Assembly (NCBI GenBank): GCA_022825855.1
Contig: JAJDWB010000007.1
Coordinates: 186,001-250,000 of the forward strand
DNA length: 64,000 nt
Direction of reading: 5' to 3'
Origin: Dehalococcoidia bacterium
GTDB lineage: Bacteria > Chloroflexota > Dehalococcoidia > Bin125
The position numbers and the translations under genes were made by a program. Positions 1 through 64,000 of the stretch are shown here, one piece after another. Each line of letters starts with the position of its first letter. Position 1 is the stretch's first letter. The notes beneath the pieces are model-generated. The model was not told where the DNA came from, did no database searches, and saw only the letters and a list, made by a program, of their open reading frames with translations.

Positions 1-1
1 T

Positions 2-994
2 GGCATCAGGTGACAGTGTTACGACGCGGGACAGCTCTTTGCCTGCATTTGACAGCTGCACTCCTGTTATCCGCAATTGTGCGTCCGCCGTATCCTCCTT
101 GAGAGACTTCAAGTACCATGCTTGATCCGCATACTCGATCGCCATAGCGTGACGCACTGCGTGGGCCAGTACCTCGATATTGACGCCTTGATTGGACTTT
201 GCCAAGCCGTTGAGAACATTGACGAAGGGACCATACTCCATATAGGAGTTGTATGCAGGTGTGATCAAGCCGTGCTCTTGTAGGCGGTTCAAAGCGTTGT
301 AGGGGAGTCCATACTCAGCCAGCTCGTTCCCATCAGAGTAGTCACGCAAAAGCACGACTCTCGCATCGTGGACAATGGACTCGTTAACCACATAGAACAG
401 CGAGAGCGAGCACATTTTCTCGAACAACTGCGCGGTATTGTGGTCTAGGTCTCGCAAGATTCCAAGGGTGTGCAGAGAGGTTGTGCCCTGACGCTCAATC
501 TCGCCGGCAAGAACCTTAGCCCAAAGAGACTGCATTTCATCGGTAGACACGTCCTGGATGTACTCAAAGAACCGAGCAGTCCAATCGTGGTCCGGCTCTT
601 CGTCCGGTACCTCAGCGTCGTCTAGCTCGGCGGCGGCTGCATTCACAATCGTCTCGATATTAGCCTGCCGCTTCAGCGCGCGAAAACGCACGCTTTGTTC
701 GACTCGTTCTGCAAAGTCAACGTCCGCCTCGATACCCAGGCCCGCAGCCTGTAGGTTTTGATGAGCATCGATCTGTGCCTCGGCGATTTCTCTTATCGCA
801 TTTGACTGGGCTTCCGCCTCAATCTCCATTACCCTCGCGGAGGTCTCTGCCTCTGCGAGCCTCGCCGCGCCTTCCCGCCTAGCGAGCCAAGTAGGGAAGA
901 GGAACCGCACAGGATCGGCTCCGATTCCGCTCGCGGTAAACTGAGCAAGCTTGATGAGGCCAAGGATTTGGCCCACGGTAGCTGGATCAGGCAT
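2..994 (-). CDS. DUF2806 family protein, C-terminus beyond window
   Basis: I translated the minus strand from ATG at 994 (preceded by GGGGAG) and found an open frame of 331 codons that runs off the left edge, so the C-terminus is missing. The N-terminal 100 residues contain an Ala/Glu-rich helix (EAETSARVMEIEAEAQ), probably a coiled coil. Near residue 160 is the block DWTARFFEYIQDVS-DEMQSLWAKVLAGEIER, followed by a leucine-rich helical part. This block is the hallmark, as I remember it, of the DUF2806 family, whose function is unknown. The gene lies back to back with a restriction-modification pair, which suggests a defence-island cargo gene. Family assignment is from sequence memory; any role in defence is inference. 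Confidence 0.8.
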   Translation of the reverse strand, partial: MPDPATVGQILGLIKLAQFTASGIGADPVRFLFPTWLARREGAARLAEAETSARVMEIEAEAQSNAIREIAEAQIDAHQNLQAAGLGIEADVDFAERVEQSVRFRALKRQANIETIVNAAAAELDDAEVPDEEPDHDWTARFFEYIQDVSTDEMQSLWAKVLAGEIERQGTTSLHTLGILRDLDHNTAQLFEKMCSLSLFYVVNESIVHDARVVLLRDYSDGNELAEYGLPYNALNRLQEHGLITPAYNSYMEYGPFVNVLNGLAKSNQGVNIEVLAHAVRHAMAIEYADQAWYLKSLKEDTADAQLRITGVQLSNAGKELSRVVTLSPDA

Positions 995-1306
995 CGTTGG
1001 ATTCTCTCCCCTCAATCGCACGTTAGTACAGTGTATCAGAAACACTCGCGCATCTAGGAAGGCCCCGGTAGGACCGCCTTGGTCGGTGGTGAGCGATCAT
1101 AGCCGGCGACTCAAGCCCGTGGCGTCGAACCTACCCGCTTCAGCAACTCCTCCAGCAACGGCCCTGGGACACCCTACCGATCGCCCTCATTCGGCACTGT
1201 CCCAAGCACCCTCCGGGCCCGATCTTGGGCTACCGCTAGACTGGGATGCAGTTCAGTCGTGCCACCATGCCAGTCACATTGGCGGGAGTCCAGATAGGGA
1301 CTGCAG
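995..1306. other. Divergent intergenic region between DUF2806 and R-M genes
   Basis: This 312-bp stretch separates two divergently transcribed genes and must hold both promoters. A small plus-strand ORF crosses it (from 951), but it begins inside the DUF2806 gene and its Ser/Pro/Arg-rich product looks like translated non-coding DNA. I see no convincing -35/-10 pair, no controller-protein box and no RNA gene. Confidence 0.5.
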
Positions 1307-2431
1307 ATGACGTTCGACTCCGTCGACACACTCCAGCGCACTCTCGCCGATCAAGTGTTTCACTACGCCGCTGACAGGAAGAAGGCCGCCGGCCGAGCGC
1401 TAGGTACGCTCGTTGAGATCATCGCCTTTCACACCCTCGTGGCATGGAACCTACGCGATCATGTTGTCATCGAACGTCGGATAGCTGAGTTTGGGAACCC
1501 CAGCATCCTGCACAACGTCGAATTCTCACTGCATCCAGTACAGGGTCGTCAGAACTTCTCGGCTGCTGCTCTCACACTACCAATCACTCCAGCCAAGATA
1601 AGGAAACAGTTCCCTTCCTTAGACATAGACTCCAAGAAGTCAATACCACTACTGAGCAGTGATGGCGTAAAGCGGAACGCCGCTGTCTTGAACGAAGATG
1701 ACTCCGGCCTCACTGTGGCAAACTTAGATGTCCCTGAAACTCCCGGCGCTCGATTGGCTATCTCCCACCTGGACTCCCACCCTTTCGCGATGGTTGAATG
1801 CAAACGCGTTGGCGTAGAGGAAGGTCAGCGGAAGGGACCTCAGACAATAGAGAAGGCAAAGCAGGGTGCGTACGTCGCGAACACTGTCTCTTCACTACAG
1901 CGAGTACGCCTACGAAGCGGCAGCTATCAGGGCATGTTGGAACTGGACGATGGCACCTTTCTGACCGGGCCCTATGAGGAAGTGCGGCGGCAGATCATTG
2001 ATGATGAAAAACAGTCAGGCAGCACGGGCTTCATTCTGACCGTTGGCGTTGTTAGTAATCACGGCAACTGGTTCACCTCCGACTCTCACAACAAAGAGTT
2101 GAAAGTACTAGCCCAGTCGTATGACTGGCTCTTGTTTCTCACGGATGCTGGCTTAGCACAGTTCATAGAGCGCGTGCTCCTGAGTCCAGCTCCTGAGCTA
2201 ATGCCGGCGCGGACTGCCTTTCTGCAGAGCTACCCAGCGAAACCGGGAGCGAACCGCTTTACCAAAGTGAGAATGGCAGCAGACGCGGATGAGGCATTGA
2301 AGAGTTACTTCAAGAGCCATTCCGCCGAAGTTGAATCCTGGTACAATGTGATTTCGCCGAGCAACACATCTCTTGATGTGCTGCGCAACGACCTCCGCAA
2401 GCTCGCTGGAGCGAATGTCCAGGAAGGATAG
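1307..2431 (+). CDS. Putative type II restriction endonuclease (possibly ApaLI-like)
   Basis: The 374-residue product has a candidate PD-(D/E)XK nuclease core: hydrophobic strand and E-x-K at 160-167 (PFAMVECK), followed by the charged stretch GVEEGQRKGPQTIEKAKQG. An N-terminal helix has a conserved-looking Glu (TLVEIIAFH, residues 35-42). The overall pattern and the KGPQTIEKAKQGAYV segment resemble what I recall of ApaLI-type enzymes, but I cannot confirm this. The stop is 5 bp before the start of a DNA adenine methyltransferase, the usual arrangement of a restriction-modification operon. The start ATG follows AGGGAC. Base composition is visibly less GC-rich than the chromosome to the right, suggesting acquisition. 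Nuclease call is fairly secure from context; cut site is unknown. Confidence 0.65.
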   Translation: MTFDSVDTLQRTLADQVFHYAADRKKAAGRALGTLVEIIAFHTLVAWNLRDHVVIERRIAEFGNPSILHNVEFSLHPVQGRQNFSAAALTLPITPAKIRKQFPSLDIDSKKSIPLLSSDGVKRNAAVLNEDDSGLTVANLDVPETPGARLAISHLDSHPFAMVECKRVGVEEGQRKGPQTIEKAKQGAYVANTVSSLQRVRLRSGSYQGMLELDDGTFLTGPYEEVRRQIIDDEKQSGSTGFILTVGVVSNHGNWFTSDSHNKELKVLAQSYDWLLFLTDAGLAQFIERVLLSPAPELMPARTAFLQSYPAKPGANRFTKVRMAADADEALKSYFKSHSAEVESWYNVISPSNTSLDVLRNDLRKLAGANVQEG

Positions 2432-2436
2432 AGCAA

Positions 2437-3018
2437 GTGACCGCCGGTCGCACGAACTCCAAGGCCTTGAGTCAAAACTGGTGCACGCCGCCCAAGTATG
2501 TTGAGGCGATTAGAGACTTCTTTGGCGGGTCAATCGAGCTAGACCCTTGCTCCAATGATCACTCGATAGTGCGGGCGAGTAACGAATATGCGCTACCCGA
2601 AACTGATGGGCTGCAGGCGTCTTGGGACTTCGGGACCATTTTCGTCAATCCACCCTACGGCAAGGACAGAAGCCGCGGAACGTCAATAAGGGATTGGTTG
2701 AAGCGGTGCCACGACGCCAATCTAGCTTTTGGGTCCGAAGTACTGGCCCTAGTTCCCGTGGCGACCAACACGAGGCACTGGAAGATCCATGTTTTCGGGG
2801 GAGCAACGGCCGTGGCGTTCCTTTACGATACGAGACTTCAGTTCTTGGTGAACGGTGAGGCTGGAGGGAAAGGCGCGCCCATGTCCTGCGCAATGGTCTA
2901 TTGGGGACAGTGTTATGAGAGGTTTGAGAGGATCTTCCTTGAGTTCGGGGCCGTGGTTGACCTAAGGCATTTGCACGGGCGCCTGGTGGGGAAGAATGGT
3001 GCAGGGGCATTGCTCTAG
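2437..3018 (+). CDS. DNA N6-adenine methyltransferase, Dam/phage type
   Basis: A 193-residue protein starting at GTG 2437 with AGGAAGG directly upstream. It carries QNWCTPP (13-19), the DPCSN motif (36-40) and the catalytic NPPYG motif (71-75), followed by ALVPVATNTRHW. These match the short phage-type Dam family of amino-methyltransferases, which transfer a methyl group from S-adenosylmethionine to N6 of adenine. It is the cognate partner of the nuclease gene that ends 5 bp upstream, and would protect host DNA. The 3' end overlaps the tail of the convergent truncated nuclease gene (2962-3375), placing the island boundary here. Recognition sequence cannot be read from the sequence. Confidence 0.85.
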   Translation: MTAGRTNSKALSQNWCTPPKYVEAIRDFFGGSIELDPCSNDHSIVRASNEYALPETDGLQASWDFGTIFVNPPYGKDRSRGTSIRDWLKRCHDANLAFGSEVLALVPVATNTRHWKIHVFGGATAVAFLYDTRLQFLVNGEAGGKGAPMSCAMVYWGQCYERFERIFLEFGAVVDLRHLHGRLVGKNGAGALL

Positions 3019-3375
3019 TTGCTGGCCTCCGGCAACAAGGCTAAGGCGTTGCTGGCTGGCGCACCGAGGCGATGAGAAGGTGACAGGCTCCTGGATGTCG
3101 TCGACGTGCCTGAAATCGTCGGGATAGAGGACGCCGACGCGGGCGATTGCGTCGGGGAAGTCGGTGAGTCGGTCGTCGAGCTGATCAATCAAGTCGGCGT
3201 GGCCGGACTCCCACTTGCATTCGAGCAGGACCAGTTCGCCGGTGGGGAGTTCGTAGCGGATGTCGGGGGTGTCGCCGCGGCTACGTCGCTCGGCGCGGGC
3301 CGGGATGCCGCGCTGTCGAAGGAGTTGTCCGAGCAGAGGATTGACGGCTTCCTCGCGGGCGGATTCGGTGGTCAT
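2962..3375 (-). pseudogene. Truncated PD-(D/E)XK nuclease-like gene at the island junction
   Basis: Reading from 3375, residues 1 to about 96 look native: an Arg-rich start, PDIR (37-40), then LLECKWE (50-56) giving D-x13-E-x-K, as in PD-(D/E)XK nucleases, and then FPDAIARVGVLYPDDFRH. After about residue 96 (near 3088) the sequence becomes Ser/Gln/Cys-rich with no fold character and runs antisense through the end of the methyltransferase gene. I infer that the original gene was longer and lost its 3' part when the restriction-modification island arrived. An alternative is a genuinely short protein with a random tail. ATG start kept from the open frame. Confidence 0.5.
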
Positions 3376-3409
3376 GGGGTGGATTGTCGCACAGGTTTGC
3401 GGTGGAGGG

Positions 3410-3443
3410 CCCTCACCCTAGCCCTCTCCCTCGGGGAGAGGGG
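3410..3443. repeat. Palindromic repeat, copy A
   Basis: First copy of a repeat reading CCCTCACCCTAGCCC then TCTCCCTCGGGGAGAGGG. The second half forms a stem (CTCTCCC/GGGAGAG) with a tiny loop. It is preceded by GGAGGGC, a head unit that is also found in tandem at 45231-45305. It lies between the truncated nuclease gene and the 3632 gene. Confidence 0.85.
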
Positions 3444-3574
3444 ACCGGACAGCAGATTGTCCCCGTAGTAGAGCGTCCGGTTGGCGAAGCTCGGCGTCGG
3501 CATTCCACCAGTGCAGCCCACATGCTCTCAGGCAACACTCGGCCTGCCATCCCGCCGCCGACCCGCATGAGACC

Positions 3575-3601
3575 TTGATACCATCAGAACACTCGTACTA
3601 T
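3575..3601 (+). promoter_or_regulatory. Possible sigma70-type promoter for the 3632 gene
   Basis: TTGATA at 3575-3580 and TACTAT at 3596-3601 with a 15-bp spacer, about 30 bp upstream of the AAAGGAG/ATG of the next gene. The spacer is shorter than the ideal 17 bp, so this is only a candidate. Confidence 0.25.
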
Positions 3602-3631
3602 CACGCGCCAGAGCGCAAAGGAGTCGCCCCA

Positions 3632-4009
3632 ATGCCCAACCCCTACCACTACCGAGCCCACATCGACCGACTCTGGCGCCAGGCCAACAGCGACATCCCC
3701 GCCTACAAGCAGCTCAAAGCCCTCAAGACACTCGTCCGCGAGATGTTCCCGCCCAACCCCAACGCCGCCCGCAACAACCGCCTCTACCACACCACCGACC
3801 CCTACGAAGTCGCCCGCCACCTCCTCCGAGATCTCCACGACCGCCCCTCCCGACTCCCTCTCCCCTTGGGAGAGGGTTGGGGTGAGGGTTCCCCCGCACA
3901 CGAGGTGGGAGCCGGCTCCCTCCGGCCCCCTCTCCCTCTGGGAGAGGGTTGGGGTGAGGGTTCCCCCACCGAAGACGAACCACCCGAAGAAGACGACGAC
4001 CCGTTGTAA
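3632..4009 (+). CDS. Small unknown protein with two in-frame palindromic-repeat inserts
   Basis: I start the gene at ATG 3632 because AAAGGAG lies 9 bp upstream; the longer frame has no such site. The 125-residue product has a basic, helical N-terminal part of about 75 residues (HYRAHIDRLWRQA, YKQLKALKTLVREMF, EVARHLLRDLHDR) that I do not recognise. The C-terminal third is made largely of two copies of a chromosomal palindromic repeat read in frame, each giving PLPLGEGWGEGSP, and ends in an acidic tail (TEDEPPEEDDD). Each repeat is 33 bp, so each adds 11 codons without a frameshift. The gene has the same AAAGGAG-type leader as the HTH gene at 45345-46226, which is also flanked by this repeat. 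Function unknown. Confidence 0.6.
   Translation: MPNPYHYRAHIDRLWRQANSDIPAYKQLKALKTLVREMFPPNPNAARNNRLYHTTDPYEVARHLLRDLHDRPSRLPLPLGEGWGEGSPAHEVGAGSLRPPLPLGEGWGEGSPTEDEPPEEDDDPL
3856..3888. repeat. Palindromic repeat, copy B, in frame inside a CDS
   Basis: Reverse-orientation copy: CCCTCTCCCCTTGGGAGAGGG followed immediately by TTGGGGTGAGGG. Exactly 33 bp, it is read within the 3632 gene as PLPLGEGWGEG. Confidence 0.9.
3928..3960. repeat. Palindromic repeat, copy C, in frame inside a CDS
   Basis: Second reverse-orientation copy, 72 bp (24 codons) after copy B and nearly identical to it. It is read in the same frame of the 3632 gene and gives the same peptide. Confidence 0.9.
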
Positions 4010-4149
4010 TCCCCCCAATCCTCCCCCGCCCGTTTTTTTCTCCCCGGCCGCTCACCCGACCCCGGCCCCGCCGTGCCCCTCTCAGGACCCACGCCCGCCG
4101 AATCCTCCCATCCCGAGTCAATCGAAGGCAGGCAACCGGAGGCGGAGGG

Positions 4150-5253
4150 CTAGAAGCCGGAGGCGAGGCTGCGCCGCGCGCGATCGATCAGGAAGAGGAA
4201 GACCGGGGTTCCGATCAGCGCGGTGAGCACGCCCAGCGGCAACTCCGCCGGCTGGGCGATCGTGCGAGCGGCCAGATCGGCCCCGAGGACCAGGATCGCG
4301 CCGGCCATGGCGCTGGCCGGCATCAGACGTCGATGATCGGGTCCCACGGCCAGGCGCACCATGTGCGGCGCGATCAGTCCGACGAAGCCAACCACGCCTG
4401 CCACCGCGACGCCGGCACCCGTCGCCATCGCGGCGGCGGCGACGATCAATAGCTGCGAGCGCTGCACCCGGAGTCCCAGGTGGCGCGCCTCGGAGTCGCC
4501 CAGCGAGAGCAAGTTCAGTGCGCCCGCCTGGCGGACGAGGAACACGACCGAGACGAGGATCAGGGGCGCGGCAGCCAGGACATAGTTCCAGATCGATCCG
4601 GCGAGGCTGCCCAGGGTCCAGAAGACGATGTCCCGCAGCTCGGCGTCGTCGGAGAAGGAGAGGATGAAGCTGATCGCGGCGCCGAGCATGGCGTTGACGG
4701 CGATGCCGACCAGGAGCATGGTCGCCATTTGTTGGCGGCCGCCGCGCCGGGCGAATGCGTAGATGAGGAAGGTCAGGGTCAGGCCGCCGGCAAAGGCTGC
4801 GAGCGGCTGCACGAATGCGCCCCAGGCGGTGATGCCGAGCACGATCGAAAGCGCGACGGCGAAGGCGGCGCCGCTGGACACGCCGATCAATCCGGGGTCG
4901 GCCAGGGGGTTGCGGAACAGCCCCTGCAGGGCCGCTCCCGACACGCCGAGACCGGCGCCGACCAGCGCCGCCATGATCATCCGGGGCACGCGAATGACCC
5001 AGACGACGGCCTCCTCGCGGCGGGTGTAGTCGATGCCGATGTCGATGCCGGCCTGGTCGAAGAGCAGTCCGATGATGCGCAAGAGCTCGACGTCGAATGC
5101 GCCCACCACCAAGTTGGCGGCAACGAGGGCGATCAACCCGGCGGACAGTGAGGCCCAGACGGCCACGCCCAGCAAACCCGGTAGCGGAGGGTCAACCGCG
5201 CCGAGCCATTCAGGCCGCCGTTCGCGGAGCTGGGCCAGCGGTCGGTTGGCCAC
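4150..5253 (-). CDS. FecCD-family ABC importer permease (siderophore/heme/B12 type)
   Basis: The 367-residue product is a multi-spanning membrane protein with the typical FecCD/BtuC landmarks: VIRVPRMIMAALVGAGLGVSGA, then LQGLFRNPLADPGLIGVSSGA, and near the C-terminus GFVGLIAPHMVRL with the HRRLMPASA loop that contacts the ATPase. Such permeases form homodimers or heterodimers in the inner membrane that import iron-siderophore, heme or cobalamin with a binding protein and an ATPase. Neither partner gene is found in this window, so the gene appears to be an orphan or an operon remnant. Start is GTG at 5253, with only a weak upstream GGTGA. The substrate cannot be inferred; no cobalamin riboswitch was seen upstream. 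Confidence 0.85.
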   Translation of the reverse strand: MANRPLAQLRERRPEWLGAVDPPLPGLLGVAVWASLSAGLIALVAANLVVGAFDVELLRIIGLLFDQAGIDIGIDYTRREEAVVWVIRVPRMIMAALVGAGLGVSGAALQGLFRNPLADPGLIGVSSGAAFAVALSIVLGITAWGAFVQPLAAFAGGLTLTFLIYAFARRGGRQQMATMLLVGIAVNAMLGAAISFILSFSDDAELRDIVFWTLGSLAGSIWNYVLAAAPLILVSVVFLVRQAGALNLLSLGDSEARHLGLRVQRSQLLIVAAAAMATGAGVAVAGVVGFVGLIAPHMVRLAVGPDHRRLMPASAMAGAILVLGADLAARTIAQPAELPLGVLTALIGTPVFLFLIDRARRSLASGF

Positions 5254-5345
5254 TACACGTCACCGTTTGCCGCGCAGCCAGCGCCGGCCAGGGTCAACGC
5301 CATCAACGGATCGGCCGCCGATGCAGCGATTCCACGACGATTCAC
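5253..5345 (-). CDS. Possible 30-residue lipoprotein-leader ORF coupled to the permease
   Basis: Below normal ORF size: GTG at 5345 (GGACGGA about 11 bp upstream) opens a 30-codon frame with basic start MNRRG, a hydrophobic segment LMALTLAGAGC and then AANGDV. Its TAG overlaps the permease GTG by one base (TAGTG). It looks like the signal peptide of a lipoprotein, so it may be the remnant of a deleted substrate-binding protein or a coupling leader. It could also be chance. Confidence 0.2.
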   Translation of the reverse strand: MNRRGIAASAADPLMALTLAGAGCAANGDV

Positions 5346-5523
5346 GAAGCTGGTCCGTCCGCTGCCGGCAGTGTGTCAGACAGCCAGCCTATCAACGCAT
5401 GGCTTCAGGACCACAGCTTCGGCGTCGTCGCAGCGGCTTGGCAGAACGCAACGTTGAGCAGCGCCTAGACTGCGCGGCGCTCGACCGTTGACTGAACTGC
5501 GGCAACGCCGAAGGGATCCGAGG

Positions 5524-5736
5524 ATGGGCTTGGCTTTGCACCCGCACTTTGTGCAGGTTCATCAGACCGGCGACGAATGCGACGGTTGTTGGACGGCGTT
5601 TCCGCGGCCTTGTCGTTGCGGCGGTCGAATCCATGCGGAGCGAGGCGACGAGAACGATGTCGGCGATGTCTGGTTGAGGCGGTGGTGCTCGGACTGCGGG
5701 ATCGACTGGGACGAGCCGATTCGGGTGAAGTCGTAG
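5524..5736 (+). CDS. Small zinc-ribbon-like protein
   Basis: I use ATG 5524, which has AAGGGA about 10 bp upstream, rather than the TTG at 5488. The 70-residue product has CDGCW, PCRCGG and CSDCG, six cysteines in three close pairs, consistent with one or two structural zinc sites. It contains many acidic and Trp residues (WLRRWCSDCGIDWDEP). I do not recognise the family. It ends 10 bp from the convergent HAD-like gene and has no obvious operon partner. Confidence 0.55.
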   Translation: MGLALHPHFVQVHQTGDECDGCWTAFPRPCRCGGRIHAERGDENDVGDVWLRRWCSDCGIDWDEPIRVKS

Positions 5737-5746
5737 CTGAGGGTGT

Positions 5747-6100
5747 TCAGTCTTCTGGTTTGAAGTGGGGGTGGGCGACGGCTTCGTCAGGCCAGAGGAA
5801 ATCGAATCCCGCCTTGAGGGCGTACTGGCGATCGAGGTCCTCGCGGTCGCCGATGTGCAGGTAGGTGTCAGCCTCGAACTTCGCTTTGACGTCGGGCAGC
5901 ATGTGCTTGGCGACGACGAAGTCGACCTCAATGTCGTGCTCGGCCCAGATGGCGCGCTGGCCGCTGAGGGTGCGATCGGAGCAGCTTCCGATGAGGAAGC
6001 CCTTGTCACGAACCAAGCGGACCATGTCCATGGTCAAGGGGCCTGGTGGATCGCCGACTTGCAACGTGCCATCAATGTCGAAGCTGATCAGTACCGTCAC
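5747..6100 (-). CDS. HAD-superfamily phosphatase-like protein, minimal
   Basis: The 117-residue protein begins with the HAD motif I, FDIDGT (residues 7-12, nucleophile Asp8 and Asp10). It also shows a motif II-like Ser region (GSCSDR, 38-43), a Lys in VVAKHM and GDREDLD (84-90), which fits motif IV acidic residues. HAD enzymes hydrolyse phosphate esters through an aspartyl-phosphate. The protein is about half the usual length and has no cap domain, so substrate choice is unknown; similar minimal HADs are common in phages and mobile DNA. Start GTG 6100. Confidence 0.7.
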   Translation of the reverse strand: MTVLISFDIDGTLQVGDPPGPLTMDMVRLVRDKGFLIGSCSDRTLSGQRAIWAEHDIEVDFVVAKHMLPDVKAKFEADTYLHIGDREDLDRQYALKAGFDFLWPDEAVAHPHFKPED

Positions 6101-6156
6101 AATGCCGCCCTTCAGCCTTCGGCAGCTTCCTCCCGCGGGGGAAGCGAAGCAGCGTT

Positions 6157-7479
6157 CTAGTCGGGGCTGGCGCTCCAGACGGTGAAGTTGCCGCCGAGCG
6201 GCATCGGTCCGCCTGAGACGCCGACTTCGGGCTTGACTCCCGTAACCTGGCGCGGGCCGGCGCGGCCCTGGAGTTGCTGGATGCAGTCGGTGTGCATCCA
6301 GACGCGGCTGCGGCCGCTGCCGACGTTGCCGCCACTGGGCGAGACCGGGTTGGGGCCTTCGATGCTGATGTCGGTCTGGTAGAAGTCCAGCGCCTCGCCG
6401 AACTTGATCCCGCGGTAGCCCAGGCCCTCCAGGTGGAACTGGTGGAAGAGCGAGAAGCCGTCATACATGTTCTCGAAGGAGAGGTCGTCGGCGGTGATGC
6501 CTGCGCCCTCGTAGATCTTGCGGGCGGTGCGGGCCGTGTCGGCTTCGACTTCGTCGAGCGTGGGCAGCAGGCTGCGGGGGCGGGTGTTGCTGGAGGCGTG
6601 ATTGAGGATGTAGACCGGCTTCTGCTTCATGTCCTGGGCGCGCTCGGAGGTCGAGAAGAGGTAGGCGCCGGACATCATGATCGGGATGTCGTTGTCGAAC
6701 AGGTTGGCCGGCTTGGCGATCCAGCGGGAGGCGAGGTAGTCCTCCGGGAGCAGTTTCTCGGGCCGGTGCTGGGCCCAGTAGCCCTCGGGGAACATCAAGC
6801 CGTTGCGGCGCGAGTTCTCCATGAATGGGGCCATCATCTCGTGGTTCTTGCCGTACTTGCGGCAATACTCGGCGAACTGCAGGGCGGTGCTGTAGGAGGC
6901 GGGGCCGCCCCAGAGTTGGGTGATGGCGGGAGTGCCGGGAATGGCGTCGCCGGCGTTGGCGCCGCCCTGGTAGTAGCGGCCCTCGAAGTTGTGCCAGCTC
7001 TTGACGACGAGGCAGGTGTGGGTCAGACCGTCGCCGACGGCCTGCGCGGTGACGTTGAGCGCGTTCGACATGCAGCCGGGGCCGTACATCGTGAACTGGA
7101 CGTTGGTCAGCTCGGGCATGTTGGCCAGCAGCCATTCGGCGCTGAGCTTGGCCACGCCGTCGAGCGGGTCGTCCGTCTGATTGAAGCTCTGGATCACGTC
7201 CATGGGCAGCGGCTTGCCCTGTTCCCAGAAGGCGCCGGTGGTCGTGACCGGGACGACGACCAGACCATCGATCTGATTGGGCGCGACGCCTGCGTCGTCG
7301 ATCGCCTTGCGCAGCGCGTCGATCGTGATTGCGCCGACGCAAGTTTCCGGACGGCCGTCCCAACGGCGGGAAGTCGGAGCGTGACCGACGCCGACCGCGG
7401 CGACCTTGCCGCGGTGTTCCCAGATGCCGAGTCCTTCGTCGTTGCGGTAGATCGCGTCAGGAGCTGTTGGGGTAGACAT
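6157..7479 (-). CDS. Thiolase-fold protein, possible Ltp2-type aldolase
   Basis: The 440-residue protein has thiolase-superfamily features: GPGCMSNALN with Cys136 at the nucleophile position, and a C-terminal SPSGGNVGSGR block. However, the GHPxG box that supplies the catalytic His of true thiolases reads GSGRSR here, and the region that usually reads HDCF reads YDGFS (Tyr339). Thiolase-fold steroid aldolases of the Ltp2 type lack the thiolase Cys/His chemistry, use Tyr residues and need a DUF35 partner. A DUF35 gene sits 42 bp upstream in the same direction. I therefore infer a CoA-thioester C-C lyase (side-chain aldolase) rather than a ketothiolase; a thiolase-like acyltransferase remains possible. 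The two genes form an operon. Confidence 0.75.
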   Translation of the reverse strand: MSTPTAPDAIYRNDEGLGIWEHRGKVAAVGVGHAPTSRRWDGRPETCVGAITIDALRKAIDDAGVAPNQIDGLVVVPVTTTGAFWEQGKPLPMDVIQSFNQTDDPLDGVAKLSAEWLLANMPELTNVQFTMYGPGCMSNALNVTAQAVGDGLTHTCLVVKSWHNFEGRYYQGGANAGDAIPGTPAITQLWGGPASYSTALQFAEYCRKYGKNHEMMAPFMENSRRNGLMFPEGYWAQHRPEKLLPEDYLASRWIAKPANLFDNDIPIMMSGAYLFSTSERAQDMKQKPVYILNHASSNTRPRSLLPTLDEVEADTARTARKIYEGAGITADDLSFENMYDGFSLFHQFHLEGLGYRGIKFGEALDFYQTDISIEGPNPVSPSGGNVGSGRSRVWMHTDCIQQLQGRAGPRQVTGVKPEVGVSGGPMPLGGNFTVWSASPD

Positions 7480-7521
7480 GGCGGTTTCTCCAGGCCAGGC
7501 GGGATTGCGGATCGGTAGCGA

Positions 7522-7932
7522 TCACTCGTCGATCACTCGCCACTCGGGGACAAGTTGACCATTGGCCGAGGGCTCGAAGATCACTTCGACCGCTGCGCCG
7601 ACGGGCACGTCGTCGACGGGCACGCCGGGCAGGTGCGAGTACATCTGGATACCCGGGTCTTCGTCGAGCATGATTACGGCGAGGTTGAAGGGCTGGTCCT
7701 GCTGGAGCAGCCGTACGGGGCAGTCGTGCACGACGCCATAGTTATAGATCTTGCCTCGGCCGCTGACCTGCTTCCACTCGAGCGCATCGCTGTCGCAGTC
7801 GCGGCAGGTGTCCGTCGGCGGATGCTGCAAGATGTCGCAGTCGACGCAACTCTGGATGACGAGGCGTTTCTCGTTGGCGGCGTCCCAGAACGGTTGACTG
7901 AAGCTATCCGGCTCGACGCCTTGCTTGGTCAT
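7522..7932 (-). CDS. DUF35 / Zn-ribbon OB-fold protein, partner of thiolase-fold enzyme
   Basis: A 136-residue protein with an N-terminal rubredoxin-like zinc ribbon (CVDC and CRDC) and a following OB fold (GRGKIYNYGVVHD), the standard DUF35 architecture. DUF35 proteins bind acyl-CoA and form complexes with thiolase-fold enzymes (archaeal HMG-CoA synthase complexes, steroid aldolases). Its position directly upstream of the thiolase-fold gene makes the partnership nearly certain. First gene of the two-gene minus-strand operon. Confidence 0.9.
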   Translation of the reverse strand: MTKQGVEPDSFSQPFWDAANEKRLVIQSCVDCDILQHPPTDTCRDCDSDALEWKQVSGRGKIYNYGVVHDCPVRLLQQDQPFNLAVIMLDEDPGIQMYSHLPGVPVDDVPVGAAVEVIFEPSANGQLVPEWRVIDE

Positions 7933-8018
7933 TGGTTCCTCCTGTCGGCGCAGGATGCCGTTCCGACGGTCTCGGCGTCGAAGCAGGATAGTGTCTGCGG
8001 CGGAACGGTGAGTGCTTG

Positions 8019-9365
8019 TCAGTCGAGGACCGCGACCGAGCCTGCGTTGTCAGCGAGGGCTTCTCGCATGCGGCGGCGCTCGACGGCCTCGACGCGCTTG
8101 GGGAAGCGAACGAACAGCGCCAGTGGTGCGATCGCGATGACGATGATGCCGAAGTAGAGCAGCGCATCCTGCATGGCAACGCCCTCAGCGCGCAGCAGGA
8201 ATCCGGCGGCGACCGCGCCGGCATTGCCTCCGGCGCCGACGATTCCGGCGACTGCTCCCAGGGCCTTGCGGTTGACGAAGGGGACGACGCCGAACGTCGC
8301 GCCCTCGGACATCTGGACGAAGATGCTGAACACGATCAGCATGGGAATCGCAAGGATCAACACATCCATCCGCGAGAACGCGACGAGCGCCAGACCCTCG
8401 AGCAGCAGGACGCCGCCCATGAACACGGTCCGGCCGCGCAGACCCGCGCGGATGCCGAATCGGTCCGAGAGTATGCCGCCGGTGGTGCGGGCGAAGATGT
8501 TCATCAGTCCGAACAGCGAAGCGAGCACGCCGGCCAGGACGATGTCGAGACCGAAGCGGTCCTGGAAGTAGAGCGAGGCCATACCGTTGATCGTCAGTTC
8601 AATCCCGAAACAGGCGCCGTAGATCACGAACAGCATCCAGGCGCGCGAATCTCGGACGGCGACGCCAAAGCCACCCTGCTGCTTCTGGCCGGACACCACT
8701 CCGCGAGCCCGCAGTTCGCGGAAGTCGCCTTCGGGCGCGTCCTGGGTGAAGCGGTAGTAGACGATCCCCATGAGCAAGAGCGCAACGCCGGGGATGACCA
8801 TCGCGATCCGCCAGCCGGCCGCTTCGTTGGCGACGAAGAAGAGGACGCCGGTCATGATCAGCGGCATCACGAGCTGGGTTACGCCGCCGCCTAGGTTGCC
8901 CCAGCCGGCGGTGGTTGCGTTGGCCGTGCCGACCACATTGGGCGCAAACATGACCGATGTGTGGTACTGGGTGATCACGAACGATGCGCCGATCACGCCG
9001 ATCAGGAGGCGGAAGGCGACGAACGTCTCGAAATTCTGGGAGAGGCCGATCAACATCACGGGAATCGAACCGAGGATGAGGAGTCCCGTATAGGTCCGGC
9101 GTGGACCGAGCCGATCCAGCACCCAGCCAACCGCGACCCGGGCGAAGATGGTGATGAAGACGGAGGCAATCAGCGAGGTGAAGATCTGCGAGTTGGTCAG
9201 CCCCAAGTCTTCGCGAACCGCGCCGAGCAACGGGGCAATTCCAAACCAACCAAAGAAACAGAGAAAGAACGCCAACCAGGTGAGATGAAAGGTGCGCATG
9301 TGAGGCGCGGCGACGCTCTTCAGCTTGATCGAGGTCGCCTTGCCCTTCAGTTCATTCGTGTTCAA
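8019..9365 (-). CDS. narK: NarK-type nitrate/nitrite MFS transporter
   Basis: I place the start at TTG 9365 because AAGGAGGTG lies just upstream; the longer open frame has no homology-like content. The 448-residue protein has about 12 membrane segments. The nitrate-signature motif of the NNP family is clear as GWGNLGGGVTQLV in the first half, with a second version GAGGNAGAVAAGF in the second half. Also visible is the MFS loop motif GWVLDRLGPRR. It imports nitrate or exchanges nitrate and nitrite across the inner membrane. It is the last gene of the operon nirA-narB-narK, 153 bp after narB, so it supplies substrate to the reductases encoded upstream. Confidence 0.92.
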   Translation of the reverse strand: MNTNELKGKATSIKLKSVAAPHMRTFHLTWLAFFLCFFGWFGIAPLLGAVREDLGLTNSQIFTSLIASVFITIFARVAVGWVLDRLGPRRTYTGLLILGSIPVMLIGLSQNFETFVAFRLLIGVIGASFVITQYHTSVMFAPNVVGTANATTAGWGNLGGGVTQLVMPLIMTGVLFFVANEAAGWRIAMVIPGVALLLMGIVYYRFTQDAPEGDFRELRARGVVSGQKQQGGFGVAVRDSRAWMLFVIYGACFGIELTINGMASLYFQDRFGLDIVLAGVLASLFGLMNIFARTTGGILSDRFGIRAGLRGRTVFMGGVLLLEGLALVAFSRMDVLILAIPMLIVFSIFVQMSEGATFGVVPFVNRKALGAVAGIVGAGGNAGAVAAGFLLRAEGVAMQDALLYFGIIVIAIAPLALFVRFPKRVEAVERRRMREALADNAGSVAVLD

Positions 9366-9518
9366 GGCGCACCTCCTTCGGCCGCACGGTTCGCTCAACA
9401 GGGAAGACGCTACGCAGACGCAGTTACGCGCTGATTGCTGCGTGTTTCGGGAGCGTGAATCGGAGATTGCCGTTGCGTGTCGTGTCAACGGCACGACGAC
9501 CAACGAGTGGCGACGCGA

Positions 9519-11672
9519 TCAGCTCGCTGCGACGGCCGGCTCGACCCGCACTGCGGCGAACTTGAGCTCGGGCTGCTTCGAGCGAGGATCGACGGCCTCG
9601 CTCGCGGACAGGTTGGACGACGCATGGTCGGCCCAGAGGGTCCCCCAGTGGAACGGTGCAAAGACGGACCCTGCGCGAATCGCGTCGGTCACTCTGACCG
9701 TCACTTCGAATGCGCCTCGGCGCGATGTGACCCTGACTGCTTGCCGGTCGCGGATGCCGAGACCGATGGCGTCGGCGTGATTGATCTCCAGGAACGGCTC
9801 CGGTTCCGACTTCATCAGTTTGGCTGAGCGGCCGGTCCGCGTCATCGTGTGCCATTGATCCTTGACGCGCCCGGTGATCAGCGCCAGAGGATACTCGTCG
9901 TCGATCTGGTCGGCGGGCGGCGACCACTGCGGGACGTGCATCCGCGCGCGGCCGTCGGGGGTGTGGAACTCGCCCTGCTCGAAGAGTCGCCGGCCCTCCT
10001 CGGGCGGACCCGTTCGCGCCGCGGATGGATAGGGCCACTGAATGCCGGCCCGATGCTGGGCCAGCAGCGGGTAGGAGATGCCGGTGATGTCCATGTCTCG
10101 GCCGCGGGAGAGTTCCCGATATTCGTAGAAGATGTCTTCGAGGCCGTCGTAGCGGAAGGCGTCCCCGTATCCGAGCGCGTCGGCCATCTTGACGATGATC
10201 TGCCAATCGGGCAGCGCCTCGCCGGGAGGCTGCGTGATCTGTTCCAGCAGGCAGATGCGCCGCTCGGAGTTGGTCATCGTCCCACCGCGCTCGGACCACT
10301 GCGCTGCCGGCAGCAGGACGTCGGCGAGCTGGGTGGTCTCGGTCGGGTGATAGGCGTCCTGAACGATGACCGTCTCGGCCTGCTCGAATGCCCGGCGCAC
10401 TCGATCGCTGTTCGGCAGCGAGGCAACCGGATTGGTGGCGGCGACCCAGACCACCTTGATCTCGCCCCGTTCCAGGCGCTCGACCATCTCGATCGCCGTC
10501 ACCCCGGGTCTGTCCGAGATTGCGCCGGGCGCGATCCCCCAGGCTCGTTCAATCTCGGCGCGGTGTTCGGGATTGGCGACCAAGCGGTGTCCCGGCAGGG
10601 TCGTCGCCAAACCGCCTTGTTCGCGGCCGCCCATGGCGTTGGGTTGTCCGGTCAAGGACATCGGACCGGCCCCGGGCTTGCCGATGTTGCCGGTTGCGAG
10701 GGACAGATTGATCAGGGCGAAGTTCTTGTCGACCCCCGAGGTGGACTGATTCGCGCCCATGGTCCAGAGCGTCAACATGGGGCCGTTGCGGGCGATAATC
10801 CGCGCCGCTTCGAGGATTTCAGCGGCGTCCAGGCCGGTCAGTTCGACTGCTCGCTCGGCCGACCAGCCATCGAGCGACTCGGCGACTTCGGCCCATCCAC
10901 TGGTGTGGCGGCGCAGAAACTCTGCATCGAGATCGCCGGCGAGACGAACCTCGAAGAGCAGGGATTGCAGTAGTGCGACATCGCTACCGGGGCGAAGCGC
11001 GAGATGTATGTCGGCGATTTCCGAGGTCCGGGTCGCGCGTGGATCGACGACGATCACCTTGACCCGACCCTTGGCCGCCCGCTTTCTCGCTCGGATCCGC
11101 TCGTAGAGGATTGGATGGCAGGCTTCCATGTTGGCGCCGACGATAAGGAAGGTGTTGGCCTGTTCAATGTCGGCGTAGCCTGCCGGCGGCGCGTCGGCGC
11201 CGAAGCTCTGGTTGTACGCCGTCACCGCCGAGGCCATGCAGAGCCGCGAGTTGGTGTCCTGGTTGTTGGTCCCGATGTAACCCTTGGCCAGTTTGCCAAA
11301 CAGGTAGTAATCCTCGGTGACGAGCTGCCCCGAGCCGTAGAGCATGACGCTGTCCGGTCCGCGGGCGTCAACCGACCGACGGATGGAGCCTGCCGCGCGC
11401 TCGATTGCCTCGTCCCAGGAGACGCGCCTGGGCTCGGTGGTCTGTTGATCTCTGATCTGCGGATAGAGCAGGCGGCTGTCCTCGACGAAGATGTCGGGCA
11501 ACAGCGCGCCCTTGGCGCAGAGCTTGCCGCGATTGACCGGATGATCCTCGTCGCCTCGGACGGCAGATACGACACCGTTGCGAGTCTGCACCTTGACCCC
11601 GCAGCCGACGCCGCAGTAGCAGCAGATCGAGCGCTTCCAACCATCGCGGCGCAGGAGTGACGGTCGTGCCAC
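9519..11672 (-). CDS. narB: Assimilatory nitrate reductase, molybdopterin subunit (NarB-like)
   Basis: The 717-residue protein is a bis-MGD molybdoenzyme of the NapA/NarB group. The N-terminus has the [4Fe-4S] ligands C17-x2-C20-x3-C24 and C52 in KLCAKG, followed by domains with SRLCMASAV, PGSDVALL and WTMGANQSTSG. The C-terminus ends after the MGD-binding domain (QWHTMTRTGR, PFHWG) and lacks the extra [2Fe-2S] domain found in NADH-linked NasA, so I infer a ferredoxin-dependent cytoplasmic enzyme. No Tat signal is seen. Start GTG 11672 has GGAG nearby. It lies 15 bp after nirA and upstream of narK and reduces nitrate to nitrite. Confidence 0.92.
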   Translation of the reverse strand: MARPSLLRRDGWKRSICCYCGVGCGVKVQTRNGVVSAVRGDEDHPVNRGKLCAKGALLPDIFVEDSRLLYPQIRDQQTTEPRRVSWDEAIERAAGSIRRSVDARGPDSVMLYGSGQLVTEDYYLFGKLAKGYIGTNNQDTNSRLCMASAVTAYNQSFGADAPPAGYADIEQANTFLIVGANMEACHPILYERIRARKRAAKGRVKVIVVDPRATRTSEIADIHLALRPGSDVALLQSLLFEVRLAGDLDAEFLRRHTSGWAEVAESLDGWSAERAVELTGLDAAEILEAARIIARNGPMLTLWTMGANQSTSGVDKNFALINLSLATGNIGKPGAGPMSLTGQPNAMGGREQGGLATTLPGHRLVANPEHRAEIERAWGIAPGAISDRPGVTAIEMVERLERGEIKVVWVAATNPVASLPNSDRVRRAFEQAETVIVQDAYHPTETTQLADVLLPAAQWSERGGTMTNSERRICLLEQITQPPGEALPDWQIIVKMADALGYGDAFRYDGLEDIFYEYRELSRGRDMDITGISYPLLAQHRAGIQWPYPSAARTGPPEEGRRLFEQGEFHTPDGRARMHVPQWSPPADQIDDEYPLALITGRVKDQWHTMTRTGRSAKLMKSEPEPFLEINHADAIGLGIRDRQAVRVTSRRGAFEVTVRVTDAIRAGSVFAPFHWGTLWADHASSNLSASEAVDPRSKQPELKFAAVRVEPAVAAS

Positions 11673-11687
11673 CGGATCTCCTGAGCT

Positions 11688-13226
11688 TCAGTCCGAGACG
11701 GCCGGCTGTGGACGCTCGATCAGCGCCGCTTCGCCGCGTACCGTGCGGATTTGTTCGGCGACGGCTTCAGCCAGATCGGCCGTTCGGACCGCGGGCCGCG
11801 CCACGTCGGCCAACAAGGGCTCGTCGCCCAACCGTCCGCCGGCGTAGACATCGGCGACATCGACGATCTCGCCGTCGATCCGCTTGCGACCGCCCAGCAG
11901 ACCAATCTCACCGGTTCGATGCTGCCCGCAGGCGTGCGGGCAGGCCGACATCTGGATGCGGACCGGTTGGGACTCGGCAGCAACCTCGTAGCGCGCTTCC
12001 AACGCATGGGCCAGCTTGATGGCTTCGCCCTTGCTATCGATCAGGGCGAAGGCGCAGTAGTCGTTGCCGGTGCAACTGACCATGGCGCGGATGAATGGCG
12101 ACGGCGTCGGCGAGTAACGCTGGAGCAACGGTTCGCGGAACAAATCGTCGAGGCGGTCTTGGGGCACATTGGGCATGAGGATGTTCTGCTGCACGGTGAG
12201 GTGCAACTCGGCGCTCCCGTAGGTTTGGGCCAGCCGGGCGAACTCGATCAAATCGTCGCCGCCGATACGACCGACCGGCACCAGGCAGCCAACGGTTCGC
12301 AGCGCAGGATCCCGCTGCTTCGTCAAGCCGATGTGGTCGCCGCCATGCTTGTTTGTTAGCGCTTCACCGGCGCGCGCCAGCGGGCGGCCGTACTGTTCTG
12401 CCACGGCCTGCCTGAAGCGTTCGATGCCCCACTCGCGCAGCAGCCACTTGAGCCGCGACTGCTTGCGCTTTTCCCGCAGACCGTGGTCACGGTAGACCTC
12501 GAGAATGGCCAGCGCCAGGCCGATCGAGTCGTCGACCGAGACGAAGGCATCCAATGGCTGCGCGTACTCGGGAGTCATGCCGCCCAGCGCTCCGCCGACG
12601 AGCACGTTGAAGCCGACTTCGCCGTCGCGAGTTGCGGGGACGAAGGACAAGTCGTGGGTTTGCGCATGACCGCAGTCCTCGCGGCAGCCAGACATGGACA
12701 GATTGAATTTGCGCGGCAAGTTGGAGAATCGCTTGCCGCCGACGATCGCCTGCTGCATCCGCTGGGCGAGGACGCGGGTATCGATCACTTCATGCTCAGT
12801 CAGACCGGAGAGCGGGCAGCAAACGATGTTGCGCACGTTGTCCATGCCCGACTGCTGCGTGTTCAGTCCGGCCGCCGCCAATCGTTGCAGCACCCAGGGC
12901 GCATCTGCGATCGTGATCCAGCGAAGCTGGATGTTCATTCGCGAGGTGATATCGGCCTCGCCGCGGCCGACGGCGTTGGAGATCTCGCCGACGGCGGCCA
13001 GTTGCTCGGAGCTCAGCACGCCGCCCGGAATGCGCATCCTCAGCATGAAAAAGCCGGGAGTCTGCTTGCGATGGAAGAGCCCGTACCACTTGAGCCGTTC
13101 CAGATCGTCCGCGGGAATCTGCGGATCCTCGCCCCTGGCCGCGAGGTCGGCATAGCGATGCAGATCGGGGAGGACATCAAGGCCGTCCTTGGCCGTCTTC
13201 AACAGTTCGATCTTGTTGGCGGGCAT
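11688..13226 (-). CDS. nirA: Ferredoxin-type nitrite reductase (siroheme/[4Fe-4S])
   Basis: The 512-residue protein has the two-repeat fold of assimilatory nitrite/sulfite reductases. Siroheme and [4Fe-4S] ligands are clear: C385-x5-C391 (CTGNDYC) and C429-x3-C433 (CPHAC). Substrate-binding Arg/Lys residues lie around TSRMNIQLRW (94-103) and NLPRKFNLS (169-177). It reduces nitrite to ammonium with ferredoxin as donor. Sequence alone does not exclude sulfite, but the following nitrate reductase and NarK genes favour nitrite. First gene of the operon; the 244 bp upstream (13227-13470) also serve the divergent DUF1800 gene and hold no operator I can identify. Confidence 0.92.
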   Translation of the reverse strand: MPANKIELLKTAKDGLDVLPDLHRYADLAARGEDPQIPADDLERLKWYGLFHRKQTPGFFMLRMRIPGGVLSSEQLAAVGEISNAVGRGEADITSRMNIQLRWITIADAPWVLQRLAAAGLNTQQSGMDNVRNIVCCPLSGLTEHEVIDTRVLAQRMQQAIVGGKRFSNLPRKFNLSMSGCREDCGHAQTHDLSFVPATRDGEVGFNVLVGGALGGMTPEYAQPLDAFVSVDDSIGLALAILEVYRDHGLREKRKQSRLKWLLREWGIERFRQAVAEQYGRPLARAGEALTNKHGGDHIGLTKQRDPALRTVGCLVPVGRIGGDDLIEFARLAQTYGSAELHLTVQQNILMPNVPQDRLDDLFREPLLQRYSPTPSPFIRAMVSCTGNDYCAFALIDSKGEAIKLAHALEARYEVAAESQPVRIQMSACPHACGQHRTGEIGLLGGRKRIDGEIVDVADVYAGGRLGDEPLLADVARPAVRTADLAEAVAEQIRTVRGEAALIERPQPAVSD

Positions 13227-13470
13227 GACGGTGCTCCTGTTGAGGACAAGCTACGACTTGCCGATTGCGGCCAGATTGCCTCCGATGTCGGATATGTGAA
13301 CGCACTCAGCCGCTGTTGCGCTCACTACTCAGCGGATTCCCGCAGATTCGACCTGGGGGACCTGTGTTTCGCTGGCGGGGATTGATGGGTGACCGCGTAC
13401 ACAAACCGCTAGCTTGCGGAAAAGGATCTGTCGTGTCGGTGTCCAATCGGAGAGAGTTCAGAGGTTCGTG

Positions 13471-14880
13471 ATGTCCAGTACTCAAGACATTGCCCTGATG
13501 GCGCATTTGATGCGACGAGCAGGGTTCGGCGCGTCCCGCGACGAGCTGGAGGCGTGCGCCGCGAACGGCTACGAGGAAACGGTGGAGCTGTTGGTCGATC
13601 CGCCGTCCGATGTGCCCCGCGCCGATCTGTACCAGTTGTTCCGCTACATGCCGTCGCTGGAGACAGGCGGTCCGGTCACGCTGCCCGGCGCAGCGAATTG
13701 GCTGTACCACCTGGTCAACACGCAGCGTCCGCTGGAAGAGAAGATGGCGCTGTTCTGGCATGGCGTGTTTGCGGTGGGCAACTCCAAGGTAGACAACGAC
13801 AATCACCTGATCGCGCAGATCGACATGTTTCGCGATCACGGGACCGGCAACTACCGCGACCTGCTGGTGATGCTGGCTCAGAATCCGGCGATGATCTACT
13901 GGCTCGACAATCACGAGAACCACAAACGCTCACCGAACGAAAACTGGGGCCGGGAATTGCTCGAGTTGTTCTCGATGGGCGTCGGCAACTACACGGAGAA
14001 AGACGTCTTCGAGTGCGCCCGCGCGTTCACGGGCTGGACGCTGGGCCCCAAGATCCCGCGCGTGCCCAACCACCGCTTCTTCTTCCAGTTCGAGTTCCGG
14101 CCCGAAGAGCACGACTTCGGCGAGAAAGAGTTCCTCGGCCGCACGGGGCACCTCGACGGTCACGACATCATCGAGATCATTCTTGAGGAGCCGGCCTGTC
14201 CGCGCTTCATCGCCCGCCACCTGTACAACTTCTTCGTCGCCGACGAGGCGCAGGTACCGGCCTGGAACATCGAGCCGCCCAGGGATCCCGAGGCGATCGA
14301 GTATCTGGCCGGCGTGTTCACGGATTCGGACTTCGAGATCAAGCCGGTGCTGCGCGCGCTGTTCAACTCCGACTTCTTCAAAGAGGCGATGTTCCAGAAG
14401 GTCAAGAGTCCGGTCGAGACCGTCGTCTCGACGCTGCGGCTGACCGAGGACATGTTTGGCCCGCAGCTCGCTCTGGTGCCGCTGGGGCAGGAGTCGGCGC
14501 ACATGGGTCAGAGCCTGCACAACCCGCCTTCGGTTGAGGGATGGCAATCGGGCCGCGACTGGATCAACTCGGGCGCCGTCGTGGGACGGATCAACTTCGT
14601 CGCCGACCGGGTCGGCAACACCGAGTTGCCCGGCATCCGCAAGATCGTGGGACGCGTGGCTGACGCCAATGGCACGCGCATGGGTGCGGACGAGATGGTC
14701 GACCACTGCCTCGATCTGATCGGGCCGCTCGATGTAGCGGAGGCGACCAGGCTCGAACTGATCGAGCACGCCTCGGAGCAGGGCGATCTCTCCTGGAGCG
14801 ACGACTACGAAGGCTCGTCACAGCGAGTCGGCGAAATGCTCGCGCTGATCGCCGCAACGACGGAGTACCAGTTTGGATAG
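13471..14880 (+). CDS. DUF1800 family protein
   Basis: I start at ATG 13471, after GAGAGAG/AGAGG. The 469-residue product has the DUF1800 signature set: HLMRRAGFGA near the start, KMALFWHGVFAVG, MIYWLDNHENHK, NENWGRELLELFSMG, and the C-terminal HNPPSVEGWQSGRDWINS. DUF1800 and DUF1501 genes are almost always adjacent in bacteria. Their biochemical role is unknown, though export or surface-linked functions have been proposed. No signal peptide is evident. It is followed 45 bp later by DUF1501. Confidence 0.9.
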   Translation: MSSTQDIALMAHLMRRAGFGASRDELEACAANGYEETVELLVDPPSDVPRADLYQLFRYMPSLETGGPVTLPGAANWLYHLVNTQRPLEEKMALFWHGVFAVGNSKVDNDNHLIAQIDMFRDHGTGNYRDLLVMLAQNPAMIYWLDNHENHKRSPNENWGRELLELFSMGVGNYTEKDVFECARAFTGWTLGPKIPRVPNHRFFFQFEFRPEEHDFGEKEFLGRTGHLDGHDIIEIILEEPACPRFIARHLYNFFVADEAQVPAWNIEPPRDPEAIEYLAGVFTDSDFEIKPVLRALFNSDFFKEAMFQKVKSPVETVVSTLRLTEDMFGPQLALVPLGQESAHMGQSLHNPPSVEGWQSGRDWINSGAVVGRINFVADRVGNTELPGIRKIVGRVADANGTRMGADEMVDHCLDLIGPLDVAEATRLELIEHASEQGDLSWSDDYEGSSQRVGEMLALIAATTEYQFG

Positions 14881-14925
14881 CCGAGAACCAAGGACTACAC
14901 GGGCGCAGCACAGAGAGACCCAGCC

Positions 14926-16083
14926 ATGACCACCGCGACCAGAAGCACGGACCCGGTTGTCGTCATCATCCAGTTGACCGGCGGCAACGACTACATGAAC
15001 AGCGTGGTGCCCTACGCCGACGGCTACTACAACGACGCCCGCAACGGCGAGCTCTGCATCGGCGAGGACGAGGTGCTCAAGATCGACGACCACTTCGGTC
15101 TGCACCCAACGATGGCGCCGCTCAAGGAGCTGTATGACGATGGCGAGATGGCGCTGATCCACGGCGTCGGCTATCCCAACTCGCCACGCTCGCACTTCCG
15201 CTCGATGGACATCTGGCACACCTGCGAACCGAACAAGGTCGGCACGGAAGGCTGGGTCGGACGCGCGATCCGCGACCTCGATCCTGCGGGCGAGAACCCG
15301 GTTACCGGCGTCCACATCGGCCAGGGCCTGCCTCGGGCGTTGGTCGTGCCCGGGGTGACGGTCGCGTCGGTCGCCGATCTGTCGACCTACGGCCTGTTGA
15401 CCGGCATTGAGCAACAGCGTCAGCGCGAGAAGATGCTGGAGCGCTTCGTCAACATGTACGGCCGCGCGATCGGCACTGGCAACGTCAAGGAGTATCTGGG
15501 CCGCACGGGACTGGACGCGCTCAAGGGCGCGGACATTCTCAAGGAGGGCCTGGGCCGTTACGAGACGACCGTCGAGTGGGGTACGGAGCAGATCTCGCGC
15601 AGCCTCAGGGACATCGCCACGATCCACTGCGCCGACCTCGGGACGCGCGTCTTCTACACCCAGTTGATCGGCTTCGACACGCACGCAAACCAGAAGCCGG
15701 TCTTCGAGAAGCTCTGGACCGACCTGTCCCGCGCGATCTCCGACTTCTGGGACGACGTCAAGGCGCACGATGCCCACGAGAACGTAGTCATGTTCCTGTT
15801 CACCGAGTTCGGGCGCCGGGTGCGCGACAACGGCTCGGGCTCCGACCACGGCGCCGGCGGCGGTTGCTTCGTGATCGGGCCGCAGGTCAGAGGCGGCATG
15901 CACGGCGAGTTCCCGAGCATCAATCCCAGGGACCTGGAGCAGGGCGACCTTGTCCCCAACCACGACTTCCGCGGCGTCTATTCGACGTTGCTCGAGGACT
16001 GGATGGGCCTCGACGCCAAGCCGATCGTTGACGGCGAGTTCGAGAAGTTGAGCTTCATCGAACCGCTCTCGGCAACGGCGTAA
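14926..16083 (+). CDS. DUF1501 family protein
   Basis: The 385-residue protein shows the DUF1501 landmarks: LTGGNDYMNSVVPY near residue 17, HPTMAPLKELYDDGEMALIHGVGY, SHFRSMDIWHT, and the C-terminal EFGRRVRDNGSGSDHGAGG. The fold is related to the alkaline phosphatase/sulfatase superfamily, with metal-type Asp and His residues (GFDTHANQ, SDHG). Most family members carry a Tat signal; none is visible here, which suggests a cytoplasmic location or non-classical export. It forms an operon with the DUF1800 gene upstream. Confidence 0.9.
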   Translation: MTTATRSTDPVVVIIQLTGGNDYMNSVVPYADGYYNDARNGELCIGEDEVLKIDDHFGLHPTMAPLKELYDDGEMALIHGVGYPNSPRSHFRSMDIWHTCEPNKVGTEGWVGRAIRDLDPAGENPVTGVHIGQGLPRALVVPGVTVASVADLSTYGLLTGIEQQRQREKMLERFVNMYGRAIGTGNVKEYLGRTGLDALKGADILKEGLGRYETTVEWGTEQISRSLRDIATIHCADLGTRVFYTQLIGFDTHANQKPVFEKLWTDLSRAISDFWDDVKAHDAHENVVMFLFTEFGRRVRDNGSGSDHGAGGGCFVIGPQVRGGMHGEFPSINPRDLEQGDLVPNHDFRGVYSTLLEDWMGLDAKPIVDGEFEKLSFIEPLSATA

Positions 16084-16178
16084 TCACCGTCGTACCCGCT
16101 TGCGAGCAGTCGAGTTGGACTCGGCGAGATTGCCGCGACGGGGCGCGGCAATGACGAAACAACGAGGGAGCTGTTGAG

Positions 16179-17204
16179 ATGTTGACCACCACCGTCGCCG
16201 GCCGCACCTGGCACTTCCGACACTCGATCGGGCATTTCGTGGGTCCGCAGGGTTACACCTATCCGACGCCGATCGCGATGACGGCCTCCGGCACCATGTA
16301 TGTGGCCGACATCGGCCTGGCCGAGTACGGCGGCGGGGCCGGCGCGTTGAGTCCGAAGATCCTCAAGCACCGGATCGAGGACGAGTTCCTCGGCGAGATG
16401 GGTGTGGGCGACCTGCAGTGGCCGGAAGGCCTCGCACTCGCCCGCGACGGCACGGTCTGGTGCGCCGACGCCTACCACCACCGCATCTTCGGCTACGACG
16501 CCGAGGGCTCGCCGATTGGCGAGTGGGGCGAGTTCGGCTCCGGCGACGGGCAGTTCAACCGGCCCTCGGGGATCGCCTTCGACACCGACGACCGGATGTT
16601 GATCGTGGACAGTCTCAACCACCGCGTGCAGCAGTACACCGTCAGCGGCGAGTATCTCGGCTGCTGGGGAACGCCGGGCTCCGAAGACGGACAGCTCAAT
16701 CAGCCGTGGGGACTGTCGCTTGACCAGGAGGGCTACGTTTACATCGCCGACTGGGGCAACGACCGGGTGCAGAAGTTCACGCCCGACGGCGAGTTCGTCG
16801 GGCGCTTCGGCTCTCGCTATGCGGATATCGGCATCGACGACGGCGGCAGCCTGAAGCGGCCGGCCGATGTGGCGGTCGACAGCGACGGCGACGTCTATGT
16901 CTGCGACTGGGGCAACGGCCGCGTGCAGATCTACTATCCCGACGGCGACATCATCTGCAGCCTGCAGGGAGACGCGCACGAGTTCTCCAAAGCCGCGCAG
17001 CAGGTGATGGACGTCAATCCCGAGTACACGCAGGCCTTCAAGCGGGTCAATCCCGTCGAGCTGCTCAAGTTCGGCATCTTCGACCGGCCGCGCGGCATTG
17101 CCATCGACGGGCAGGACCGGATCGCGATCAGCGACGGCGGCCGCGGTCGCGTGCAGGTCTACGAAAAGGACCACGACTTCCTGGTCCCGCAGTTCAACGC
17201 TTAG
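16179..17204 (+). CDS. NHL-repeat beta-propeller protein
   Basis: The 341-residue protein is made of repeated NHL units of about 45-50 residues: PEGLALARDGTVWCADAYHHRI, then FNRPSGIAFDTDDRMLIVD-LNHRVQQY, then NQPWGLSLDQEGYVYIADWG-DRVQKF, then RPADVAVDSDGDVYVCDWGNGRVQIY and a final RPRGIAIDGQDRIAISD unit. This gives a six-bladed propeller, a scaffold for binding or for peptidylglycine-lyase-like chemistry. No signal peptide. It follows DUF1501 after 95 bp and probably belongs to the same transcript as the DUF1800/DUF1501 pair; the function is not known. Confidence 0.85.
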   Translation: MLTTTVAGRTWHFRHSIGHFVGPQGYTYPTPIAMTASGTMYVADIGLAEYGGGAGALSPKILKHRIEDEFLGEMGVGDLQWPEGLALARDGTVWCADAYHHRIFGYDAEGSPIGEWGEFGSGDGQFNRPSGIAFDTDDRMLIVDSLNHRVQQYTVSGEYLGCWGTPGSEDGQLNQPWGLSLDQEGYVYIADWGNDRVQKFTPDGEFVGRFGSRYADIGIDDGGSLKRPADVAVDSDGDVYVCDWGNGRVQIYYPDGDIICSLQGDAHEFSKAAQQVMDVNPEYTQAFKRVNPVELLKFGIFDRPRGIAIDGQDRIAISDGGRGRVQVYEKDHDFLVPQFNA

Positions 17205-17292
17205 CAGCGCCCTCGCAGCAGGGATCACGGGTGGCCGCGTTACTCTGCCTCACCACGGGTCTGCCGACAGCGACGCGGACGGGGAGGCATTC

Positions 17293-18330
17293 ATGGATTG
17301 CGGGATCTTCTTTCTGCTCCAGTCACCGAGCGGGCAGAATCACGCCGAGGTGTTCGATCGGGCAACGGAACTGACCCAAGTCGCGGAACGGCTTGGCTTC
17401 GACAGCGCCTGGTGCGCCGAGCACCACTTCTCCACCTACGGCTATCTCTCGCGTCCGTTGATGTTCGCCCTGCACCTCGCGGCCCACACCGAGCACATCC
17501 GGGTCGGATCGGCGGTGGTCGTGCTGCCGCTGCACCATCCGCTAGTCGTGGCGGAAGAGATCGGCACCGCCGACGTGCTCAGCGGCGGGCGTCTCGATGT
17601 CGGACTGGGGCGCGGCTATCAGCGCTACGAGTTTGAGCGTCTCGGGCATTCGCTCGAGGAGAGTCGGGAGCGATTCGACGAGGCAGTGGACATTCTGCTC
17701 AAGTCGTTCTCGGGCAAGCCCTTCTCGCACGAGGGCAAGTACTACTGCTTCGACGAAACCAGCGTCTTCCCCAGGCCGATCCAGGAACCGCACCCGCCGA
17801 TCTGGATCGTGGGCCAGAGTCCGGAGTCGATCGCGGCGACGGCCGAGCGAGGCTTCAACCTGATCACGGGCGGCTTCGGCATCCCCATCGATCGGCTGGC
17901 CGAGTTTCGCCGCACGTTCGACCATGCGTTACCCGATCCGAGTCAGCGGGCAGCAATCCGGGTCAGCACCCAGCGGGCAATCTATGTGACGCACGATGAG
18001 TCAGAGTTACCCGACATCGTTGAGCAGGCGCGCTGGAACATGCGCGTCACGCTGAGCCTGCGTCAGGGCTTGGCGCGAGTCGATCACGGCCGCGCCCTTG
18101 CGATTCCCTTCGAGGAGGAGCCGACGACGGAGGATCTGCTCGACCGTTACCTCGTGGTCGGTACGCCGGACACCTGCATCCAGAAGATCAGGCAGCTCCG
18201 CAAGGTGATGGGCATCGACCATTTCAACGCCAACTTCTGGTTCGGCGACCTCTCGCAGAAGCAGGTGCTGGGGTCGATGAATCTGTTCGCGGAAGAGGTG
18301 CTGCCAGTGCTCAAGTCGGGGCAGTTCTAG
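17293..18330 (+). CDS. LLM-class flavin-dependent oxidoreductase
   Basis: Start chosen at ATG 17293 with GGGGAGG upstream. The 345-residue protein is a bacterial-luciferase-like TIM barrel: AERLGFDSAWCAEHHF near residue 35, AVVVLPLHHPLVVAEE, and RLDVGLGRGYQRYEFE, with PPIWIVGQSPES in the second half. Such enzymes use FMNH2 (or F420 in some lineages) to oxygenate or oxidise organic substrates. The AEHHF motif places it in the alkanal-monooxygenase-like branch. It ends with a 4-bp convergent overlap with the next SDR gene. Substrate unknown. Confidence 0.9.
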   Translation: MDCGIFFLLQSPSGQNHAEVFDRATELTQVAERLGFDSAWCAEHHFSTYGYLSRPLMFALHLAAHTEHIRVGSAVVVLPLHHPLVVAEEIGTADVLSGGRLDVGLGRGYQRYEFERLGHSLEESRERFDEAVDILLKSFSGKPFSHEGKYYCFDETSVFPRPIQEPHPPIWIVGQSPESIAATAERGFNLITGGFGIPIDRLAEFRRTFDHALPDPSQRAAIRVSTQRAIYVTHDESELPDIVEQARWNMRVTLSLRQGLARVDHGRALAIPFEEEPTTEDLLDRYLVVGTPDTCIQKIRQLRKVMGIDHFNANFWFGDLSQKQVLGSMNLFAEEVLPVLKSGQF

Positions 18331-19112
18331 GCCCCACCGGTCACGTCGATGGTGACGCCGGTGACGAAGTCGGCGTGCGACGAGGCGAGGAAGCAGACCA
18401 CGTTGGCCTGATCGACCGGCTCGGCCAGCCGTCCCAGCGGAGTTGCAGCCACGGCGCTGTCCCGCAGTTCCGGCGGCCGACCTTCCCAATGCCGACGGAT
18501 GCGCTCCGTCAAAGTCGCTGAGGGTGCGATTGCGTTGACATTGATGCCGGCCGGGCCGACTTCGAGTGAGAGCTTCTTCGTGAAGGCGATGATCCCGCCC
18601 TTGGCCGCCGCGTAGGCCGACGAACTGCTCGCGCTCCGGCCGCGACCGGCGATCGAGGCGAAGTTGACGATCTTGCCAGAACGCTGTTTGGTCATCTGCG
18701 GGATCACGGCGTGGCAGAAGAGGAAGGTGCCGCTGAGATTGAAGTCGAGGATCTTCTGCCATTCGTCCATTGTCAGCTCGTCGGCGTGGGCGGCCGGATT
18801 GTCGATAATCGTCGATCCGCCGACGCCATTGATCAGAATGTCGATCCGGCCGTAGCGATCAATCAGATCGGCAACCACAGCGTCCACCTCGGACTGTTCC
18901 AGCGCGTTGGCGCAGTAGGCGAGGTGCTCGCCGCCGCCCGCTTCGGCCAGGGCGGCCATCGCGCCGTCAAGCAGCTCCTGGTTGATGTCGACCGCGGCGA
19001 CGGTCCCGCCCTCGGCGGCGATGATTTCGGCGCTGGCGCGGCAGATGCCGGCGGCCGCGCCCGAAATCAGCGCAACCTTGCCTCGGAATCGCGCGAATGA
19101 GACTTCGGTCAT
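18327..19112 (-). CDS. SDR-family oxidoreductase with unusual nucleotide-binding motif
   Basis: A 261-residue short-chain dehydrogenase. The catalytic YAAAK and the upstream Ser (NFASIAG) are present, and the NNAG-like segment reads INGVGG. The glycine-rich motif reads SGAAAGICRA: the third glycine of TGxxxGIG is replaced by Cys24, which could alter cofactor binding. Last gene of a four-gene minus-strand operon (Hyi-like isomerase, SDR, enoyl-CoA hydratase, this gene), 18 bp after the hydratase gene. Likely an NAD(P)-dependent hydroxyacyl or alcohol dehydrogenase in the same pathway. Confidence 0.88.
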   Translation of the reverse strand: MTEVSFARFRGKVALISGAAAGICRASAEIIAAEGGTVAAVDINQELLDGAMAALAEAGGGEHLAYCANALEQSEVDAVVADLIDRYGRIDILINGVGGSTIIDNPAAHADELTMDEWQKILDFNLSGTFLFCHAVIPQMTKQRSGKIVNFASIAGRGRSASSSSAYAAAKGGIIAFTKKLSLEVGPAGINVNAIAPSATLTERIRRHWEGRPPELRDSAVAATPLGRLAEPVDQANVVCFLASSHADFVTGVTIDVTGGA

Positions 19113-19130
19113 GTCGATGGCTCCGTACGT

Positions 19131-19988
19131 TCAGCGTCCCTCGAAGTTCGGAACGCGCCGCTCCCGGAGCGCGGCGCGGGCCTCATCAGCGTCTGCGGAT
19201 GTGGCCAGGATCGGCGACGCGTTGGAAGTCAGCACTGCCGTCGTTTCCAGTGTGCTGTCCATTGCGGCGCGGATCACCCGCTTGTTGATCCAGGTGACCA
19301 TAGGCGGGTTACGCATGATCCGGGCGCAGAGGGCGCGGACCTCGTCCTCAAGCTCGTCGGCCGGGACTAGCCGGTTGAGCACGCCCCAGTCGGCCGCCGT
19401 CTGCGCGTCGAGATGTCCGGTGAAGGAGAATTCGAGCGCACGGCCCAGTCCGGCCAGGCGGGTCAGATAGTAGGCGCCGCCGTTCTCGATGATCTGCCCG
19501 ACCTGCTGATAGGCGATGAAGCGGGTGTGCTCGCAGCCGTAGCGGATGTCGCATTGCAGGGCCATGTCCATGCCGAATCCGGCAGCCACGCCGTTGACCA
19601 TCGCGACGGTTGGCTTGCGCACGTAGGAGATGTCGCGCATCAGCTTGGTCAGTCCGTAGAAGAAGCGCTGGCGGGTTGCATCGAGACCGCCGGGCTCGTA
19701 GGGCGCGTTGCCGAGGTAGTTGTCGTCGGGCTCGAACTCGCCCAGGTCGCTCCCGCGCACATCGACGCCGGCGCAGAAGCCGCGGCCCATGCCGGTCAGC
19801 ACAATCACCTGGACGTCGGGATCGTCGTCGGCGGCGCGCATGTACTCACCGACCTTGGCCAGGGTGCCGGTTCGTTCGGTGCCGCCGACGGCGGCGTTGA
19901 GCTTCTCCGGCCGGTTGAATTTGATCCAGAGGATGCCGTTGTCTTCTTTCTCGTAGAGCAGATAAGGAACCAGCTCGAGCTGTTGCAT
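19131..19988 (-). CDS. Enoyl-CoA hydratase/isomerase family protein
   Basis: The 285-residue crotonase-fold protein contains ILWIKFNRPEKLNA at the start, the oxyanion-hole segments GMGRGFCAGVDVRG and MVNGVAAGFGMDMALQCD, and the C-terminal helical domain. Crotonases stabilise an enolate of an acyl-CoA and carry out hydration, isomerisation or decarboxylation. The usual catalytic Glu pair is not clearly readable, so the exact reaction is open. Located 13 bp after one SDR gene and 18 bp before another, it is part of a catabolic operon. Confidence 0.88.
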   Translation of the reverse strand: MQQLELVPYLLYEKEDNGILWIKFNRPEKLNAAVGGTERTGTLAKVGEYMRAADDDPDVQVIVLTGMGRGFCAGVDVRGSDLGEFEPDDNYLGNAPYEPGGLDATRQRFFYGLTKLMRDISYVRKPTVAMVNGVAAGFGMDMALQCDIRYGCEHTRFIAYQQVGQIIENGGAYYLTRLAGLGRALEFSFTGHLDAQTAADWGVLNRLVPADELEDEVRALCARIMRNPPMVTWINKRVIRAAMDSTLETTAVLTSNASPILATSADADEARAALRERRVPNFEGR

Positions 19989-20001
19989 GGGTCCCGTCTT
20001 T

Positions 20002-20766
20002 CTAGCCGCGGCCGAAGAGCGGCATCTTGGTCGCCATCACTGTGATGAATGGCACATTGGCGTCAAGCGGCAGGCGGGCCATGTAGAGAATGGCCTCGGC
20101 GACGTGTTCGACGTCAAACGTCGGCTCGGGCATGCGTTCGCCGTTCGGCTGCGGCACGCCTCGGGCCATGCCGGCGGTCATCTCCGTGGCTGCGTTGCCA
20201 ATGTCGATCTGCCCGCAGGCGATGTCGTACTTGCGGCCGTCAAGGGCGGTCGATTTGGTCAGGCCGGTCAAGGCGTGCTTGGTCGCGGTGTAGGGCGCCG
20301 AGTTGGGTCGAGGACGATCGGCGGAAATCGAACCGTTGTTGATGATCCGCCCCCCGCGAGGATCCTGATCCTTCATGATCCGGAACGCCTCCTGCGTGCA
20401 GAGAAAGCATGCGGTCAGATTGAGGTCGACGGTGTACTTCCACTGTTCAACGGTCAGGTCCTCGAGCAGCACCGGCGGTGCGCCGCCTCCGGCGTTGTTG
20501 AAGAGCAGGTCGAGCCGTCCGAATTCCTCGCGCACGCGGGCGAAGAGCGAGGCGATCGAGTCCGGCTGGGTCACATCGGCCACGACGGCCAGCGTTCGAT
20601 CGGCGTCGTCGCCAGCCATATGTTGGGTCTCCTCCAGGCGTTCCATGCGCCTGCCTGTGATCACGACGGACCAGCCGTCGCGCAACAGCGCCAGGGCAGA
20701 GGCGCGACCCACGCCGGAACCTGCGCCGGTGATCAGCGCCACGGGATGTTTCACGTCACTCGTCAT
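20002..20766 (-). CDS. SDR-family oxidoreductase
   Basis: The 254-residue protein has complete classical SDR motifs: TGAGSGVG (14-21), LLFNNAGGG, a Ser in NNGSIS and YTATK. TGR after the second strand ([10 protein letters not shown]) suggests NADP preference. Its start overlaps the end of the Hyi-like isomerase gene by 4 bp, so translation is coupled. Substrate unknown. Confidence 0.9.
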
Positions 20767-21539
20767 GTCTGAACCCTGCTCTCCGGAACTGTTCCGATGT
20801 CATACGGCCGTGCCCAACCGAGCCCGTCACGCGTCCCACCGCGAGGCCGGTACTCGCAACCGACCCATCCATCGAAGCGCAGCTCGTCGATCAGCGAGAG
20901 GATGTAGCGGTAGTTGATCTCTTGCCCGTCGTCAGGCTCGTAGCGCCCCGGCACGCCGCTGATCTGGAAGTGGCCGATGTGGTCGATCTGCTTGCGGATG
21001 GTCCCGGCCAGGTTCCCTTCCATGATCTGCATGTGGTAGCAGTCGTACTGCATTCGCAGGTTGGCGCGGTCGACCTGCTCAATGATCCGGCCCGCCTGTG
21101 CACTGCCGGTGAGGAAGTAGCCGGGATTGTCGGTCGTGTTGAGCGGCTCGATCATGACCCGCGCGCCGAGCGCCGCCGCCCGATCGGCGGCCCAGCGCAG
21201 GTTCTCGACGAAGGTCGCCTCGGCGTCGGGATGATCGGTCCGCCCAGCGAGGCAATGGATCTGACGGCAACTCAAGGCGCTCGCGTACTCGAGTGCGGTT
21301 TCCATACCGTCGCGAAACGCGGAGTGCTCGCCGGGGACGGCGGCGAGTGCCACCGGTGTGTTGATCAGCACGACCGCCAGTCCGGCTGCTTGCGCTCTCG
21401 CGGCCAGCAACGCGGCTGGTTCGGAGTAGGGCGCCTGAATCTCCACCGCTCGGAAGCCGACCTCGGCCGCCGGCGCGAAGCGATCCGGCAAGGCGGCCTC
21501 CTGGAACATCCACGACACGCTGGCGGCAAGATTGGGCAT
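20763..21539 (-). CDS. Hydroxypyruvate isomerase-like TIM-barrel protein
   Basis: The 258-residue protein belongs to the sugar-phosphate isomerase/epimerase superfamily and is closest by eye to the Hyi/OtnI group: [19 protein letters not shown] at the N-terminus, [15 protein letters not shown] (Glu metal ligand), [14 protein letters not shown] (Asp and His ligands), [10 protein letters not shown] and a final [11 protein letters not shown] (Glu). Such enzymes interconvert hydroxypyruvate and tartronate semialdehyde or isomerise 2-oxo-tetronates. The initiating ATG is the first gene of the four-gene operon. Substrate is not certain. Confidence 0.85.
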
Positions 21540-21672
21540 GTCGGCATGCTAGGTCGTGGCTTCGTTCGGGAGAGAATCTGTCCTGCATGGGAAGCGAGGG
21601 GTAAGGTGAGGGTCCCATGCCCAGACGGAATCCCTGACTAATCCGATCACAGGCCCAACAGGGGACCACACG

Positions 21673-23070
21673 ATGACGAACAACGCCTACGACCCTGCGA
21701 CGTACGAACCACTCACGTTTCACGACGCTGCCGAACGCTTTCGAACGGGCGAAGACACACCCAGCGATTACCTGGAACGTTGCCTGGCGACGATCGAGGA
21801 TCGTGAACCGATCGTGCAGGCGTTTGCCCATCTGAGTCCCGTGCTGGCGCGCGAGTCGGCGGCGGCCAGCACGGCTCGCTGGGCGGCCGGAACCCCGCGC
21901 TCGCCGATCGACGGAATGCCAATCGGGATCAAGGACCTGCTCGAGACGAAGGACATGCCGACGGAGTTCGGCTGCGAGGCCTGGCGGGGCAACTTCCCGA
22001 ACCGCGACAACGCCGCGGTCTGGGCGTTGCGACAGGCCGGCGCCGTGATTCTGGGCAAGACCGTGACGGCCGAACTCGGCGGTTCGCATCCCGGTCCGAC
22101 GACCAACCCGTTCGACCCGACGCGTTCGCCCGGCGGTTCTTCCTCAGGCTCGGCGGCGGCGGTGGCGGCGAGGATGCTGCCGGCGGCGATCGGCTCGCAG
22201 GTCGGCGGTTCGATCATCCGACCCGCCGCCTGGTGCGGCAACGTGGCGCTCAAGCCGAGCCAGGGCGGGATCAACCGAGGCGAGCGGCAGGCGACCAGCA
22301 TGAGCACGCACGGCGTCCACGCGGGCTGTATCGAGGACATGTGGCAGGTCGCCGTCGAAATCGTCAAGCGCGCCGGCGGCGACCGCGGCTGGCCCGGCAT
22401 CCAGGGTCCCGAATCCACGCCCGCACCGCGCCGGCCGGCGCGGCTGATCGTGCTGGAGACCGAGGGTTGGGCTGACCTGGACGACGCCAGCAAGCAGGGC
22501 CTTGCCGGGCTGCTCGATCAACTGCGGGTCCGGGGCGTCGAGACGACGACACGCCGCGACAGCCGACTCGTCGATTCGTTGGAGTGCGCAATCGGCGATG
22601 CAGGCCGGGTCTGCAACTCGATTACCAACTGGGAGAACCGCTGGGCGACGCGGAATCTCGTCGATCAGCATCCCGACGGCGTCAGCGAGCGGGCCAAGGC
22701 GGCGCTGGCTCACGCCGAATCGATGTCGGTGGACGACTACCGCGCCGCGCTGCTCGCCCGCGATCTGGCGCAGCAGGCCCACCGCGCCGTCGCAGCGTCG
22801 GCCGACGCGATCATCACGCTCTCCTGTCCCGGGCCGGCCCACACCTGGCTCGGCGATCAGCCCGGCGAGCCGCTCGCCCCGCTGCCGACCGGCAGCCCGG
22901 TGTTCAACTACCCCAGTTCGATGCTCTTCGCTCCGGCCGTGACGATGCCGCTGATGAGCGTCGGCGGCATGCCGGTGGGCGTGCAGGTCTTCGGTCAGCA
23001 GGGACAGGATGCGGCGATGACCTCGATCGCGCGCTGGATGCTGGATTCGGTGTCGCCGGTCGTCTGCTAG
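21673..23070 (+). CDS. Amidase-signature family hydrolase
   Basis: The 465-residue protein has the amidase-signature catalytic elements: Lys87 in GIKDLLETKD, the cis-Ser loop GGSSSGSA (154-161) and the nucleophile Ser180 in GSQVGGSIIRPA. These enzymes hydrolyse amides through an acyl-enzyme. The GTDTGGS motif is changed to GSQVGGS, which keeps the nucleophile. The C-terminal half reads FNYPSSMLFAPAVTMPLM, typical of broad-substrate members. Start ATG follows AGGGGA. It overlaps the convergent SDR gene by 4 bp. Confidence 0.92.
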   Translation: MTNNAYDPATYEPLTFHDAAERFRTGEDTPSDYLERCLATIEDREPIVQAFAHLSPVLARESAAASTARWAAGTPRSPIDGMPIGIKDLLETKDMPTEFGCEAWRGNFPNRDNAAVWALRQAGAVILGKTVTAELGGSHPGPTTNPFDPTRSPGGSSSGSAAAVAARMLPAAIGSQVGGSIIRPAAWCGNVALKPSQGGINRGERQATSMSTHGVHAGCIEDMWQVAVEIVKRAGGDRGWPGIQGPESTPAPRRPARLIVLETEGWADLDDASKQGLAGLLDQLRVRGVETTTRRDSRLVDSLECAIGDAGRVCNSITNWENRWATRNLVDQHPDGVSERAKAALAHAESMSVDDYRAALLARDLAQQAHRAVAASADAIITLSCPGPAHTWLGDQPGEPLAPLPTGSPVFNYPSSMLFAPAVTMPLMSVGGMPVGVQVFGQQGQDAAMTSIARWMLDSVSPVVC

Positions 23071-23849
23071 TGCATGACCAGCCCGCCGTCGACGTTGAAC
23101 GCCTGACCGGTGATGTTGCGCGCGCCGGGACCGGCGAGGAAGCGCGCCATGTCGCCGATGTCTTCCGGCTCGTTGGCGCGGCCGATCGGGATGCGGCGGT
23201 CGCGTTCGGCTTCGAGCTCGGCCATGCTGCGGCCCGAGCCTTCAGCGCGGTCCTGCATGTTCGTGATGGACAGATCGGTCACGGTCACGCCCGGACAGAT
23301 GGCGTTGACGTTGATGTCGTGGCGGGCAAGCTGGTGCGCCGCGATCATGGTCATCGACAGGACCGCGCCCTTGCTCGCCGCATAGGCCGCGTTCGAGGTG
23401 CCGTTGTAGCCCTTGCCGGCGATCGATGCGATGTTGATGATCCGTCCGCCGCCGCCCTGTTCGATCATTTCCTGCGCCGCGCGCTGCATGCAGAAGAAGA
23501 CGCCCTTGGCGTTGACCCGGTGGATGCGGTCCCAGTCCGACTCGGCGATGTCCATTACGTACAGGAAGCGGGTGACCCCGGCGTTGTTGACCATGATGTC
23601 AATCCGGCCGAAGGCGTCTCTGGCTTGCGCGACCATGCGGTCGATCTCGCCCAGATCGCCCACATCGGCGTGGATCGAGAGGCCCTCCGGTCCCAGCGAC
23701 TGAACCTCCTGGCTTGTGTTCATCGCGTTCTCGGCGTCAATGTCGGCCGCGGCGACATTGGCGCCGGCTTCGGCCAGGCGCAGCGCGATGGCGCGGCCGA
23801 TGCCGCGTCCCGCGCCGGTGACGACGGCGTTCTTGCCTGCGAGCTCCAT
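23067..23849 (-). CDS. SDR-family oxidoreductase (glucose/3-oxoacyl reductase type)
   Basis: The 260-residue protein has full classical motifs: TGAGRGIG (11-18), Asp in AAADIDAE indicating NAD preference, [16 protein letters not shown] and YAASK. A C-terminal GQAFNVDGG segment is typical of FabG-like and glucose-1-dehydrogenase-like members. It is transcribed alone, away from the next gene, and overlaps the amidase 3' end. Substrate unknown. Confidence 0.9.
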
Positions 23850-24000
23850 GGACTTCCGCTTTCCGGATCGCCGACGGTGCGGCGTGTGCTGAGCCTAGAT
23901 TCGGCGCCCGGGAAGTTCAACGCCTGTCGATCTCGCTGCTCGCCGCTGAGATGAAATCCCTATCCTCGACCCGTCACCGATCTGCATGAGAGAGCCGAAA

Positions 24001-25458
24001 ATGACCACCATCAGCCAATCATCGTCCGCCGCCGTCCGCGAGCGGCTCGACCATCCGATCATCGACGGCGACTCACACATCGTCGAGTTCATGCCGACCT
24101 TCTTCGACTACCTCAAGGATGTCGGCGGCTCGGACATCGTCAAGCGCTACCGCGATTCGAGCATCAGCCGTCGCTGGGCAGCGATGAGTTGGGACGAGCG
24201 ACGGGCCGAGCGGGTGACCGTCCCGCCCTGGTGGGCGTTGCCGACCGAGAACACGCTGGATCGGGCGACCGCGATGATGCCGGCCTTACTGCACGAGCGC
24301 ATGGACGAGGTCGGCATGGACTTCGTCGTGCTCTATCCGACGATCGGTCTGGGCTTCCCGCATATGCAGGATGATGAAGTGCGTCAGGCCGTCTGCCGCG
24401 CCTTCAACCAGTTCACCGCCGAACAATACGGCGAGTTCTCCGACCGCATGACCGTCGCCGCCGTGATCCCGCTGCACACGCCGGAGGAGGGCATCGCCGA
24501 GTTGGAGTACGCCCACTCGCTGGGTCTCAAGGTGGCGCAGATGCCGGCCTACATTCGCCGACCGGTACCCGCCGTGGCCGAGAAGTACCCGGAACTCGCA
24601 AATCAAGTGACCTGGCTGGACGCATTCGCGATCGACAGTGAGTACGACTATGACCCGTTCTGGCAGCGCTGCCTCGATCTGGGCTTTGCCGTCGCATCGC
24701 ACTCCTCCGGGATGGGCTTCATCGACCGCGCCTCGATCTCCAACTACATGTACAACCACATCGGCCACTTCGCCGCCGCCGGCGAGGTGCTGTGCAAATC
24801 GCTGCTGATGGGCGGGGTCACGACCCGCTTCCCCGAACTGCGAGTGGCCTTGCTCGAAGGCGGCGTCGCGCACGGGGCGCGCATCTACGCCGACATCATC
24901 GCCCGCTGGGAGAAGCGCGGTCCCGAGCAGCTCAATCACCTCGACCCGGCCAATCTCGACATCGAACTCGCCCAGGATCTGTTCTCGCGCTACGGCGGCG
25001 AGCTGACCGAGGGCAAGCTGGATGATCTGCCCAGGACGCTGGGCTTGACCGCACCGGACGTTGAAGACGGGCTCAAGGACAACTTCGCCGCGATGAATAT
25101 CGAGCGGGCGGAGGACTTCTACGACCGCTTCGTGCCCTCGTTCTACTTCGGCTGCGAAGCCGACGACCCGATCACGGCCTGGGCATTCGACGACCGGGTC
25201 AACCCGTTCGGGGCCAAGATCCGCGCGTTCATGAGCACCGACCTCGGCCACTGGGACGTGCCCGACATGTCGGAAGCGGTCGCCGAGGCCTACGAGCCGG
25301 TCGAGAACGGATTGATCAGCCCCGAGGACTTCCGCGACTTCGCCTTCACCAACCAGCTCCGCCTCTACGCGCACAACAACCCCAACTTCTTCAAGGGCAC
25401 GATTGTCGAGGACGCCGCGGCCGAGGAACTGGCCAGGGAGTCGGCGAACGGCGCCTGA
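24001..25458 (+). CDS. Amidohydrolase-2 family metal-dependent hydrolase
   Basis: I use ATG 24001, which has GAGAG upstream, rather than ATG 23986. The 485-residue protein begins with HPIIDGDSHIVEF, the first metal-binding strand of the amidohydrolase-2 family (Asp and His), continues with MDEVGMDFVVLYPT, and has a C-terminal STDLGHWDVPDM holding the last Asp. Relatives are decarboxylases or hydrolases such as aminocarboxymuconate-semialdehyde decarboxylase. Length is greater than the usual 300-400 residues because of an insertion around residues 300-380. It is the first gene of a plus-strand run with an epimerase and an esterase. Confidence 0.85.
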   Translation: MTTISQSSSAAVRERLDHPIIDGDSHIVEFMPTFFDYLKDVGGSDIVKRYRDSSISRRWAAMSWDERRAERVTVPPWWALPTENTLDRATAMMPALLHERMDEVGMDFVVLYPTIGLGFPHMQDDEVRQAVCRAFNQFTAEQYGEFSDRMTVAAVIPLHTPEEGIAELEYAHSLGLKVAQMPAYIRRPVPAVAEKYPELANQVTWLDAFAIDSEYDYDPFWQRCLDLGFAVASHSSGMGFIDRASISNYMYNHIGHFAAAGEVLCKSLLMGGVTTRFPELRVALLEGGVAHGARIYADIIARWEKRGPEQLNHLDPANLDIELAQDLFSRYGGELTEGKLDDLPRTLGLTAPDVEDGLKDNFAAMNIERAEDFYDRFVPSFYFGCEADDPITAWAFDDRVNPFGAKIRAFMSTDLGHWDVPDMSEAVAEAYEPVENGLISPEDFRDFAFTNQLRLYAHNNPNFFKGTIVEDAAAEELARESANGA

Positions 25459-25509
25459 CGCATTAGAGCCGAGCGTTCTTGAGCCATCGCAGCGGAAAGC
25501 AGGCAGGAC

Positions 25510-26448
25510 ATGCGCATCGCAGTGCTTGGCGGCAGTGGATTCATCGGGCCGCGGGTGATGCGGCGGCTGGTGGAGCAGGGGCACGACGTCCACTGCATGG
25601 ACATCAACCCGAACGCACCTGTGCTGGATCCGCTGCGCGATCGGATCACGATCACGCACGGCGACATCACGGTGATGGACGACGTGGTCGAGACGCTGGC
25701 CGCGGCGCGGCCGGATCGTGTGCTCAATCTGGCGTATGTGCTCGGCGCGTCCGAAGCCGACCCGCATCCGCAGGTGCGGATCAACATCCTGGGCATGGAC
25801 AACTGCTTCGAGGCGGCGCGCATTCTGGGCATTCGGCGGGTGATCTATGCCAGTTCGCTTGCGGTCTACGGCCCCCAACGCCTGCACGGCGAGCAGATGG
25901 TGACCGAGGATGACCTCTGTCTGGGCACGGGCATCTACTCGGTGTCCAAGCGATTCAACGAGCACCAGGCCGACTGGTACAACCGCGCCTACGACATGGC
26001 GATCACCGGCATCCGCCCGGCCAACATCACCGGACCGGACAAGCTGCGCGGCTCGATGAATCACGTCCAGTGCCAGGTGCTGCCGGCGCGCGAGGAGCCG
26101 GTCAGCTTCCCCTATCGCGACACGATGACCCTGCCGCTGCACGTCGAGGACATCGCCGAAGTCTTCGTCCGCGTCACGCTGGCCGAACAGACCGCGTACC
26201 CGATCTACAACTCCGGCGGTCACGCCACCAGCGTCGGCGAACTGGCCGACCTCGTGCGCGAGTTTCTGCCCGACGCCGAGATCACATTCGGGGCGGACGA
26301 GGGCGGCCGCGACGCCTCAGGGCTCTTCCTGATGGATAACTCGCGGCTGGTCCAGGAGTTCGAAGTGGAGTATGCGCCCTTCCGGCAACGTGTGCTGGAG
26401 ACGATCAACGAAGTGCGCCACTCGGAGGGGTTGGCCGAGGTGGGTTGA
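25510..26448 (+). CDS. NAD-dependent epimerase/dehydratase family protein
   Basis: The 312-residue extended SDR has LGGSGFIGPRV at the N-terminus for NAD(P), the Ser in IYASSLAVYG and the catalytic YSVSK. GIRPANITGP and the C-terminal LADLVREFLPDAEI match the sugar-nucleotide epimerase fold. GGCAGGAC precedes the ATG. It is probably cotranscribed with the amidohydrolase 51 bp upstream and the alpha/beta hydrolase 35 bp downstream. Substrate may be a non-sugar alcohol or ketone; this cannot be told from the sequence. Confidence 0.88.
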   Translation: MRIAVLGGSGFIGPRVMRRLVEQGHDVHCMDINPNAPVLDPLRDRITITHGDITVMDDVVETLAAARPDRVLNLAYVLGASEADPHPQVRINILGMDNCFEAARILGIRRVIYASSLAVYGPQRLHGEQMVTEDDLCLGTGIYSVSKRFNEHQADWYNRAYDMAITGIRPANITGPDKLRGSMNHVQCQVLPAREEPVSFPYRDTMTLPLHVEDIAEVFVRVTLAEQTAYPIYNSGGHATSVGELADLVREFLPDAEITFGADEGGRDASGLFLMDNSRLVQEFEVEYAPFRQRVLETINEVRHSEGLAEVG

Positions 26449-26483
26449 GCGGCACCGCCGCATGAGCATCAGGGAGGGCTGAG

Positions 26484-27173
26484 ATGGCGACATTCGTCTT
26501 GATCCACGGCGCGTACCAGGGCGGTTGGATCTGGTCGCCCGTCACGGAGCAGCTTCGGTCACAGGGGCACCGTGTCTATGCGCCGTCGCTCGACGGCTGC
26601 GCCGAGCGCGCGGCCCAGGTTCGGCCCGGGATCACGACCGAGACGCACGCCCAAGAACTCGTCGACCTGCTGCGCTACGAGGACCTGGACGAGGTCATCC
26701 TTGTCGGCACGTCATCGGGCGGCATGGTCCTGGCACGGATCGCGGAACTCGCCCGCGAGCGTGTCCGGCGAATCGTCTTTGCCGATGCGCTGGCGCTGTT
26801 CGACGGCGAGAAGATCCGCGACATCGTCACCGCGCCGGCCGAGGTCAGCAACGACGTAGCCACCGGTCCAACCCAGGAACGCATGGCCACGACGCTGCAG
26901 GCCAGCATGGACGCCGAGCTCGCGGCCTGGGCCGCCGAGCGGTTTGGCCTGCACCCGTCCGCGATCTTCAACCAGCCGGTCGTGCTCGACGCCTTCTGGG
27001 AACAGTCCTGGGACGCCTCGGTGATCTGGTGCCGCCAGGCGCCGAATCCGGGAGAGGCGCACCAGCGCCGCTGCGCCGAAACACTCGGCGCGCGCTGGCA
27101 CGAGCTGGACACGGGCCACTACCCGATGCTGAGCACGCCGGACGAGCTGACGCGTCTGATCCTCGACGGCTAG
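26484..27173 (+). CDS. Alpha/beta hydrolase (methylesterase-like)
   Basis: The 229-residue protein begins FVLIHGAYQGGWIW (oxyanion HGAxxG) and has the nucleophile elbow GTSSGG and a C-terminal LDTGHYPML with the catalytic His. The short length and the HGAYQGGW start are typical of the EstC/salicylate-methylesterase-like branch. RBS GGGAGG is close to the ATG. It belongs to the plus-strand group 24001-28873. Substrate likely a small ester. Confidence 0.9.
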   Translation: MATFVLIHGAYQGGWIWSPVTEQLRSQGHRVYAPSLDGCAERAAQVRPGITTETHAQELVDLLRYEDLDEVILVGTSSGGMVLARIAELARERVRRIVFADALALFDGEKIRDIVTAPAEVSNDVATGPTQERMATTLQASMDAELAAWAAERFGLHPSAIFNQPVVLDAFWEQSWDASVIWCRQAPNPGEAHQRRCAETLGARWHELDTGHYPMLSTPDELTRLILDG

Positions 27174-27225
27174 CGATAGGCTGGCCTGCAGTTGCGTCAC
27201 ACAGGAGACGATTGCAGGATCAGCC

Positions 27226-28353
27226 ATGCCCAAGCAGATTCAATCGACGATTACAAGCGGCGGCGAGCTCAGGCTCGCGCTCGCCGAGGTGGAGACATCC
27301 GCGCCCGGTCCCGACGAAGTCGTGATCCGGGTCGAAGCGTCGCCGATCAACCCGTCCGATCTCGGCCTCCTGCTCGGACCGGCCGATATGAGTCGGGCGG
27401 CCGTTTCGGGAGCGGCGGACGATCCGGTCGTGACCGCGCCGGTACCCGCTCACCTGCTGCCCATGCAGGCGGAGCGGTTCGACGAACCGATGCCGGTCGG
27501 CAACGAGGGCGCGGGCGTCGTGGTCGAGGCCGGCTCCGGCGACGCGGCGCAGGCCCTGCTGGGCAAGACCGTCGCCGTGATCGCGCGCGAGATGTACTCC
27601 CAGTACCGCGTCGTCCACGTGAACCAGTGCCTCGTGCTGCACGAAGGCACGACGCCGCGCGAGGGCGCGTCCTGCTTCGTCAATCCGCTGACCGTGCTGG
27701 GCATGGTCGAGACGATGCGGCTGGAGGGTCACACGGCGATGGTGCACACGGCCGCCGCGTCGAACCTGGGCCAGATGCTGCAGAAGGTCTGCACCGACGA
27801 GAACATCCCGTTGGTCAACGTGGTCCGGCGGCCCGAGCACATCGACCTGCTCAAGGACCTGGGCGCGACGCACGTCTGCGACACCAGCTCCGACCGCTTC
27901 ACGGACGATCTGACCGAGGCGTTGATCGAGACGGGCGCGACGCTCGCCTTCGACGCGACTGGCGGCGGGCCGCTGGCCAATCAGCTCCTGACTTGCATGG
28001 AGGCCGCGGCCAGGGTGACCAGCCCCGGCTTCAACCGCTACGGCTCCAGCGTGCACAAGCAGGTCTACATCTACGGCGGTCTCGACACCTCGCCGACAGT
28101 GCTGCATCGCAACTACGGCATGGCCTGGGGACTCGGAGGCTGGTTGCTGACGCCGTTCCTCGAGCGCGTCGGGCCGGAGGCCGCCGAGCGTCTGCGCCAA
28201 CGGGTCGCGGATGAGGTCACGACCACGTTCGCCAGCGAGTACGCCAGCGAGATATCGCTGGCGGAAGCGCTCGACCTCGAGCACATTGCGGTCTACAACC
28301 GCCGAGCCACGGGCGAGAAGTACCTGATCAACCCGAACAAGGACGTCGACTGA
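27226..28353 (+). CDS. MDR-family zinc-independent oxidoreductase
   Basis: The 375-residue protein is a medium-chain dehydrogenase/reductase: GPDEVVIRVEASPINPSDLG at residues 28-47, GNEGAGVVVEAG, and a Rossmann part with HTAAASNLGQMLQKV. The zinc ligands of alcohol dehydrogenases are not apparent, so it more likely acts as a quinone or enoyl reductase with NADPH. The C-terminal IAVYNRRATGEKYLINP is unlike most quinone reductases. It is 52 bp after the esterase gene. Confidence 0.85.
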   Translation: MPKQIQSTITSGGELRLALAEVETSAPGPDEVVIRVEASPINPSDLGLLLGPADMSRAAVSGAADDPVVTAPVPAHLLPMQAERFDEPMPVGNEGAGVVVEAGSGDAAQALLGKTVAVIAREMYSQYRVVHVNQCLVLHEGTTPREGASCFVNPLTVLGMVETMRLEGHTAMVHTAAASNLGQMLQKVCTDENIPLVNVVRRPEHIDLLKDLGATHVCDTSSDRFTDDLTEALIETGATLAFDATGGGPLANQLLTCMEAAARVTSPGFNRYGSSVHKQVYIYGGLDTSPTVLHRNYGMAWGLGGWLLTPFLERVGPEAAERLRQRVADEVTTTFASEYASEISLAEALDLEHIAVYNRRATGEKYLINPNKDVD

Positions 28354-28372
28354 CCGCTCCGCCGAGCGCCGC

Positions 28373-28873
28373 ATGGATCTGACCTGGTTCTCACCCAAGA
28401 TCGAGAAACGCCAGAGCGGCATACACGGCCGCGGCCTGTTCGCGCGTGAGCCGATCGCGCGCGACGAGATAGTGATCGTCAAGGGCGGCTACGTGTTGAC
28501 CGAGGCTCAACGAGATGCCGTGTCGCTTGAGCTGGGACCGGCCGAGATCCAGATCACCGAGGACCTGTTTATCGGACCGACCACTCGCGCCGAGCGCGAA
28601 GGCGGGATGATGCACCTCAATCACTCCTGCGAGCCCAATCTCGGTCTGCAGGGGCAGATCGTCTTCGTCGCCATGCGCGAGATCGGGGCCGGCGAGGAAC
28701 TGCACATCGACTATGCAATGACCGACGACGAGCCCTACGAGATGGTCTGCGGCTGCGGCGCGGCCTCGTGCCGCAAGGTCATCACCGGCTTCGACTGGAA
28801 GAACCCGGAGATACAGTCCCGCTACGACGGCTACTTCTCCTGGTTCATCCAGCGCCGCATCGACGCGGAGTGA
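28373..28873 (+). CDS. SET-domain protein (putative lysine methyltransferase)
   Basis: The 166-residue protein is essentially one SET domain: SGIHGRGLFAREPI (15-28), LNHSCEPN (82-89), IDYAM (112-116) and a post-SET cysteine cluster C126, C128 and C133. SET domains transfer methyl groups from S-adenosylmethionine to lysine. Stand-alone SET genes occur sporadically in bacteria, where substrates are mostly unknown. It starts 19 bp after the MDR gene and is the last gene of the plus-strand run. Confidence 0.92.
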   Translation: MDLTWFSPKIEKRQSGIHGRGLFAREPIARDEIVIVKGGYVLTEAQRDAVSLELGPAEIQITEDLFIGPTTRAEREGGMMHLNHSCEPNLGLQGQIVFVAMREIGAGEELHIDYAMTDDEPYEMVCGCGAASCRKVITGFDWKNPEIQSRYDGYFSWFIQRRIDAE

Positions 28874-28878
28874 CCGGG

Positions 28879-29853
28879 TCAGCGCGGTCCGTTCAGGGCG
28901 CGATCAAGCGCCGCCAGTTCGTCGCTGTTCCAGCGCGTCGAGATCTCGGAGTTCGGCACCATGGCGTTCGAGCCGTGAAATGCGCCCGGGTAGACGTGCA
29001 ACTCAACCGGCACATCGGCCGCCAACAGCGCCTGCGCGTAGGCGATGTCTTCGTCAACGAACAGATCGAGCGTGCCCACGTTGATGTATGCGGGCGGCAG
29101 TCCGGACAGGTCCGTGGCTCTCGCCGGAGCTGCGTAGGGCGAAACATCGTCGCCGCCGGCGTTGCCCGACAGGTAGGCGTTCCAACCGGCCAGGTTCGCG
29201 GCGCGGTTCCAGACTCGGGAGTCAGCGATGGCATGACTGCTGCGAGTCGTGTTGCGGTCGTCCAGCATCGGGAAGACGAGCAGCTGGAAGCACACCTCGA
29301 CTTCAGCGCGATCGCGGGCGACCAGCGCCAGTCCGGCCGCGAGCCCGCCGCCGGCGCTGCCGCCGCCGATGGCAATGCGACTGCGGTCGATGCTGAACTC
29401 GTCGGCAGACGACGCCAACCAGCGCAGGCCGGCGTAGCAATCCTCGATCGGCGCGGGGAACGGGTGCTCGGGCGCGAGCCGATACTCGACCGACGCCACC
29501 AACACGTTGAGTTGATCGGCGACATTGGCGCAGTACGGGTCGTTCATCGCCACGTCGCCCAGCACCATCCCGCCGCCGTGGATCCAGAAGAGCGCCGCGG
29601 CGTTGGCCGGCAACGAGGCCGGGCGATAGGTGCGAACCATCACGTCGGGGGCGCCGTCCGGACCCGGCGCCATGTGATCCTCGATGGACACGTTGTCCGG
29701 CAATGGCGCGGCCATTAACAAGCCGCGCAGCTCCTCCATCGTCTCCCGCGTGGCCGGGATGTCGTCCAGATTCAGTCGGATCGGCATCGCCTCAAGCACG
29801 GCACGGTGCTCGTTGTCCATGTAAGCCACAATGTCGAGTGCAGGGGTAGTCAT
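28879..29853 (-). CDS. HSL-family alpha/beta-hydrolase esterase
   Basis: The 324-residue protein has the hormone-sensitive-lipase group motifs: oxyanion hole HGGGM (92-96), nucleophile Ser166 in GGGSAGGG and VEYRLAPEHPFPAP. The acid residue lies in GTLDLFVDED and the His in YPGAFHG. Such enzymes hydrolyse short acyl esters in the cytoplasm. It is convergent with the SET gene and transcribed alone. Confidence 0.92.
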   Translation of the reverse strand: MTTPALDIVAYMDNEHRAVLEAMPIRLNLDDIPATRETMEELRGLLMAAPLPDNVSIEDHMAPGPDGAPDVMVRTYRPASLPANAAALFWIHGGGMVLGDVAMNDPYCANVADQLNVLVASVEYRLAPEHPFPAPIEDCYAGLRWLASSADEFSIDRSRIAIGGGSAGGGLAAGLALVARDRAEVEVCFQLLVFPMLDDRNTTRSSHAIADSRVWNRAANLAGWNAYLSGNAGGDDVSPYAAPARATDLSGLPPAYINVGTLDLFVDEDIAYAQALLAADVPVELHVYPGAFHGSNAMVPNSEISTRWNSDELAALDRALNGPR

Positions 29854-29925
29854 CGCATCGGCTCCTCGTCGGTTCGCGTTCGGCCAATCGCAGACTACCG
29901 TCCCTCCGTTCAGCCGGTCAGCCGG

Positions 29926-31422
29926 TCAGCCGGACAAGGCTGAGCTCTCTGGCGGTTGCCAGCGGAGGACGGGACGGCGGGCGGCGTTCGTCTCGTCAAG
30001 GCGGCCGACGGGCGCGGTGGTCGGCGCGGCGTGAAGCGCGTCGGGGTCTGCTGCCGACTCCTGCGCAATCGCAATCAAGGCCGCGGCCAGAGCCTCGATC
30101 GCCTCCGGCGGCTCGGTCTCAGTGGGCTCGATCATCAGAGCCTCTTCGACGATCAAGGGGAAGTACACCGTCGGCGGATGGAAGCCGTGGTCGATCAGGC
30201 GCTTCGCAATGTCGTAGGTGCGGACGCCGTGCTCGCGGCGCTGGCGCGAGCCGGAAAACACGACCTCGTGCAGCACCGGGCGGTCGTAGGGCAGCTCGTA
30301 GTGGCCATGCAACAGAGCGCGCAGGTAGTTGGCGTTGAGTACCGCCTGTCCCGAGACGGCCCGCAGGCCTTCGAGTCCCAGGGCGCGCATGTAGGCGTAC
30401 GCGCGCAGCAGCACGCCGACGTTGCCGTGGAACTGCTGCACTTTGCCGATGCTGCGCTCGGGCGCCGCCAACCGCACGACGCCGTCGTCGCACCGCTCCA
30501 GGATCGGGGTGGGCAGATAGGGCGCCAGCTCCTCGGAGCAGCAGACCGGTCCCGCCCCGGGGCCGCCGCCGCCGTGGGGCGTGCTGAAGCTCTTGTGCAG
30601 ATTGAGATGGGCGACATCGAAGCCCAGGTCGCCGTAGCGCACCCGACCCATGATCGCGTTGAGGTTGGCGCCGTCGGCGTAGAGGTATGCGCCGGCGTCG
30701 TGAATCAGTTCGGCGACCTCTTCGATGCCCCGCTCCCACAAACCCAGCGTGTTGGGCACGGTCACCATGACGCCGGCAACCGTCTCGTCCAGCTCCCGCT
30801 CGATCGTGGCGCGATCGAGCGAGCCGTCGTCCGCCGTGGGAATCTGCGTGACCTGGAATCCAGCCATCGCGGCCGTGGCCGGGTTGGTGCCGTGGGCGGA
30901 GTCGGGCACGAGAACTCGGCGGCGCTGCTGCAGCTCACCGCGGTCCTCAAGTGCGGCCGTGATCATCAGCACGCCGGCGAACTCGCCCTGCGCCCCGGCA
31001 GCCGGGGCGAGGCTGACGGCCGGCAGTCCGGTGATCTCGGCCAGGCCGTCGCGCAGTTCGAGCAGGCTCCTCAGCGTGCCCTGCATGTCCTCCTCGCGCG
31101 CAAGCGGGTGCGCGTCGGCGAAGCCGGGCAGCGACGCGATCAGGTCGTTGACCTTGGGATTGAGCTTCATTGTGCAGGAACCGAGCGGGTAGGTGCCCGA
31201 GTCGATCCCGTAGTTCCGCGTCGAGAGCGCGGTGTAGTAGCGGACCAGCTCGCCCTGGCTCATCTCCGGCAAGCGCAGCGAGTCGCGCAGCAGGTGGGCA
31301 TCGAGTAGCGGCGACGCTGCACCGTTCCAGCTCGGCACATCAACCGCTCGGCGTCCCGGCTCGCCGCGGTCAAAACTCAGCCGCGAGCCGAAGTCCTCTG
31401 CCACCGGCAGGTATCCGCTCAT
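29926..31422 (-). CDS. gcvPB: Glycine dehydrogenase (decarboxylating) subunit 2
   Basis: The 498-residue protein is the C-terminal half of the P protein of the glycine cleavage system. The PLP lysine lies in LNLHKSFSTPHGGGG, and the upstream TYPLGSCTMK motif is typical of subunit 2. It decarboxylates glycine together with GcvPA and passes the aminomethyl group to the lipoyl arm of GcvH. Its ATG overlaps the end of gcvPA by 4 bp. Last gene of the operon. The tail carries a Glu/Ala-rich extension. Confidence 0.96.
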   Translation of the reverse strand: MSGYLPVAEDFGSRLSFDRGEPGRRAVDVPSWNGAASPLLDAHLLRDSLRLPEMSQGELVRYYTALSTRNYGIDSGTYPLGSCTMKLNPKVNDLIASLPGFADAHPLAREEDMQGTLRSLLELRDGLAEITGLPAVSLAPAAGAQGEFAGVLMITAALEDRGELQQRRRVLVPDSAHGTNPATAAMAGFQVTQIPTADDGSLDRATIERELDETVAGVMVTVPNTLGLWERGIEEVAELIHDAGAYLYADGANLNAIMGRVRYGDLGFDVAHLNLHKSFSTPHGGGGPGAGPVCCSEELAPYLPTPILERCDDGVVRLAAPERSIGKVQQFHGNVGVLLRAYAYMRALGLEGLRAVSGQAVLNANYLRALLHGHYELPYDRPVLHEVVFSGSRQRREHGVRTYDIAKRLIDHGFHPPTVYFPLIVEEALMIEPTETEPPEAIEALAAALIAIAQESAADPDALHAAPTTAPVGRLDETNAARRPVLRWQPPESSALSG

Positions 31423-32765
31423 GCCTGCGCTCCGATCTCCGTCAAGGCGTTGATCAGGGCGTCGACATGAGAATCGGGCGTCGCCTCAGTCACCGAGCAG
31501 AGCAGCGCATCGGCGGTCTCCGGCTCCGCCCGATGCGACACGTCCAGACCCGGCGTGATCCCGCGCGCCGACAGCTCGCCGGCCAGTCGTTGGGCCGGCA
31601 GCGGGCCGCGGACGAGAAATTCCTGGAACCAGGGGCCGCGCTCGGGGACATCGAAGCCGGGAATCGCGGCGACACGGCGGGCGGTGTCGTGCGCGCGCTG
31701 GTAGCAGAGTTCGGCAGACGCGCGCAGACCCTGCGGGCCCAGCGCCTGAACGGCGATCGTGAAGGCGAGCCCGATGAGCGCCTGAGCGGTCGAGATGTTC
31801 GAGGTGGCGCGCTCGCGCCTGATGAATTGTTCGCGAGCCTGCAGCGTGAGCACATACCCGGTTCGCGGCTCGCGGCCCTCGCGGCCTGCTACTTCTCGCG
31901 TCCGGCCGACGATGCGCCCGGGCATCTGGCGGAGGAACTGGGAGCGCGCCGCAAACAGTCCCAACGACGGTCCGCCGAAGGCAGTGGCGCCGGCCAGGTC
32001 TCGACCCTCGCCGGTGACGATGTCCGCGCCGGCGTCGCCCGGCGCACGCAGCAAGCCGAGCGCGAACGGATCGGCGACCGTCACCAGCAAGGTCCCCACG
32101 TCGTGCGCAGCTTCGGCAAACGGTTCGAGGTCGAGGATCGCACCGAGGAAATCGGGCTGCTGGACGACGAGACAGGCGTGCCCCTCGCCGACCGCATCCG
32201 GGGATGCGATGGAGTCGATCCTCAGTCCGGGTCCGCGGCCATAGGTGCGCACCACGTCAACGGTGCCGGGGTGGATCGGTTCGAGCACCGCTACCGCGCC
32301 GCGCTTCGTCGCGCGTGCGGCCATCAGACATGCTTCGGCCGTCGCGCTGGCGACGTCGTAGAGGCCGACGTTGGCCACGTCCATGCCGGTCAGTTCGCAG
32401 ACGACCGATTGGAACTCGAACCCCGACTGCAGGGTGCCCTGGCTGATCTCCGGTTGATAAGGCGTGTAGGCGGTGACGAACTCAGAGCGGCTGATCAAGT
32501 GGGAGACGACCGACGGGACCGAGCGCCGGTATGCGCCCGCGCCGAGAAAGCTGGGGCGCGACGGCGCGGCATTGTCGGCGGCGCGCTCGGACAGCAGCGC
32601 AATCAGCTCCGGCTCGGTCAGCGCCGGCGGCAACGCGATTTCCGGGTCCCGCAGCGAATCGGGCAAGTCGTCGAAGAGATCGTCGAGCTTCGCGGCCCCG
32701 ATCCGCTCCAACATGAGCGCACGATCGGCGTCCGTCGCTGGGATGTATGGATGCGGCGACGACAC
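31419..32765 (-). CDS. gcvPA: Glycine dehydrogenase (decarboxylating) subunit 1
   Basis: The 448-residue protein is the N-terminal half of the P protein: SSPHPYIPATDADR, FLGAGAYRRSVPSVVSHLISR, and TAYTPYQPEISQGTLQ are diagnostic for GcvPA. It forms a heterotetramer with GcvPB. The split P protein is found in Bacillota, Thermus, archaea and Chloroflexota, whereas Proteobacteria and Actinomycetota usually have a fused one. One base separates it from gcvH and 4 bp overlap links it to gcvPB, so the four genes are translationally coupled. Confidence 0.96.
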   Translation of the reverse strand: MSSPHPYIPATDADRALMLERIGAAKLDDLFDDLPDSLRDPEIALPPALTEPELIALLSERAADNAAPSRPSFLGAGAYRRSVPSVVSHLISRSEFVTAYTPYQPEISQGTLQSGFEFQSVVCELTGMDVANVGLYDVASATAEACLMAARATKRGAVAVLEPIHPGTVDVVRTYGRGPGLRIDSIASPDAVGEGHACLVVQQPDFLGAILDLEPFAEAAHDVGTLLVTVADPFALGLLRAPGDAGADIVTGEGRDLAGATAFGGPSLGLFAARSQFLRQMPGRIVGRTREVAGREGREPRTGYVLTLQAREQFIRRERATSNISTAQALIGLAFTIAVQALGPQGLRASAELCYQRAHDTARRVAAIPGFDVPERGPWFQEFLVRGPLPAQRLAGELSARGITPGLDVSHRAEPETADALLCSVTEATPDSHVDALINALTEIGAQA

Positions 32766-32766
32766 G

Positions 32767-33171
32767 CTAGTCCTCCGGGAGCTGCGCGCGGTACGCCTCG
32801 GCGTCCATCAGCCCGTCGAGCTCAGCCGCGTCGGAGACGCGCACTCGGACGATCCAGCCGTCCCCGTAGGGCGACTCATTGACCAGCTCGGGCCGATCCT
32901 CGAGCTCGGCGTTGGAAGCGACAAGTTCGCCGCTGACCGGCGCGAACAGCTCGGCGACGGTCTTGGCCGACTCAATCTCTCCGAACGGTGCGCCGGCGGT
33001 CAGGGCTGTGCCGTCGGCCGGCAGTTCCAGGTAGACCACGTCGCCGACCTGCTCCTGGGCGAAGTCGGTGATGCCGATCGTGACTTCGTCCGCCTGCTCG
33101 GTCTCGCGGCGCAGCCACTCATGGTCCTCGGTGTACAGCAGATCTTCGGGAGTCTCGTAATCCATCGTCAT
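32767..33171 (-). CDS. gcvH: Glycine cleavage system H protein
   Basis: The 134-residue lipoyl carrier protein has the lipoylation site at Lys70 in GEIESAKTVAEL and the fold signature EDHEWLRRE at the N-terminus. It shuttles the aminomethyl intermediate between P, T and L proteins. Its start overlaps the end of gcvT by 4 bp. No lipoate-attachment enzyme or L protein gene lies in this window. Confidence 0.97.
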   Translation of the reverse strand: MTMDYETPEDLLYTEDHEWLRRETEQADEVTIGITDFAQEQVGDVVYLELPADGTALTAGAPFGEIESAKTVAELFAPVSGELVASNAELEDRPELVNESPYGDGWIVRVRVSDAAELDGLMDAEAYRAQLPED

Positions 33172-34250
33172 CCCTTCGGCTTGCGGTAGAACGGCCGGCG
33201 CACGACCTCCACGGGGAGCGCGCGGCCGCGCACGTCGACTTCCAGCATGGTTCCGGTCGCGGCCAGATCGGTGGGCAGATACGCCATTCCGATACCGATT
33301 CTGAGGCTGGGACTGTGTCCGCCGCTGGTCAGGACCGCGAGCGCGCAGTCGCCGCCCGGCTCGCGGAGCTCGTAGCCGGCGCGGAGCACGCCGCGGGCGC
33401 GAGCGGCGAGATGGGCCAGGCGTCGAGCGCGAGGCTCAGCCTTGGCCTGAACCATCGCCTCGCGGCCCGTAAACGGCGCGCCGTCGTCCAGCGTGACGGC
33501 AAATCCGAGGCCGGCCTCATATGGATGGGTGGTGGCGTCGATGTCGTTGCCGTGCAGCGGCAGCGCCGCCTCGAGCCGCAACGAGTCCCGGGCGCCCAGA
33601 CCGGCAGGCGCCGCTCCGCCCGCGATCAATGCGTCCCACAACGCCTGGGCATGGCCGGCAGGCACGATGCACTCGCCGCCGTCCTCGCCCGTGTATCCGG
33701 TGCGGGCGACCAACACCGATGTCCCCTGCCAGCGCAACTCGGCGCAATCGCGCGGCTCAAGTGCGGCGAACCCCTCACCGAGCACGCTGCCCAACAGCCT
33801 CACCGCATCTGGTCCCTGCACGGCCAGCATGACGGTCTCCGGCGTCACTTCCGAGGCCGCGCCGCCCGCAACCGCGCGCAGGCGCTCGAAGTCGGCATCG
33901 GCATTGGCGGCGTTGTGGATCACCAGCCAGCGATCGCCCGGCAGGTGATAGATGAAGACATCGTCCTCGATGCCGCCCGTCTCGTTGCAGTACAGCGAGT
34001 AGTGAGCCTTGCCTGCGGCCAGGGATGTGACGTCAAACGTCGTGACCGAACGCAAGAGTTCGGCTGCCTCAGGACCTTCGACCCAGGCGCGGGCCAGGTG
34101 GGAGACGTCGAACACGCCGACGCGCTCGCGCACGGCGCGGTGTTCGGCCACGATGCCCTCGTACTGGAGCGGCATTTCCCAGCCGGCGAATGGGGCGAAC
34201 CGCGCGCCCAGTTCAAGATGGCGCTCGCGCAACGTGAGCTGTGTCAGCAC
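33168..34250 (-). CDS. gcvT: Aminomethyltransferase (glycine cleavage T protein)
   Basis: I use GTG 34250, with GGAGGAG 9 bp upstream, giving a 360-residue protein of normal family length; the longer frame to 34337 adds a Ser/Arg-rich non-homologous leader. Clear motifs are LGARFAPFAGWEMPLQYEG, VGVFDVSHL, RTGYTGEDGGE and LEAALPLHGNDID. It transfers the methylene group to tetrahydrofolate and releases ammonia. First gene of the operon gcvT-gcvH-gcvPA-gcvPB. The leader shows no glycine riboswitch I could recognise. Confidence 0.95.
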   Translation of the reverse strand: MLTQLTLRERHLELGARFAPFAGWEMPLQYEGIVAEHRAVRERVGVFDVSHLARAWVEGPEAAELLRSVTTFDVTSLAAGKAHYSLYCNETGGIEDDVFIYHLPGDRWLVIHNAANADADFERLRAVAGGAASEVTPETVMLAVQGPDAVRLLGSVLGEGFAALEPRDCAELRWQGTSVLVARTGYTGEDGGECIVPAGHAQALWDALIAGGAAPAGLGARDSLRLEAALPLHGNDIDATTHPYEAGLGFAVTLDDGAPFTGREAMVQAKAEPRARRLAHLAARARGVLRAGYELREPGGDCALAVLTSGGHSPSLRIGIGMAYLPTDLAATGTMLEVDVRGRALPVEVVRRPFYRKPKG

Positions 34251-34427
34251 CGCACGACTCCTCCGACTCGATCTCGCGACCGACATCGCGCCCAATGTAG
34301 CCAGATGTCTCTGGAGCGCACACCCTTGACTGAACAATAGGATTCACACCGGGTATTCGATAGAGAACGTCAATGGCTTATCAGGCCGCTGATGAGTGTG
34401 TCGGTTCGCGTTCCCTGCGTTGTACAG

Positions 34428-35153
34428 CTAGGCAGGGGCGGCGGTCCGGGCGCGGGATCGCTCGGCTTTGCGGGCTGCCTGGGCCTCCCGACGCGCCAGC
34501 GTGCGCTCGATGTAGGGCGCCACATCGGGCGTCTTGCAGCCGGTCTCGCCGTGGTCGACCTCGACCGGACAGATCCGCGACGCGGTCTCCAACACCGCCC
34601 GGCGCAGGTCCTGGTCACGCAGCCCGATCGCGATCAGCGCGCCGTTCATCTCATGGCGGACGCGGTTCGGCCGAGCCTCGATCTCGTCGTTGATCTGCCG
34701 CACCAGCGCCTCCAGCTCGTCCGCAGTCCACAGCTCGTCTCGCTCCGCGCTGCAGGCGACGATGAACCAGCCCAGCGATGCCGGCCACTCCTCGGGATCG
34801 TCGCGGAGCCGGTCGGAGATCGACCGGGCGACCGGCGACTGCGCGACCAGCTTGCCCAGGCCCTCGACCAGGATGTAGTTGTCCACGTCGGCCAGCCAGT
34901 CGAGCACCAGCGCCGCGGTCATTGCCGTCGGATTGGCGATGCGCAGCGCCAACACACGCGCATCGTGGTTGCCGCTGCGCCAGAGCTCGACGGCGAGTCT
35001 GTGGTCGATCTTCAGCGGCTTGCCGATCCGTCCCAACTCCTTGTAGCTCACGCCGAACATGGGCTGTGCTGCGCCGTGCCGCGCGTACACCTTGCGATTC
35101 TGAGCGGTGCCGGCTTCCTCAAGCTCAGTAAGAACGTCCTGAACGTTTGCCAT
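34428..35153 (-). CDS. DNA alkylation repair protein, AlkD-like HEAT fold
   Basis: The 241-residue protein is a helical-repeat protein with the hallmarks of the alkylation-repair family: YARHGAAQPMFGVSYKELGRIGK at 23-45, WRSGNHDARVLAL, and VDNYILVEGLGKLVAQ. AlkD-type glycosylases remove 3- and 7-alkylated purines without base flipping. The C-terminus is a basic Arg/Ala tail. Some family members lack glycosylase activity, so function is moderately certain. It lies 14 bp after the amidohydrolase gene on the same strand. Confidence 0.88.
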   Translation of the reverse strand: MANVQDVLTELEEAGTAQNRKVYARHGAAQPMFGVSYKELGRIGKPLKIDHRLAVELWRSGNHDARVLALRIANPTAMTAALVLDWLADVDNYILVEGLGKLVAQSPVARSISDRLRDDPEEWPASLGWFIVACSAERDELWTADELEALVRQINDEIEARPNRVRHEMNGALIAIGLRDQDLRRAVLETASRICPVEVDHGETGCKTPDVAPYIERTLARREAQAARKAERSRARTAAPA

Positions 35154-35167
35154 CGCCGCCCAACTCC

Positions 35168-36019
35168 TTACTCAGCGCCTCCGGGCGACCAGCCGTAAAT
35201 CTGCTGGAGCGTTCCGCCCATCAGGGCCGATCGCTCGTCGTCCGACAGCGTGTCTGTCTGGCGGAACGCCTCGACGCCCTGCTCGAAGGTGAGCAGATTG
35301 GTCGCGCGGGTCCAGTCGGTACCCCACATGCAGCGGTCGAAGCCGTAGGCCTCGAAGATGCGTCGCAGCGGCGCCCAGATGTCCGGATACGGGAACGGTT
35401 GGTGCGAGAGCGTGCAGGCGCCGGAGATCTTGATCGCCACGTTGTCGAACTGGGCCAACGCCATGACCTGCTCAATGTCCGCCCAGGGATCGTCGGGCGG
35501 CGGCGGTTGAAACGGCTGCTGCAGGCCGACGTGATCGATCACGAGCTGGGTATTGGGATGGCGCTGCGCGTAGGCGCGCAATTCGGGCAGATGCTGCCAG
35601 CAGAGCACATTGATCGGGATGCCCGTCGCGCCGCCGGCCGACATGATCGCATTGACGCCGGCGTGGTCCGCGCCGACCGACTCGAAGTTCAGCACCACCC
35701 GCGCCCCGACCACGCCCGGGCGTTCGGCCCATGCCTCGACATCCGCCCCGACGGTCGGCGAGTTGGGATCGAACGGGGCAATCAGCCCGAAACGGTCGGG
35801 GTAACGCTCGGCGACGCCTTCGCAGTAGCTGGAGTCGTAGCCGTAGATCGTGAACGGCGAAATCAACAGCGCGCCGTCGACGCCGGCCGCGTCCATGGCC
35901 GCGACCATCTGCTCGCCGGTCACGGTCGCCGGACCGGCCAGCACCGCGCGGTAGTTGTTCTCGTCGTTGCGGTCGTAGGCGTGGACCTGGCAGTCGATCG
36001 TGGGGGTGTCGTTGGACAT
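35168..36019 (-). CDS. Amidohydrolase-2 family protein
   Basis: The 283-residue protein is a compact TIM-barrel hydrolase: TIDCQVHAYDRN at the N-terminus, AMDAAGVDGALLIS, then LVIDHVGLQQPF (His), VAIKISGA and CMWGTDWTRATN (Asp). It resembles lactonases or decarboxylases acting on dicarboxylate-type substrates. Probably cotranscribed with the AlkD-like gene downstream. Substrate unknown. Confidence 0.88.
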   Translation of the reverse strand: MSNDTPTIDCQVHAYDRNDENNYRAVLAGPATVTGEQMVAAMDAAGVDGALLISPFTIYGYDSSYCEGVAERYPDRFGLIAPFDPNSPTVGADVEAWAERPGVVGARVVLNFESVGADHAGVNAIMSAGGATGIPINVLCWQHLPELRAYAQRHPNTQLVIDHVGLQQPFQPPPPDDPWADIEQVMALAQFDNVAIKISGACTLSHQPFPYPDIWAPLRRIFEAYGFDRCMWGTDWTRATNLLTFEQGVEAFRQTDTLSDDERSALMGGTLQQIYGWSPGGAE

Positions 36020-36135
36020 GGTGATTGAGCCTCATCTGGCGACGGTAGATCGGTAGGGAGTCTAACGGGTGTTCGCATGTTCGTTCGTCTCTGCGGCGTG
36101 AAGTAGCGAGCCCCTGGGCAGAAGGGACCGGAGAG

Positions 36136-36390
36136 TCAGCCGGAGCGGCCGGGTCGCCAATCCATCTTCATATAGACATCGCCTTGCTCCAGCTCGGACA
36201 GCATCTGTTGCAGGCGGCGCTCTTTGGTCTCCGCTCGCTTGGCCCGGTTGATCCAGCCGAGGTAATCGTTCCGCTGGTAGTCGGGACGGGCGCGGTAAGC
36301 CTCCGTGAGTCCACTCTCGATCAGCGCGGACTCGACCTCCAACGGCATCGGCTCGATCGGGCGAGTGAGTCGAGAGCCTGGGACCGTCAC
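36136..36390 (-). CDS. YdeI/OmpD-associated family protein, short
   Basis: I start at GTG 36390 (GGAAGGA upstream); the longer open frame is non-coding antisense of the next gene. The 84-residue product ends with the family's typical helix YRARPDYQRNDYLGWINRAKRAETKERR and LQQMLSELEQG. Members of this group (bacteriocin-protection, YdeI or OmpD-associated) have a second domain; here only about half is present, which may be a truncated or single-domain form. Role unclear. Confidence 0.65.
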   Translation of the reverse strand: MTVPGSRLTRPIEPMPLEVESALIESGLTEAYRARPDYQRNDYLGWINRAKRAETKERRLQQMLSELEQGDVYMKMDWRPGRSG

Positions 36391-36501
36391 CGCTCGTCCT
36401 TCCCGGCGTTGACCTCTGCTCAGCCTGGGCAGGCTACCCGAATCCACGCCACCTCCCCGATTCCGCGTCGATAGCCTTCGGATCAGGATTGGAGGGCCCG
36501 C

Positions 36502-38214
36502 ATGAACGCCACGGTACGAGTCTGCTCGCTCGAGGAATTGCGGCAAGACGGGGTGCAGGTGATCTCCACGGGACAGCGCACGGTCGCGGTGTTCTGGCAC
36601 CGCGACCGGGTCTTCGCCGTCGACAATCGCTGTCCGCACATGGGCTTTCCGCTCAGCCAGGGGACGGTCGCAGACGGAATCCTGACCTGTCACTGGCATC
36701 ATGCCAAATTCGACCTCGCCGGCGGTTGCGCGTTCGATCTCTTCGCCGACGATGTGGCGGCCTTCCGCGCGGAAGTGCGCGACGGCGTCGTCTGGCTCGA
36801 CCCGGAACCGCAGGAAGAGGAAGCGATCGCGCATCACACGCGCAAGCTCTCCGAAGGCCTGGAGCAGAATCTCTCACTGGTCATCGCCAAGTCGGTGATC
36901 GGTCTCTGCGAGGCGGGACGCGAGGACCTGGTGTTGGCAGAAGCAGCGCGCTTCGGCGTCAAGAATCGCGCCGCCGGCTGGTCCAGCGGTCTCTCGATCC
37001 TGACCGCGATGGCCAATGTGCAGCGGTATCTCGATCCCGCCGACCGCCCGCGCGCGCTCTATCACGGCGTGGTGCATGTCGCACGCAGCGTGCAGGGTCA
37101 ACCGCCCGACTTCGACATTGCGCCGCTCAACACTGACGAGCAGCGGCCGCAACAGTTCCGCACCTGGTTCCGTCGATTCGCCGAGGTGCGCTCGCGCAAC
37201 GCGGCAGAGCGCTGCCTGCGCACGGCGGCCGTCGCCGGCCTGGACGAGGCGCAGCTCGCCGACCTGCTCTTCGCCGCGTCGACCGATCACACCTTCATGG
37301 ATGTCGGGCACACGCTCGACTTCGCCAACAAGGCCTGCGAGCTGCTCGATGTAGTCGGCTGGGACACGGCGCCCGACGTGCTCAGCTCGGTGATCCCGAC
37401 GATCACCGACGCGCAGCGGATGGAGGAGACCTCGGCCTGGCAGCACCCGGTCGACTTGCCGAAGCTGTTGGAGGAAGCGGGGGAGGCGCTGGACGAGGCG
37501 TTGGCAGTCGGCGGCGAACGCAACGAGTCCTGGGACGAGCACCGACCGCTGGCGGAGTCGATCCTTGACGATCCGCCCGACCGCTCGCTGCGCCGGATGG
37601 TCGACGCGGCCCGCGCCGGCGCTCCTCTCGGTGAGTTGAGCGCGACGGTCGCCTACGCCGCCGCGCGGCGGCCGATGCACTTCCACATCTCCAACGAGTT
37701 CGGCGACTGGAACACGGTCCACCACACGTTCACGTACACGAACGCGGTCGATCGGGCGATGCAGCGGGCGCCCTCGCGGGAACTGGCCCGCGCCATCCTT
37801 GACGGCGCCGCTTCGGTGTACCTGGAGCGGTTCCTGAACATGCCGCGGCAGCCGCGGCCCGAGCCCAATGGCGGCTCGACCTCGACCGACGGTCTGCTCG
37901 GACACTTCGACCGTCAGCAGCAGGTCGACGAGACGGCGCAAGCGGTCGCCGATCTGCTCGCCGCCGGCCAGCAGGACGAGGTCGCGCGCACACTTGGCAC
38001 CGCGCTGCTGCGCGAGGACGCCGGCTTTCACTCGTTCCAGATCTACGACGCGGCTCTGCGTCTGGTCGATCGTTTCGCCGGCAGACCCGAGGCGGACGAT
38101 GTGTTGATCGGAGCCAGCCGCTTCCTCACCGCGCACGCGCCAACGGTGCGCTCGATGGGCCAGACCTACGAGACCGCCGCGCGCCTGCACCGTGGCGAAG
38201 CGCTGCACGCGTAG
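36502..38214 (+). CDS. Rieske [2Fe-2S] domain fused to a large unknown helical domain
   Basis: The 570-residue protein has an N-terminal Rieske domain of about 105 residues with cluster ligands C44-P-H46 and C63-x2-H66, joined through an acidic linker to about 460 residues that match no family I know. That part is predicted mostly helical and is rich in spaced histidines: YHGVVHVAR (187-195), DHTFMDVGH (262-270), MHFHISNEF (392-400) and VHHTF (406-410), together with a late DAGFHSFQIYD (506-516). Such clusters could bind a metal, but they do not follow the 2-His-1-carboxylate layout of ring-hydroxylating oxygenases. Transcribed alone. Start ATG keeps the whole Rieske domain. Function unknown. 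Confidence 0.75.
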   Translation: MNATVRVCSLEELRQDGVQVISTGQRTVAVFWHRDRVFAVDNRCPHMGFPLSQGTVADGILTCHWHHAKFDLAGGCAFDLFADDVAAFRAEVRDGVVWLDPEPQEEEAIAHHTRKLSEGLEQNLSLVIAKSVIGLCEAGREDLVLAEAARFGVKNRAAGWSSGLSILTAMANVQRYLDPADRPRALYHGVVHVARSVQGQPPDFDIAPLNTDEQRPQQFRTWFRRFAEVRSRNAAERCLRTAAVAGLDEAQLADLLFAASTDHTFMDVGHTLDFANKACELLDVVGWDTAPDVLSSVIPTITDAQRMEETSAWQHPVDLPKLLEEAGEALDEALAVGGERNESWDEHRPLAESILDDPPDRSLRRMVDAARAGAPLGELSATVAYAAARRPMHFHISNEFGDWNTVHHTFTYTNAVDRAMQRAPSRELARAILDGAASVYLERFLNMPRQPRPEPNGGSTSTDGLLGHFDRQQQVDETAQAVADLLAAGQQDEVARTLGTALLREDAGFHSFQIYDAALRLVDRFAGRPEADDVLIGASRFLTAHAPTVRSMGQTYETAARLHRGEALHA

Positions 38215-38238
38215 ATGATCAAGTGTGTGGACATGATT

Positions 38239-38247
38239 TAGTCTAGA
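38239..38247 (+). promoter_or_regulatory. Possible toxin-antitoxin operator (TAGTCTAGA)
   Basis: TAGTCTAGA lies 24 bp before the antitoxin ATG. A near-identical TAGTCTGGA occurs at 43134-43142, 19 bp before the other Phd-type antitoxin start. It contains the palindrome TCTAGA and is a candidate autoregulatory site. Confidence 0.35.
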
Positions 38248-38270
38248 TTCAGTCGGCAAGGAGAACTCCC

Positions 38271-38537
38271 ATGGCGAAGATCAAACCGATCAGCTACTTC
38301 AAGGCGAATGCCGCCGAGATTATGCGCACCATCGCCGAAGAACCCGGGCCGTACATCATTACCCAGAACGGCGAGGCCAAGGCGGTGTTGATCGACTACG
38401 AGCGTTACGAAGAGCAGCAGGAAGCGCTCGCGTTGATGAAGATTCTGGCGCTCGGACGCAAGCAGGTGGAAGAGGGCAAGACCAAGCCGGCGGAAGAGGT
38501 CTTCGACCGCCTGGAGCGCCGATGGTCCGGCGGGTGA
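38271..38537 (+). CDS. Phd/YefM-family antitoxin
   Basis: The 88-residue protein begins MAKIKPISYFKANAAEIMRTI, the DNA-binding Phd/YefM fold, then YIITQNGEAKAVLIDYERYE, followed by a charged C-terminal toxin-binding tail. It neutralises the RelE/ParE-type toxin encoded next and represses the operon. AAGGAGA lies just before the ATG. Its last 16 bp overlap the toxin reading frame. Confidence 0.92.
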   Translation: MAKIKPISYFKANAAEIMRTIAEEPGPYIITQNGEAKAVLIDYERYEEQQEALALMKILALGRKQVEEGKTKPAEEVFDRLERRWSGG

Positions 38538-38863
38538 GCCGCTACCGCATTCGTCTTGCCGCTCACGCAGAAGACGACTTGGAGGGCATCGGCGAGTACA
38601 TCGAGGGCCAGGATTCCGCCGAACGGGCACTGTATGTCACGCGCTCAATCAGACGAGTGATTGAAACTCTGTCTGAGTTGCCGAATCGCGGGTCCATCGT
38701 CAGAGAGGCGGCGGAACTCGGTGAGCAGGCCTTCCAAGAAGTCCACTTCAAGCCCTACCGCATCATCTATGAAGTCGTCGGAGATGCGGTCGTGGTGCAC
38801 CTGATCTCCGACGGGAGGCGGGATATGCAGGCATTGTTGACGCAACGGATACTGCGCGGCTGA
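38522..38863 (+). CDS. RelE/ParE-family toxin
   Basis: The 113-residue protein has the ParE/RelE fold: YRIRLAAHAEDDLEGIGEYI at the N-terminus, ELPNRGSIVREAAELG, and HFKPYRIIYEVVGDAVVVHLISDGRRD. It would inhibit gyrase or cleave ribosome-bound mRNA. ATG 38522 gives the full fold, but GTG 38534 (overlapping the antitoxin TGA) is a possible alternative start. Forms a type II module with the upstream antitoxin. Confidence 0.92.
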   Translation: MVRRVSRYRIRLAAHAEDDLEGIGEYIEGQDSAERALYVTRSIRRVIETLSELPNRGSIVREAAELGEQAFQEVHFKPYRIIYEVVGDAVVVHLISDGRRDMQALLTQRILRG

Positions 38864-38905
38864 CCGACTCTCATCCCCTGTTGCGTGTTCGCATAGCGTA
38901 GCCGC

Positions 38906-40315
38906 ATGTTCAGCCGCACCCTGCACCACCTGGATCCGCGCCGGACGTTCGGCCGTGCTCGGCTGTTCATGTTCGTGCGGCCGGTGCAGGAGTTCATCCA
39001 GACCGAGAGCTCCAGCGCCGTCCTGCTGATCATCGCCGCGGCGGTCGCCCTGGTCTGGGCCAACTCGCCCTGGAACCACGAGTACGAGCGGTTGCTGAAC
39101 GCCAACATCAGCATCGACCTCGCGATCTGGGCGGTCGAGGGCTCGCTCCACTTCTGGGTCAACGAAGTGGCGATGGTGCTGTTCTTCTTCGTGATTGGAC
39201 TGGAGATCAAGCGTGAGATCACGATCGGCGAACTGTCCGATCCACGAGTGATGGCGGCGCCGATTGCCGGGGCGATCGGGGGCATGCTGCTGCCGCTGGC
39301 CATCTTCCTGCTGATTGCGCAGGGACCGGAGGCGCGCGAAGGCTGGGCGATTCCGATGGCGACGGATGTGGCGTTCGCGCTGGGGATCGCTACGCTCTTC
39401 GCCTCGCGGGTGCCGATCGGCTTGCGGGCGATGCTGCTGACCTTCGTGATCGTTGACGACATCGGGACCGTCTTCGTCGTGGCGGTGTTCTACTCGGCCG
39501 ACGTGCAAGTCCTGCAGGTGCTGCTGACCTGCGCGCTGGTCGCGTCGATGCTGCTGCTCTACCGGCTCGGCGTGCGCAACATGATCGTGTTCGCCACCGT
39601 GGGGCTGGTGGCCTGGGGCGCGATCCTCGAGTCCGGGATCCACCCGACGACGCTCGGGGCGGCGCTGGGCTTTCTCACGCCCTGGAGGCCGCCGGTCCCG
39701 CTGGACGGGTTTGTCCGCGCCGCGCGACGCCTGCTGGATCGCTTCAGCACCGGCGACCGCGCTCCCGAGAGCCAGCTCGGCCACGACCAGGTCGTGGACG
39801 CGCTGCTTGGTCTGAGCGACCTGAGCAGCAACGCGGTGCCGCATGTCGATCGGCTCGAGCATCAGCTTCACCCCTGGGTCGCGTTCCTGGTCGTGCCGGC
39901 TTTTGCGCTGGCCAACGCGGGCGTGCACTTCGATCCCGAAGGCGTCAGCGACGCGTTCTCCAGCGGCGTCACCTGGGGCGTGATCATCGGGCTGGTAGTG
40001 GGCAAGCCGTTGGGACTGGTCGGCGCGACCTGGCTGGCGGTCAAACTGGGAGCCGGGCGACCGGCGGGAGTGACCTGGCAGGGCATCTGGGCGATCGGCC
40101 TCGTGGCCGGGATCGGCTTCACCGTGGCGCTGTTTGTGGCCGACCTCGCGTTTGCCGATCCGGAACTGCTCAAGCACAGCAAGATCGGCATCCTGGCCGC
40201 GTTCGCAATCGCCGGGCCGCTGGGATTCGGAGCGTTCATGCTGCTGCCCCGCATTCCCAGGGAGCGAGGCAGACTTCGCTCCGCCTGGCAGACGCACTCG
40301 AGCTCGACCTCCTGA
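38906..40315 (+). CDS. nhaA: Na+/H+ antiporter NhaA
   Basis: The 469-residue membrane protein has the NhaA core: NEVAMVLFFFVIGLEIKREI, ATDVAFALG with Asp154, and VDDIG with Asp184-Asp185, corresponding to the E. coli ion-binding residues Asp133 and Asp163-Asp164. A hydrophilic insertion of about 60 residues lies before the C-terminal helices. It exports sodium in exchange for protons, supporting pH and salt tolerance, which suits a marine host. It starts 42 bp after the toxin gene, with no Shine-Dalgarno of note. Confidence 0.94.
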   Translation: MFSRTLHHLDPRRTFGRARLFMFVRPVQEFIQTESSSAVLLIIAAAVALVWANSPWNHEYERLLNANISIDLAIWAVEGSLHFWVNEVAMVLFFFVIGLEIKREITIGELSDPRVMAAPIAGAIGGMLLPLAIFLLIAQGPEAREGWAIPMATDVAFALGIATLFASRVPIGLRAMLLTFVIVDDIGTVFVVAVFYSADVQVLQVLLTCALVASMLLLYRLGVRNMIVFATVGLVAWGAILESGIHPTTLGAALGFLTPWRPPVPLDGFVRAARRLLDRFSTGDRAPESQLGHDQVVDALLGLSDLSSNAVPHVDRLEHQLHPWVAFLVVPAFALANAGVHFDPEGVSDAFSSGVTWGVIIGLVVGKPLGLVGATWLAVKLGAGRPAGVTWQGIWAIGLVAGIGFTVALFVADLAFADPELLKHSKIGILAAFAIAGPLGFGAFMLLPRIPRERGRLRSAWQTHSSSTS

Positions 40316-40388
40316 GCGCGGCGGGCGCGACTTGTACCCTTGCAGCGTTGAGCGCAGGCACGGACACAGGACGACGGAGGAGCTCGCC

Positions 40389-41342
40389 ATGGCACTTGAC
40401 CCGCAGACCACGATGTTCATACAGATGATGGCCGAGGGCGCGGACCCCGACGCCAAGCCTCTGCACGAGATGACGCCGGACGAGGCGCGAGGGTTTGGCG
40501 GGGCGCTCGCCGAGATGGCCGGCCCGGCGCCGCCGATGGCGCGAGTCGAGAACCACACCATCGACGCGGGCGACGGATCGTTCAATCTGCGCGTGCTGGT
40601 CCCCAACGACGATCCGCCCGGCGTGATCGTCTACTACCACGGCGGCGGCTGGGTGATTGGTTCGATCGACGAGACCGACACAATGGCGCGCAAGCTGGCC
40701 GAGCGAACCTCCTGCGCCGTGGTCAACGTCGACTACCGGCTGGCGCCCGAGCACCGCTACCCGACCGCCGCCGACGACTGCTACGCGGCGCTCGAGTGGA
40801 CGGCCGCGCATCTGCAGGAGATCGCCGGCGGCGAGGTACCCGTATTCGTGGCCGGGGACAGCGCGGGCGGCAACCTCTCGGCCGTCGTGGCTCGGCGGTC
40901 CCGCGATCGGGGCGGACCCGAGATTGCCCTGCAGATCCTGATCTATCCCGTGACCGACGCCGACTTTGACCGCGCCTCGTACCTGGATCCGGAGAACGAG
41001 CTGTTGCTGACCCGCGAGGCGATGGTCTGGTTCTGGGACCACTACGTGCCCAACCCGGCGCAGCGATCCGAGCCCGACGCCTCGCCGCTGCGGGCCGACG
41101 ACCTGTCGGGGCTGCCGCCCGCGGTCGTCTTGACCGCCGAGCACGACGTCCTGCGCGACGAGGGCGAGGCATATGCCAAGCGGCTGGAAGAGGCCGGCGT
41201 GCCGGTCAACTTCCAGCGGCACAAGGGTCAGATGCACGGCTTCTTCACGCTGTTGATGCTGCCGGGCAGCGAGCGAGGCTTCCAGCACGTGGTCAAGGCG
41301 ATCCGCGCGGTGGTGGTCAAGCAGCTCGCGGCCGCGAGGTAG
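40389..41342 (+). CDS. HSL-family alpha/beta-hydrolase esterase
   Basis: Start ATG 40389 follows GGAGGAG; upstream frame is the end of nhaA. The 317-residue enzyme has the HSL motifs HGGGW (84-88), VNVDYRLAPEHRYP, and nucleophile Ser158 in GDSAGGN, with Asp in LTAEHDVLRDE and His in KGQMHGFF. It hydrolyses short acyl esters. The monooxygenase gene follows after 90 bp; a Baeyer-Villiger monooxygenase followed by an esterase is a common pair (ester produced, then hydrolysed), so a joint pathway is a reasonable inference. Confidence 0.92.
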   Translation: MALDPQTTMFIQMMAEGADPDAKPLHEMTPDEARGFGGALAEMAGPAPPMARVENHTIDAGDGSFNLRVLVPNDDPPGVIVYYHGGGWVIGSIDETDTMARKLAERTSCAVVNVDYRLAPEHRYPTAADDCYAALEWTAAHLQEIAGGEVPVFVAGDSAGGNLSAVVARRSRDRGGPEIALQILIYPVTDADFDRASYLDPENELLLTREAMVWFWDHYVPNPAQRSEPDASPLRADDLSGLPPAVVLTAEHDVLRDEGEAYAKRLEEAGVPVNFQRHKGQMHGFFTLLMLPGSERGFQHVVKAIRAVVVKQLAAAR

Positions 41343-41432
41343 TAGACTCGCGCTGATCGGGGCGTTTCGCAGCGCCGAACTACTTTGCAGGCCTCGGATC
41401 GAGCCAGGTTCGAGGCGGAGAGAAGACTGAAG

Positions 41433-43076
41433 ATGCCGGACACCACTGCCACCAAGCATGTCGACGCTGTCGTGATCGGAGCCGGGTTCTCCGGGCTCTA
41501 CATGCTCAAGAAACTGCGCGACGACCTGGGCATGACGACCCAGGTCTACGAGGCCGGCGACGGCGTCGGCGGGACCTGGTACTGGAACCGCTATCCGGGC
41601 GCGCGCTGCGACTCGGAGAGCTACGTCTACTGCTTCTCCTTCGACGACGACCTGCTGCAGGAGTGGAACTGGAGCGGCAAGTATCCGGAGCAGCCCGAGA
41701 TTCTGCGCTACCTGAACCATGTCGCCGATCGCTTCGACCTGCGCAGCGGCATTCAGTTCAACACGCGCGTCACGGCGGCCCACTTCAACGACGACTCGGG
41801 CCTCTGGGAGGTCGAGACGGACCAGGGCGACCGCGTTACGGCGCAGTACGTGATCACCGGGATCGGCTGCATTTCGACCGGCCAGATTCCCAAGATTCCG
41901 GGACTCGAGTCGTTCGAGGGCGAGTGGCACCACACCGGCGCCTGGCCGCACGAGGGCGTGGAGTTCGAGGGCAAGCGGGTCGCCGTGATCGGCACCGGCT
42001 CGAGCGGCGTCCAGTCGATTCCCGTGATCGCCCGCGAGAGCGAGCACCTGACGGTCTTCCAGCGCACGCCGCAGTACACGATCCCGGCCCAGCACGGGAC
42101 CGTCGATCAGGCCTTCCTCAAGGAAGTCAAGGCCAACTACCGCGAGATCCTGCAAGAGGCGCGGCGCACGGCGGCGGGATTCCCCTACGACGCCTCCGAG
42201 ATCTCGGCACTGGAGGTGAGCGACGAGGAGCGGCTGGAGACCTATGAGCGGCTCTGGCAGAAGGGCGGCTTCCACTTCATGCTCGGCTCCTACGCCGACA
42301 TCGCGCTCGACCGGCGGGCCAACGACACCGCCTCGGAGTTCATCCGCAGCAAGATTCGCGAGATTGTCGACGACCCGGAGACGGCCGAGAAGCTGCTGCC
42401 CCGCGACCACCCGTTCGCCTCGAAGCGCGCGCTGATCGACACGAACTACTTCGACACCTACAACCGCGACAACGTCGACCTGGTCGACATCCGCCACTTC
42501 CCGATCGAGGAGATCACGCCGAACGGCCTGCGCACGTCGGACGGGCAGGAGTACGAGTTCGACGTCATCGTCTTCGCGACCGGCTACGACGCGATGACCG
42601 GCACCTTCCTGCGCATGGACATCCGCGGTCGCAACGGCGCCGAGCTGCGCGACAAGTGGAGCGACGGTCCGAAGACCTACCTCGGTCTGGCGATGGCCAA
42701 CTTCCCCAACATGTTCATGATCACCGGACCGGGCTCGCCCTCGGTGCTGAGCAACATGCCGGTCTCGATCGAGCAGCACGTCGAATGGATCTCGGACTTC
42801 GTCGAGTACCTGCGCGAGCACGACGTCGACGTCGTCGACGTGGAGCAGCAGGCCGAGGACGAGTGGGTGCAGCACGTCAACGACGTCGCCGAGCAGACGA
42901 TGTACATGCTGGCCGACTCGTGGTACCTGGGCGCCAACATTCCCGGCAAGCCGCGCGTGTTCATGCCCTACGCCGGCGGCGTCGGCGCCTACCGGGAGCA
43001 CTGCGACCAGATCGCGTCCGACGGCTACACCGGCTTCACGATGAGCGAGTCGAAGGAGCCGGCCCTGGCCGACTAG
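41433..43076 (+). CDS. Flavin monooxygenase, Baeyer-Villiger type
   Basis: The 547-residue protein starts at ATG 41433 (GGCGGAGAG upstream). Two dinucleotide-binding motifs are present, GAGFSG (16-21) for FAD and GTGSSG (187-192) for NADPH. Between them lies the Baeyer-Villiger fingerprint FEGEWHHTGAWP (161-172), matching FxGxxxHxxxWP. Strong similarity to cyclohexanone-type enzymes (YEAGDGVGGTWYWNRYPGARCD). It converts ketones, including possible steroid ketones, to esters or lactones with O2. The esterase gene upstream could open the product. Confidence 0.94.
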   Translation: MPDTTATKHVDAVVIGAGFSGLYMLKKLRDDLGMTTQVYEAGDGVGGTWYWNRYPGARCDSESYVYCFSFDDDLLQEWNWSGKYPEQPEILRYLNHVADRFDLRSGIQFNTRVTAAHFNDDSGLWEVETDQGDRVTAQYVITGIGCISTGQIPKIPGLESFEGEWHHTGAWPHEGVEFEGKRVAVIGTGSSGVQSIPVIARESEHLTVFQRTPQYTIPAQHGTVDQAFLKEVKANYREILQEARRTAAGFPYDASEISALEVSDEERLETYERLWQKGGFHFMLGSYADIALDRRANDTASEFIRSKIREIVDDPETAEKLLPRDHPFASKRALIDTNYFDTYNRDNVDLVDIRHFPIEEITPNGLRTSDGQEYEFDVIVFATGYDAMTGTFLRMDIRGRNGAELRDKWSDGPKTYLGLAMANFPNMFMITGPGSPSVLSNMPVSIEQHVEWISDFVEYLREHDVDVVDVEQQAEDEWVQHVNDVAEQTMYMLADSWYLGANIPGKPRVFMPYAGGVGAYREHCDQIASDGYTGFTMSESKEPALAD

Positions 43077-43133
43077 GCCGCCCGCGTCGGCGAGGTCATG
43101 CGCCGTCTGCCGCCCACTCGCGTCCACAAGGAC

Positions 43134-43142
43134 TAGTCTGGA
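43134..43142 (+). promoter_or_regulatory. Possible toxin-antitoxin operator (TAGTCTGGA)
   Basis: Lies inside GGACTAGTCTGGACTAGTTC, a double GGACTAGT repeat, 19 bp upstream of the antitoxin start. Shares TAGTCTRGA with the site at 38239. Confidence 0.35.
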
Positions 43143-43160
43143 CTAGTTCAGGAGGCAAGC

Positions 43161-43508
43161 GTGGCCACGCGACACTCACAAGACGCCAGTCATGGCAAGG
43201 TCTGGACGATTGCCGAGGCGAAAGCCAAACTCTCCGAGGTTCTGCGGCTATCGGAGAGCGAGGGTCCCCAGCGAATCGGCGCGCGCAAGGGCTACGTCGT
43301 CGTGCCCGAAGACGTCTGGCTGAATCGGGAAGAGCCTACACGCGAGGAAGAGCGGATGCCGATGGGTCAGTGGCTCCTCGAACGGATGCCGCGAGGCATG
43401 TATTCCGAGATTCCTCGTTCCGACGCGCCAGAGAGGCCGCCGTTCTACGCCGATTGGACTGAAGAACAATGGGCTGCGTTGGACGCTGCCGATCTGGATG
43501 ACTCGTGA
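43161..43508 (+). CDS. Antitoxin of Phd/YefM type
   Basis: The 115-residue protein starts at GTG 43161 with a strong CAGGAGG. The N-terminal WTIAEAKAKLSEVLRLSESEGPQRIGARKGYVVV is the Phd/YefM fold; the C-terminal half is Pro/Glu-rich and would wrap the toxin. It is paired with the PIN-domain toxin whose GTG overlaps the antitoxin stop by 4 bp. Residues from 55 onward are not conserved in the family. Confidence 0.9.
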   Translation: MATRHSQDASHGKVWTIAEAKAKLSEVLRLSESEGPQRIGARKGYVVVPEDVWLNREEPTREEERMPMGQWLLERMPRGMYSEIPRSDAPERPPFYADWTEEQWAALDAADLDDS

Positions 43509-43930
43509 ACGAGCTGCTCTATGACACGAACGTCATCTCGGAATTGACAGCAGAGCATCCTAACCCGCGAGTTATGGCGACGTTGAGCCGTCGTACAGAC
43601 GTGTGGCTCTGTTCCGTCGTCTTGCACGAGCTCGAGTACGGAGTGCAACTGCTCCCCCATGGCGCGCGCAGAAATCGAATACACGCATCGCACCAGCAGT
43701 TTGTTTCGAGGTATCAGCACCAGGTACTGCCGCTTGATCGAGCTGCTGCAAACTCGGCCGCACAAGTGCGTGCGAACGCCCGAACCTCTGGTCGGCCGAT
43801 CAGTGTGAGCGACGCGCTGATAGCCGGAACCGCGATTGCCAACGACCTCACGCTCGTGACACGAAACGTCAAAGACTTCGAGGGTCTGGGAGTCGACATC
43901 CTCAACCCGTGGGACGAGCCGTCTGCGTAG
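43505..43930 (+). CDS. PIN-domain toxin (VapC-type)
   Basis: The 141-residue protein has the PIN signature: ELLYDTNVISEL with Asp7 at the active site, HELEYGVQLL with Glu, and ISVSDALIAGTAIANDLTLVTRNVKDFEGLGV holding two more acidic residues. VapC toxins are metal-dependent ribonucleases that cleave tRNA or rRNA. The GTG 43505 start overlaps the antitoxin stop, giving coupled translation. Antitoxin partner is Phd-type, a common mixed pairing. Confidence 0.94.
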   Translation: MNELLYDTNVISELTAEHPNPRVMATLSRRTDVWLCSVVLHELEYGVQLLPHGARRNRIHASHQQFVSRYQHQVLPLDRAAANSAAQVRANARTSGRPISVSDALIAGTAIANDLTLVTRNVKDFEGLGVDILNPWDEPSA

Positions 43931-44026
43931 CGCGCCATCGGACGCGCCGCCTCTTGGACAGGCGCGTATATTCGCAACATCCGACCGAACTGTTCGACCT
44001 GAACGCGACTCGAAGGATTGACAACC

Positions 44027-45217
44027 ATGACGCGACCATTACTTGAGGGCATTCGCGTGCTCGACTTCACCCAGTTCCAGCAGGGCCCGTCGGCGACGGT
44101 GCTGATGTCCGACCTGGGCGCCGAAGTGATCAAGGTCGAGCGGCTCGGAGTCGGCGATCCGTCGCGTCACGTCGGCAAGCGGGCGGACGGCTTCTCGCAG
44201 TACTTCCACACGCACCATCGGGGCAAGCGCAGCATCGCCGTGGACCTGCGCTCGGCCGAGGGCCGCGAACTGATCTACGAGTTGGTCACGCGGGTCGACG
44301 TGGTGACCGAGAACTTCAAGCCGGGTGTGATGCAGCGGCTGGGGCTGGGCTGGGACGACCTGCGGGAACGGAATCCGAAGCTGGTCTACGCGAGCGCCAG
44401 CGGGTTCGGTCCGCAGGGGCCGCGGGCCAGGTCGACCTCCTGGGCCTCGGTGGCCGGGGCGGCCGGGGGCGGGATGTGGGCCAACGGGGTCAAGGGCGAG
44501 CAGCCCTACGCCAACGTCGCCGCGCCCGATCCGGACCAGACCGGCGGGATGATCTTCGCCTTCGCGATTGCCAGCGCGCTGGTCGCGCGCGAGCGGACGG
44601 GGGAGGGACAACTGGTGCAGACCTCTCTCTATGGCAGCCAGATCTGGGGTCGGGCGCCGGCGATCAATGCGCTGGCCAACGGCAACATCGTGCCCTCGGC
44701 GCGCAACATGCCGATCTCGAACATGTTCACGCTGCAGGCGCAGGGCTCGGACGGCGAGTGGCTGTTCGTCGGCTACATCACCGATCGCTGGGTGCCGATG
44801 TGCCGGGCGCTGGAACGCGAGGACCTGGTCACGGACGATCGGTTTGCCACGCTGGCCGAGCGCAACGCGAACCTGGACGAGCTGCGCGAGGAAGTCGCGG
44901 CGGTGATCGCCACGCGTCCGGCGGCGGAATGGCCGTTGCGCTTCGACGCGGAAGAGGTGCCGAGCACGCTGATCCAGGACTACCCGATGATCGCCCGCGA
45001 CGAGCAGGCGGCGGCCAACGAGTACATCGTCGATTTCGAGGACGCGCGCTACGGGACCCTGCGCACGGTCGGTTCGCCAATCCGGGCCAACGGCGCGCAG
45101 GGCCGGGTCAAGTGCCTGGGCCCCGAGCTGGGTCAGGACACGGACGCGCTGCTGGAGGAGATCGGCCGGCCGCCGGAGGCAATCGCCGAGCTCCGCGAAG
45201 CAGGCGTCGTGGGCTAA
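44027..45217 (+). CDS. Class III CoA-transferase (CaiB/BaiF family)
   Basis: I start at ATG 44027 (AAGGA upstream) rather than TTG 44018. The 396-residue protein has the family's opening GIRVLDFTQFQQGPSATVLMSDLGAEVIKVE, then VDLRSAEGRELIYELV, VVTENFKPGVMQRLGLG, and NPKLVYASASGFG. It transfers CoA between carboxylic acids through a ternary mechanism with a catalytic Asp (region AAPDPDQTGG). Substrate unknown. Another member of this family lies at 49715-50932. Confidence 0.93.
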   Translation: MTRPLLEGIRVLDFTQFQQGPSATVLMSDLGAEVIKVERLGVGDPSRHVGKRADGFSQYFHTHHRGKRSIAVDLRSAEGRELIYELVTRVDVVTENFKPGVMQRLGLGWDDLRERNPKLVYASASGFGPQGPRARSTSWASVAGAAGGGMWANGVKGEQPYANVAAPDPDQTGGMIFAFAIASALVARERTGEGQLVQTSLYGSQIWGRAPAINALANGNIVPSARNMPISNMFTLQAQGSDGEWLFVGYITDRWVPMCRALEREDLVTDDRFATLAERNANLDELREEVAAVIATRPAAEWPLRFDAEEVPSTLIQDYPMIARDEQAAANEYIVDFEDARYGTLRTVGSPIRANGAQGRVKCLGPELGQDTDALLEEIGRPPEAIAELREAGVVG

Positions 45218-45230
45218 CGCGCGCCACCGT

Positions 45231-45305
45231 CGGAGGGCTCTCATCCCCGGAGGGCCCTCTCCCGCGGAGGGCCCTCACCTCCGGGGGCTCTCACCCCTGG
45301 AAGGG
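45231..45305. repeat. Degenerate tandem repeat of about 17 bp
   Basis: About five imperfect units of the form GGAGGGCCCTCTCCC or GGAGGGCCCTCACC, directly downstream of the CoA-transferase stop and directly upstream of palindromic repeat copy D. The same GGAGGGCCCTCACCC head precedes copy A at 3404-3417, so these look like amplified head units of the element. Confidence 0.6.
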
Positions 45306-45338
45306 CCCTCACCCTAACCCTCTCCCTCGGGGAGAGGG
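45306..45338. repeat. Palindromic repeat, copy D
   Basis: CCCTCACCCTAACCC followed by TCTCCCTCGGGGAGAGGG, the same 33-bp unit as copy A. It ends 6 bp before the stop codon of the convergent HTH gene, so its hairpin could also act as a transcription terminator for that gene. Confidence 0.9.
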
Positions 45339-45344
45339 AACTGG

Positions 45345-46226
45345 TCAGGCGGCGGCTGCGGCGAGTTGGGCCTCCAGTTCCTCCTTCTTCTTGACCAGCC
45401 TGAGGGCTTTGGCTCGTGCGGGGTGTCCGGGGTTGTGTTCGGGGTAGTCGTTGAGCCAGTCTCGGGGCAGGCAGTGGATTTCGAGCTCGCGCTCGACGCG
45501 TTTGATGGCCTCCTGGAGGGCCTGGATGGACGGGTCGGGGGCATGTTGGCCGGAATTTTGGCCGGAATTGGCGGAAGTGCCGTCCTGGACTGGGTCCGGG
45601 GTGGATTCCTGTTCGGTTTTGTTCGATTCCGTTCGGATTTGCTCGGATTGGTCGGTCTGCTCGACCTGCTCGGACGGGCCGGTCTCGTCGATCGCGACGG
45701 GCGCGTCGGTCTCGACGGGCGCCGGCTGGGGCAACGGCGGGCAGTAGAGGGGGACGTCGGGATCGGGGCGTCCGGCGGGGAGTCTGGCGGGGGGCTCGAG
45801 GGACTGCCGCTGTTCTTCCTCGGTGAGCGGGAACATGCGGTTGGGCACGGGGTAACGATTGCCGTAGCGATCGACCTGGAGGAAGCCGTTGGTCAATTCC
45901 TTGGCGCGCACGCGCTCGTCGCGGCGCATCTCGGGCAGGGCGCTGAGCAGCAGGCGGTACTCGCGCACGGCGGCCAGGCGGCGGTCGAAGTGCTCGGATT
46001 CGACATCGGCGAGCTGGATTGCGTTGGTGACGATCTGGTCGGCGGCGAGTTCGGCCATGAGGTCGAGCCGGAAGAGCTCGAAGTCGCGGAGGTATCCGGC
46101 GACGGTGGAGTGGGCGCAGCCCATGGTTTTGCCGATCTGGCGGAGGGTGAGTCCCTGTTGCCGGTGCTGGTTCGCTTCGAGGATGCGTGCACGGCGTGCG
46201 GCGTTGGGGAAGTTGGGGTATGACAT
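45345..46226 (-). CDS. HTH protein with disordered C-terminal region, repeat-flanked
   Basis: Start chosen at ATG 46226, with AAAGGAG upstream; the longer frame to 46388 includes a repeat copy and is not native. The 293-residue protein has a helix-turn-helix near residues 25-50 (GLTLRQIGKTMGCAHSTVAGYLRD), a helical segment, a Pro/Gln-rich acidic stretch (about 150-240) and a C-terminal basic coiled part KALRLVKKKEELEAQL. I do not recognise a full-length family; the HTH resembles those of terminase small subunits or resolvases. The gene lies between two same-orientation copies of the 33-bp palindromic repeat (D and E). No recombinase or transposase catalytic motif was found. Confidence 0.6.
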   Translation of the reverse strand: MSYPNFPNAARRARILEANQHRQQGLTLRQIGKTMGCAHSTVAGYLRDFELFRLDLMAELAADQIVTNAIQLADVESEHFDRRLAAVREYRLLLSALPEMRRDERVRAKELTNGFLQVDRYGNRYPVPNRMFPLTEEEQRQSLEPPARLPAGRPDPDVPLYCPPLPQPAPVETDAPVAIDETGPSEQVEQTDQSEQIRTESNKTEQESTPDPVQDGTSANSGQNSGQHAPDPSIQALQEAIKRVERELEIHCLPRDWLNDYPEHNPGHPARAKALRLVKKKEELEAQLAAAAA

Positions 46227-46320
46227 AGAGTCGCTCCTTTGTTCGTATATGTGATTGAAGTATATGTTCTGTGTGGGAGGATGTCGAACCGATGTGTTGT
46301 CTGGTTGTCGGTTTGGGGGA

Positions 46321-46353
46321 CCCTCACCCCAGCCCTCTCCCAGAGGGAGAGGG
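46321..46353. repeat. Palindromic repeat, copy E
   Basis: CCCTCACCCCAGCCC followed by TCTCCCAGAGGGAGAGGG, same orientation as copy D and 33 bp long. With copy D it brackets the HTH gene. Confidence 0.9.
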
Positions 46354-46390
46354 AGTTGGGGGATGGAGTTGGGTGCTCTGGGCCCCACGT

Positions 46391-46409
46391 CCCCCGGTCA
46401 GGCCGGGGG
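46391..46409. repeat. Second palindrome family, first copy
   Basis: Stem CCCCCGG (46391-46397) and CCGGGGG (46403-46409) within a TCTGGGCCCC(A/G)CGTC context that recurs at 48231-48258 on the far side of the GyrI/AraC pair. Confidence 0.55.
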
Positions 46410-46652
46410 CAGGCGGGGCGCGGAGCATCGAACGGGGCTCAGGACACGGTCCGGTACTTGACGTGGGCAACCTGGAATCATTGGACGGAGCATTGCCGTT
46501 GAATGGACCAGGATCGATCCGCGCCGCCGGCTATTCGGATGAGGTACGGAAGTGAGCACGCGCGGTCAGGTGGTAACGCGACCTCAGTGCGACGCTGCCA
46601 TCGAGTGCAGCGGAGAGTTCGTCGCACGGAGCGCGGTGAAAGAGGTGCCGGC

Positions 46653-47123
46653 ATGGACGTCCGGATCGAGGAGATTGAGGAGATCGGAGTCGCGCGCATC
46701 CGCCACGTCGGCGATCAGAGTGGGCTCGGTGAGTGTTTCGAGCGGCTAATGGGATGGGTCGTCACGATCGGCGCCGCTCCCGTCCGCACGATCACGCTGG
46801 AACATGACAATCCTGAAGTGACACCTGTAGAACGACGACGCTGGGATGCCTGTGCCGAACTGCAAACCGATGCCGATCCGCCCGCAGGGATAGTGCTCGA
46901 TCGGATTCCATCGGGTCGATACGCGGTGTACACACTCCGTGGTCCGTACGAGCAGATGCCCGAGGCCTACGGATACCTGTTCGGCACGTGGCTCCCGAAC
47001 AGTGGAGAGGCGATGGACGACCGGCCGTCGATGGAGATCTATCGCAACTCGCCGCTCGATACCGCGCCCGAAGATCTCGTAACCGACCTCTGCGTGCCGC
47101 TGCGACCGACATCCGAGCGCTGA
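46653..47123 (+). CDS. Stand-alone GyrI-like effector-binding protein
   Basis: I use ATG 46653; the longer frame has no homology. The 156-residue product is a GyrI-like (effector-binding) domain: IEEIEEIGVARIRHVGDQ, GRYAVYTLRGPYEQMPEAYGYLFGTWL and MEIYRNSPLDTAPEDLVTDLC. The same C-terminal sequence occurs almost unchanged in the next gene, so this is a duplicate that has lost the AraC DNA-binding domain. It may bind a small ligand or sequester it from the regulator. RBS AAAGAGG is about 8 bp upstream. Confidence 0.88.
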   Translation: MDVRIEEIEEIGVARIRHVGDQSGLGECFERLMGWVVTIGAAPVRTITLEHDNPEVTPVERRRWDACAELQTDADPPAGIVLDRIPSGRYAVYTLRGPYEQMPEAYGYLFGTWLPNSGEAMDDRPSMEIYRNSPLDTAPEDLVTDLCVPLRPTSER

Positions 47124-47176
47124 GAGCGAGGAGTTCACGGGCAGGCGGATTGGTAGGCTGTCGTGCGGGGTGGCGC

Positions 47177-48064
47177 ATGCACTCGGCAACCGCGCAGACG
47201 TACTACGAGCAGGTGAGCGCTTCGATCGATTTCATCGTCGACCACCTCGACGTTCGCTGCACTGTGGAGGATGTCGTCACTCAATCCGGGTTTTCCCGCT
47301 ACCACTTTCAGCGGATCTTTCGGGCGATGACGGGCGAGTCGGTGCTGGAGCTGGTGCGCCGATTGCGTCTCGAGCGAGCGGCGTATCGCTTGCGGCACGA
47401 GCGTGTGTCAGTACTCGAGTCGGCACTCGAGGCGGGTTACGGCTCCGAGGAGGCGTTCTCACGGGCCTTCCGGCGTGGCTGCGGGATCAGTCCAAGCCGT
47501 TATCGGACGGTGTGGCCTCCGCCGACATTCGCCAGCCCGATGGCGAGGGTGAGGTTCGATCCGCTGCGACTACTTGTGGCGTTCGATCCCCCCGGCGGTG
47601 AAGTGTCGCTGGAGGTTCGGGTAGAGGCCCTACCAGGCATGCGGGCCGCAACGATCCGTCATGTCGGTCCGTACAACGAGGTCGGCTCGCAGTTCGAGCG
47701 TCTGTTGGATTGGTTTGCCGACTCGGATGTGCCGACCGGCAAGATATTCAGTATGTCCTACGACGATCCGGATGAGATGGACTGCGAGCATTTGCGCTCC
47801 GACGCTTGCATCGAGATTCAGGCAGACGTCTCGCTGCCAGCGGACATGTCGATCCGCTGGATCGCGGCCGGGCGATACGCCGTCTTCCGCGTTCGCGGAC
47901 CCTACGACGGCTTACCCGAGGCGTATCGGCTGGTCTACGGGCTGTGGCTGCCACGCAGCGGGGAGGAGCTAGACGATCGGCCGTGCATGGAGATCTATCG
48001 CAACACGCCGCGAGATACCGGCCCGGCTGACTTGGTGACGGACCTGTGTTTGCCGCTGCGCTAA
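47177..48064 (+). CDS. AraC-family regulator with GyrI-like effector domain
   Basis: ATG 47177 gives a 295-residue protein. The N-terminal ~110 residues form the AraC double HTH: TVEDVVTQSGFSRYHFQRIFRAMTGESVLELVRRLRLERAA. The C-terminal half, residues 130-295, is a GyrI-like effector-binding domain, as in Rob and BmrR. Such regulators often sense lipophilic ligands and control efflux or stress genes. The shared block VTDLCVPLR/VTDLCLPLR and MEIYRN links it to the upstream stand-alone domain. Targets unknown. Confidence 0.93.
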   Translation: MHSATAQTYYEQVSASIDFIVDHLDVRCTVEDVVTQSGFSRYHFQRIFRAMTGESVLELVRRLRLERAAYRLRHERVSVLESALEAGYGSEEAFSRAFRRGCGISPSRYRTVWPPPTFASPMARVRFDPLRLLVAFDPPGGEVSLEVRVEALPGMRAATIRHVGPYNEVGSQFERLLDWFADSDVPTGKIFSMSYDDPDEMDCEHLRSDACIEIQADVSLPADMSIRWIAAGRYAVFRVRGPYDGLPEAYRLVYGLWLPRSGEELDDRPCMEIYRNTPRDTGPADLVTDLCLPLR

Positions 48065-48236
48065 TCCAATTTGTCATCTCAATCGCGATCGATTATCGCT
48101 GATGCGGGCTGTCTTCGACCTAGGCGCAGAGGCGGGCGGCGCTCTCGCCGAGCAGGTCTCCAGAGGGAGAAAGGGTTGCGGGCTGTGATTGTTGCTGAGA
48201 GGGACGGTGTTGGGCTGGCGGGGTTGGGAGGTCTGG

Positions 48237-48258
48237 GCCCCGCGTCGGAGCGCGGGGC
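48237..48258. repeat. Second palindrome family, second copy
   Basis: Stem GCCCCGCG (48237-48244) and CGCGGGGC (48251-48258) with loop TCGGAG, 20 bp beyond the stop of the cytochrome gene, so it may work as a terminator. Its surroundings match 46377-46440. Confidence 0.55.
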
Positions 48259-48277
48259 ATCGGAACTGGGGCCGAGA

Positions 48278-48748
48278 TCAGCACGGGGTTGAGGTCGGGA
48301 CGTCGTCGATGATTCCGTTGGCGAGTTGCAGCTCTCGGATGTAGCAGATGACCTGGTGAATCTGCTCGATTTCCAGGCTTGGCACGGCGGGCATGTTGCC
48401 GAAGTCCCAGTGGTGGGCGCGGACGCCTCGGGCGACGGCGATGACGAAGCTGGCGTTGCCGTGGTGACTCGGCTCGTAGATCTGGTGGACCAGAGGCGGC
48501 CCCTGGCTGGTTCCGTTGGCAGTTGTCCCGTGACAGGCGGAGCAGTTGGCGGAGAACAGCTTCTCGCCGGCGAGCGCGGCTTCGGACAGCTCGCCCGTCG
48601 TCACCTCGGCGGACGCGGCGTCATCGGTGTCATGGGCCTGATCGTCGCCGTATTGGTCGTCTGCGCCGCCGCAGGCCGCGAGCAGCATGGCCGCGGCCGC
48701 GAGGACCATGAGCGCCGCAATGCCGGAGTTGCGAAGGAACTGGGTCAT
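48278..48748 (-). CDS. Lipoprotein c-type cytochrome
   Basis: The 156-residue protein has a signal peptide with lipobox LAAC at Cys26, an acidic spacer rich in Asp (DDQYGDDQAHDTDD), the heme motif C69-S-A-C72-H73 and a likely axial Met in FGNMPAVP. It is exported and anchored outside the membrane, where it carries electrons. The C-terminal half contains His residues (EPSHHGNAS, RAHHWDFG) that are unusual for a class I cytochrome and could be metal or redox related. Confidence 0.93.
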   Translation of the reverse strand: MTQFLRNSGIAALMVLAAAAMLLAACGGADDQYGDDQAHDTDDAASAEVTTGELSEAALAGEKLFSANCSACHGTTANGTSQGPPLVHQIYEPSHHGNASFVIAVARGVRAHHWDFGNMPAVPSLEIEQIHQVICYIRELQLANGIIDDVPTSTPC

Positions 48749-48810
48749 GCTCGTTGCCCCTGTTCAGGGGCAATGGTAGCGAGCGTTCGGGCGGGCTTGC
48801 CCGGGTGACT

Positions 48811-49698
48811 TCAGATCGCGGCCAGGCGCTCCTCGACCTGCGCCAGGAGGCGCGCGGCGTTGGTTCCGAGCCAGGCCTCCTTGACGTGGTCCTTGAGGGG
48901 CAGGTCCTGGAGTTCGCTGACGGCTCGGTCGAAGGGGATCATGTTGTCGGTGGCGAACAGGACTCGGTCGCTGAGCAGGGAGGTGTTGCCGTAGTGGAGC
49001 AAGGTCTCCCAGCCGGTACCGTGGGTGCCGATGTACTTGGGCGCGACAGCGCCGATCTCGATGTAGACGTTCTGGTGTTTCCAGGCAACGGCGACGAGTT
49101 CGTTGACCCAGGGCCAGCCGCCGTGGTTGGCGACGATGGTCAGGTCGGGGAAGTCGCAGGCGATCTCGTCCAGAACGATCGGTCGGCCGTAGGCGATCGA
49201 GCGGTCGTTGGAGAAGTTGATCGAGGAGTGGATGGTGACGGGGACGCCGAGTTCCTGGCACTTGGCGTAGAGCGGATAGAAGCGCTTGTCGTTGGCCATC
49301 ACGCGGTAGGAGAAGGGCTGCAGGTTGACTCCTTTCGCGCCCCGTTCGCGAACTTCCTCCTCGACGACCAACGCCATGTTGTCGCCCTCGCCGGGATTGA
49401 CCGTCACGTAGCCGGTCAGCACGTCCGGGAACCCGGCGACGATGCGGTGCACGGCGTCGTTCATGTCGCGGTAGTCGCCGGCGGCCCACTCGGCCTGGAG
49501 CACGGCGCGGTCGACGCCGGCTTCGGCCATGGCTGCGAGCATTGCGGCCGCGTCGGGGCCGCCGCCGCGCTCGCGCGTGTAGATGCGGTTGTAGTTGGCC
49601 AGGTAGTCGCGGTCGCTGAAGCGCTCGTCGCCGTCCGCGGAGGGATCGGTCCATTCGCGGGCCGGGAGCGTGACGCGGAAGTCGATGATTTCGGGCAT
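48811..49698 (-). CDS. Amidohydrolase-2 family protein
   Basis: The 295-residue TIM-barrel hydrolase shows IYTRERGGGPDAAAMLAAMAEAGVDRAVLQAEW, then VTIHSSINFSND and LTIVANHGGWPWVNELVAVAWKHQNVYIEIG, with C-terminal VLFATDNMIPFDR (metal Asp). Related to lactonase and decarboxylase enzymes. Transcribed after the CoA-transferase (16 bp gap) in the same direction, so the two may share a substrate pathway. Confidence 0.88.
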   Translation of the reverse strand: MPEIIDFRVTLPAREWTDPSADGDERFSDRDYLANYNRIYTRERGGGPDAAAMLAAMAEAGVDRAVLQAEWAAGDYRDMNDAVHRIVAGFPDVLTGYVTVNPGEGDNMALVVEEEVRERGAKGVNLQPFSYRVMANDKRFYPLYAKCQELGVPVTIHSSINFSNDRSIAYGRPIVLDEIACDFPDLTIVANHGGWPWVNELVAVAWKHQNVYIEIGAVAPKYIGTHGTGWETLLHYGNTSLLSDRVLFATDNMIPFDRAVSELQDLPLKDHVKEAWLGTNAARLLAQVEERLAAI

Positions 49699-49714
49699 GG
49701 GGTCTCCATGAGGC

Positions 49715-50932
49715 TCAGGGGATGACGCCGGATGCCTTCATCGCGGCGATCCGATCCCAGTCGTAGCCGAGTTCTTCGAGGACGAGTTCGGTGTGTTCGC
49801 CGAGGTCGGGGGCGCTGGAGTAGTTGTCGGTCGGAGCCTGCTCGAGCTGGAAGGGGACGCCGAGGACCTTGAAATCGCCGGCGGACTTGTGCTGCATGGT
49901 GCGGACGTAACCGTTGGCCGCGGCCTGGGGATCGTTGGCGATCTCGACGGAGTCGGCGGCCGGAGCCCAGGGGAAATCGTTGGCGTCGAAGAGGGCGGCC
50001 CAGTGGTCCCGGGGCTGTTGGGCGATGCGTTGCTCGATCAGTTGGACGGCCTCGCGGATGTGCTTGCGGCGGTCGGCGGCGACGGCGAAGCGCGGATCCT
50101 CGGTCAGCGCGGGCAGCTCGATCACCTCGGCGAAGGGTCCCCAGAAACGCTCCTCCTGGATCATGGCGAGCTGCATCCACTTGCCGTCGGCGGCGCGGTA
50201 GGAGTTGTAGAGCGGATTGAATGCGCCATAGCGGTCGTTGCGGGGGAAGTTCTCACCGGTCGCGAGCGCGCCCTGGATGGCGAAGCCGTTGGCCCAGATG
50301 CCGCCGCCGTAGAGCGAGCAGGTGACGAACTGGCCTGCGCCGGTCAGCTCGCGCTGGTAGAGGGCGGCGAAGACGGCGGCGGTGATATTCATGGCGCTGG
50401 GCAGATCGCCCATCGCGCCGACCAGGCGGACCGGCTCGCTGTCGGCAGTTCCCAGCGTCTCCATGAATCCGCCGCGGGCCCAGTAGGCGAGTTCGTCGAA
50501 GGCGGGCCGGTCGATGTCGGGCCCTTCGGTGCCGTAGCCGGTGGCGTGGGCGTAGATCAGGCGGGGGTGACGGGCCTTGAGCGAAGCGTAATCGATGCCC
50601 AGGCGTTCGAGCGCGCCGCGGCGCAGATTGACGAGGAAGATATCGGCATCGTCGAGGAGCTTGTGCAGGACGTCGTTGCCCTCGGGGGTGCGGACGTTGA
50701 GGGCGACACTGCGCTTGTTGCGATTAGCGATTTCAAAGACCCAGTCGACGCCGTCGTGGAGCCGGTGGATGAGTCCGCGCATGGGGTCGCCCTCGTGCGG
50801 CTCGATCTTGACGACGTCGGCGCCGAGTTCGCCGAGCACGCAGGCGCTCATGGGTCCGAAGAGCCAGGTCGCCATTTCGACGACCTTGAGTCCCTTGAGG
50901 AGGGGTTCGGGCCGGGGTTGATGGTTGGACAC
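49715..50932 (-). CDS. Class III CoA-transferase (CaiB/BaiF family)
   Basis: I start at GTG 50932 with GGACGGAG upstream, trimming an antisense extension of the vapB gene. The 405-residue protein has LLKGLKVVEMATWLFGPMSACVLGELGADVVKIEPHEGDPMRG, ALNVRTPEGNDVLHKLLDDADIFLVN and NITAAVFAALYQRELTG, plus LVGAMGDLPSA at the catalytic Asp region. It activates an acid to its CoA ester. First gene of an operon with the amidohydrolase. Confidence 0.92.
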   Translation of the reverse strand: MSNHQPRPEPLLKGLKVVEMATWLFGPMSACVLGELGADVVKIEPHEGDPMRGLIHRLHDGVDWVFEIANRNKRSVALNVRTPEGNDVLHKLLDDADIFLVNLRRGALERLGIDYASLKARHPRLIYAHATGYGTEGPDIDRPAFDELAYWARGGFMETLGTADSEPVRLVGAMGDLPSAMNITAAVFAALYQRELTGAGQFVTCSLYGGGIWANGFAIQGALATGENFPRNDRYGAFNPLYNSYRAADGKWMQLAMIQEERFWGPFAEVIELPALTEDPRFAVAADRRKHIREAVQLIEQRIAQQPRDHWAALFDANDFPWAPAADSVEIANDPQAAANGYVRTMQHKSAGDFKVLGVPFQLEQAPTDNYSSAPDLGEHTELVLEELGYDWDRIAAMKASGVIP

Positions 50933-51050
50933 TGGGACTCCGTCCTGCCGCGGTCGTAGGCTCTGCGAGACTAGCCGATTGGATGAATTGAGGTCGGCGA
51001 CAGCGTGGTATCGAGCGGGATAGAATTGCGTTACGACTGTGGAGCGTCCG

Positions 51051-51299
51051 ATGAGCCTGACGATCACCAACGAAGAGACCTGCCGTCTGGCCGAAGAGCT
51101 GGCGGACATGACCGGTGCATCGCCGTCCGTTGCGATCGACAAGGCGCTGCGGCTGGCGGTCGAGCGAGAGCAGAACATCAAGCGGCAAGTCGACAAGGTC
51201 ATGGCAATCGTGCGCGAGGCGACGACCAACCTCCAGGACGGGCCTGGCTCTCAGGACATAGACTCGTTCCTCTATGACGAGTGGGGTCTGCCGAGGTGA
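51051..51299 (+). CDS. vapB: VapB-type antitoxin
   Basis: ATG 51051 has GGAG just upstream; the ATG of a longer frame at 51039 is less likely. The 82-residue product starts MSLTITNEETCRLAEELADMTG, the ribbon-helix-helix fold of VapB proteins of the Rv0623 kind, with a charged C-terminal tail (DGPGSQDIDSFLYDEWG). It binds and inhibits the VapC toxin encoded downstream and represses the operon. Confidence 0.9.
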   Translation: MSLTITNEETCRLAEELADMTGASPSVAIDKALRLAVEREQNIKRQVDKVMAIVREATTNLQDGPGSQDIDSFLYDEWGLPR

Positions 51300-51685
51300 T
51301 TGTCGACTCCTCGGCCTTGGTCGCAGTCCTGCTTGATGAACCCGAGGCTGCCGACTTCGTCGCGCTGATGTTGAGCGCTCAGCACCGGCGGATGTCTGCA
51401 GTGAACTGGCTTGAGTCCATCACGGTGTATGAGGGGCGGCTTGGCCAAGCGGCCGGCGAAGTGCTGGACCGCATCGTCGAGGAGATGCAGATTGAACTCG
51501 TGCCTGTGACTGTTGAGCAGGTGTTAGCAGCTCGTCTGGCCTGGCGACGCTTCGGCAAGGGAAACGACCCTGCGCATCTGAATCTCGGCGACTGCTTCGC
51601 GTACGCGTTGGCCCAGACATCAGGCGAGCCGCTGTTGTTCAAGGGTGATGATTTTGCGCGTACCGACATCCAGCGGGTGCTGTAG
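51296..51685 (+). CDS. vapC: VapC-type PIN-domain toxin
   Basis: GTG 51296 overlaps the antitoxin TGA by 4 bp and gives a natural start VIVDSSALVAVLLDEPEAADF, with Asp4 in the active site. The remaining acidic residues lie in NWLESITVYEGRLG and LNLGDCFAYALAQTSGEPLLFKGDDF. It is a ribonuclease of the type II VapBC family. The 129-residue length is normal. Confidence 0.93.
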   Translation: MIVDSSALVAVLLDEPEAADFVALMLSAQHRRMSAVNWLESITVYEGRLGQAAGEVLDRIVEEMQIELVPVTVEQVLAARLAWRRFGKGNDPAHLNLGDCFAYALAQTSGEPLLFKGDDFARTDIQRVL

Positions 51686-51691
51686 CCGGCA

Positions 51692-52123
51692 CTAGCCCAG
51701 CGCCGCTTCGATCTGTCGCATGTGCTCCTCGCGGTGCGGCGCTCGCTCGACGGCGTAAGAGAGGCCGGCGTTGCTGAGGGACTGAAGCTGGTCGGCGCTG
51801 AGTTGGACGACGGCGGCGTCGAGCTGTTCGGCGGCGCGAACAGCCGCCCCGCCAATCGTCGCGGGATTGAACGCTGCCGAGATGCGCTCGAGGGCGGCGT
51901 TGGTGGCCATGTCCTCGGAGGGGAAGGTCTCGCCCTGGGCCATTCGTTGCAGCGCGGCAACCTGACGAGCATCCCAGAAGGCGAGGTGCGCAAGCGCGAA
52001 GCCGACCGTCCAGCCGCCGCCGAGGTCGAGGTTGATGTCGTCGGCGCTGATTCGAGCGACGAGGTCCCGGAGTCGTTCGGTTGATTGGGTGTTGTTCCCG
52101 GTAGCGTCTTCAGAGGTCGGCAC
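51692..52123 (-). CDS. DinB-family protein
   Basis: The 143-residue protein has TERLRDLVARISADDINLDLGGGWTVGFALAHLAFWDARQ, the first half of a DinB four-helix bundle with metal-site His32-like residue (AHLAFW), and the ending HREEHMRQIEAAL with a His. DinB-type proteins bind metals or thiols (bacillithiol, mycothiol). It is convergent with vapC and probably monocistronic. Confidence 0.85.
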   Translation of the reverse strand: MPTSEDATGNNTQSTERLRDLVARISADDINLDLGGGWTVGFALAHLAFWDARQVAALQRMAQGETFPSEDMATNAALERISAAFNPATIGGAAVRAAEQLDAAVVQLSADQLQSLSNAGLSYAVERAPHREEHMRQIEAALG

Positions 52124-52209
52124 GTTGGCTCCTGGGCATCGCAGTCAGCGGGAAATGAGCGTATCAGTCGACTCGTACAATCGAGGGTGAGCGGCCGAAA
52201 GGTGTCGAG

Positions 52210-52692
52210 ATGAGTCTGCGGCAACTGATCACTCCGTCCCTCTGGTTCGACCACCATGCCGAAGCGGCGGCCACGTTTTATGTCTCGTTGTTTCCCAATT
52301 CGCGAGTACTCAGCGTCGTGAAGATTCCCTCCGGGCCAGGCGAGGACGGCGCAATCGTCGAGTTCGAGTTGGATGGTCAGCACCTAAGCGCTGTCGACGG
52401 CGGTCCAATGTTCCAGTTCACGGAGGCGGTGTCGTTTGTCGTCTCCTGCGAGACGCAGGAGGAGATCGACCACTACTGGTACGGGCTGTCGGAGGGCGGC
52501 GAAGAGCAGCAGTGCGGCTGGCTGAAGGACCGCTTCGGTCTCTCGTGGCAGATCGTGCCGGCGGAACTGTCGGAGCTGACGCAAGCGGCACCGGTCGCGG
52601 TGATGGACGCTCTGTTGCAGATGACCAAGATTGAGATCGAACCGCTGCGTGAGGCGGCGAAGACTGTCGTCGACACTCCGGGGACTGGTTGA
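52210..52692 (+). CDS. VOC-family / PhnB-like protein
   Basis: The 160-residue protein is a 3-demethylubiquinone-9-methyltransferase-like VOC protein: LWFDHHAEAAATFYVSLFPNS, IVEFELDGQHLSAVDGGPMFQF, then TEAVSFVVSCETQEEIDHYW and CGWLKDRFGLSWQIVP. Such proteins use a paired beta-alpha-beta fold for metal-dependent chemistry on small molecules. No operon partner. Confidence 0.9.
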   Translation: MSLRQLITPSLWFDHHAEAAATFYVSLFPNSRVLSVVKIPSGPGEDGAIVEFELDGQHLSAVDGGPMFQFTEAVSFVVSCETQEEIDHYWYGLSEGGEEQQCGWLKDRFGLSWQIVPAELSELTQAAPVAVMDALLQMTKIEIEPLREAAKTVVDTPGTG

Positions 52693-52706
52693 ATTGAAAT
52701 CAAGCG

Positions 52707-54314
52707 CTACACCGAGTACTTGATTTCACCGTCCACATACGTTTGCTGCACCGATATCTCGCGGATGTACTCGGCGTCGACCAAGGTTGGGTCGTGACTC
52801 AACACGACCAGGTCCGCCCGCTTGCCCACCTCGATCGAGCCGACCTCGTCGTCTCGGAACATCGCGACTGCCGAGTTGATCGTCTGAGTGCGCAGCGCCT
52901 CGAGCGGCGTGAGGGTTTCCTCCTCGGCGATCAGGTCGCCGTCGCGGGAGCGGCGGGCGGTCAGGCCGTAGAGGCCGAGCAGCGGCTCGACCGGGGCGCA
53001 GGGGAAGTCGGAGCCGGAGGCGACGGTGACGCCGGCGTCGAGGAACGAGCGGTAGGGCAGCGGCGGGATCGTGAGGCCGGCGTCGGCGATGAATTCGACG
53101 AAGCCCTGGCCGACGGAGTAGAGGAACGCCGGCTGGTGCGAGATGATCACGCCCAGCGAGGCGGCCCGCTCCATCTGGCCGGGATCGGCGAAGAAGAAGT
53201 GCTCGATCCGGTAGCGCGCGTCGCTGCGGGGGATTTCGCGCTGGACGCGCTCGTAGGTGTTGAGGGCCTGCTCAATCGCTCGGTTGCCGAGGCAGTGGAT
53301 CGCAGTCTGCAGGCCGTGCGAGGCGGCGTTGAGCACGAGCTGGTCGACCTCGTCCTGGCCGTAGTAGGGCTCGCCGACATCCTCGAAGCTGCCGTCGGCG
53401 TGGCATTTGCGCAGCGCGTTGGAGGGATAGACGGGGTCCATGAACAGCTTGACAATCCCGCCGCGCAACCGGTCGGAGACGTCGTCCTTGAGGAACCCGC
53501 CCCGGGCGGCCTCCTCGGGCGCGGCGAAGAAGCCGTTTCCGCCGCGCATCTGGTGGATCATGATCGGCAGCTTGCCGCGCTCGTCGGCGAGGCGGTACAT
53601 CTCGGCGCTCTCGGGCATCACGACGGCGTCGCCGACGCTGGTCACGCCGTGCGAGAGGTGGCGCAGCGCGTTCTGCTCGATCAGATCGGCGATGATCTCG
53701 GGCCCGAGCGTGTCGATGTGCGCCCGCATCGAGGCGTGATGGACGAGGTCGGAGGCGCGCTCGTAGAGCATCCCGGTCGCTTCGCCGCTCTCGTCGCGCA
53801 GGATCTGCCCGCCGCGCGGGTCCGGTGTCTCGAAGTTGATCCCGGCAATCGCCATCGCGGCCGAGTTGGCGTAGGAGGCGTGGTAGGAGTAGTCCATCAC
53901 GCAGACGGGATTGTCGGGCGCGACATCATCGAGTTCGTCGCGCGTGAGCCAGCCGCCATTGGCGTGTCGGGCGCTGTATCCGAGTCCCCAGACCCACTGG
54001 CCGGCGGGAGTGGCCTCCGCCGCTGTGGCGATGGCGTCGAGGACGGCCGGCTTGCCAGCCAGCGGCGGGATGCGACAGTCGACCGAGCGGGGCTCGAACG
54101 TGGTCATCGAGAAGTGGTTGTGCGGATCACAGAAACCGGGGATCAGCGCCCGACCGCGCAGGTCGACCCTGGTCGCGTCGGGGCCGACCGCCTGGCCAAC
54201 CTCATCGCTGTCACCGACGGCGACAATCTTGCCGTCCCGCACCGCCACACCGGACGCAATCCGATCCAGCCCGTCCATCGTCAGTACGCGGCCGCCGGTG
54301 AAAAGCAGTTCCAT
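52707..54314 (-). CDS. YtcJ-like amidohydrolase
   Basis: I start at ATG 54314 (GGGAGG upstream). The 535-residue protein begins LLFTGGRVLTMDG and carries FCDPHNHFS, the HxH metal motif, HQMRGGNGFF, and ASGSDFPCAPVEPLLGLYGLTAR. It belongs to the YtcJ/imidazolonepropionase-like branch of the amidohydrolase superfamily, in the subset that includes exo-enzymes with long C-terminal domains. Divergently transcribed from the sterol-methyltransferase-like gene with only 34 bp between starts. Confidence 0.9.
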   Translation of the reverse strand: MELLFTGGRVLTMDGLDRIASGVAVRDGKIVAVGDSDEVGQAVGPDATRVDLRGRALIPGFCDPHNHFSMTTFEPRSVDCRIPPLAGKPAVLDAIATAAEATPAGQWVWGLGYSARHANGGWLTRDELDDVAPDNPVCVMDYSYHASYANSAAMAIAGINFETPDPRGGQILRDESGEATGMLYERASDLVHHASMRAHIDTLGPEIIADLIEQNALRHLSHGVTSVGDAVVMPESAEMYRLADERGKLPIMIHQMRGGNGFFAAPEEAARGGFLKDDVSDRLRGGIVKLFMDPVYPSNALRKCHADGSFEDVGEPYYGQDEVDQLVLNAASHGLQTAIHCLGNRAIEQALNTYERVQREIPRSDARYRIEHFFFADPGQMERAASLGVIISHQPAFLYSVGQGFVEFIADAGLTIPPLPYRSFLDAGVTVASGSDFPCAPVEPLLGLYGLTARRSRDGDLIAEEETLTPLEALRTQTINSAVAMFRDDEVGSIEVGKRADLVVLSHDPTLVDAEYIREISVQQTYVDGEIKYSV

Positions 54315-54348
54315 ATTGGCCTCCCTGTTGACTGGTACCATAGGTCTC

Positions 54349-55383
54349 ATGTCCAGCGCACCCCCACCCCAGAGCCGAACCGATGAGACGCCGCGCGAGG
54401 CGCTGCGTGATTACTACCAGATTCAAGAGCTGAGCGAGTCGTCGGAGGATGCGGCGCGGATAGCCGATCAGCCGAAGTTTGTGAGCCGCTTCTACGACGC
54501 GGTGACGCGGCTGTACGAGTTCGGCTGGGGCACGACGTTCCATTTTGCTCCGCGGCGGCCGGGCGAGAGCCTGAAGGATTCGCAGGAGCGGCTGGACGTG
54601 GAGATTGGCGACGTGTTGCAGCTGAAGCCGGGCATGGAGGTTGCCGACTTCGGCTGCGGGGTTGCAGGGCCGTTGGTCGCGATCGGCAAGTCGACCGGGG
54701 CCAGCATTACCGGGATCAACTTCAACTCGTATCAGATTGCGCGCGGGCAGCAGCGGGTGGCGCAGGCGGGTCTGGAGCAGACCTGCCGGTTCCTCTACGC
54801 GGACTACATGGACGTGCCGCTTGAGGATGAGGTGTTTGACGCGATCTACACGTTCGAGGCCGTCTGTCACGCACCGAACAAGCTGCTGCTGTTCGAGCAG
54901 ATGCACAGGCTGCTCAAACCCGGCGGCGAGATTGCGCTGGTCGAGTGGTGCCTGACGGATCGATTCGACGCCGACGATGCGCGGCATCGGGACATTCGCC
55001 GGCGGATCGAGGCCAACAACGCCACGCCGGACCTGCTCACGACGGACGAGCATGTGGAGACGATCCAGCGGGCGGGGTTCGAGATCATCGAGGCGGTCGA
55101 CTTGCAGGCGGAGCAGGGCGACCCGCGGACTCCCTGGTACATGGCGCTGCAAGGGCGCGACCTGTCGTTCTCATCGTGGGCGCGGACACCGGCCGGGCGG
55201 GCGTTCACAGCGAACTTCACGAAGCTGCTGGAGCGGTTGCGGATCGCTCCGCAGGGCACCAGCGACACCGCCGAGTTCCTGAACGTGGCGGCCGACGCGC
55301 TGGTCGAGTCGGGCGAGCTGGAGATCTTCACGCCGAGCTTCCTGGTGCACGCGCGCAAAGCGGCGGACGGCTCCGCGAGTTAG
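54349..55383 (+). CDS. Sterol C-24 methyltransferase-like enzyme
   Basis: ATG 54349 gives a 344-residue protein. The SMT hallmark YEFGWGTTFHFAPR (56-69) is present, followed by LKPGMEVADFGCGVAGP with the SAM motif (102-108), TGINFNSYQIARGQQ, the YTFEAVCHAPNKLLLF region and EWCLTDRFDADDARH. These match eukaryotic sterol C-24 methyltransferases (ERG6/SMT), which methylate the side chain of delta-24 sterols. Bacterial SMT homologues are known from few lineages. No sterol cyclase or squalene epoxidase gene is seen in this window, so substrate may come from the host or diet. Divergent from the YtcJ-like gene. Confidence 0.9.
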   Translation: MSSAPPPQSRTDETPREALRDYYQIQELSESSEDAARIADQPKFVSRFYDAVTRLYEFGWGTTFHFAPRRPGESLKDSQERLDVEIGDVLQLKPGMEVADFGCGVAGPLVAIGKSTGASITGINFNSYQIARGQQRVAQAGLEQTCRFLYADYMDVPLEDEVFDAIYTFEAVCHAPNKLLLFEQMHRLLKPGGEIALVEWCLTDRFDADDARHRDIRRRIEANNATPDLLTTDEHVETIQRAGFEIIEAVDLQAEQGDPRTPWYMALQGRDLSFSSWARTPAGRAFTANFTKLLERLRIAPQGTSDTAEFLNVAADALVESGELEIFTPSFLVHARKAADGSAS

Positions 55384-55415
55384 ACGACCGACACACGGGG
55401 AAGGATCGGGCGCGG

Positions 55416-55704
55416 CTAGGGGCCGACGGCTTCGAGGACGCCGGTGGCGGCTTTGCTGCGCTGGCCGGCGGCGACATCGTGGCTGAGTATGACGAGGTCG
55501 TGCTTGGCGCCTTCGCGATCCTTGACGTGGTCGCGAAGGACCGCTTCGGGCTTGAAGCCGAGGGTGCGGAAGACGTTGATCGCCTGCTGCTGGTCGATGG
55601 TCATCTGGCCGATGATCTTCTCGACGCCCATCTCCAGGGCGATGCGGAAGGCTTCCTCGGTCAGGAGCCGTCCGACGCCCTGCTCGCGCAACTGCGGGGA
55701 ACAG
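55416..55704 (-). pseudogene. 5'-truncated GNAT acetyltransferase gene
   Basis: Reading toward 55416, the frame contains SPQLREQGVGRLL (the acetyl-CoA motif Q/RxxGxG/A), EEAFRIALEMGVEKI and VFRTLGFKPEAVLRDHVKDREG, the second half of a GNAT fold. The N-terminal half is missing; upstream of about 55705 the frame is unlike any GNAT. The break coincides with the left end of the 3.25-kb insertion. Confidence 0.75.
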
Positions 55705-55732
55705 CCTCAAGTCCGCACTCAAATGCCTAGTG

Positions 55733-57250
55733 TCATCCGCTCAACGGAAGACGGACGACGCCGGCTGTGCCGTCGACTTCGACAATTGCTCCGTCACTAA
55801 TCTCACGTGTGGCTGTGCGTGTACCGGCGACGGCGGGGATTCCGTATTCGCGCGCAACGATAGCCATGTGCGAGAGTGCGCCTCCTGCATCCGTCACCAC
55901 GGCGCCGGCGAGCGCGAAGTATGGGGTCCACGCCGGGGCGGTCATCCCGCAGACCAAGACGTCGCCATCGCGGAGCCGATCGGCCTCTGCCAGCGAGCGG
56001 ATCACCCTCGCCCGGCCCCGGTACGCGCCGGGCGACGCACCGATGCCCTTCAGCACTCCCGCGACGCCTTCCTGTTCAGGCAACGGCCGCCCGAGCACTG
56101 GTGGCGGCGAAACCGCACGGTAGGAAGTCTGCGCCTGTCGACGCGCGTCGAGGATGGAGATAGCGGGAGCAGAACCGGTCTCAAGTGCATCAATCAACTC
56201 GTCGAATGTGAGGTAGAAGACCTCCCCGGAGTCATGCAGGATCGCCCGCGCGGCCAGCAGCCGCCCGATGTTCAGCCAGCGGTAGCGGGACGCGGCGGCT
56301 AGTCGCTGATCGCAGACGGCATTGTGATCCTCGCGCACAGGCAGCAATTGCTGCGCTGTGGGCAGCCCGTCCAGCAGCGCCTGCGCACCCGCGTCCTCCG
56401 CTGCCCGCGCTCGAAGCTCCGATTCCAACTCTTCTCGCCGCGCGACCTGCTCGGCCACAGCCCGCGCAGGGGACGCGTCCTCGGGCTCCTCGGCGTAGCG
56501 CAGCACGAGGCCCAAGGCAGGGCGAGGGTCCTCAAGCCAAGTCGGGGCATCTACCAAGTCCCGCTCGGTCGTGTGTCCGAAGTCCTCGAGGAAGGCCGTG
56601 AACCGGATATCGAAGCCAGCATGGCCCACGCTGGTCGTTCCTGTTGTTGCTGCCTCTCGTAGGGCGGCCAGCAGCCCTTCATCGGCGCGTGCTTCTCGTC
56701 CAAGGTCCCAGAGCGCGACAGCGCGATCAAGCGTCCGGTTGGGAAAACCCTGCAGGAGCGCGTGGCTATCCGGGCGGCGTGCACTGCCGAAGACATCGCA
56801 GTACGCAGACGTGAACTCCTTGGCAAGCCTTCCAGCGGGAATCACACACTCGCGGTGGACACCCGAGAACACCCGCCCGAACTCGGCGACCTGCCTGTCG
56901 AGGACGTCTCGCCATTGGCCAACAGGCACGCCACTGGCCTTGAAGCCGCAGAGCTCATCAAAGAGTTCGTTCACCTCAGGGAGCCACTTGGTGCGCCAGA
57001 TTTCAAAGGCGGTCAGCCCCCCCAGGTCGGGGGCCGACGCCGACATCCCCGCCTTGTCCGCCGGGTCGGCACGGTAGTATGTGTATCCGTTGATAATCAG
57101 GTACGACGGAGGCGATCCAGGGTCGACGAGCGGTCCGAAGGCTCGCCCACAGGTGAGCGGCGGCTGTGATGCTGGTCCGTGCTCGCTCTCATATATCCAC
57201 GTGTACTGCTCGAGCTCCGGGTCCGGCAGGGAGAATTCGACGATTGTCAT
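55733..57250 (-). CDS. PEP-utilising mobile-domain protein without ATP-grasp domain
   Basis: The 505-residue protein ends in a swivelling phosphohistidine domain with catalytic His461 in TDAGGALSHMAIVARE, then GIPAVAGT. Upstream lies VFYLTFDELIDAL, as in rifampicin phosphotransferase-type enzymes. The N-terminal 350 residues do not show the ATP-grasp domain that would phosphorylate this histidine, so it must work with a separate partner or has another role. Substrate unknown. RBS AAGGAGG. It lies on the low-GC insert and precedes no other gene on the strand besides MCO upstream. Confidence 0.85.
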   Translation of the reverse strand: MTIVEFSLPDPELEQYTWIYESEHGPASQPPLTCGRAFGPLVDPGSPPSYLIINGYTYYRADPADKAGMSASAPDLGGLTAFEIWRTKWLPEVNELFDELCGFKASGVPVGQWRDVLDRQVAEFGRVFSGVHRECVIPAGRLAKEFTSAYCDVFGSARRPDSHALLQGFPNRTLDRAVALWDLGREARADEGLLAALREAATTGTTSVGHAGFDIRFTAFLEDFGHTTERDLVDAPTWLEDPRPALGLVLRYAEEPEDASPARAVAEQVARREELESELRARAAEDAGAQALLDGLPTAQQLLPVREDHNAVCDQRLAAASRYRWLNIGRLLAARAILHDSGEVFYLTFDELIDALETGSAPAISILDARRQAQTSYRAVSPPPVLGRPLPEQEGVAGVLKGIGASPGAYRGRARVIRSLAEADRLRDGDVLVCGMTAPAWTPYFALAGAVVTDAGGALSHMAIVAREYGIPAVAGTRTATREISDGAIVEVDGTAGVVRLPLSG

Positions 57251-57322
57251 GTCCGAGTGCGCCTCCTTGCCCTCAGCTTAAGACATCAGCCCGGCGAGAG
57301 CGTAATCAACATGCCAGCACTC

Positions 57323-58747
57323 CTACTCAACGATGACGAATTGCCCCATCATGCCCAGATCCTCATGATCAAGAATGTGGCAGTGAAACATGTACGGAGT
57401 CTCTTCAGCAGCGTAACTCTTGAATCTTGCAGCGATAACGACCTCCCTGTCGGGATTCACTAGCACAGAGTCCTCCCAGCCTGCCTCTTCCGGCGGAGGC
57501 GGTTCGCCGTTTATCGCCAGGATCTGAAACTGAATCTGGTGAGGGTGGAACACGTGCTGCCCGTCATCGCTGGTCAGAGTCCAGCGTTCGGTATCTCCGA
57601 GTTGCACCGCGAAGTCGATCCGGTCCATGTCGAACTGGACTCCATTGATTGCCCAGCGTGCGTCGAACTCCCAGAAGTTGCGCACATCTCCCATACGGAA
57701 ATGCCGGTTGACCGTGATTTCGGACTCGGATATTCGCTCTATGGTAGCGAGTTCGTCAGGAAGCACACCTGTACGCGAAGCTAAACCGTTTGGGCGGAGT
57801 TCCAGTACCCGGCCGAACGTGGTGTCGACCAAAGCAGCGGACTCGCTCCCGACGTTGACGATGACCTCGGCTCGGTCGCCGGGTGCGAGGACGAGCTGTT
57901 CGAGTGCGACTGGTCTAGCCAAGTAACCGCCGTCGGAGGCGATTTTGGTCATATCGGCCCCGTGGACGCCAAGTCGGTAGACTCGGCCTTGGCTGCCATT
58001 CAGCAGCCTGAGCCGAACCAACCCGTTGGGTACTTCGATGAATGGGTTGATCGTGCCATTCACTGTCAGCGTGGAATATAGTTGCCCGTCTTCGCCCTGG
58101 TCGATGGAGAAGTCTAGCTGACCGTCGTCCTTGAAGGTCCTGTCTTGAATGATGACCGGAATATCGTCAACGCCGTATGTTGATGGCAGCGAAGCGGTAG
58201 CAGGGTTGTCGTCTTCGATGATGATCAACCCTGCTGCTCCGTAGTACACATGCTCCGCTGTGAATCCGTGTGCATGGGGATGATACCAGAGGGTCGCTGC
58301 CGGCTGGATCACGTCGAAGTCGGCCAACCACGTTGCGCCAGGCCCAATTGTACTATGCGGTCCGCCGTCGTCCTCGGCCGGTACATCGGCGCCATGCCAA
58401 TGGGTTGTCGTAACCTCGCGCAATGCGTTTGTGACGCTGATCGCGACCGAGTCACCGGACCTCATGCGAAGAGTCGGACCGAGCACGGACGTGCCGTTGT
58501 AGGAGTAGGTGTCAGTCATTGTTGCCTGCATGTAACTGTGCTTTGAACGACCAATCGTAAGCGCGAAGTGCGAGACGCCACTCTTAATGGTGGGTTCGAG
58601 CAGCGGAGGGATCGACAGAGGCGCTGCCGCTGGGGTATCGATCGAAATCCGCTTGGCCGGGTCGCCTTCATCAAACAAAATGATCGCGGTCAAGATTACG
58701 AACGCTACGGTCGTGAGAAGGCCGACTACAATGCTGATTCTCTTCAT
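57323..58747 (-). CDS. Multicopper oxidase (CueO/SpoA-like)
   Basis: Start at ATG 58747; TTG 58787 would add a non-homologous leader. The 474-residue protein has an N-terminal membrane segment (SIVVGLLTTVAFVILTAII), then copper motifs HWHG (116-119), HPHAH (156-160), HPHQIQF, and the C-terminal HCHILDHEDLGMM with T1 ligands H455, C456, H461 and M466. Such enzymes oxidise Cu(I), Fe(II), Mn or phenols with O2. It is exported or membrane-anchored. Upstream gene of the low-GC insert, 72 bp from the PEP-domain gene. Confidence 0.94.
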   Translation of the reverse strand: MKRISIVVGLLTTVAFVILTAIILFDEGDPAKRISIDTPAAAPLSIPPLLEPTIKSGVSHFALTIGRSKHSYMQATMTDTYSYNGTSVLGPTLRMRSGDSVAISVTNALREVTTTHWHGADVPAEDDGGPHSTIGPGATWLADFDVIQPAATLWYHPHAHGFTAEHVYYGAAGLIIIEDDNPATASLPSTYGVDDIPVIIQDRTFKDDGQLDFSIDQGEDGQLYSTLTVNGTINPFIEVPNGLVRLRLLNGSQGRVYRLGVHGADMTKIASDGGYLARPVALEQLVLAPGDRAEVIVNVGSESAALVDTTFGRVLELRPNGLASRTGVLPDELATIERISESEITVNRHFRMGDVRNFWEFDARWAINGVQFDMDRIDFAVQLGDTERWTLTSDDGQHVFHPHQIQFQILAINGEPPPPEEAGWEDSVLVNPDREVVIAARFKSYAAEETPYMFHCHILDHEDLGMMGQFVIVE

Positions 58748-58950
58748 GGTGCAACCGGCAACAATGCCATTGATCTCCCGCGTGAACAACTACGATGGCG
58801 GCTAAAGGCTGTTGCACTTGCTAACGCCTATGCGCTACGGCGCCGCAGTCAGCACTACCCGCAGTACCAACGTTGCGTCACGGTACTCTGGTCCGGCGGG
58901 AGGGTCAATCACGGCACCAAAACGAGCCGGCCCTAATCCCGCTGCAAGAT

Positions 58951-59129
58951 CGCACGACGACCACCGGCTCGCCGTTGCCCCGCGGGATGCCGCACCCGTA
59001 GTAGACGGGTGAGAGCCGCAGCGCGGCCCACTCCCAGGGGAAGTTCAACTCGTTCTGGATCGGGGTCAGCGCCGGCTGAACCGAATGGTCGTCAACGTAG
59101 CGATCGAGGAGTCTGTCTGCGGGCGCCAT
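58951..59129 (-). pseudogene. N-terminal fragment of an alpha/beta-hydrolase gene
   Basis: ATG 59129 opens MAPADRLLDRYVDDH, then ELNFPWEWAALRLSPVYYG and GIPRGNGEPVVVV, the start of a hydrolase whose next residues should form the oxyanion strand (PGF). At residue 59 (about 58950) the frame changes to RSCSGIRAGS and ends. The remaining protein is missing from the window, replaced by the insertion. Confidence 0.65.
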
Positions 59130-59236
59130 GGCAGTCGTCTCGATCCGGTGCGGTTGGACCGGACCTCCAGACAGAGCGTATCGCAGACCTGGGCGACTTC
59201 AGAACTCGCGAGGCGGAACGTGCCTATCCTGTGCGG

Positions 59237-62200
59237 GTGACCTTTTCGTGGGAACTGTGGCGATTCACGGAGGGCGTGCGCTGGCGCGTGGCGCTTTCGG
59301 TGCTCGTGGGTCTGTTCGCGGTGGCGGCGGGGGTGGCGCGGCTGGCGCTGCTGGGTTGGATCGGCGCGCGGATCTTCGAGGGCGACAGCTTCGGCGATCT
59401 GGTGCCGTTGATCATTGCGGCGGCTGCGTCGATCGCGGCGCGCTCGGTCTTCCTCTACGCGAAGGAAGAGATTGCCAACGGCACGGCGCTGCAAGTGCAG
59501 TACAAGCTGCGGCAGCGGCTGTTCGACCAGGTCGTGCGGCTGGGCCCCTCGCACTTCGATCGGCAGCGCACGGGCGACATCACGGTCGGCGTAGTCGAGG
59601 GGGTGGAGCAGCTCGAGACGTTCTTCGGTCAGTACCTGCCGCAACTGATCGTGGCCTCGCTGGCGCCGATCGGGATCTTCGTCTTCATGGGCTTCCTCGA
59701 CCTGCCGGTCGCGGCGATCTACTTCGGATTTGCCCTGGTCACGCTGACCCTGCCGTCGCTGCTCAAGCAGCAGAACGCCGAGGCGTCTCTGCGGCGGCGC
59801 GACGCCTATGGGTCGTTCGCGGCGGACTTCCTCGACTCGGTGCAGGGTCTGGCGACGCTCAAGGCGTTCGGTCAGAGCGGGCGGCGGGGCGCGGAACTGG
59901 CCGAGCGGGCTCAGGAGGTGTTTCGCTCGACGATGGGCGTGCTGTTCCACAATGCGGTCGCGCAGGGTCTGACAATCCTGGCGATCACGGTGGGCGCGGC
60001 GGTGGCGCTGTACGTGGGCGCGCTGCGGGTCGAGAGCGGCGCGATGGAGCTGGCCGAGTTGCTGGTCGTGCTGATGCTGGGCGTCGAGGTCTTCCGGCCG
60101 CTGCGCGAGTTGAGCCAACTCTTCCACCAGGGGCTGCTGGGCGTCGCCGCGGCGCAGAGCGTGCTTGATGTCGACCAGGCGGCGCCGCTGACGCCGGATG
60201 TCGAGGCGGAACCGGCGCCCGGGCTCGAGCCGCGGATCGAGTTCGATGGCGTGACGTTCAGCTATCCGACCGGCCGGCGGCCGGCGCTTAAACAGGTCTC
60301 GTTCACGGTCGAGCCGGGCCAGCGGGTGGGTGTGGTCGGACGTTCGGGCTCGGGCAAGTCGACCCTGGTCTGGCTGCTGCAGCGGCTCTACACGCCGCAG
60401 GAGGGGACAATCCGGATTGGCGGGCGGGAAATCAACTCGCTTCGCTTCGACGACATCCGCGCGCAGATGGCGGTGGTGCTGCAGGACACCTACCTGTTCC
60501 ACGGCAGCGTGCTGGCCAACCTGCGCTTCGCCAAGCCCGACGCGAGCGACGACCAGATCCGGGCGGCGGCAGAAGCAGCCAACGCGCACGAGTTCATCAA
60601 CGCGCTGCCGGAGGGCTACGCCACCGTGATCGGCGAACGCGGGCACCGGCTGTCGGGCGGCGAACGCCAGCGGATCGCCATCGCGCGGGCGCTGCTGCGG
60701 GACGCGCCGATGCTGATCCTGGACGAGGCGCTATCGAGCGTGGACGCCGAGAACGAGGCGACGATCCAGGCTGCCCTGGACCGCCTGATGCAGGGACGCA
60801 CGACGCTGATCATGGCGCATCGACTGTCGAGCGTGCGCGATTGCGACGAGATTCTGGTGCTCGACGAGGGCCGGCTGGTGGAACGCGGCGACCACGAGAC
60901 CCTGCTGGCCGAAGGCGGCGTGTACGACTGGCTGATGCAGGGACAGATGACGGATCCGAGCCTGGACCAGTACCCGCAGGGATTGGCCGCTTCGGAGCCA
61001 GCAGCAGTCGGACCCGCTACGGAATCGTTGGCTATGCGCGACGAGAGCGGCGGCGCGACGGAGGCGATTATCCGCGCCGAAGGTATGGGCTGGCGCGAGA
61101 CGTCGTCGCGGCTGCTGGCGTTGGCCGCGCCGTACTGGTTCAAGACCTCGCTGTCGTTCCTGACCGGGATCGCGCACTTCTTCGGGGCGATCGCGGTCGG
61201 CGTGATCGGCGCGCTGATGGTCGCCAACGTGCGCGACGGCGACTCGATCGATCTGCTCGCCGCTCTGCTGATCGTGGTCGCGGTGTTGACCGGCCTGTTC
61301 CGCTTCCTCGAGAACTGGGTCTCGCACGATATGGCGTTCCGGCTGCTGGCCGACATGCGGATCGACCTGTTCCGCAAGCTCGATCAGCTCGCGCCTGCGT
61401 ATCTGCTCAGGCGGCGCACCGGCGACCTGGTCTCGATGGCGACGCAAGATGTCGAGACGGTGGAGTACTTCTTCGCCCACACGATCGCCAATGCGGTGGT
61501 CAGCGTGGTGATTCCCGGTGCGGCGCTGATCACGCTGTTCGTCGTGGACTGGCGGCTCGGCCTGGGGCTTGCGCCGCTGCTGCTGATCGCGGCCTTGAGT
61601 CCGCTGTTCACGCGGCGGATCGTGGATCGGCTGGGCTCGCGCTCGCGCGATCACCTGGGCGCGCTCAACGCGCACATGGTGGACACGCTGCAGGGTCTGC
61701 GCGAGGTGACCGCTTTCCAGCGGGAGCCCGAGCGCAAGACCGAGTTCGAAGGCCTGATGCGCGACTACGTGCCCGTGCGGGCGGGATTCAACCGCCAGAT
61801 CTCGACGCAGCGCACGCTGCTGGAGGGGCTGACCGGATACGGCGGCCTGGCCGTGCTGACGATCGGCGGCGCGCTGACGGTGCGCGGCGACATCGACGCG
61901 ACGCTCGCGCCGCTGCTGACCTTGCTGGCGATGGGCGCGTTCATGCCGGTTGCGGAGCTGGCCCAGGTCGGTCGCCGGCTGGGCGACACGCTGGGCGCGA
62001 CTCGCCGGTTGACGGCCGTGCACAGCGAGTCGGTCGAAGTGGTCGACGGTCCGGGCATTGCGGCCAACGGCCGGGCGGCGCCGGCCAAGGACGTGTCCGG
62101 GGGCGTATCCGAGGGCGCGTTCGCCTCGGTCGACTTCGCCTATGAGGACACATCGAGGGCGGCGCTCGACGATGTCTCGTTCGAACTGAAGCCGGGCGGG

Positions 62201-62845
62201 ACGGTGGCGCTGGTCGGTCCTTCGGGAGCGGGCAAGACGACGGCGGCACACCTGATGTTGCGGTTCTGGGATCCGCAGGATGGACGGATCACGCTGGAGG
62301 ATTCGGATCTGCGCGCCTACCGGCTGGACGAGCTGCGCGGTCAGGTCGCGCTGGTCGCCCAGGACACCTACCTGTTCAACGCCTCGATCCGCAACAACCT
62401 GCTGGTCGCCAAACCCGACGCGAACGAGGAGGAATTGCTGTTGGCGATCGAGCGGGCGGGCCTGGCCGACTTCGTGGAGTCGCTGCCGGACGGGCTGGAC
62501 ACGCCGGTGGGCGAACGGGGCGCGCAACTCTCGGGCGGTCAGCGCCAGCGCGTGGCGATCGGCCGCGCGCTGCTCAAGGACGCTCCGGTGCTGATTCTGG
62601 ACGAGGCGACGTCTCACCTGGACGGACTCAACGAGCGGCTGGTCCGCAATGCTCTGGACGAACTGATGGAAGACCGCACGACGCTGGTGATCGCGCACCG
62701 GCTCTCGACCGTGCGCGACGCCGATCAGATCGTGGTGCTGGACGAGGGCCAGGTCGTGGAGATTGGCAAGCATGACGATCTGGCGTCGCGGGACGGGCTC
62801 TACGCTCGCCTCGTCCGCCGCCAGCTTGCTGCGGCGCGGCGATAA
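59237..62845 (+). CDS. Fused heterodimeric-type ABC exporter (TMD-NBD-TMD-NBD)
   Basis: One 1,202-residue polypeptide holds two complete half-transporters. First: six-helix TMD, Walker A GRSGSGKST, signature LSGGERQR and LILDEALSS. Second: TMD from about residue 640, GPSGAGKTT, LSGGQRQR and LILDEATSH. Linker about residues 575-620 is Ala/Glu-rich. The start is uncertain: GTG 59237 fits the homology, GTG 59231 is two codons longer, and neither has a good Shine-Dalgarno. Exports lipids, peptides or drugs; substrate not predictable. The whole-transporter fusion is uncommon in bacteria outside some Actinomycetota and Chloroflexota. Confidence 0.9.
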   Translation: MTFSWELWRFTEGVRWRVALSVLVGLFAVAAGVARLALLGWIGARIFEGDSFGDLVPLIIAAAASIAARSVFLYAKEEIANGTALQVQYKLRQRLFDQVVRLGPSHFDRQRTGDITVGVVEGVEQLETFFGQYLPQLIVASLAPIGIFVFMGFLDLPVAAIYFGFALVTLTLPSLLKQQNAEASLRRRDAYGSFAADFLDSVQGLATLKAFGQSGRRGAELAERAQEVFRSTMGVLFHNAVAQGLTILAITVGAAVALYVGALRVESGAMELAELLVVLMLGVEVFRPLRELSQLFHQGLLGVAAAQSVLDVDQAAPLTPDVEAEPAPGLEPRIEFDGVTFSYPTGRRPALKQVSFTVEPGQRVGVVGRSGSGKSTLVWLLQRLYTPQEGTIRIGGREINSLRFDDIRAQMAVVLQDTYLFHGSVLANLRFAKPDASDDQIRAAAEAANAHEFINALPEGYATVIGERGHRLSGGERQRIAIARALLRDAPMLILDEALSSVDAENEATIQAALDRLMQGRTTLIMAHRLSSVRDCDEILVLDEGRLVERGDHETLLAEGGVYDWLMQGQMTDPSLDQYPQGLAASEPAAVGPATESLAMRDESGGATEAIIRAEGMGWRETSSRLLALAAPYWFKTSLSFLTGIAHFFGAIAVGVIGALMVANVRDGDSIDLLAALLIVVAVLTGLFRFLENWVSHDMAFRLLADMRIDLFRKLDQLAPAYLLRRRTGDLVSMATQDVETVEYFFAHTIANAVVSVVIPGAALITLFVVDWRLGLGLAPLLLIAALSPLFTRRIVDRLGSRSRDHLGALNAHMVDTLQGLREVTAFQREPERKTEFEGLMRDYVPVRAGFNRQISTQRTLLEGLTGYGGLAVLTIGGALTVRGDIDATLAPLLTLLAMGAFMPVAELAQVGRRLGDTLGATRRLTAVHSESVEVVDGPGIAANGRAAPAKDVSGGVSEGAFASVDFAYEDTSRAALDDVSFELKPGGTVALVGPSGAGKTTAAHLMLRFWDPQDGRITLEDSDLRAYRLDELRGQVALVAQDTYLFNASIRNNLLVAKPDANEEELLLAIERAGLADFVESLPDGLDTPVGERGAQLSGGQRQRVAIGRALLKDAPVLILDEATSHLDGLNERLVRNALDELMEDRTTLVIAHRLSTVRDADQIVVLDEGQVVEIGKHDDLASRDGLYARLVRRQLAAARR

Positions 62846-62872
62846 CGCCGGCAGCGGAGGGCCGGGCGCTGT

Positions 62873-64000
62873 TCAGTGCCAGTCGTGGGCGCTGGGCATG
62901 CGAATGTCGGCGCCGATCGCGTCGATCCGTTCGGCCACGATGTTGGTCGTCCCGTCCCAGCGGTCGATACGTCCCTGCAGCAGGATGAGCTGGTTCGAGA
63001 GCGCCCGGCGGCAGCGAGCGAAGACTTTGGGCCAGACGATCGACTGCACGTCGCCGGTTTCGTCCTCGATTGTGACGAAGACGGTGCCGTCCTGGCCGCG
63101 CGGATGCTGGCGCGCGATCGGCCAGCCGGCGATGCGGATGCGGGCGCCATCCTCGCAGTCGTAGACCTGAGCGGTCGTGAGGACGCCCGCGTCCAGGGTG
63201 GGGCGGATGAACTCCATCACGTGACCGCGGGGGTAGATGCCGAGCGTCCGGTACTCGCCAACCATTTTCTCGTAGTCGGTGAAGTCGTCGAAGCTCGGCG
63301 GCGCTTCCGCGCCGACGACCGGAAAGGCGCGCTGGCCCGATCGCGCGGGGCGGATCGAGAGTCCTGCTTCCCACAGCGCCTCACGGCGGTTGGGCGTGAC
63401 GGCGTCGAACGCGCCTGCCTCAATCAGCGATCGCACCGCCTGCGGCTTGAGCCCGGTGCGGCGGACCAGTTCGCCCGCGTCGGCGTAGGGCCCGCGCGCC
63501 TCGCGTTCCGCGACGATCAGCCGCGCCGACTCGGGTCCGATGTCCTTGATCATGCCCAGGCCGAGGCGCCCCCCCTCTGCCTGCGGCATCTCCCCCCGCG
63601 GAGCGGGGGGAGAAGGGAAGGCAGGCGCGGCCCGGACCTCGCTGTGGTTGACGCAGGGGTTGAGGAAGCGCACGCCGAACTTGCGGGCGTCCTCCTTGAG
63701 CGTCTCGACCGGATAGAAGCCCATCGGCTGGTTGTTGATCAGCGTGACGAAGAACTCGAGCGGGTGGTAGCGCTTGAGCCAGGCGGCCTGGTAGGCGGTG
63801 ATCGCGAAGGCGTGCGAGTGCGATTCGGGGAACATGTAATGGCCGTTGATCTTGCCGAAGATCTTCTCGGCGATGTCGGGCGGCACGCCGTTCGCCCGCG
63901 CGCCTTCGAGGAAGCGCTCGCGGTGCATGGCGATCAGATGATCGTTGTTGGCCCGCGCGAAGGCGCGGCGAACCTCGTCCGCCTCGGCCGCGGTCATGCC
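62873..64000 (-). CDS. dnaE2: DnaE2/ImuC-type error-prone DNA polymerase, C-terminal part
   Basis: The frame enters from the right edge (G-M-T-A-A) and covers about 375 residues of the C-terminal part of a C-family polymerase: FPESHSHAFAITAYQAAWLKRYHPLEFFVTLINNQPMGFYPVETL (fingers), LGLGMIKDIGPESARLIVAERE (HhH region), and an OB-fold tail ending RMPSAHDWH. The end RxPSxHDxH and the lack of a beta-clamp region fit DnaE2/ImuC. An insertion of about 20 residues between NHSEVRA and LGLG contains the GC palindrome at 63590-63612. The gene is partial. Confidence 0.88.
   Translation of the reverse strand, partial: GMTAAEADEVRRAFARANNDHLIAMHRERFLEGARANGVPPDIAEKIFGKINGHYMFPESHSHAFAITAYQAAWLKRYHPLEFFVTLINNQPMGFYPVETLKEDARKFGVRFLNPCVNHSEVRAAPAFPSPPAPRGEMPQAEGGRLGLGMIKDIGPESARLIVAEREARGPYADAGELVRRTGLKPQAVRSLIEAGAFDAVTPNRREALWEAGLSIRPARSGQRAFPVVGAEAPPSFDDFTDYEKMVGEYRTLGIYPRGHVMEFIRPTLDAGVLTTAQVYDCEDGARIRIAGWPIARQHPRGQDGTVFVTIEDETGDVQSIVWPKVFARCRRALSNQLILLQGRIDRWDGTTNIVAERIDAIGADIRMPSAHDWH
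63590..63612. repeat. GC palindrome, in frame inside dnaE2
   Basis: Perfect 10-bp stem CTCCCCCCGC/GCGGGGGGAG with a GGA loop, lying within the dnaE2 coding frame. The flanking bases (CTGCCTGC on the left, GGCAGGCG on the right) extend the inverted symmetry. It produces the peptide PSPPAPRGEMPQAEGG. Confidence 0.85.

What the first reader, a model, noticed from the sequence alone, without database searches (positions are those of the whole stretch)
3856..3960. A 33-bp palindromic repeat lies twice in frame inside a gene
Copies B and C of a genome-dispersed repeat (also at 3410, 45306 and 46321) sit inside the 3632 gene. Each is exactly 33 bp, keeps the frame, and is read as PLPLGEGWGEG. Rickettsia palindromic elements are the known precedent for coding palindromes. 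I infer an independent family here that tolerates insertion in one reading frame because that frame has no stop.
Basis: partly seen in the sequence, partly recalled or inferred. Interest (0 to 1): 0.7.

Follow-up and report, generated by a model that had tools for sequence, protein, structure and literature searches.

The report
Known BoxC repeat inside protein linkers
A short repeat scattered through many bacterial genomes (BoxC), normally found between genes, sits twice in frame in the floppy linker of a small multi-copy protein of a Chloroflexota bacterium, and the same linker in sister genes carries other unrelated repeats, so these genomes keep building protein linkers out of their own repetitive DNA.

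Summary
Two 33-bp copies (3856-3888, 3928-3960) lie in frame in the 3632 gene, and the repeat is dispersed: about 90 copies in this genome.

The repeat is not a new family. It is BoxC (also PIT, TM, TM-ECO), a palindrome plus a third mirror arm, known to fold as an intrastrand triplex in vitro. It fits the published consensus, and a 33-mer present in this genome is identical in over 1,400 E. coli chromosomes, where BoxC is reported as intergenic.

Here 79 of 90 copies are intergenic, 4 overlap gene ends and 7 are inside genes. Five of the 7 are in the 3632 family, a genus-restricted paralogue family: a four-helix domain, a disordered linker and a conserved acidic tail. 66 of 75 members carry at least one of six repeat classes in that linker. 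Near-identical paralogues carry different repeats, and one repeat is nested inside others. The other two genic copies sit between the domains of double CaiB proteins, in other frames. BoxC also ends MetF and CTP synthase.

So it behaves like Rickettsia palindromic elements, but coding palindromic repeats were already known. New here: BoxC in coding sequence, and a protein family whose linker repeatedly takes up repeats.

The parts
3632..4009 (+). Host gene: 125-aa member of a genus-restricted paralogue family (four-helix domain, residues 4-70; disordered linker; acidic tail EEDDDPL)
   Evidence: 72 of 77 members keep the acidic tail in frame
3856..3888 (+). BoxC/TM copy 1 (loops CTT and TTG), read LPLPLGEGWGEG
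3928..3960 (+). BoxC/TM copy 2 (loops TCT and TTG), read PPLPLGEGWGEG; 39 bp after copy 1, same orientation
3843..3967 (+). Extent of the 53-nt direct repeat (3843-3895 and 3915-3967), showing that the repeated unit is longer than the 33-bp core
3410..3442 (-). BoxC/TM copy, intergenic (loop CTA)
45306..45338 (-). BoxC/TM copy, intergenic (loop TTA)
46321..46353 (-). BoxC/TM copy, intergenic (loop CTG)
3574..3626 (+). Promoter region of the host gene: GATACCATCAGAACACTCGTAC (-10-like box and LexA-like GAAC-N4-GTNC) followed by an AAAGGAG ribosome site
   Evidence: the motif is upstream of 55 of 75 members and of lexA in this genome

Best explanation
The 33-mers are BoxC/TM elements, a known dispersed short repeat whose mobiliser is unknown. 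They arise or insert across the genome and persist mostly between genes. Inside a gene a copy survives only where 33 bp in a stop-free frame lands in a disordered linker, an interdomain linker or a C-terminus. The 3632 family is the main such place: its linker between a four-helix domain and a conserved acidic tail has repeatedly gained, swapped and lost BoxC and at least five other repeat classes. Shown: identity with BoxC, dispersal, frame retention, occupied and empty orthologous sites, turnover of inserts on the tree of the core. Inferred: that copies arrive by insertion through an unknown agent, and that spread among paralogues includes gene conversion.
For: The repeat fits the BoxC consensus, and a 33/33 identical copy is in at least 1,441 E. 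coli genomes. Own genome: 79 intergenic, 4 edge and 7 genic of 90 copies, while the window is 89% coding; 5 of the 7 genic copies are in this family. Loop 2 that would give a stop (TTA/CTA): 46 of 79 intergenic but 0 of 7 genic and 0 of 23 family copies, Fisher 9e-8 for the family. 66 of 75 family members carry a recognised repeat; BoxC presence needs at least 20 changes on the core tree; L068 (BoxC) and L071 (class B) are sisters. The 24-bp class D repeat is nested in BoxC, class B and class E copies. MetF, CTP synthase and double CaiB orthologues show empty, BoxC and other occupied states. AlphaFold2: residues 71-125 have low confidence and no secondary structure.
Against: Genes in this genome were called with a simple codon model written here. 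The genomes are draft metagenome bins. No target-site duplication or mobilising enzyme was found. No expression data exist. All family copies share one frame and orientation, so the number of independent insertions in the family is uncertain.
Confidence: 0.78

Rival explanations
1. One ancestral BoxC insertion in the 3632 family spread by gene duplication and conversion; there is no recurrent insertion into the linker.
For: All real family copies are in the same orientation and frame; cores are more alike within a genome than between syntenic loci.
Against: Different repeat classes replace each other in near-identical paralogues and at syntenic loci; the same turnover is seen in the double CaiB linker and the CTP synthase and MetF genes.
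Confidence: 0.3
2. The repeat-derived linker is useful: the peptides serve as a spacer of suitable composition, and the linker is selected to take up repeats (a diversification device, possibly under SOS control).
For: Acidic tail kept in frame in 72 of 77 members despite 30 linker lengths; LexA-like box upstream of 55 of 75 members and of lexA.
Against: Nine of 75 members have no recognised repeat; no function is known; purifying selection on the core is only moderate by a crude estimate (median dN/dS 0.63).
Confidence: 0.15
3. The ORF tail is a non-coding repeat array that happens to be open.
For: The repeats are open in several frames by composition.
Against: A conserved acidic C-terminus follows the repeats in frame in 72 of 77 members; stop-giving loop variants are missing inside the genes.
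Confidence: 0.04

Closest known systems
BoxC / PIT / TM (TM-ECO) intrastrand-triplex repeat (Holder et al. 2015, PMC4666352)
   Same: Same three-arm sequence, 3-nt second loop, loop types TTA and CTG/CCG, inverted pairs; 33/33 identity with E. coli copies
   Different: In E. coli K-12 it is reported as always intergenic; here it also lies within and at the ends of genes
Rickettsia palindromic elements (RPE; reviewed in PMC2229807)
   Same: Dispersed palindromic repeats read in frame in conserved proteins, tolerated at permissive sites
   Different: RPEs are 105-146 bp; here 33 bp of BoxC sequence, several repeat classes share the same landing sites, and one paralogue family is the main recipient
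GTAG/CGTC-tagged REPs inside ORFs (Di Nocera et al. 2013, PMC3733652)
   Same: Short palindromes within ORFs or giving the terminal stop codon, in many species
   Different: No GTAG/CGTC tag was noticed in the element; no RAYT transposase match in the own genome and in 11 of the 12 congeners searched, and one marginal match in the other
Enterobacterial RU/ERIC elements with ORFs (Delihas 2007, PMC2759123)
   Same: Small mobile repeats fused in frame to genes
   Different: Longer (103-168 bp) MITE-like elements of other sequence

Membership tests
BoxC / TM-ECO | Consensus CCCTCNCCC-N3-6-GGGNGAGGG-N3-GGGNGAGGG | tested here: met
   Both copies match exactly; 90 relaxed copies in the genome
BoxC / TM-ECO | Sequence identity with E. 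coli copies | tested here: met
   33/33 identical in over 1,400 E. coli genomes, no feature annotated under the ten listed matches
BoxC / TM-ECO | Folds as an intrastrand triplex | not testable with these tools
   Shown in vitro for E. coli oligonucleotides (PMC4666352); not measured here
BoxC / TM-ECO | Intergenic location (a reported property of the E. coli K-12 copies, not part of the sequence definition) | tested here: not met
   79 of 90 intergenic, but 7 inside genes and 4 at gene ends
Rickettsia palindromic elements | 105-146 bp length of the RPE families | tested here: not met
   33-bp core of BoxC sequence
Rickettsia palindromic elements | In-frame insertion in conserved protein genes with empty orthologues | tested here: met
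   MetF and CTP synthase C-termini (BoxC), MetF loop (class-B-like)
REP mobilised by RAYT | RAYT (Y1 transposase) gene in the genome | tested here: not met
   PF01797: no match in the own genome and 11 of 12 congeners searched; one marginal match in G009, over the cut-off only when its neighbours in the frame are added

The most novel reading that the evidence does not exclude
The 3632 family is a dedicated acceptor of genomic repeats: a LexA-controlled protein with an SSB-like acidic tail whose disordered linker is continually rebuilt from dispersed triplex-type repeats, so that the repeats act as raw material for linker diversification.
Probability: 0.12. Interest if true: 0.8.

Novelty: new variant of a known kind. 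Interest (0 to 1): 0.52.

Why it matters
BoxC has been known since the 1990s with no mobiliser, no settled function and, in E. coli, no place in proteins. A genus in which it and other repeats come and go inside protein linkers, with sister species that lack strict BoxC copies (G003, G011, G013) as controls, makes the question of how BoxC spreads and what proteins tolerate directly testable by comparing genomes.

Tried and rejected
RAYT transposase as mobiliser: no match in the own genome, one marginal match in G009. A link between family copy number and BoxC number: G008 has 23 strict BoxC and no family match, G011 has family members and no strict BoxC. The family in viral contigs: none found. 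Pfam and NCBIfam give the window protein no family above cut-off, and only one or two of 35 members have any PHROGs or Pfam match. A structure comparison gives no match above Z 3.7, which does not show that the fold is new. My first fuzzy count of BoxC (118 hits) counted reverse half-matches and was replaced.

Full report
What was checked. The two copies are real, 33 bp each, in the same phase of the 3632-4009 ORF. The 21-base core has 6 matches in the window, 5 of them exact, against 0.14 expected. The element has three arms, CCCTCTCCC, GGGAGAGGG and GGGTGAGGG, each separated by 3 nt. This is the published BoxC/PIT/TM motif (CCCTCNCCCN3-6GGGNGAGGGN3GGGNGAGGG; PMC4666352). A variant present here (CCCTCTCCCTGAGGGAGAGGGTTAGGGTGAGGG) is identical over 33 bases in at least 1,441 E. 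coli genomes, and no feature is annotated under the ten listed matches. The strict motif occurs in 58 of 301 Chloroflexota genomes sampled. So it is not an independent family. The relatives of the 3632 gene come from Dehalococcoidia/Chloroflexota metagenome bins; that these are sponge symbionts is my reading of the bin names, not a tool result.

Where copies lie. I read the stretches around the copies in this genome and called genes with a codon-usage model trained on the window. Of 90 copies 79 are intergenic, 4 overlap gene ends and 7 are inside genes, while the window is 89% coding. Five of the 7 lie in three members of the 3632 family. The other two lie between the two CoA-transferase III domains of ~805-aa proteins, in two other reading frames (PSPQPSPSGRGG and PLSLRERVRVRA). 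First-loop length is 3 in 88 of 90 copies, so 33 bp is inherent. The second loop is TTA or CTA in 46 of 79 intergenic copies, but in none of 7 genic and none of 23 family matches (Fisher 9e-8 for the family). In the family's frame those loops give TAG. At the four gene ends it is always TTA; in two of them BoxC supplies the last residues and the stop, of CTP synthase (...NLKSPLPEGEG) and MetF (...GWPPSPLPEGEG), where relatives end differently, mostly with short ends such as GATNSSH and GWPAD. Some CTP synthase orthologues carry other repeat-like tails.

Frames. For loops CTG and TTG five of six frames are open; for TTA three are. One open frame therefore does not explain the pattern. In the family 22 of 23 matches are on the + strand in frame 2; the 23rd is a reverse match that I take for a chance hit in a CCCTCT-rich linker.

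The host family. Matches over the conserved domain are confined to the genus in the 61 genomes searched, up to 22 in one genome. It is a four-helix domain (pLDDT mostly 85-97), then a tail that includes both repeats with pLDDT below 60, ending in EEDDDPL. 72 of 77 members keep the acidic tail in frame through 30 different linker lengths (28-66 aa). Of 75 members 22 carry BoxC and 66 carry at least one of six classes: A BoxC; B CTCCCCCC..GGGGGGAG-hairpin-GAGGGGGG (SPPASSGGRCLVETEGG); C GCCCCCGCGCAGGCGGGGGC (VAPAQAGA); D 24-bp AGCCTGCCCCGCACTTGATGCGGG (ACPALDAG); E CCTCCCCC..GGGGGAGG-hairpin-GGAGGGGG; F (VPAPERGP). BoxC and all five other classes were also found between genes, D and E rarely. 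Class D appears in the middle of BoxC, B and E copies, in frame. BoxC presence needs at least 20 changes on the tree of the core; the sisters L068 and L071 in this genome carry BoxC twice and class B. Syntenic loci L141, L169 and L198 carry A, B and F.

Other genes show the same thing. The double CaiB linker carries BoxC in this genome, class B or class-B-like repeats in G011, G010, G014 and G009, class E in G002, G006 and G012 (a weaker form in G001), remnants in G005 and none recognised in G007 and G008. The MetF loop is short in nine genomes and holds a class-B-like insert in G000, G001 and G011 and in a broken G004 copy, with a further insert inside it in G000. A class B copy is in frame inside a DnaE-like protein at 63569-63619 of the window.

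Structure of the other classes. In class B the hairpin that replaces the second loop has a variable pair that is complementary in 43 of 43 copies, with all four pair types. Classes A, B and E thus share the pyrimidine/purine/mirror-purine order of a class II triplex motif; that B and E fold so is inference.

Regulation of the host gene. GAACN4GTNC lies within 70 bp upstream of 55 of 75 members against about 0.08 per kb elsewhere, and GAACATCAGTAC lies upstream of lexA in this genome. LexA control is therefore likely but untested. The match upstream of recA is weak.

Mechanism. Best reading: BoxC and the other classes disperse by an unknown agent and are kept in proteins only in disordered or terminal positions. 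No RAYT was found in this genome, with one marginal match in G009. Spread within the family probably includes conversion between paralogues, since cores are often more alike within genomes than at syntenic loci.

Known precedents. Rickettsia palindromic elements and Delihas's repeat units (PMC2229807, PMC2759123), and REPs inside ORFs or supplying stops (PMC3733652), already establish coding palindromic repeats. The new parts are BoxC in coding sequence and a family whose linker serially takes up several repeat classes. The literature held here is open-access only, so earlier reports may have been missed.

Noticed in passing
window 63569-63619 (-): A class B repeat (CTCCCCCCGCTCCGCGGGGGGAGATGCCGCAGGCAGAGGGGGG) lies in frame inside a DnaE-like protein (PF14579), read FPSPPAPRGEMPQAEGG.
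   Followed up: partly
L133-L205, L068-L071: The 3632 family has a conserved LexA-like box and -10 upstream, and a T-run followed by a conserved GC-rich stretch downstream; similarity between non-syntenic paralogues covers little more than this unit, so the gene may move as a compact unit.
   Followed up: partly
class B copies, own genome and relatives: Hairpin in the third-strand loop of class B repeats with 43 of 43 complementary pairs of four types.
   Followed up: partly
G000 C13:53185, 89410, 111128, 291230, 292269; C22:91949: BoxC occurs as inverted pairs 20-61 bp apart, mostly a TTA-type with another loop type, as in the paired copies of the E. coli table.
   Followed up: no
window 2437-3018 and 1307-2431 (+): A Dam-like adenine methyltransferase gene (PF05869) next to a gene without a Pfam match just upstream; possibly a restriction-modification locus.
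   Followed up: no
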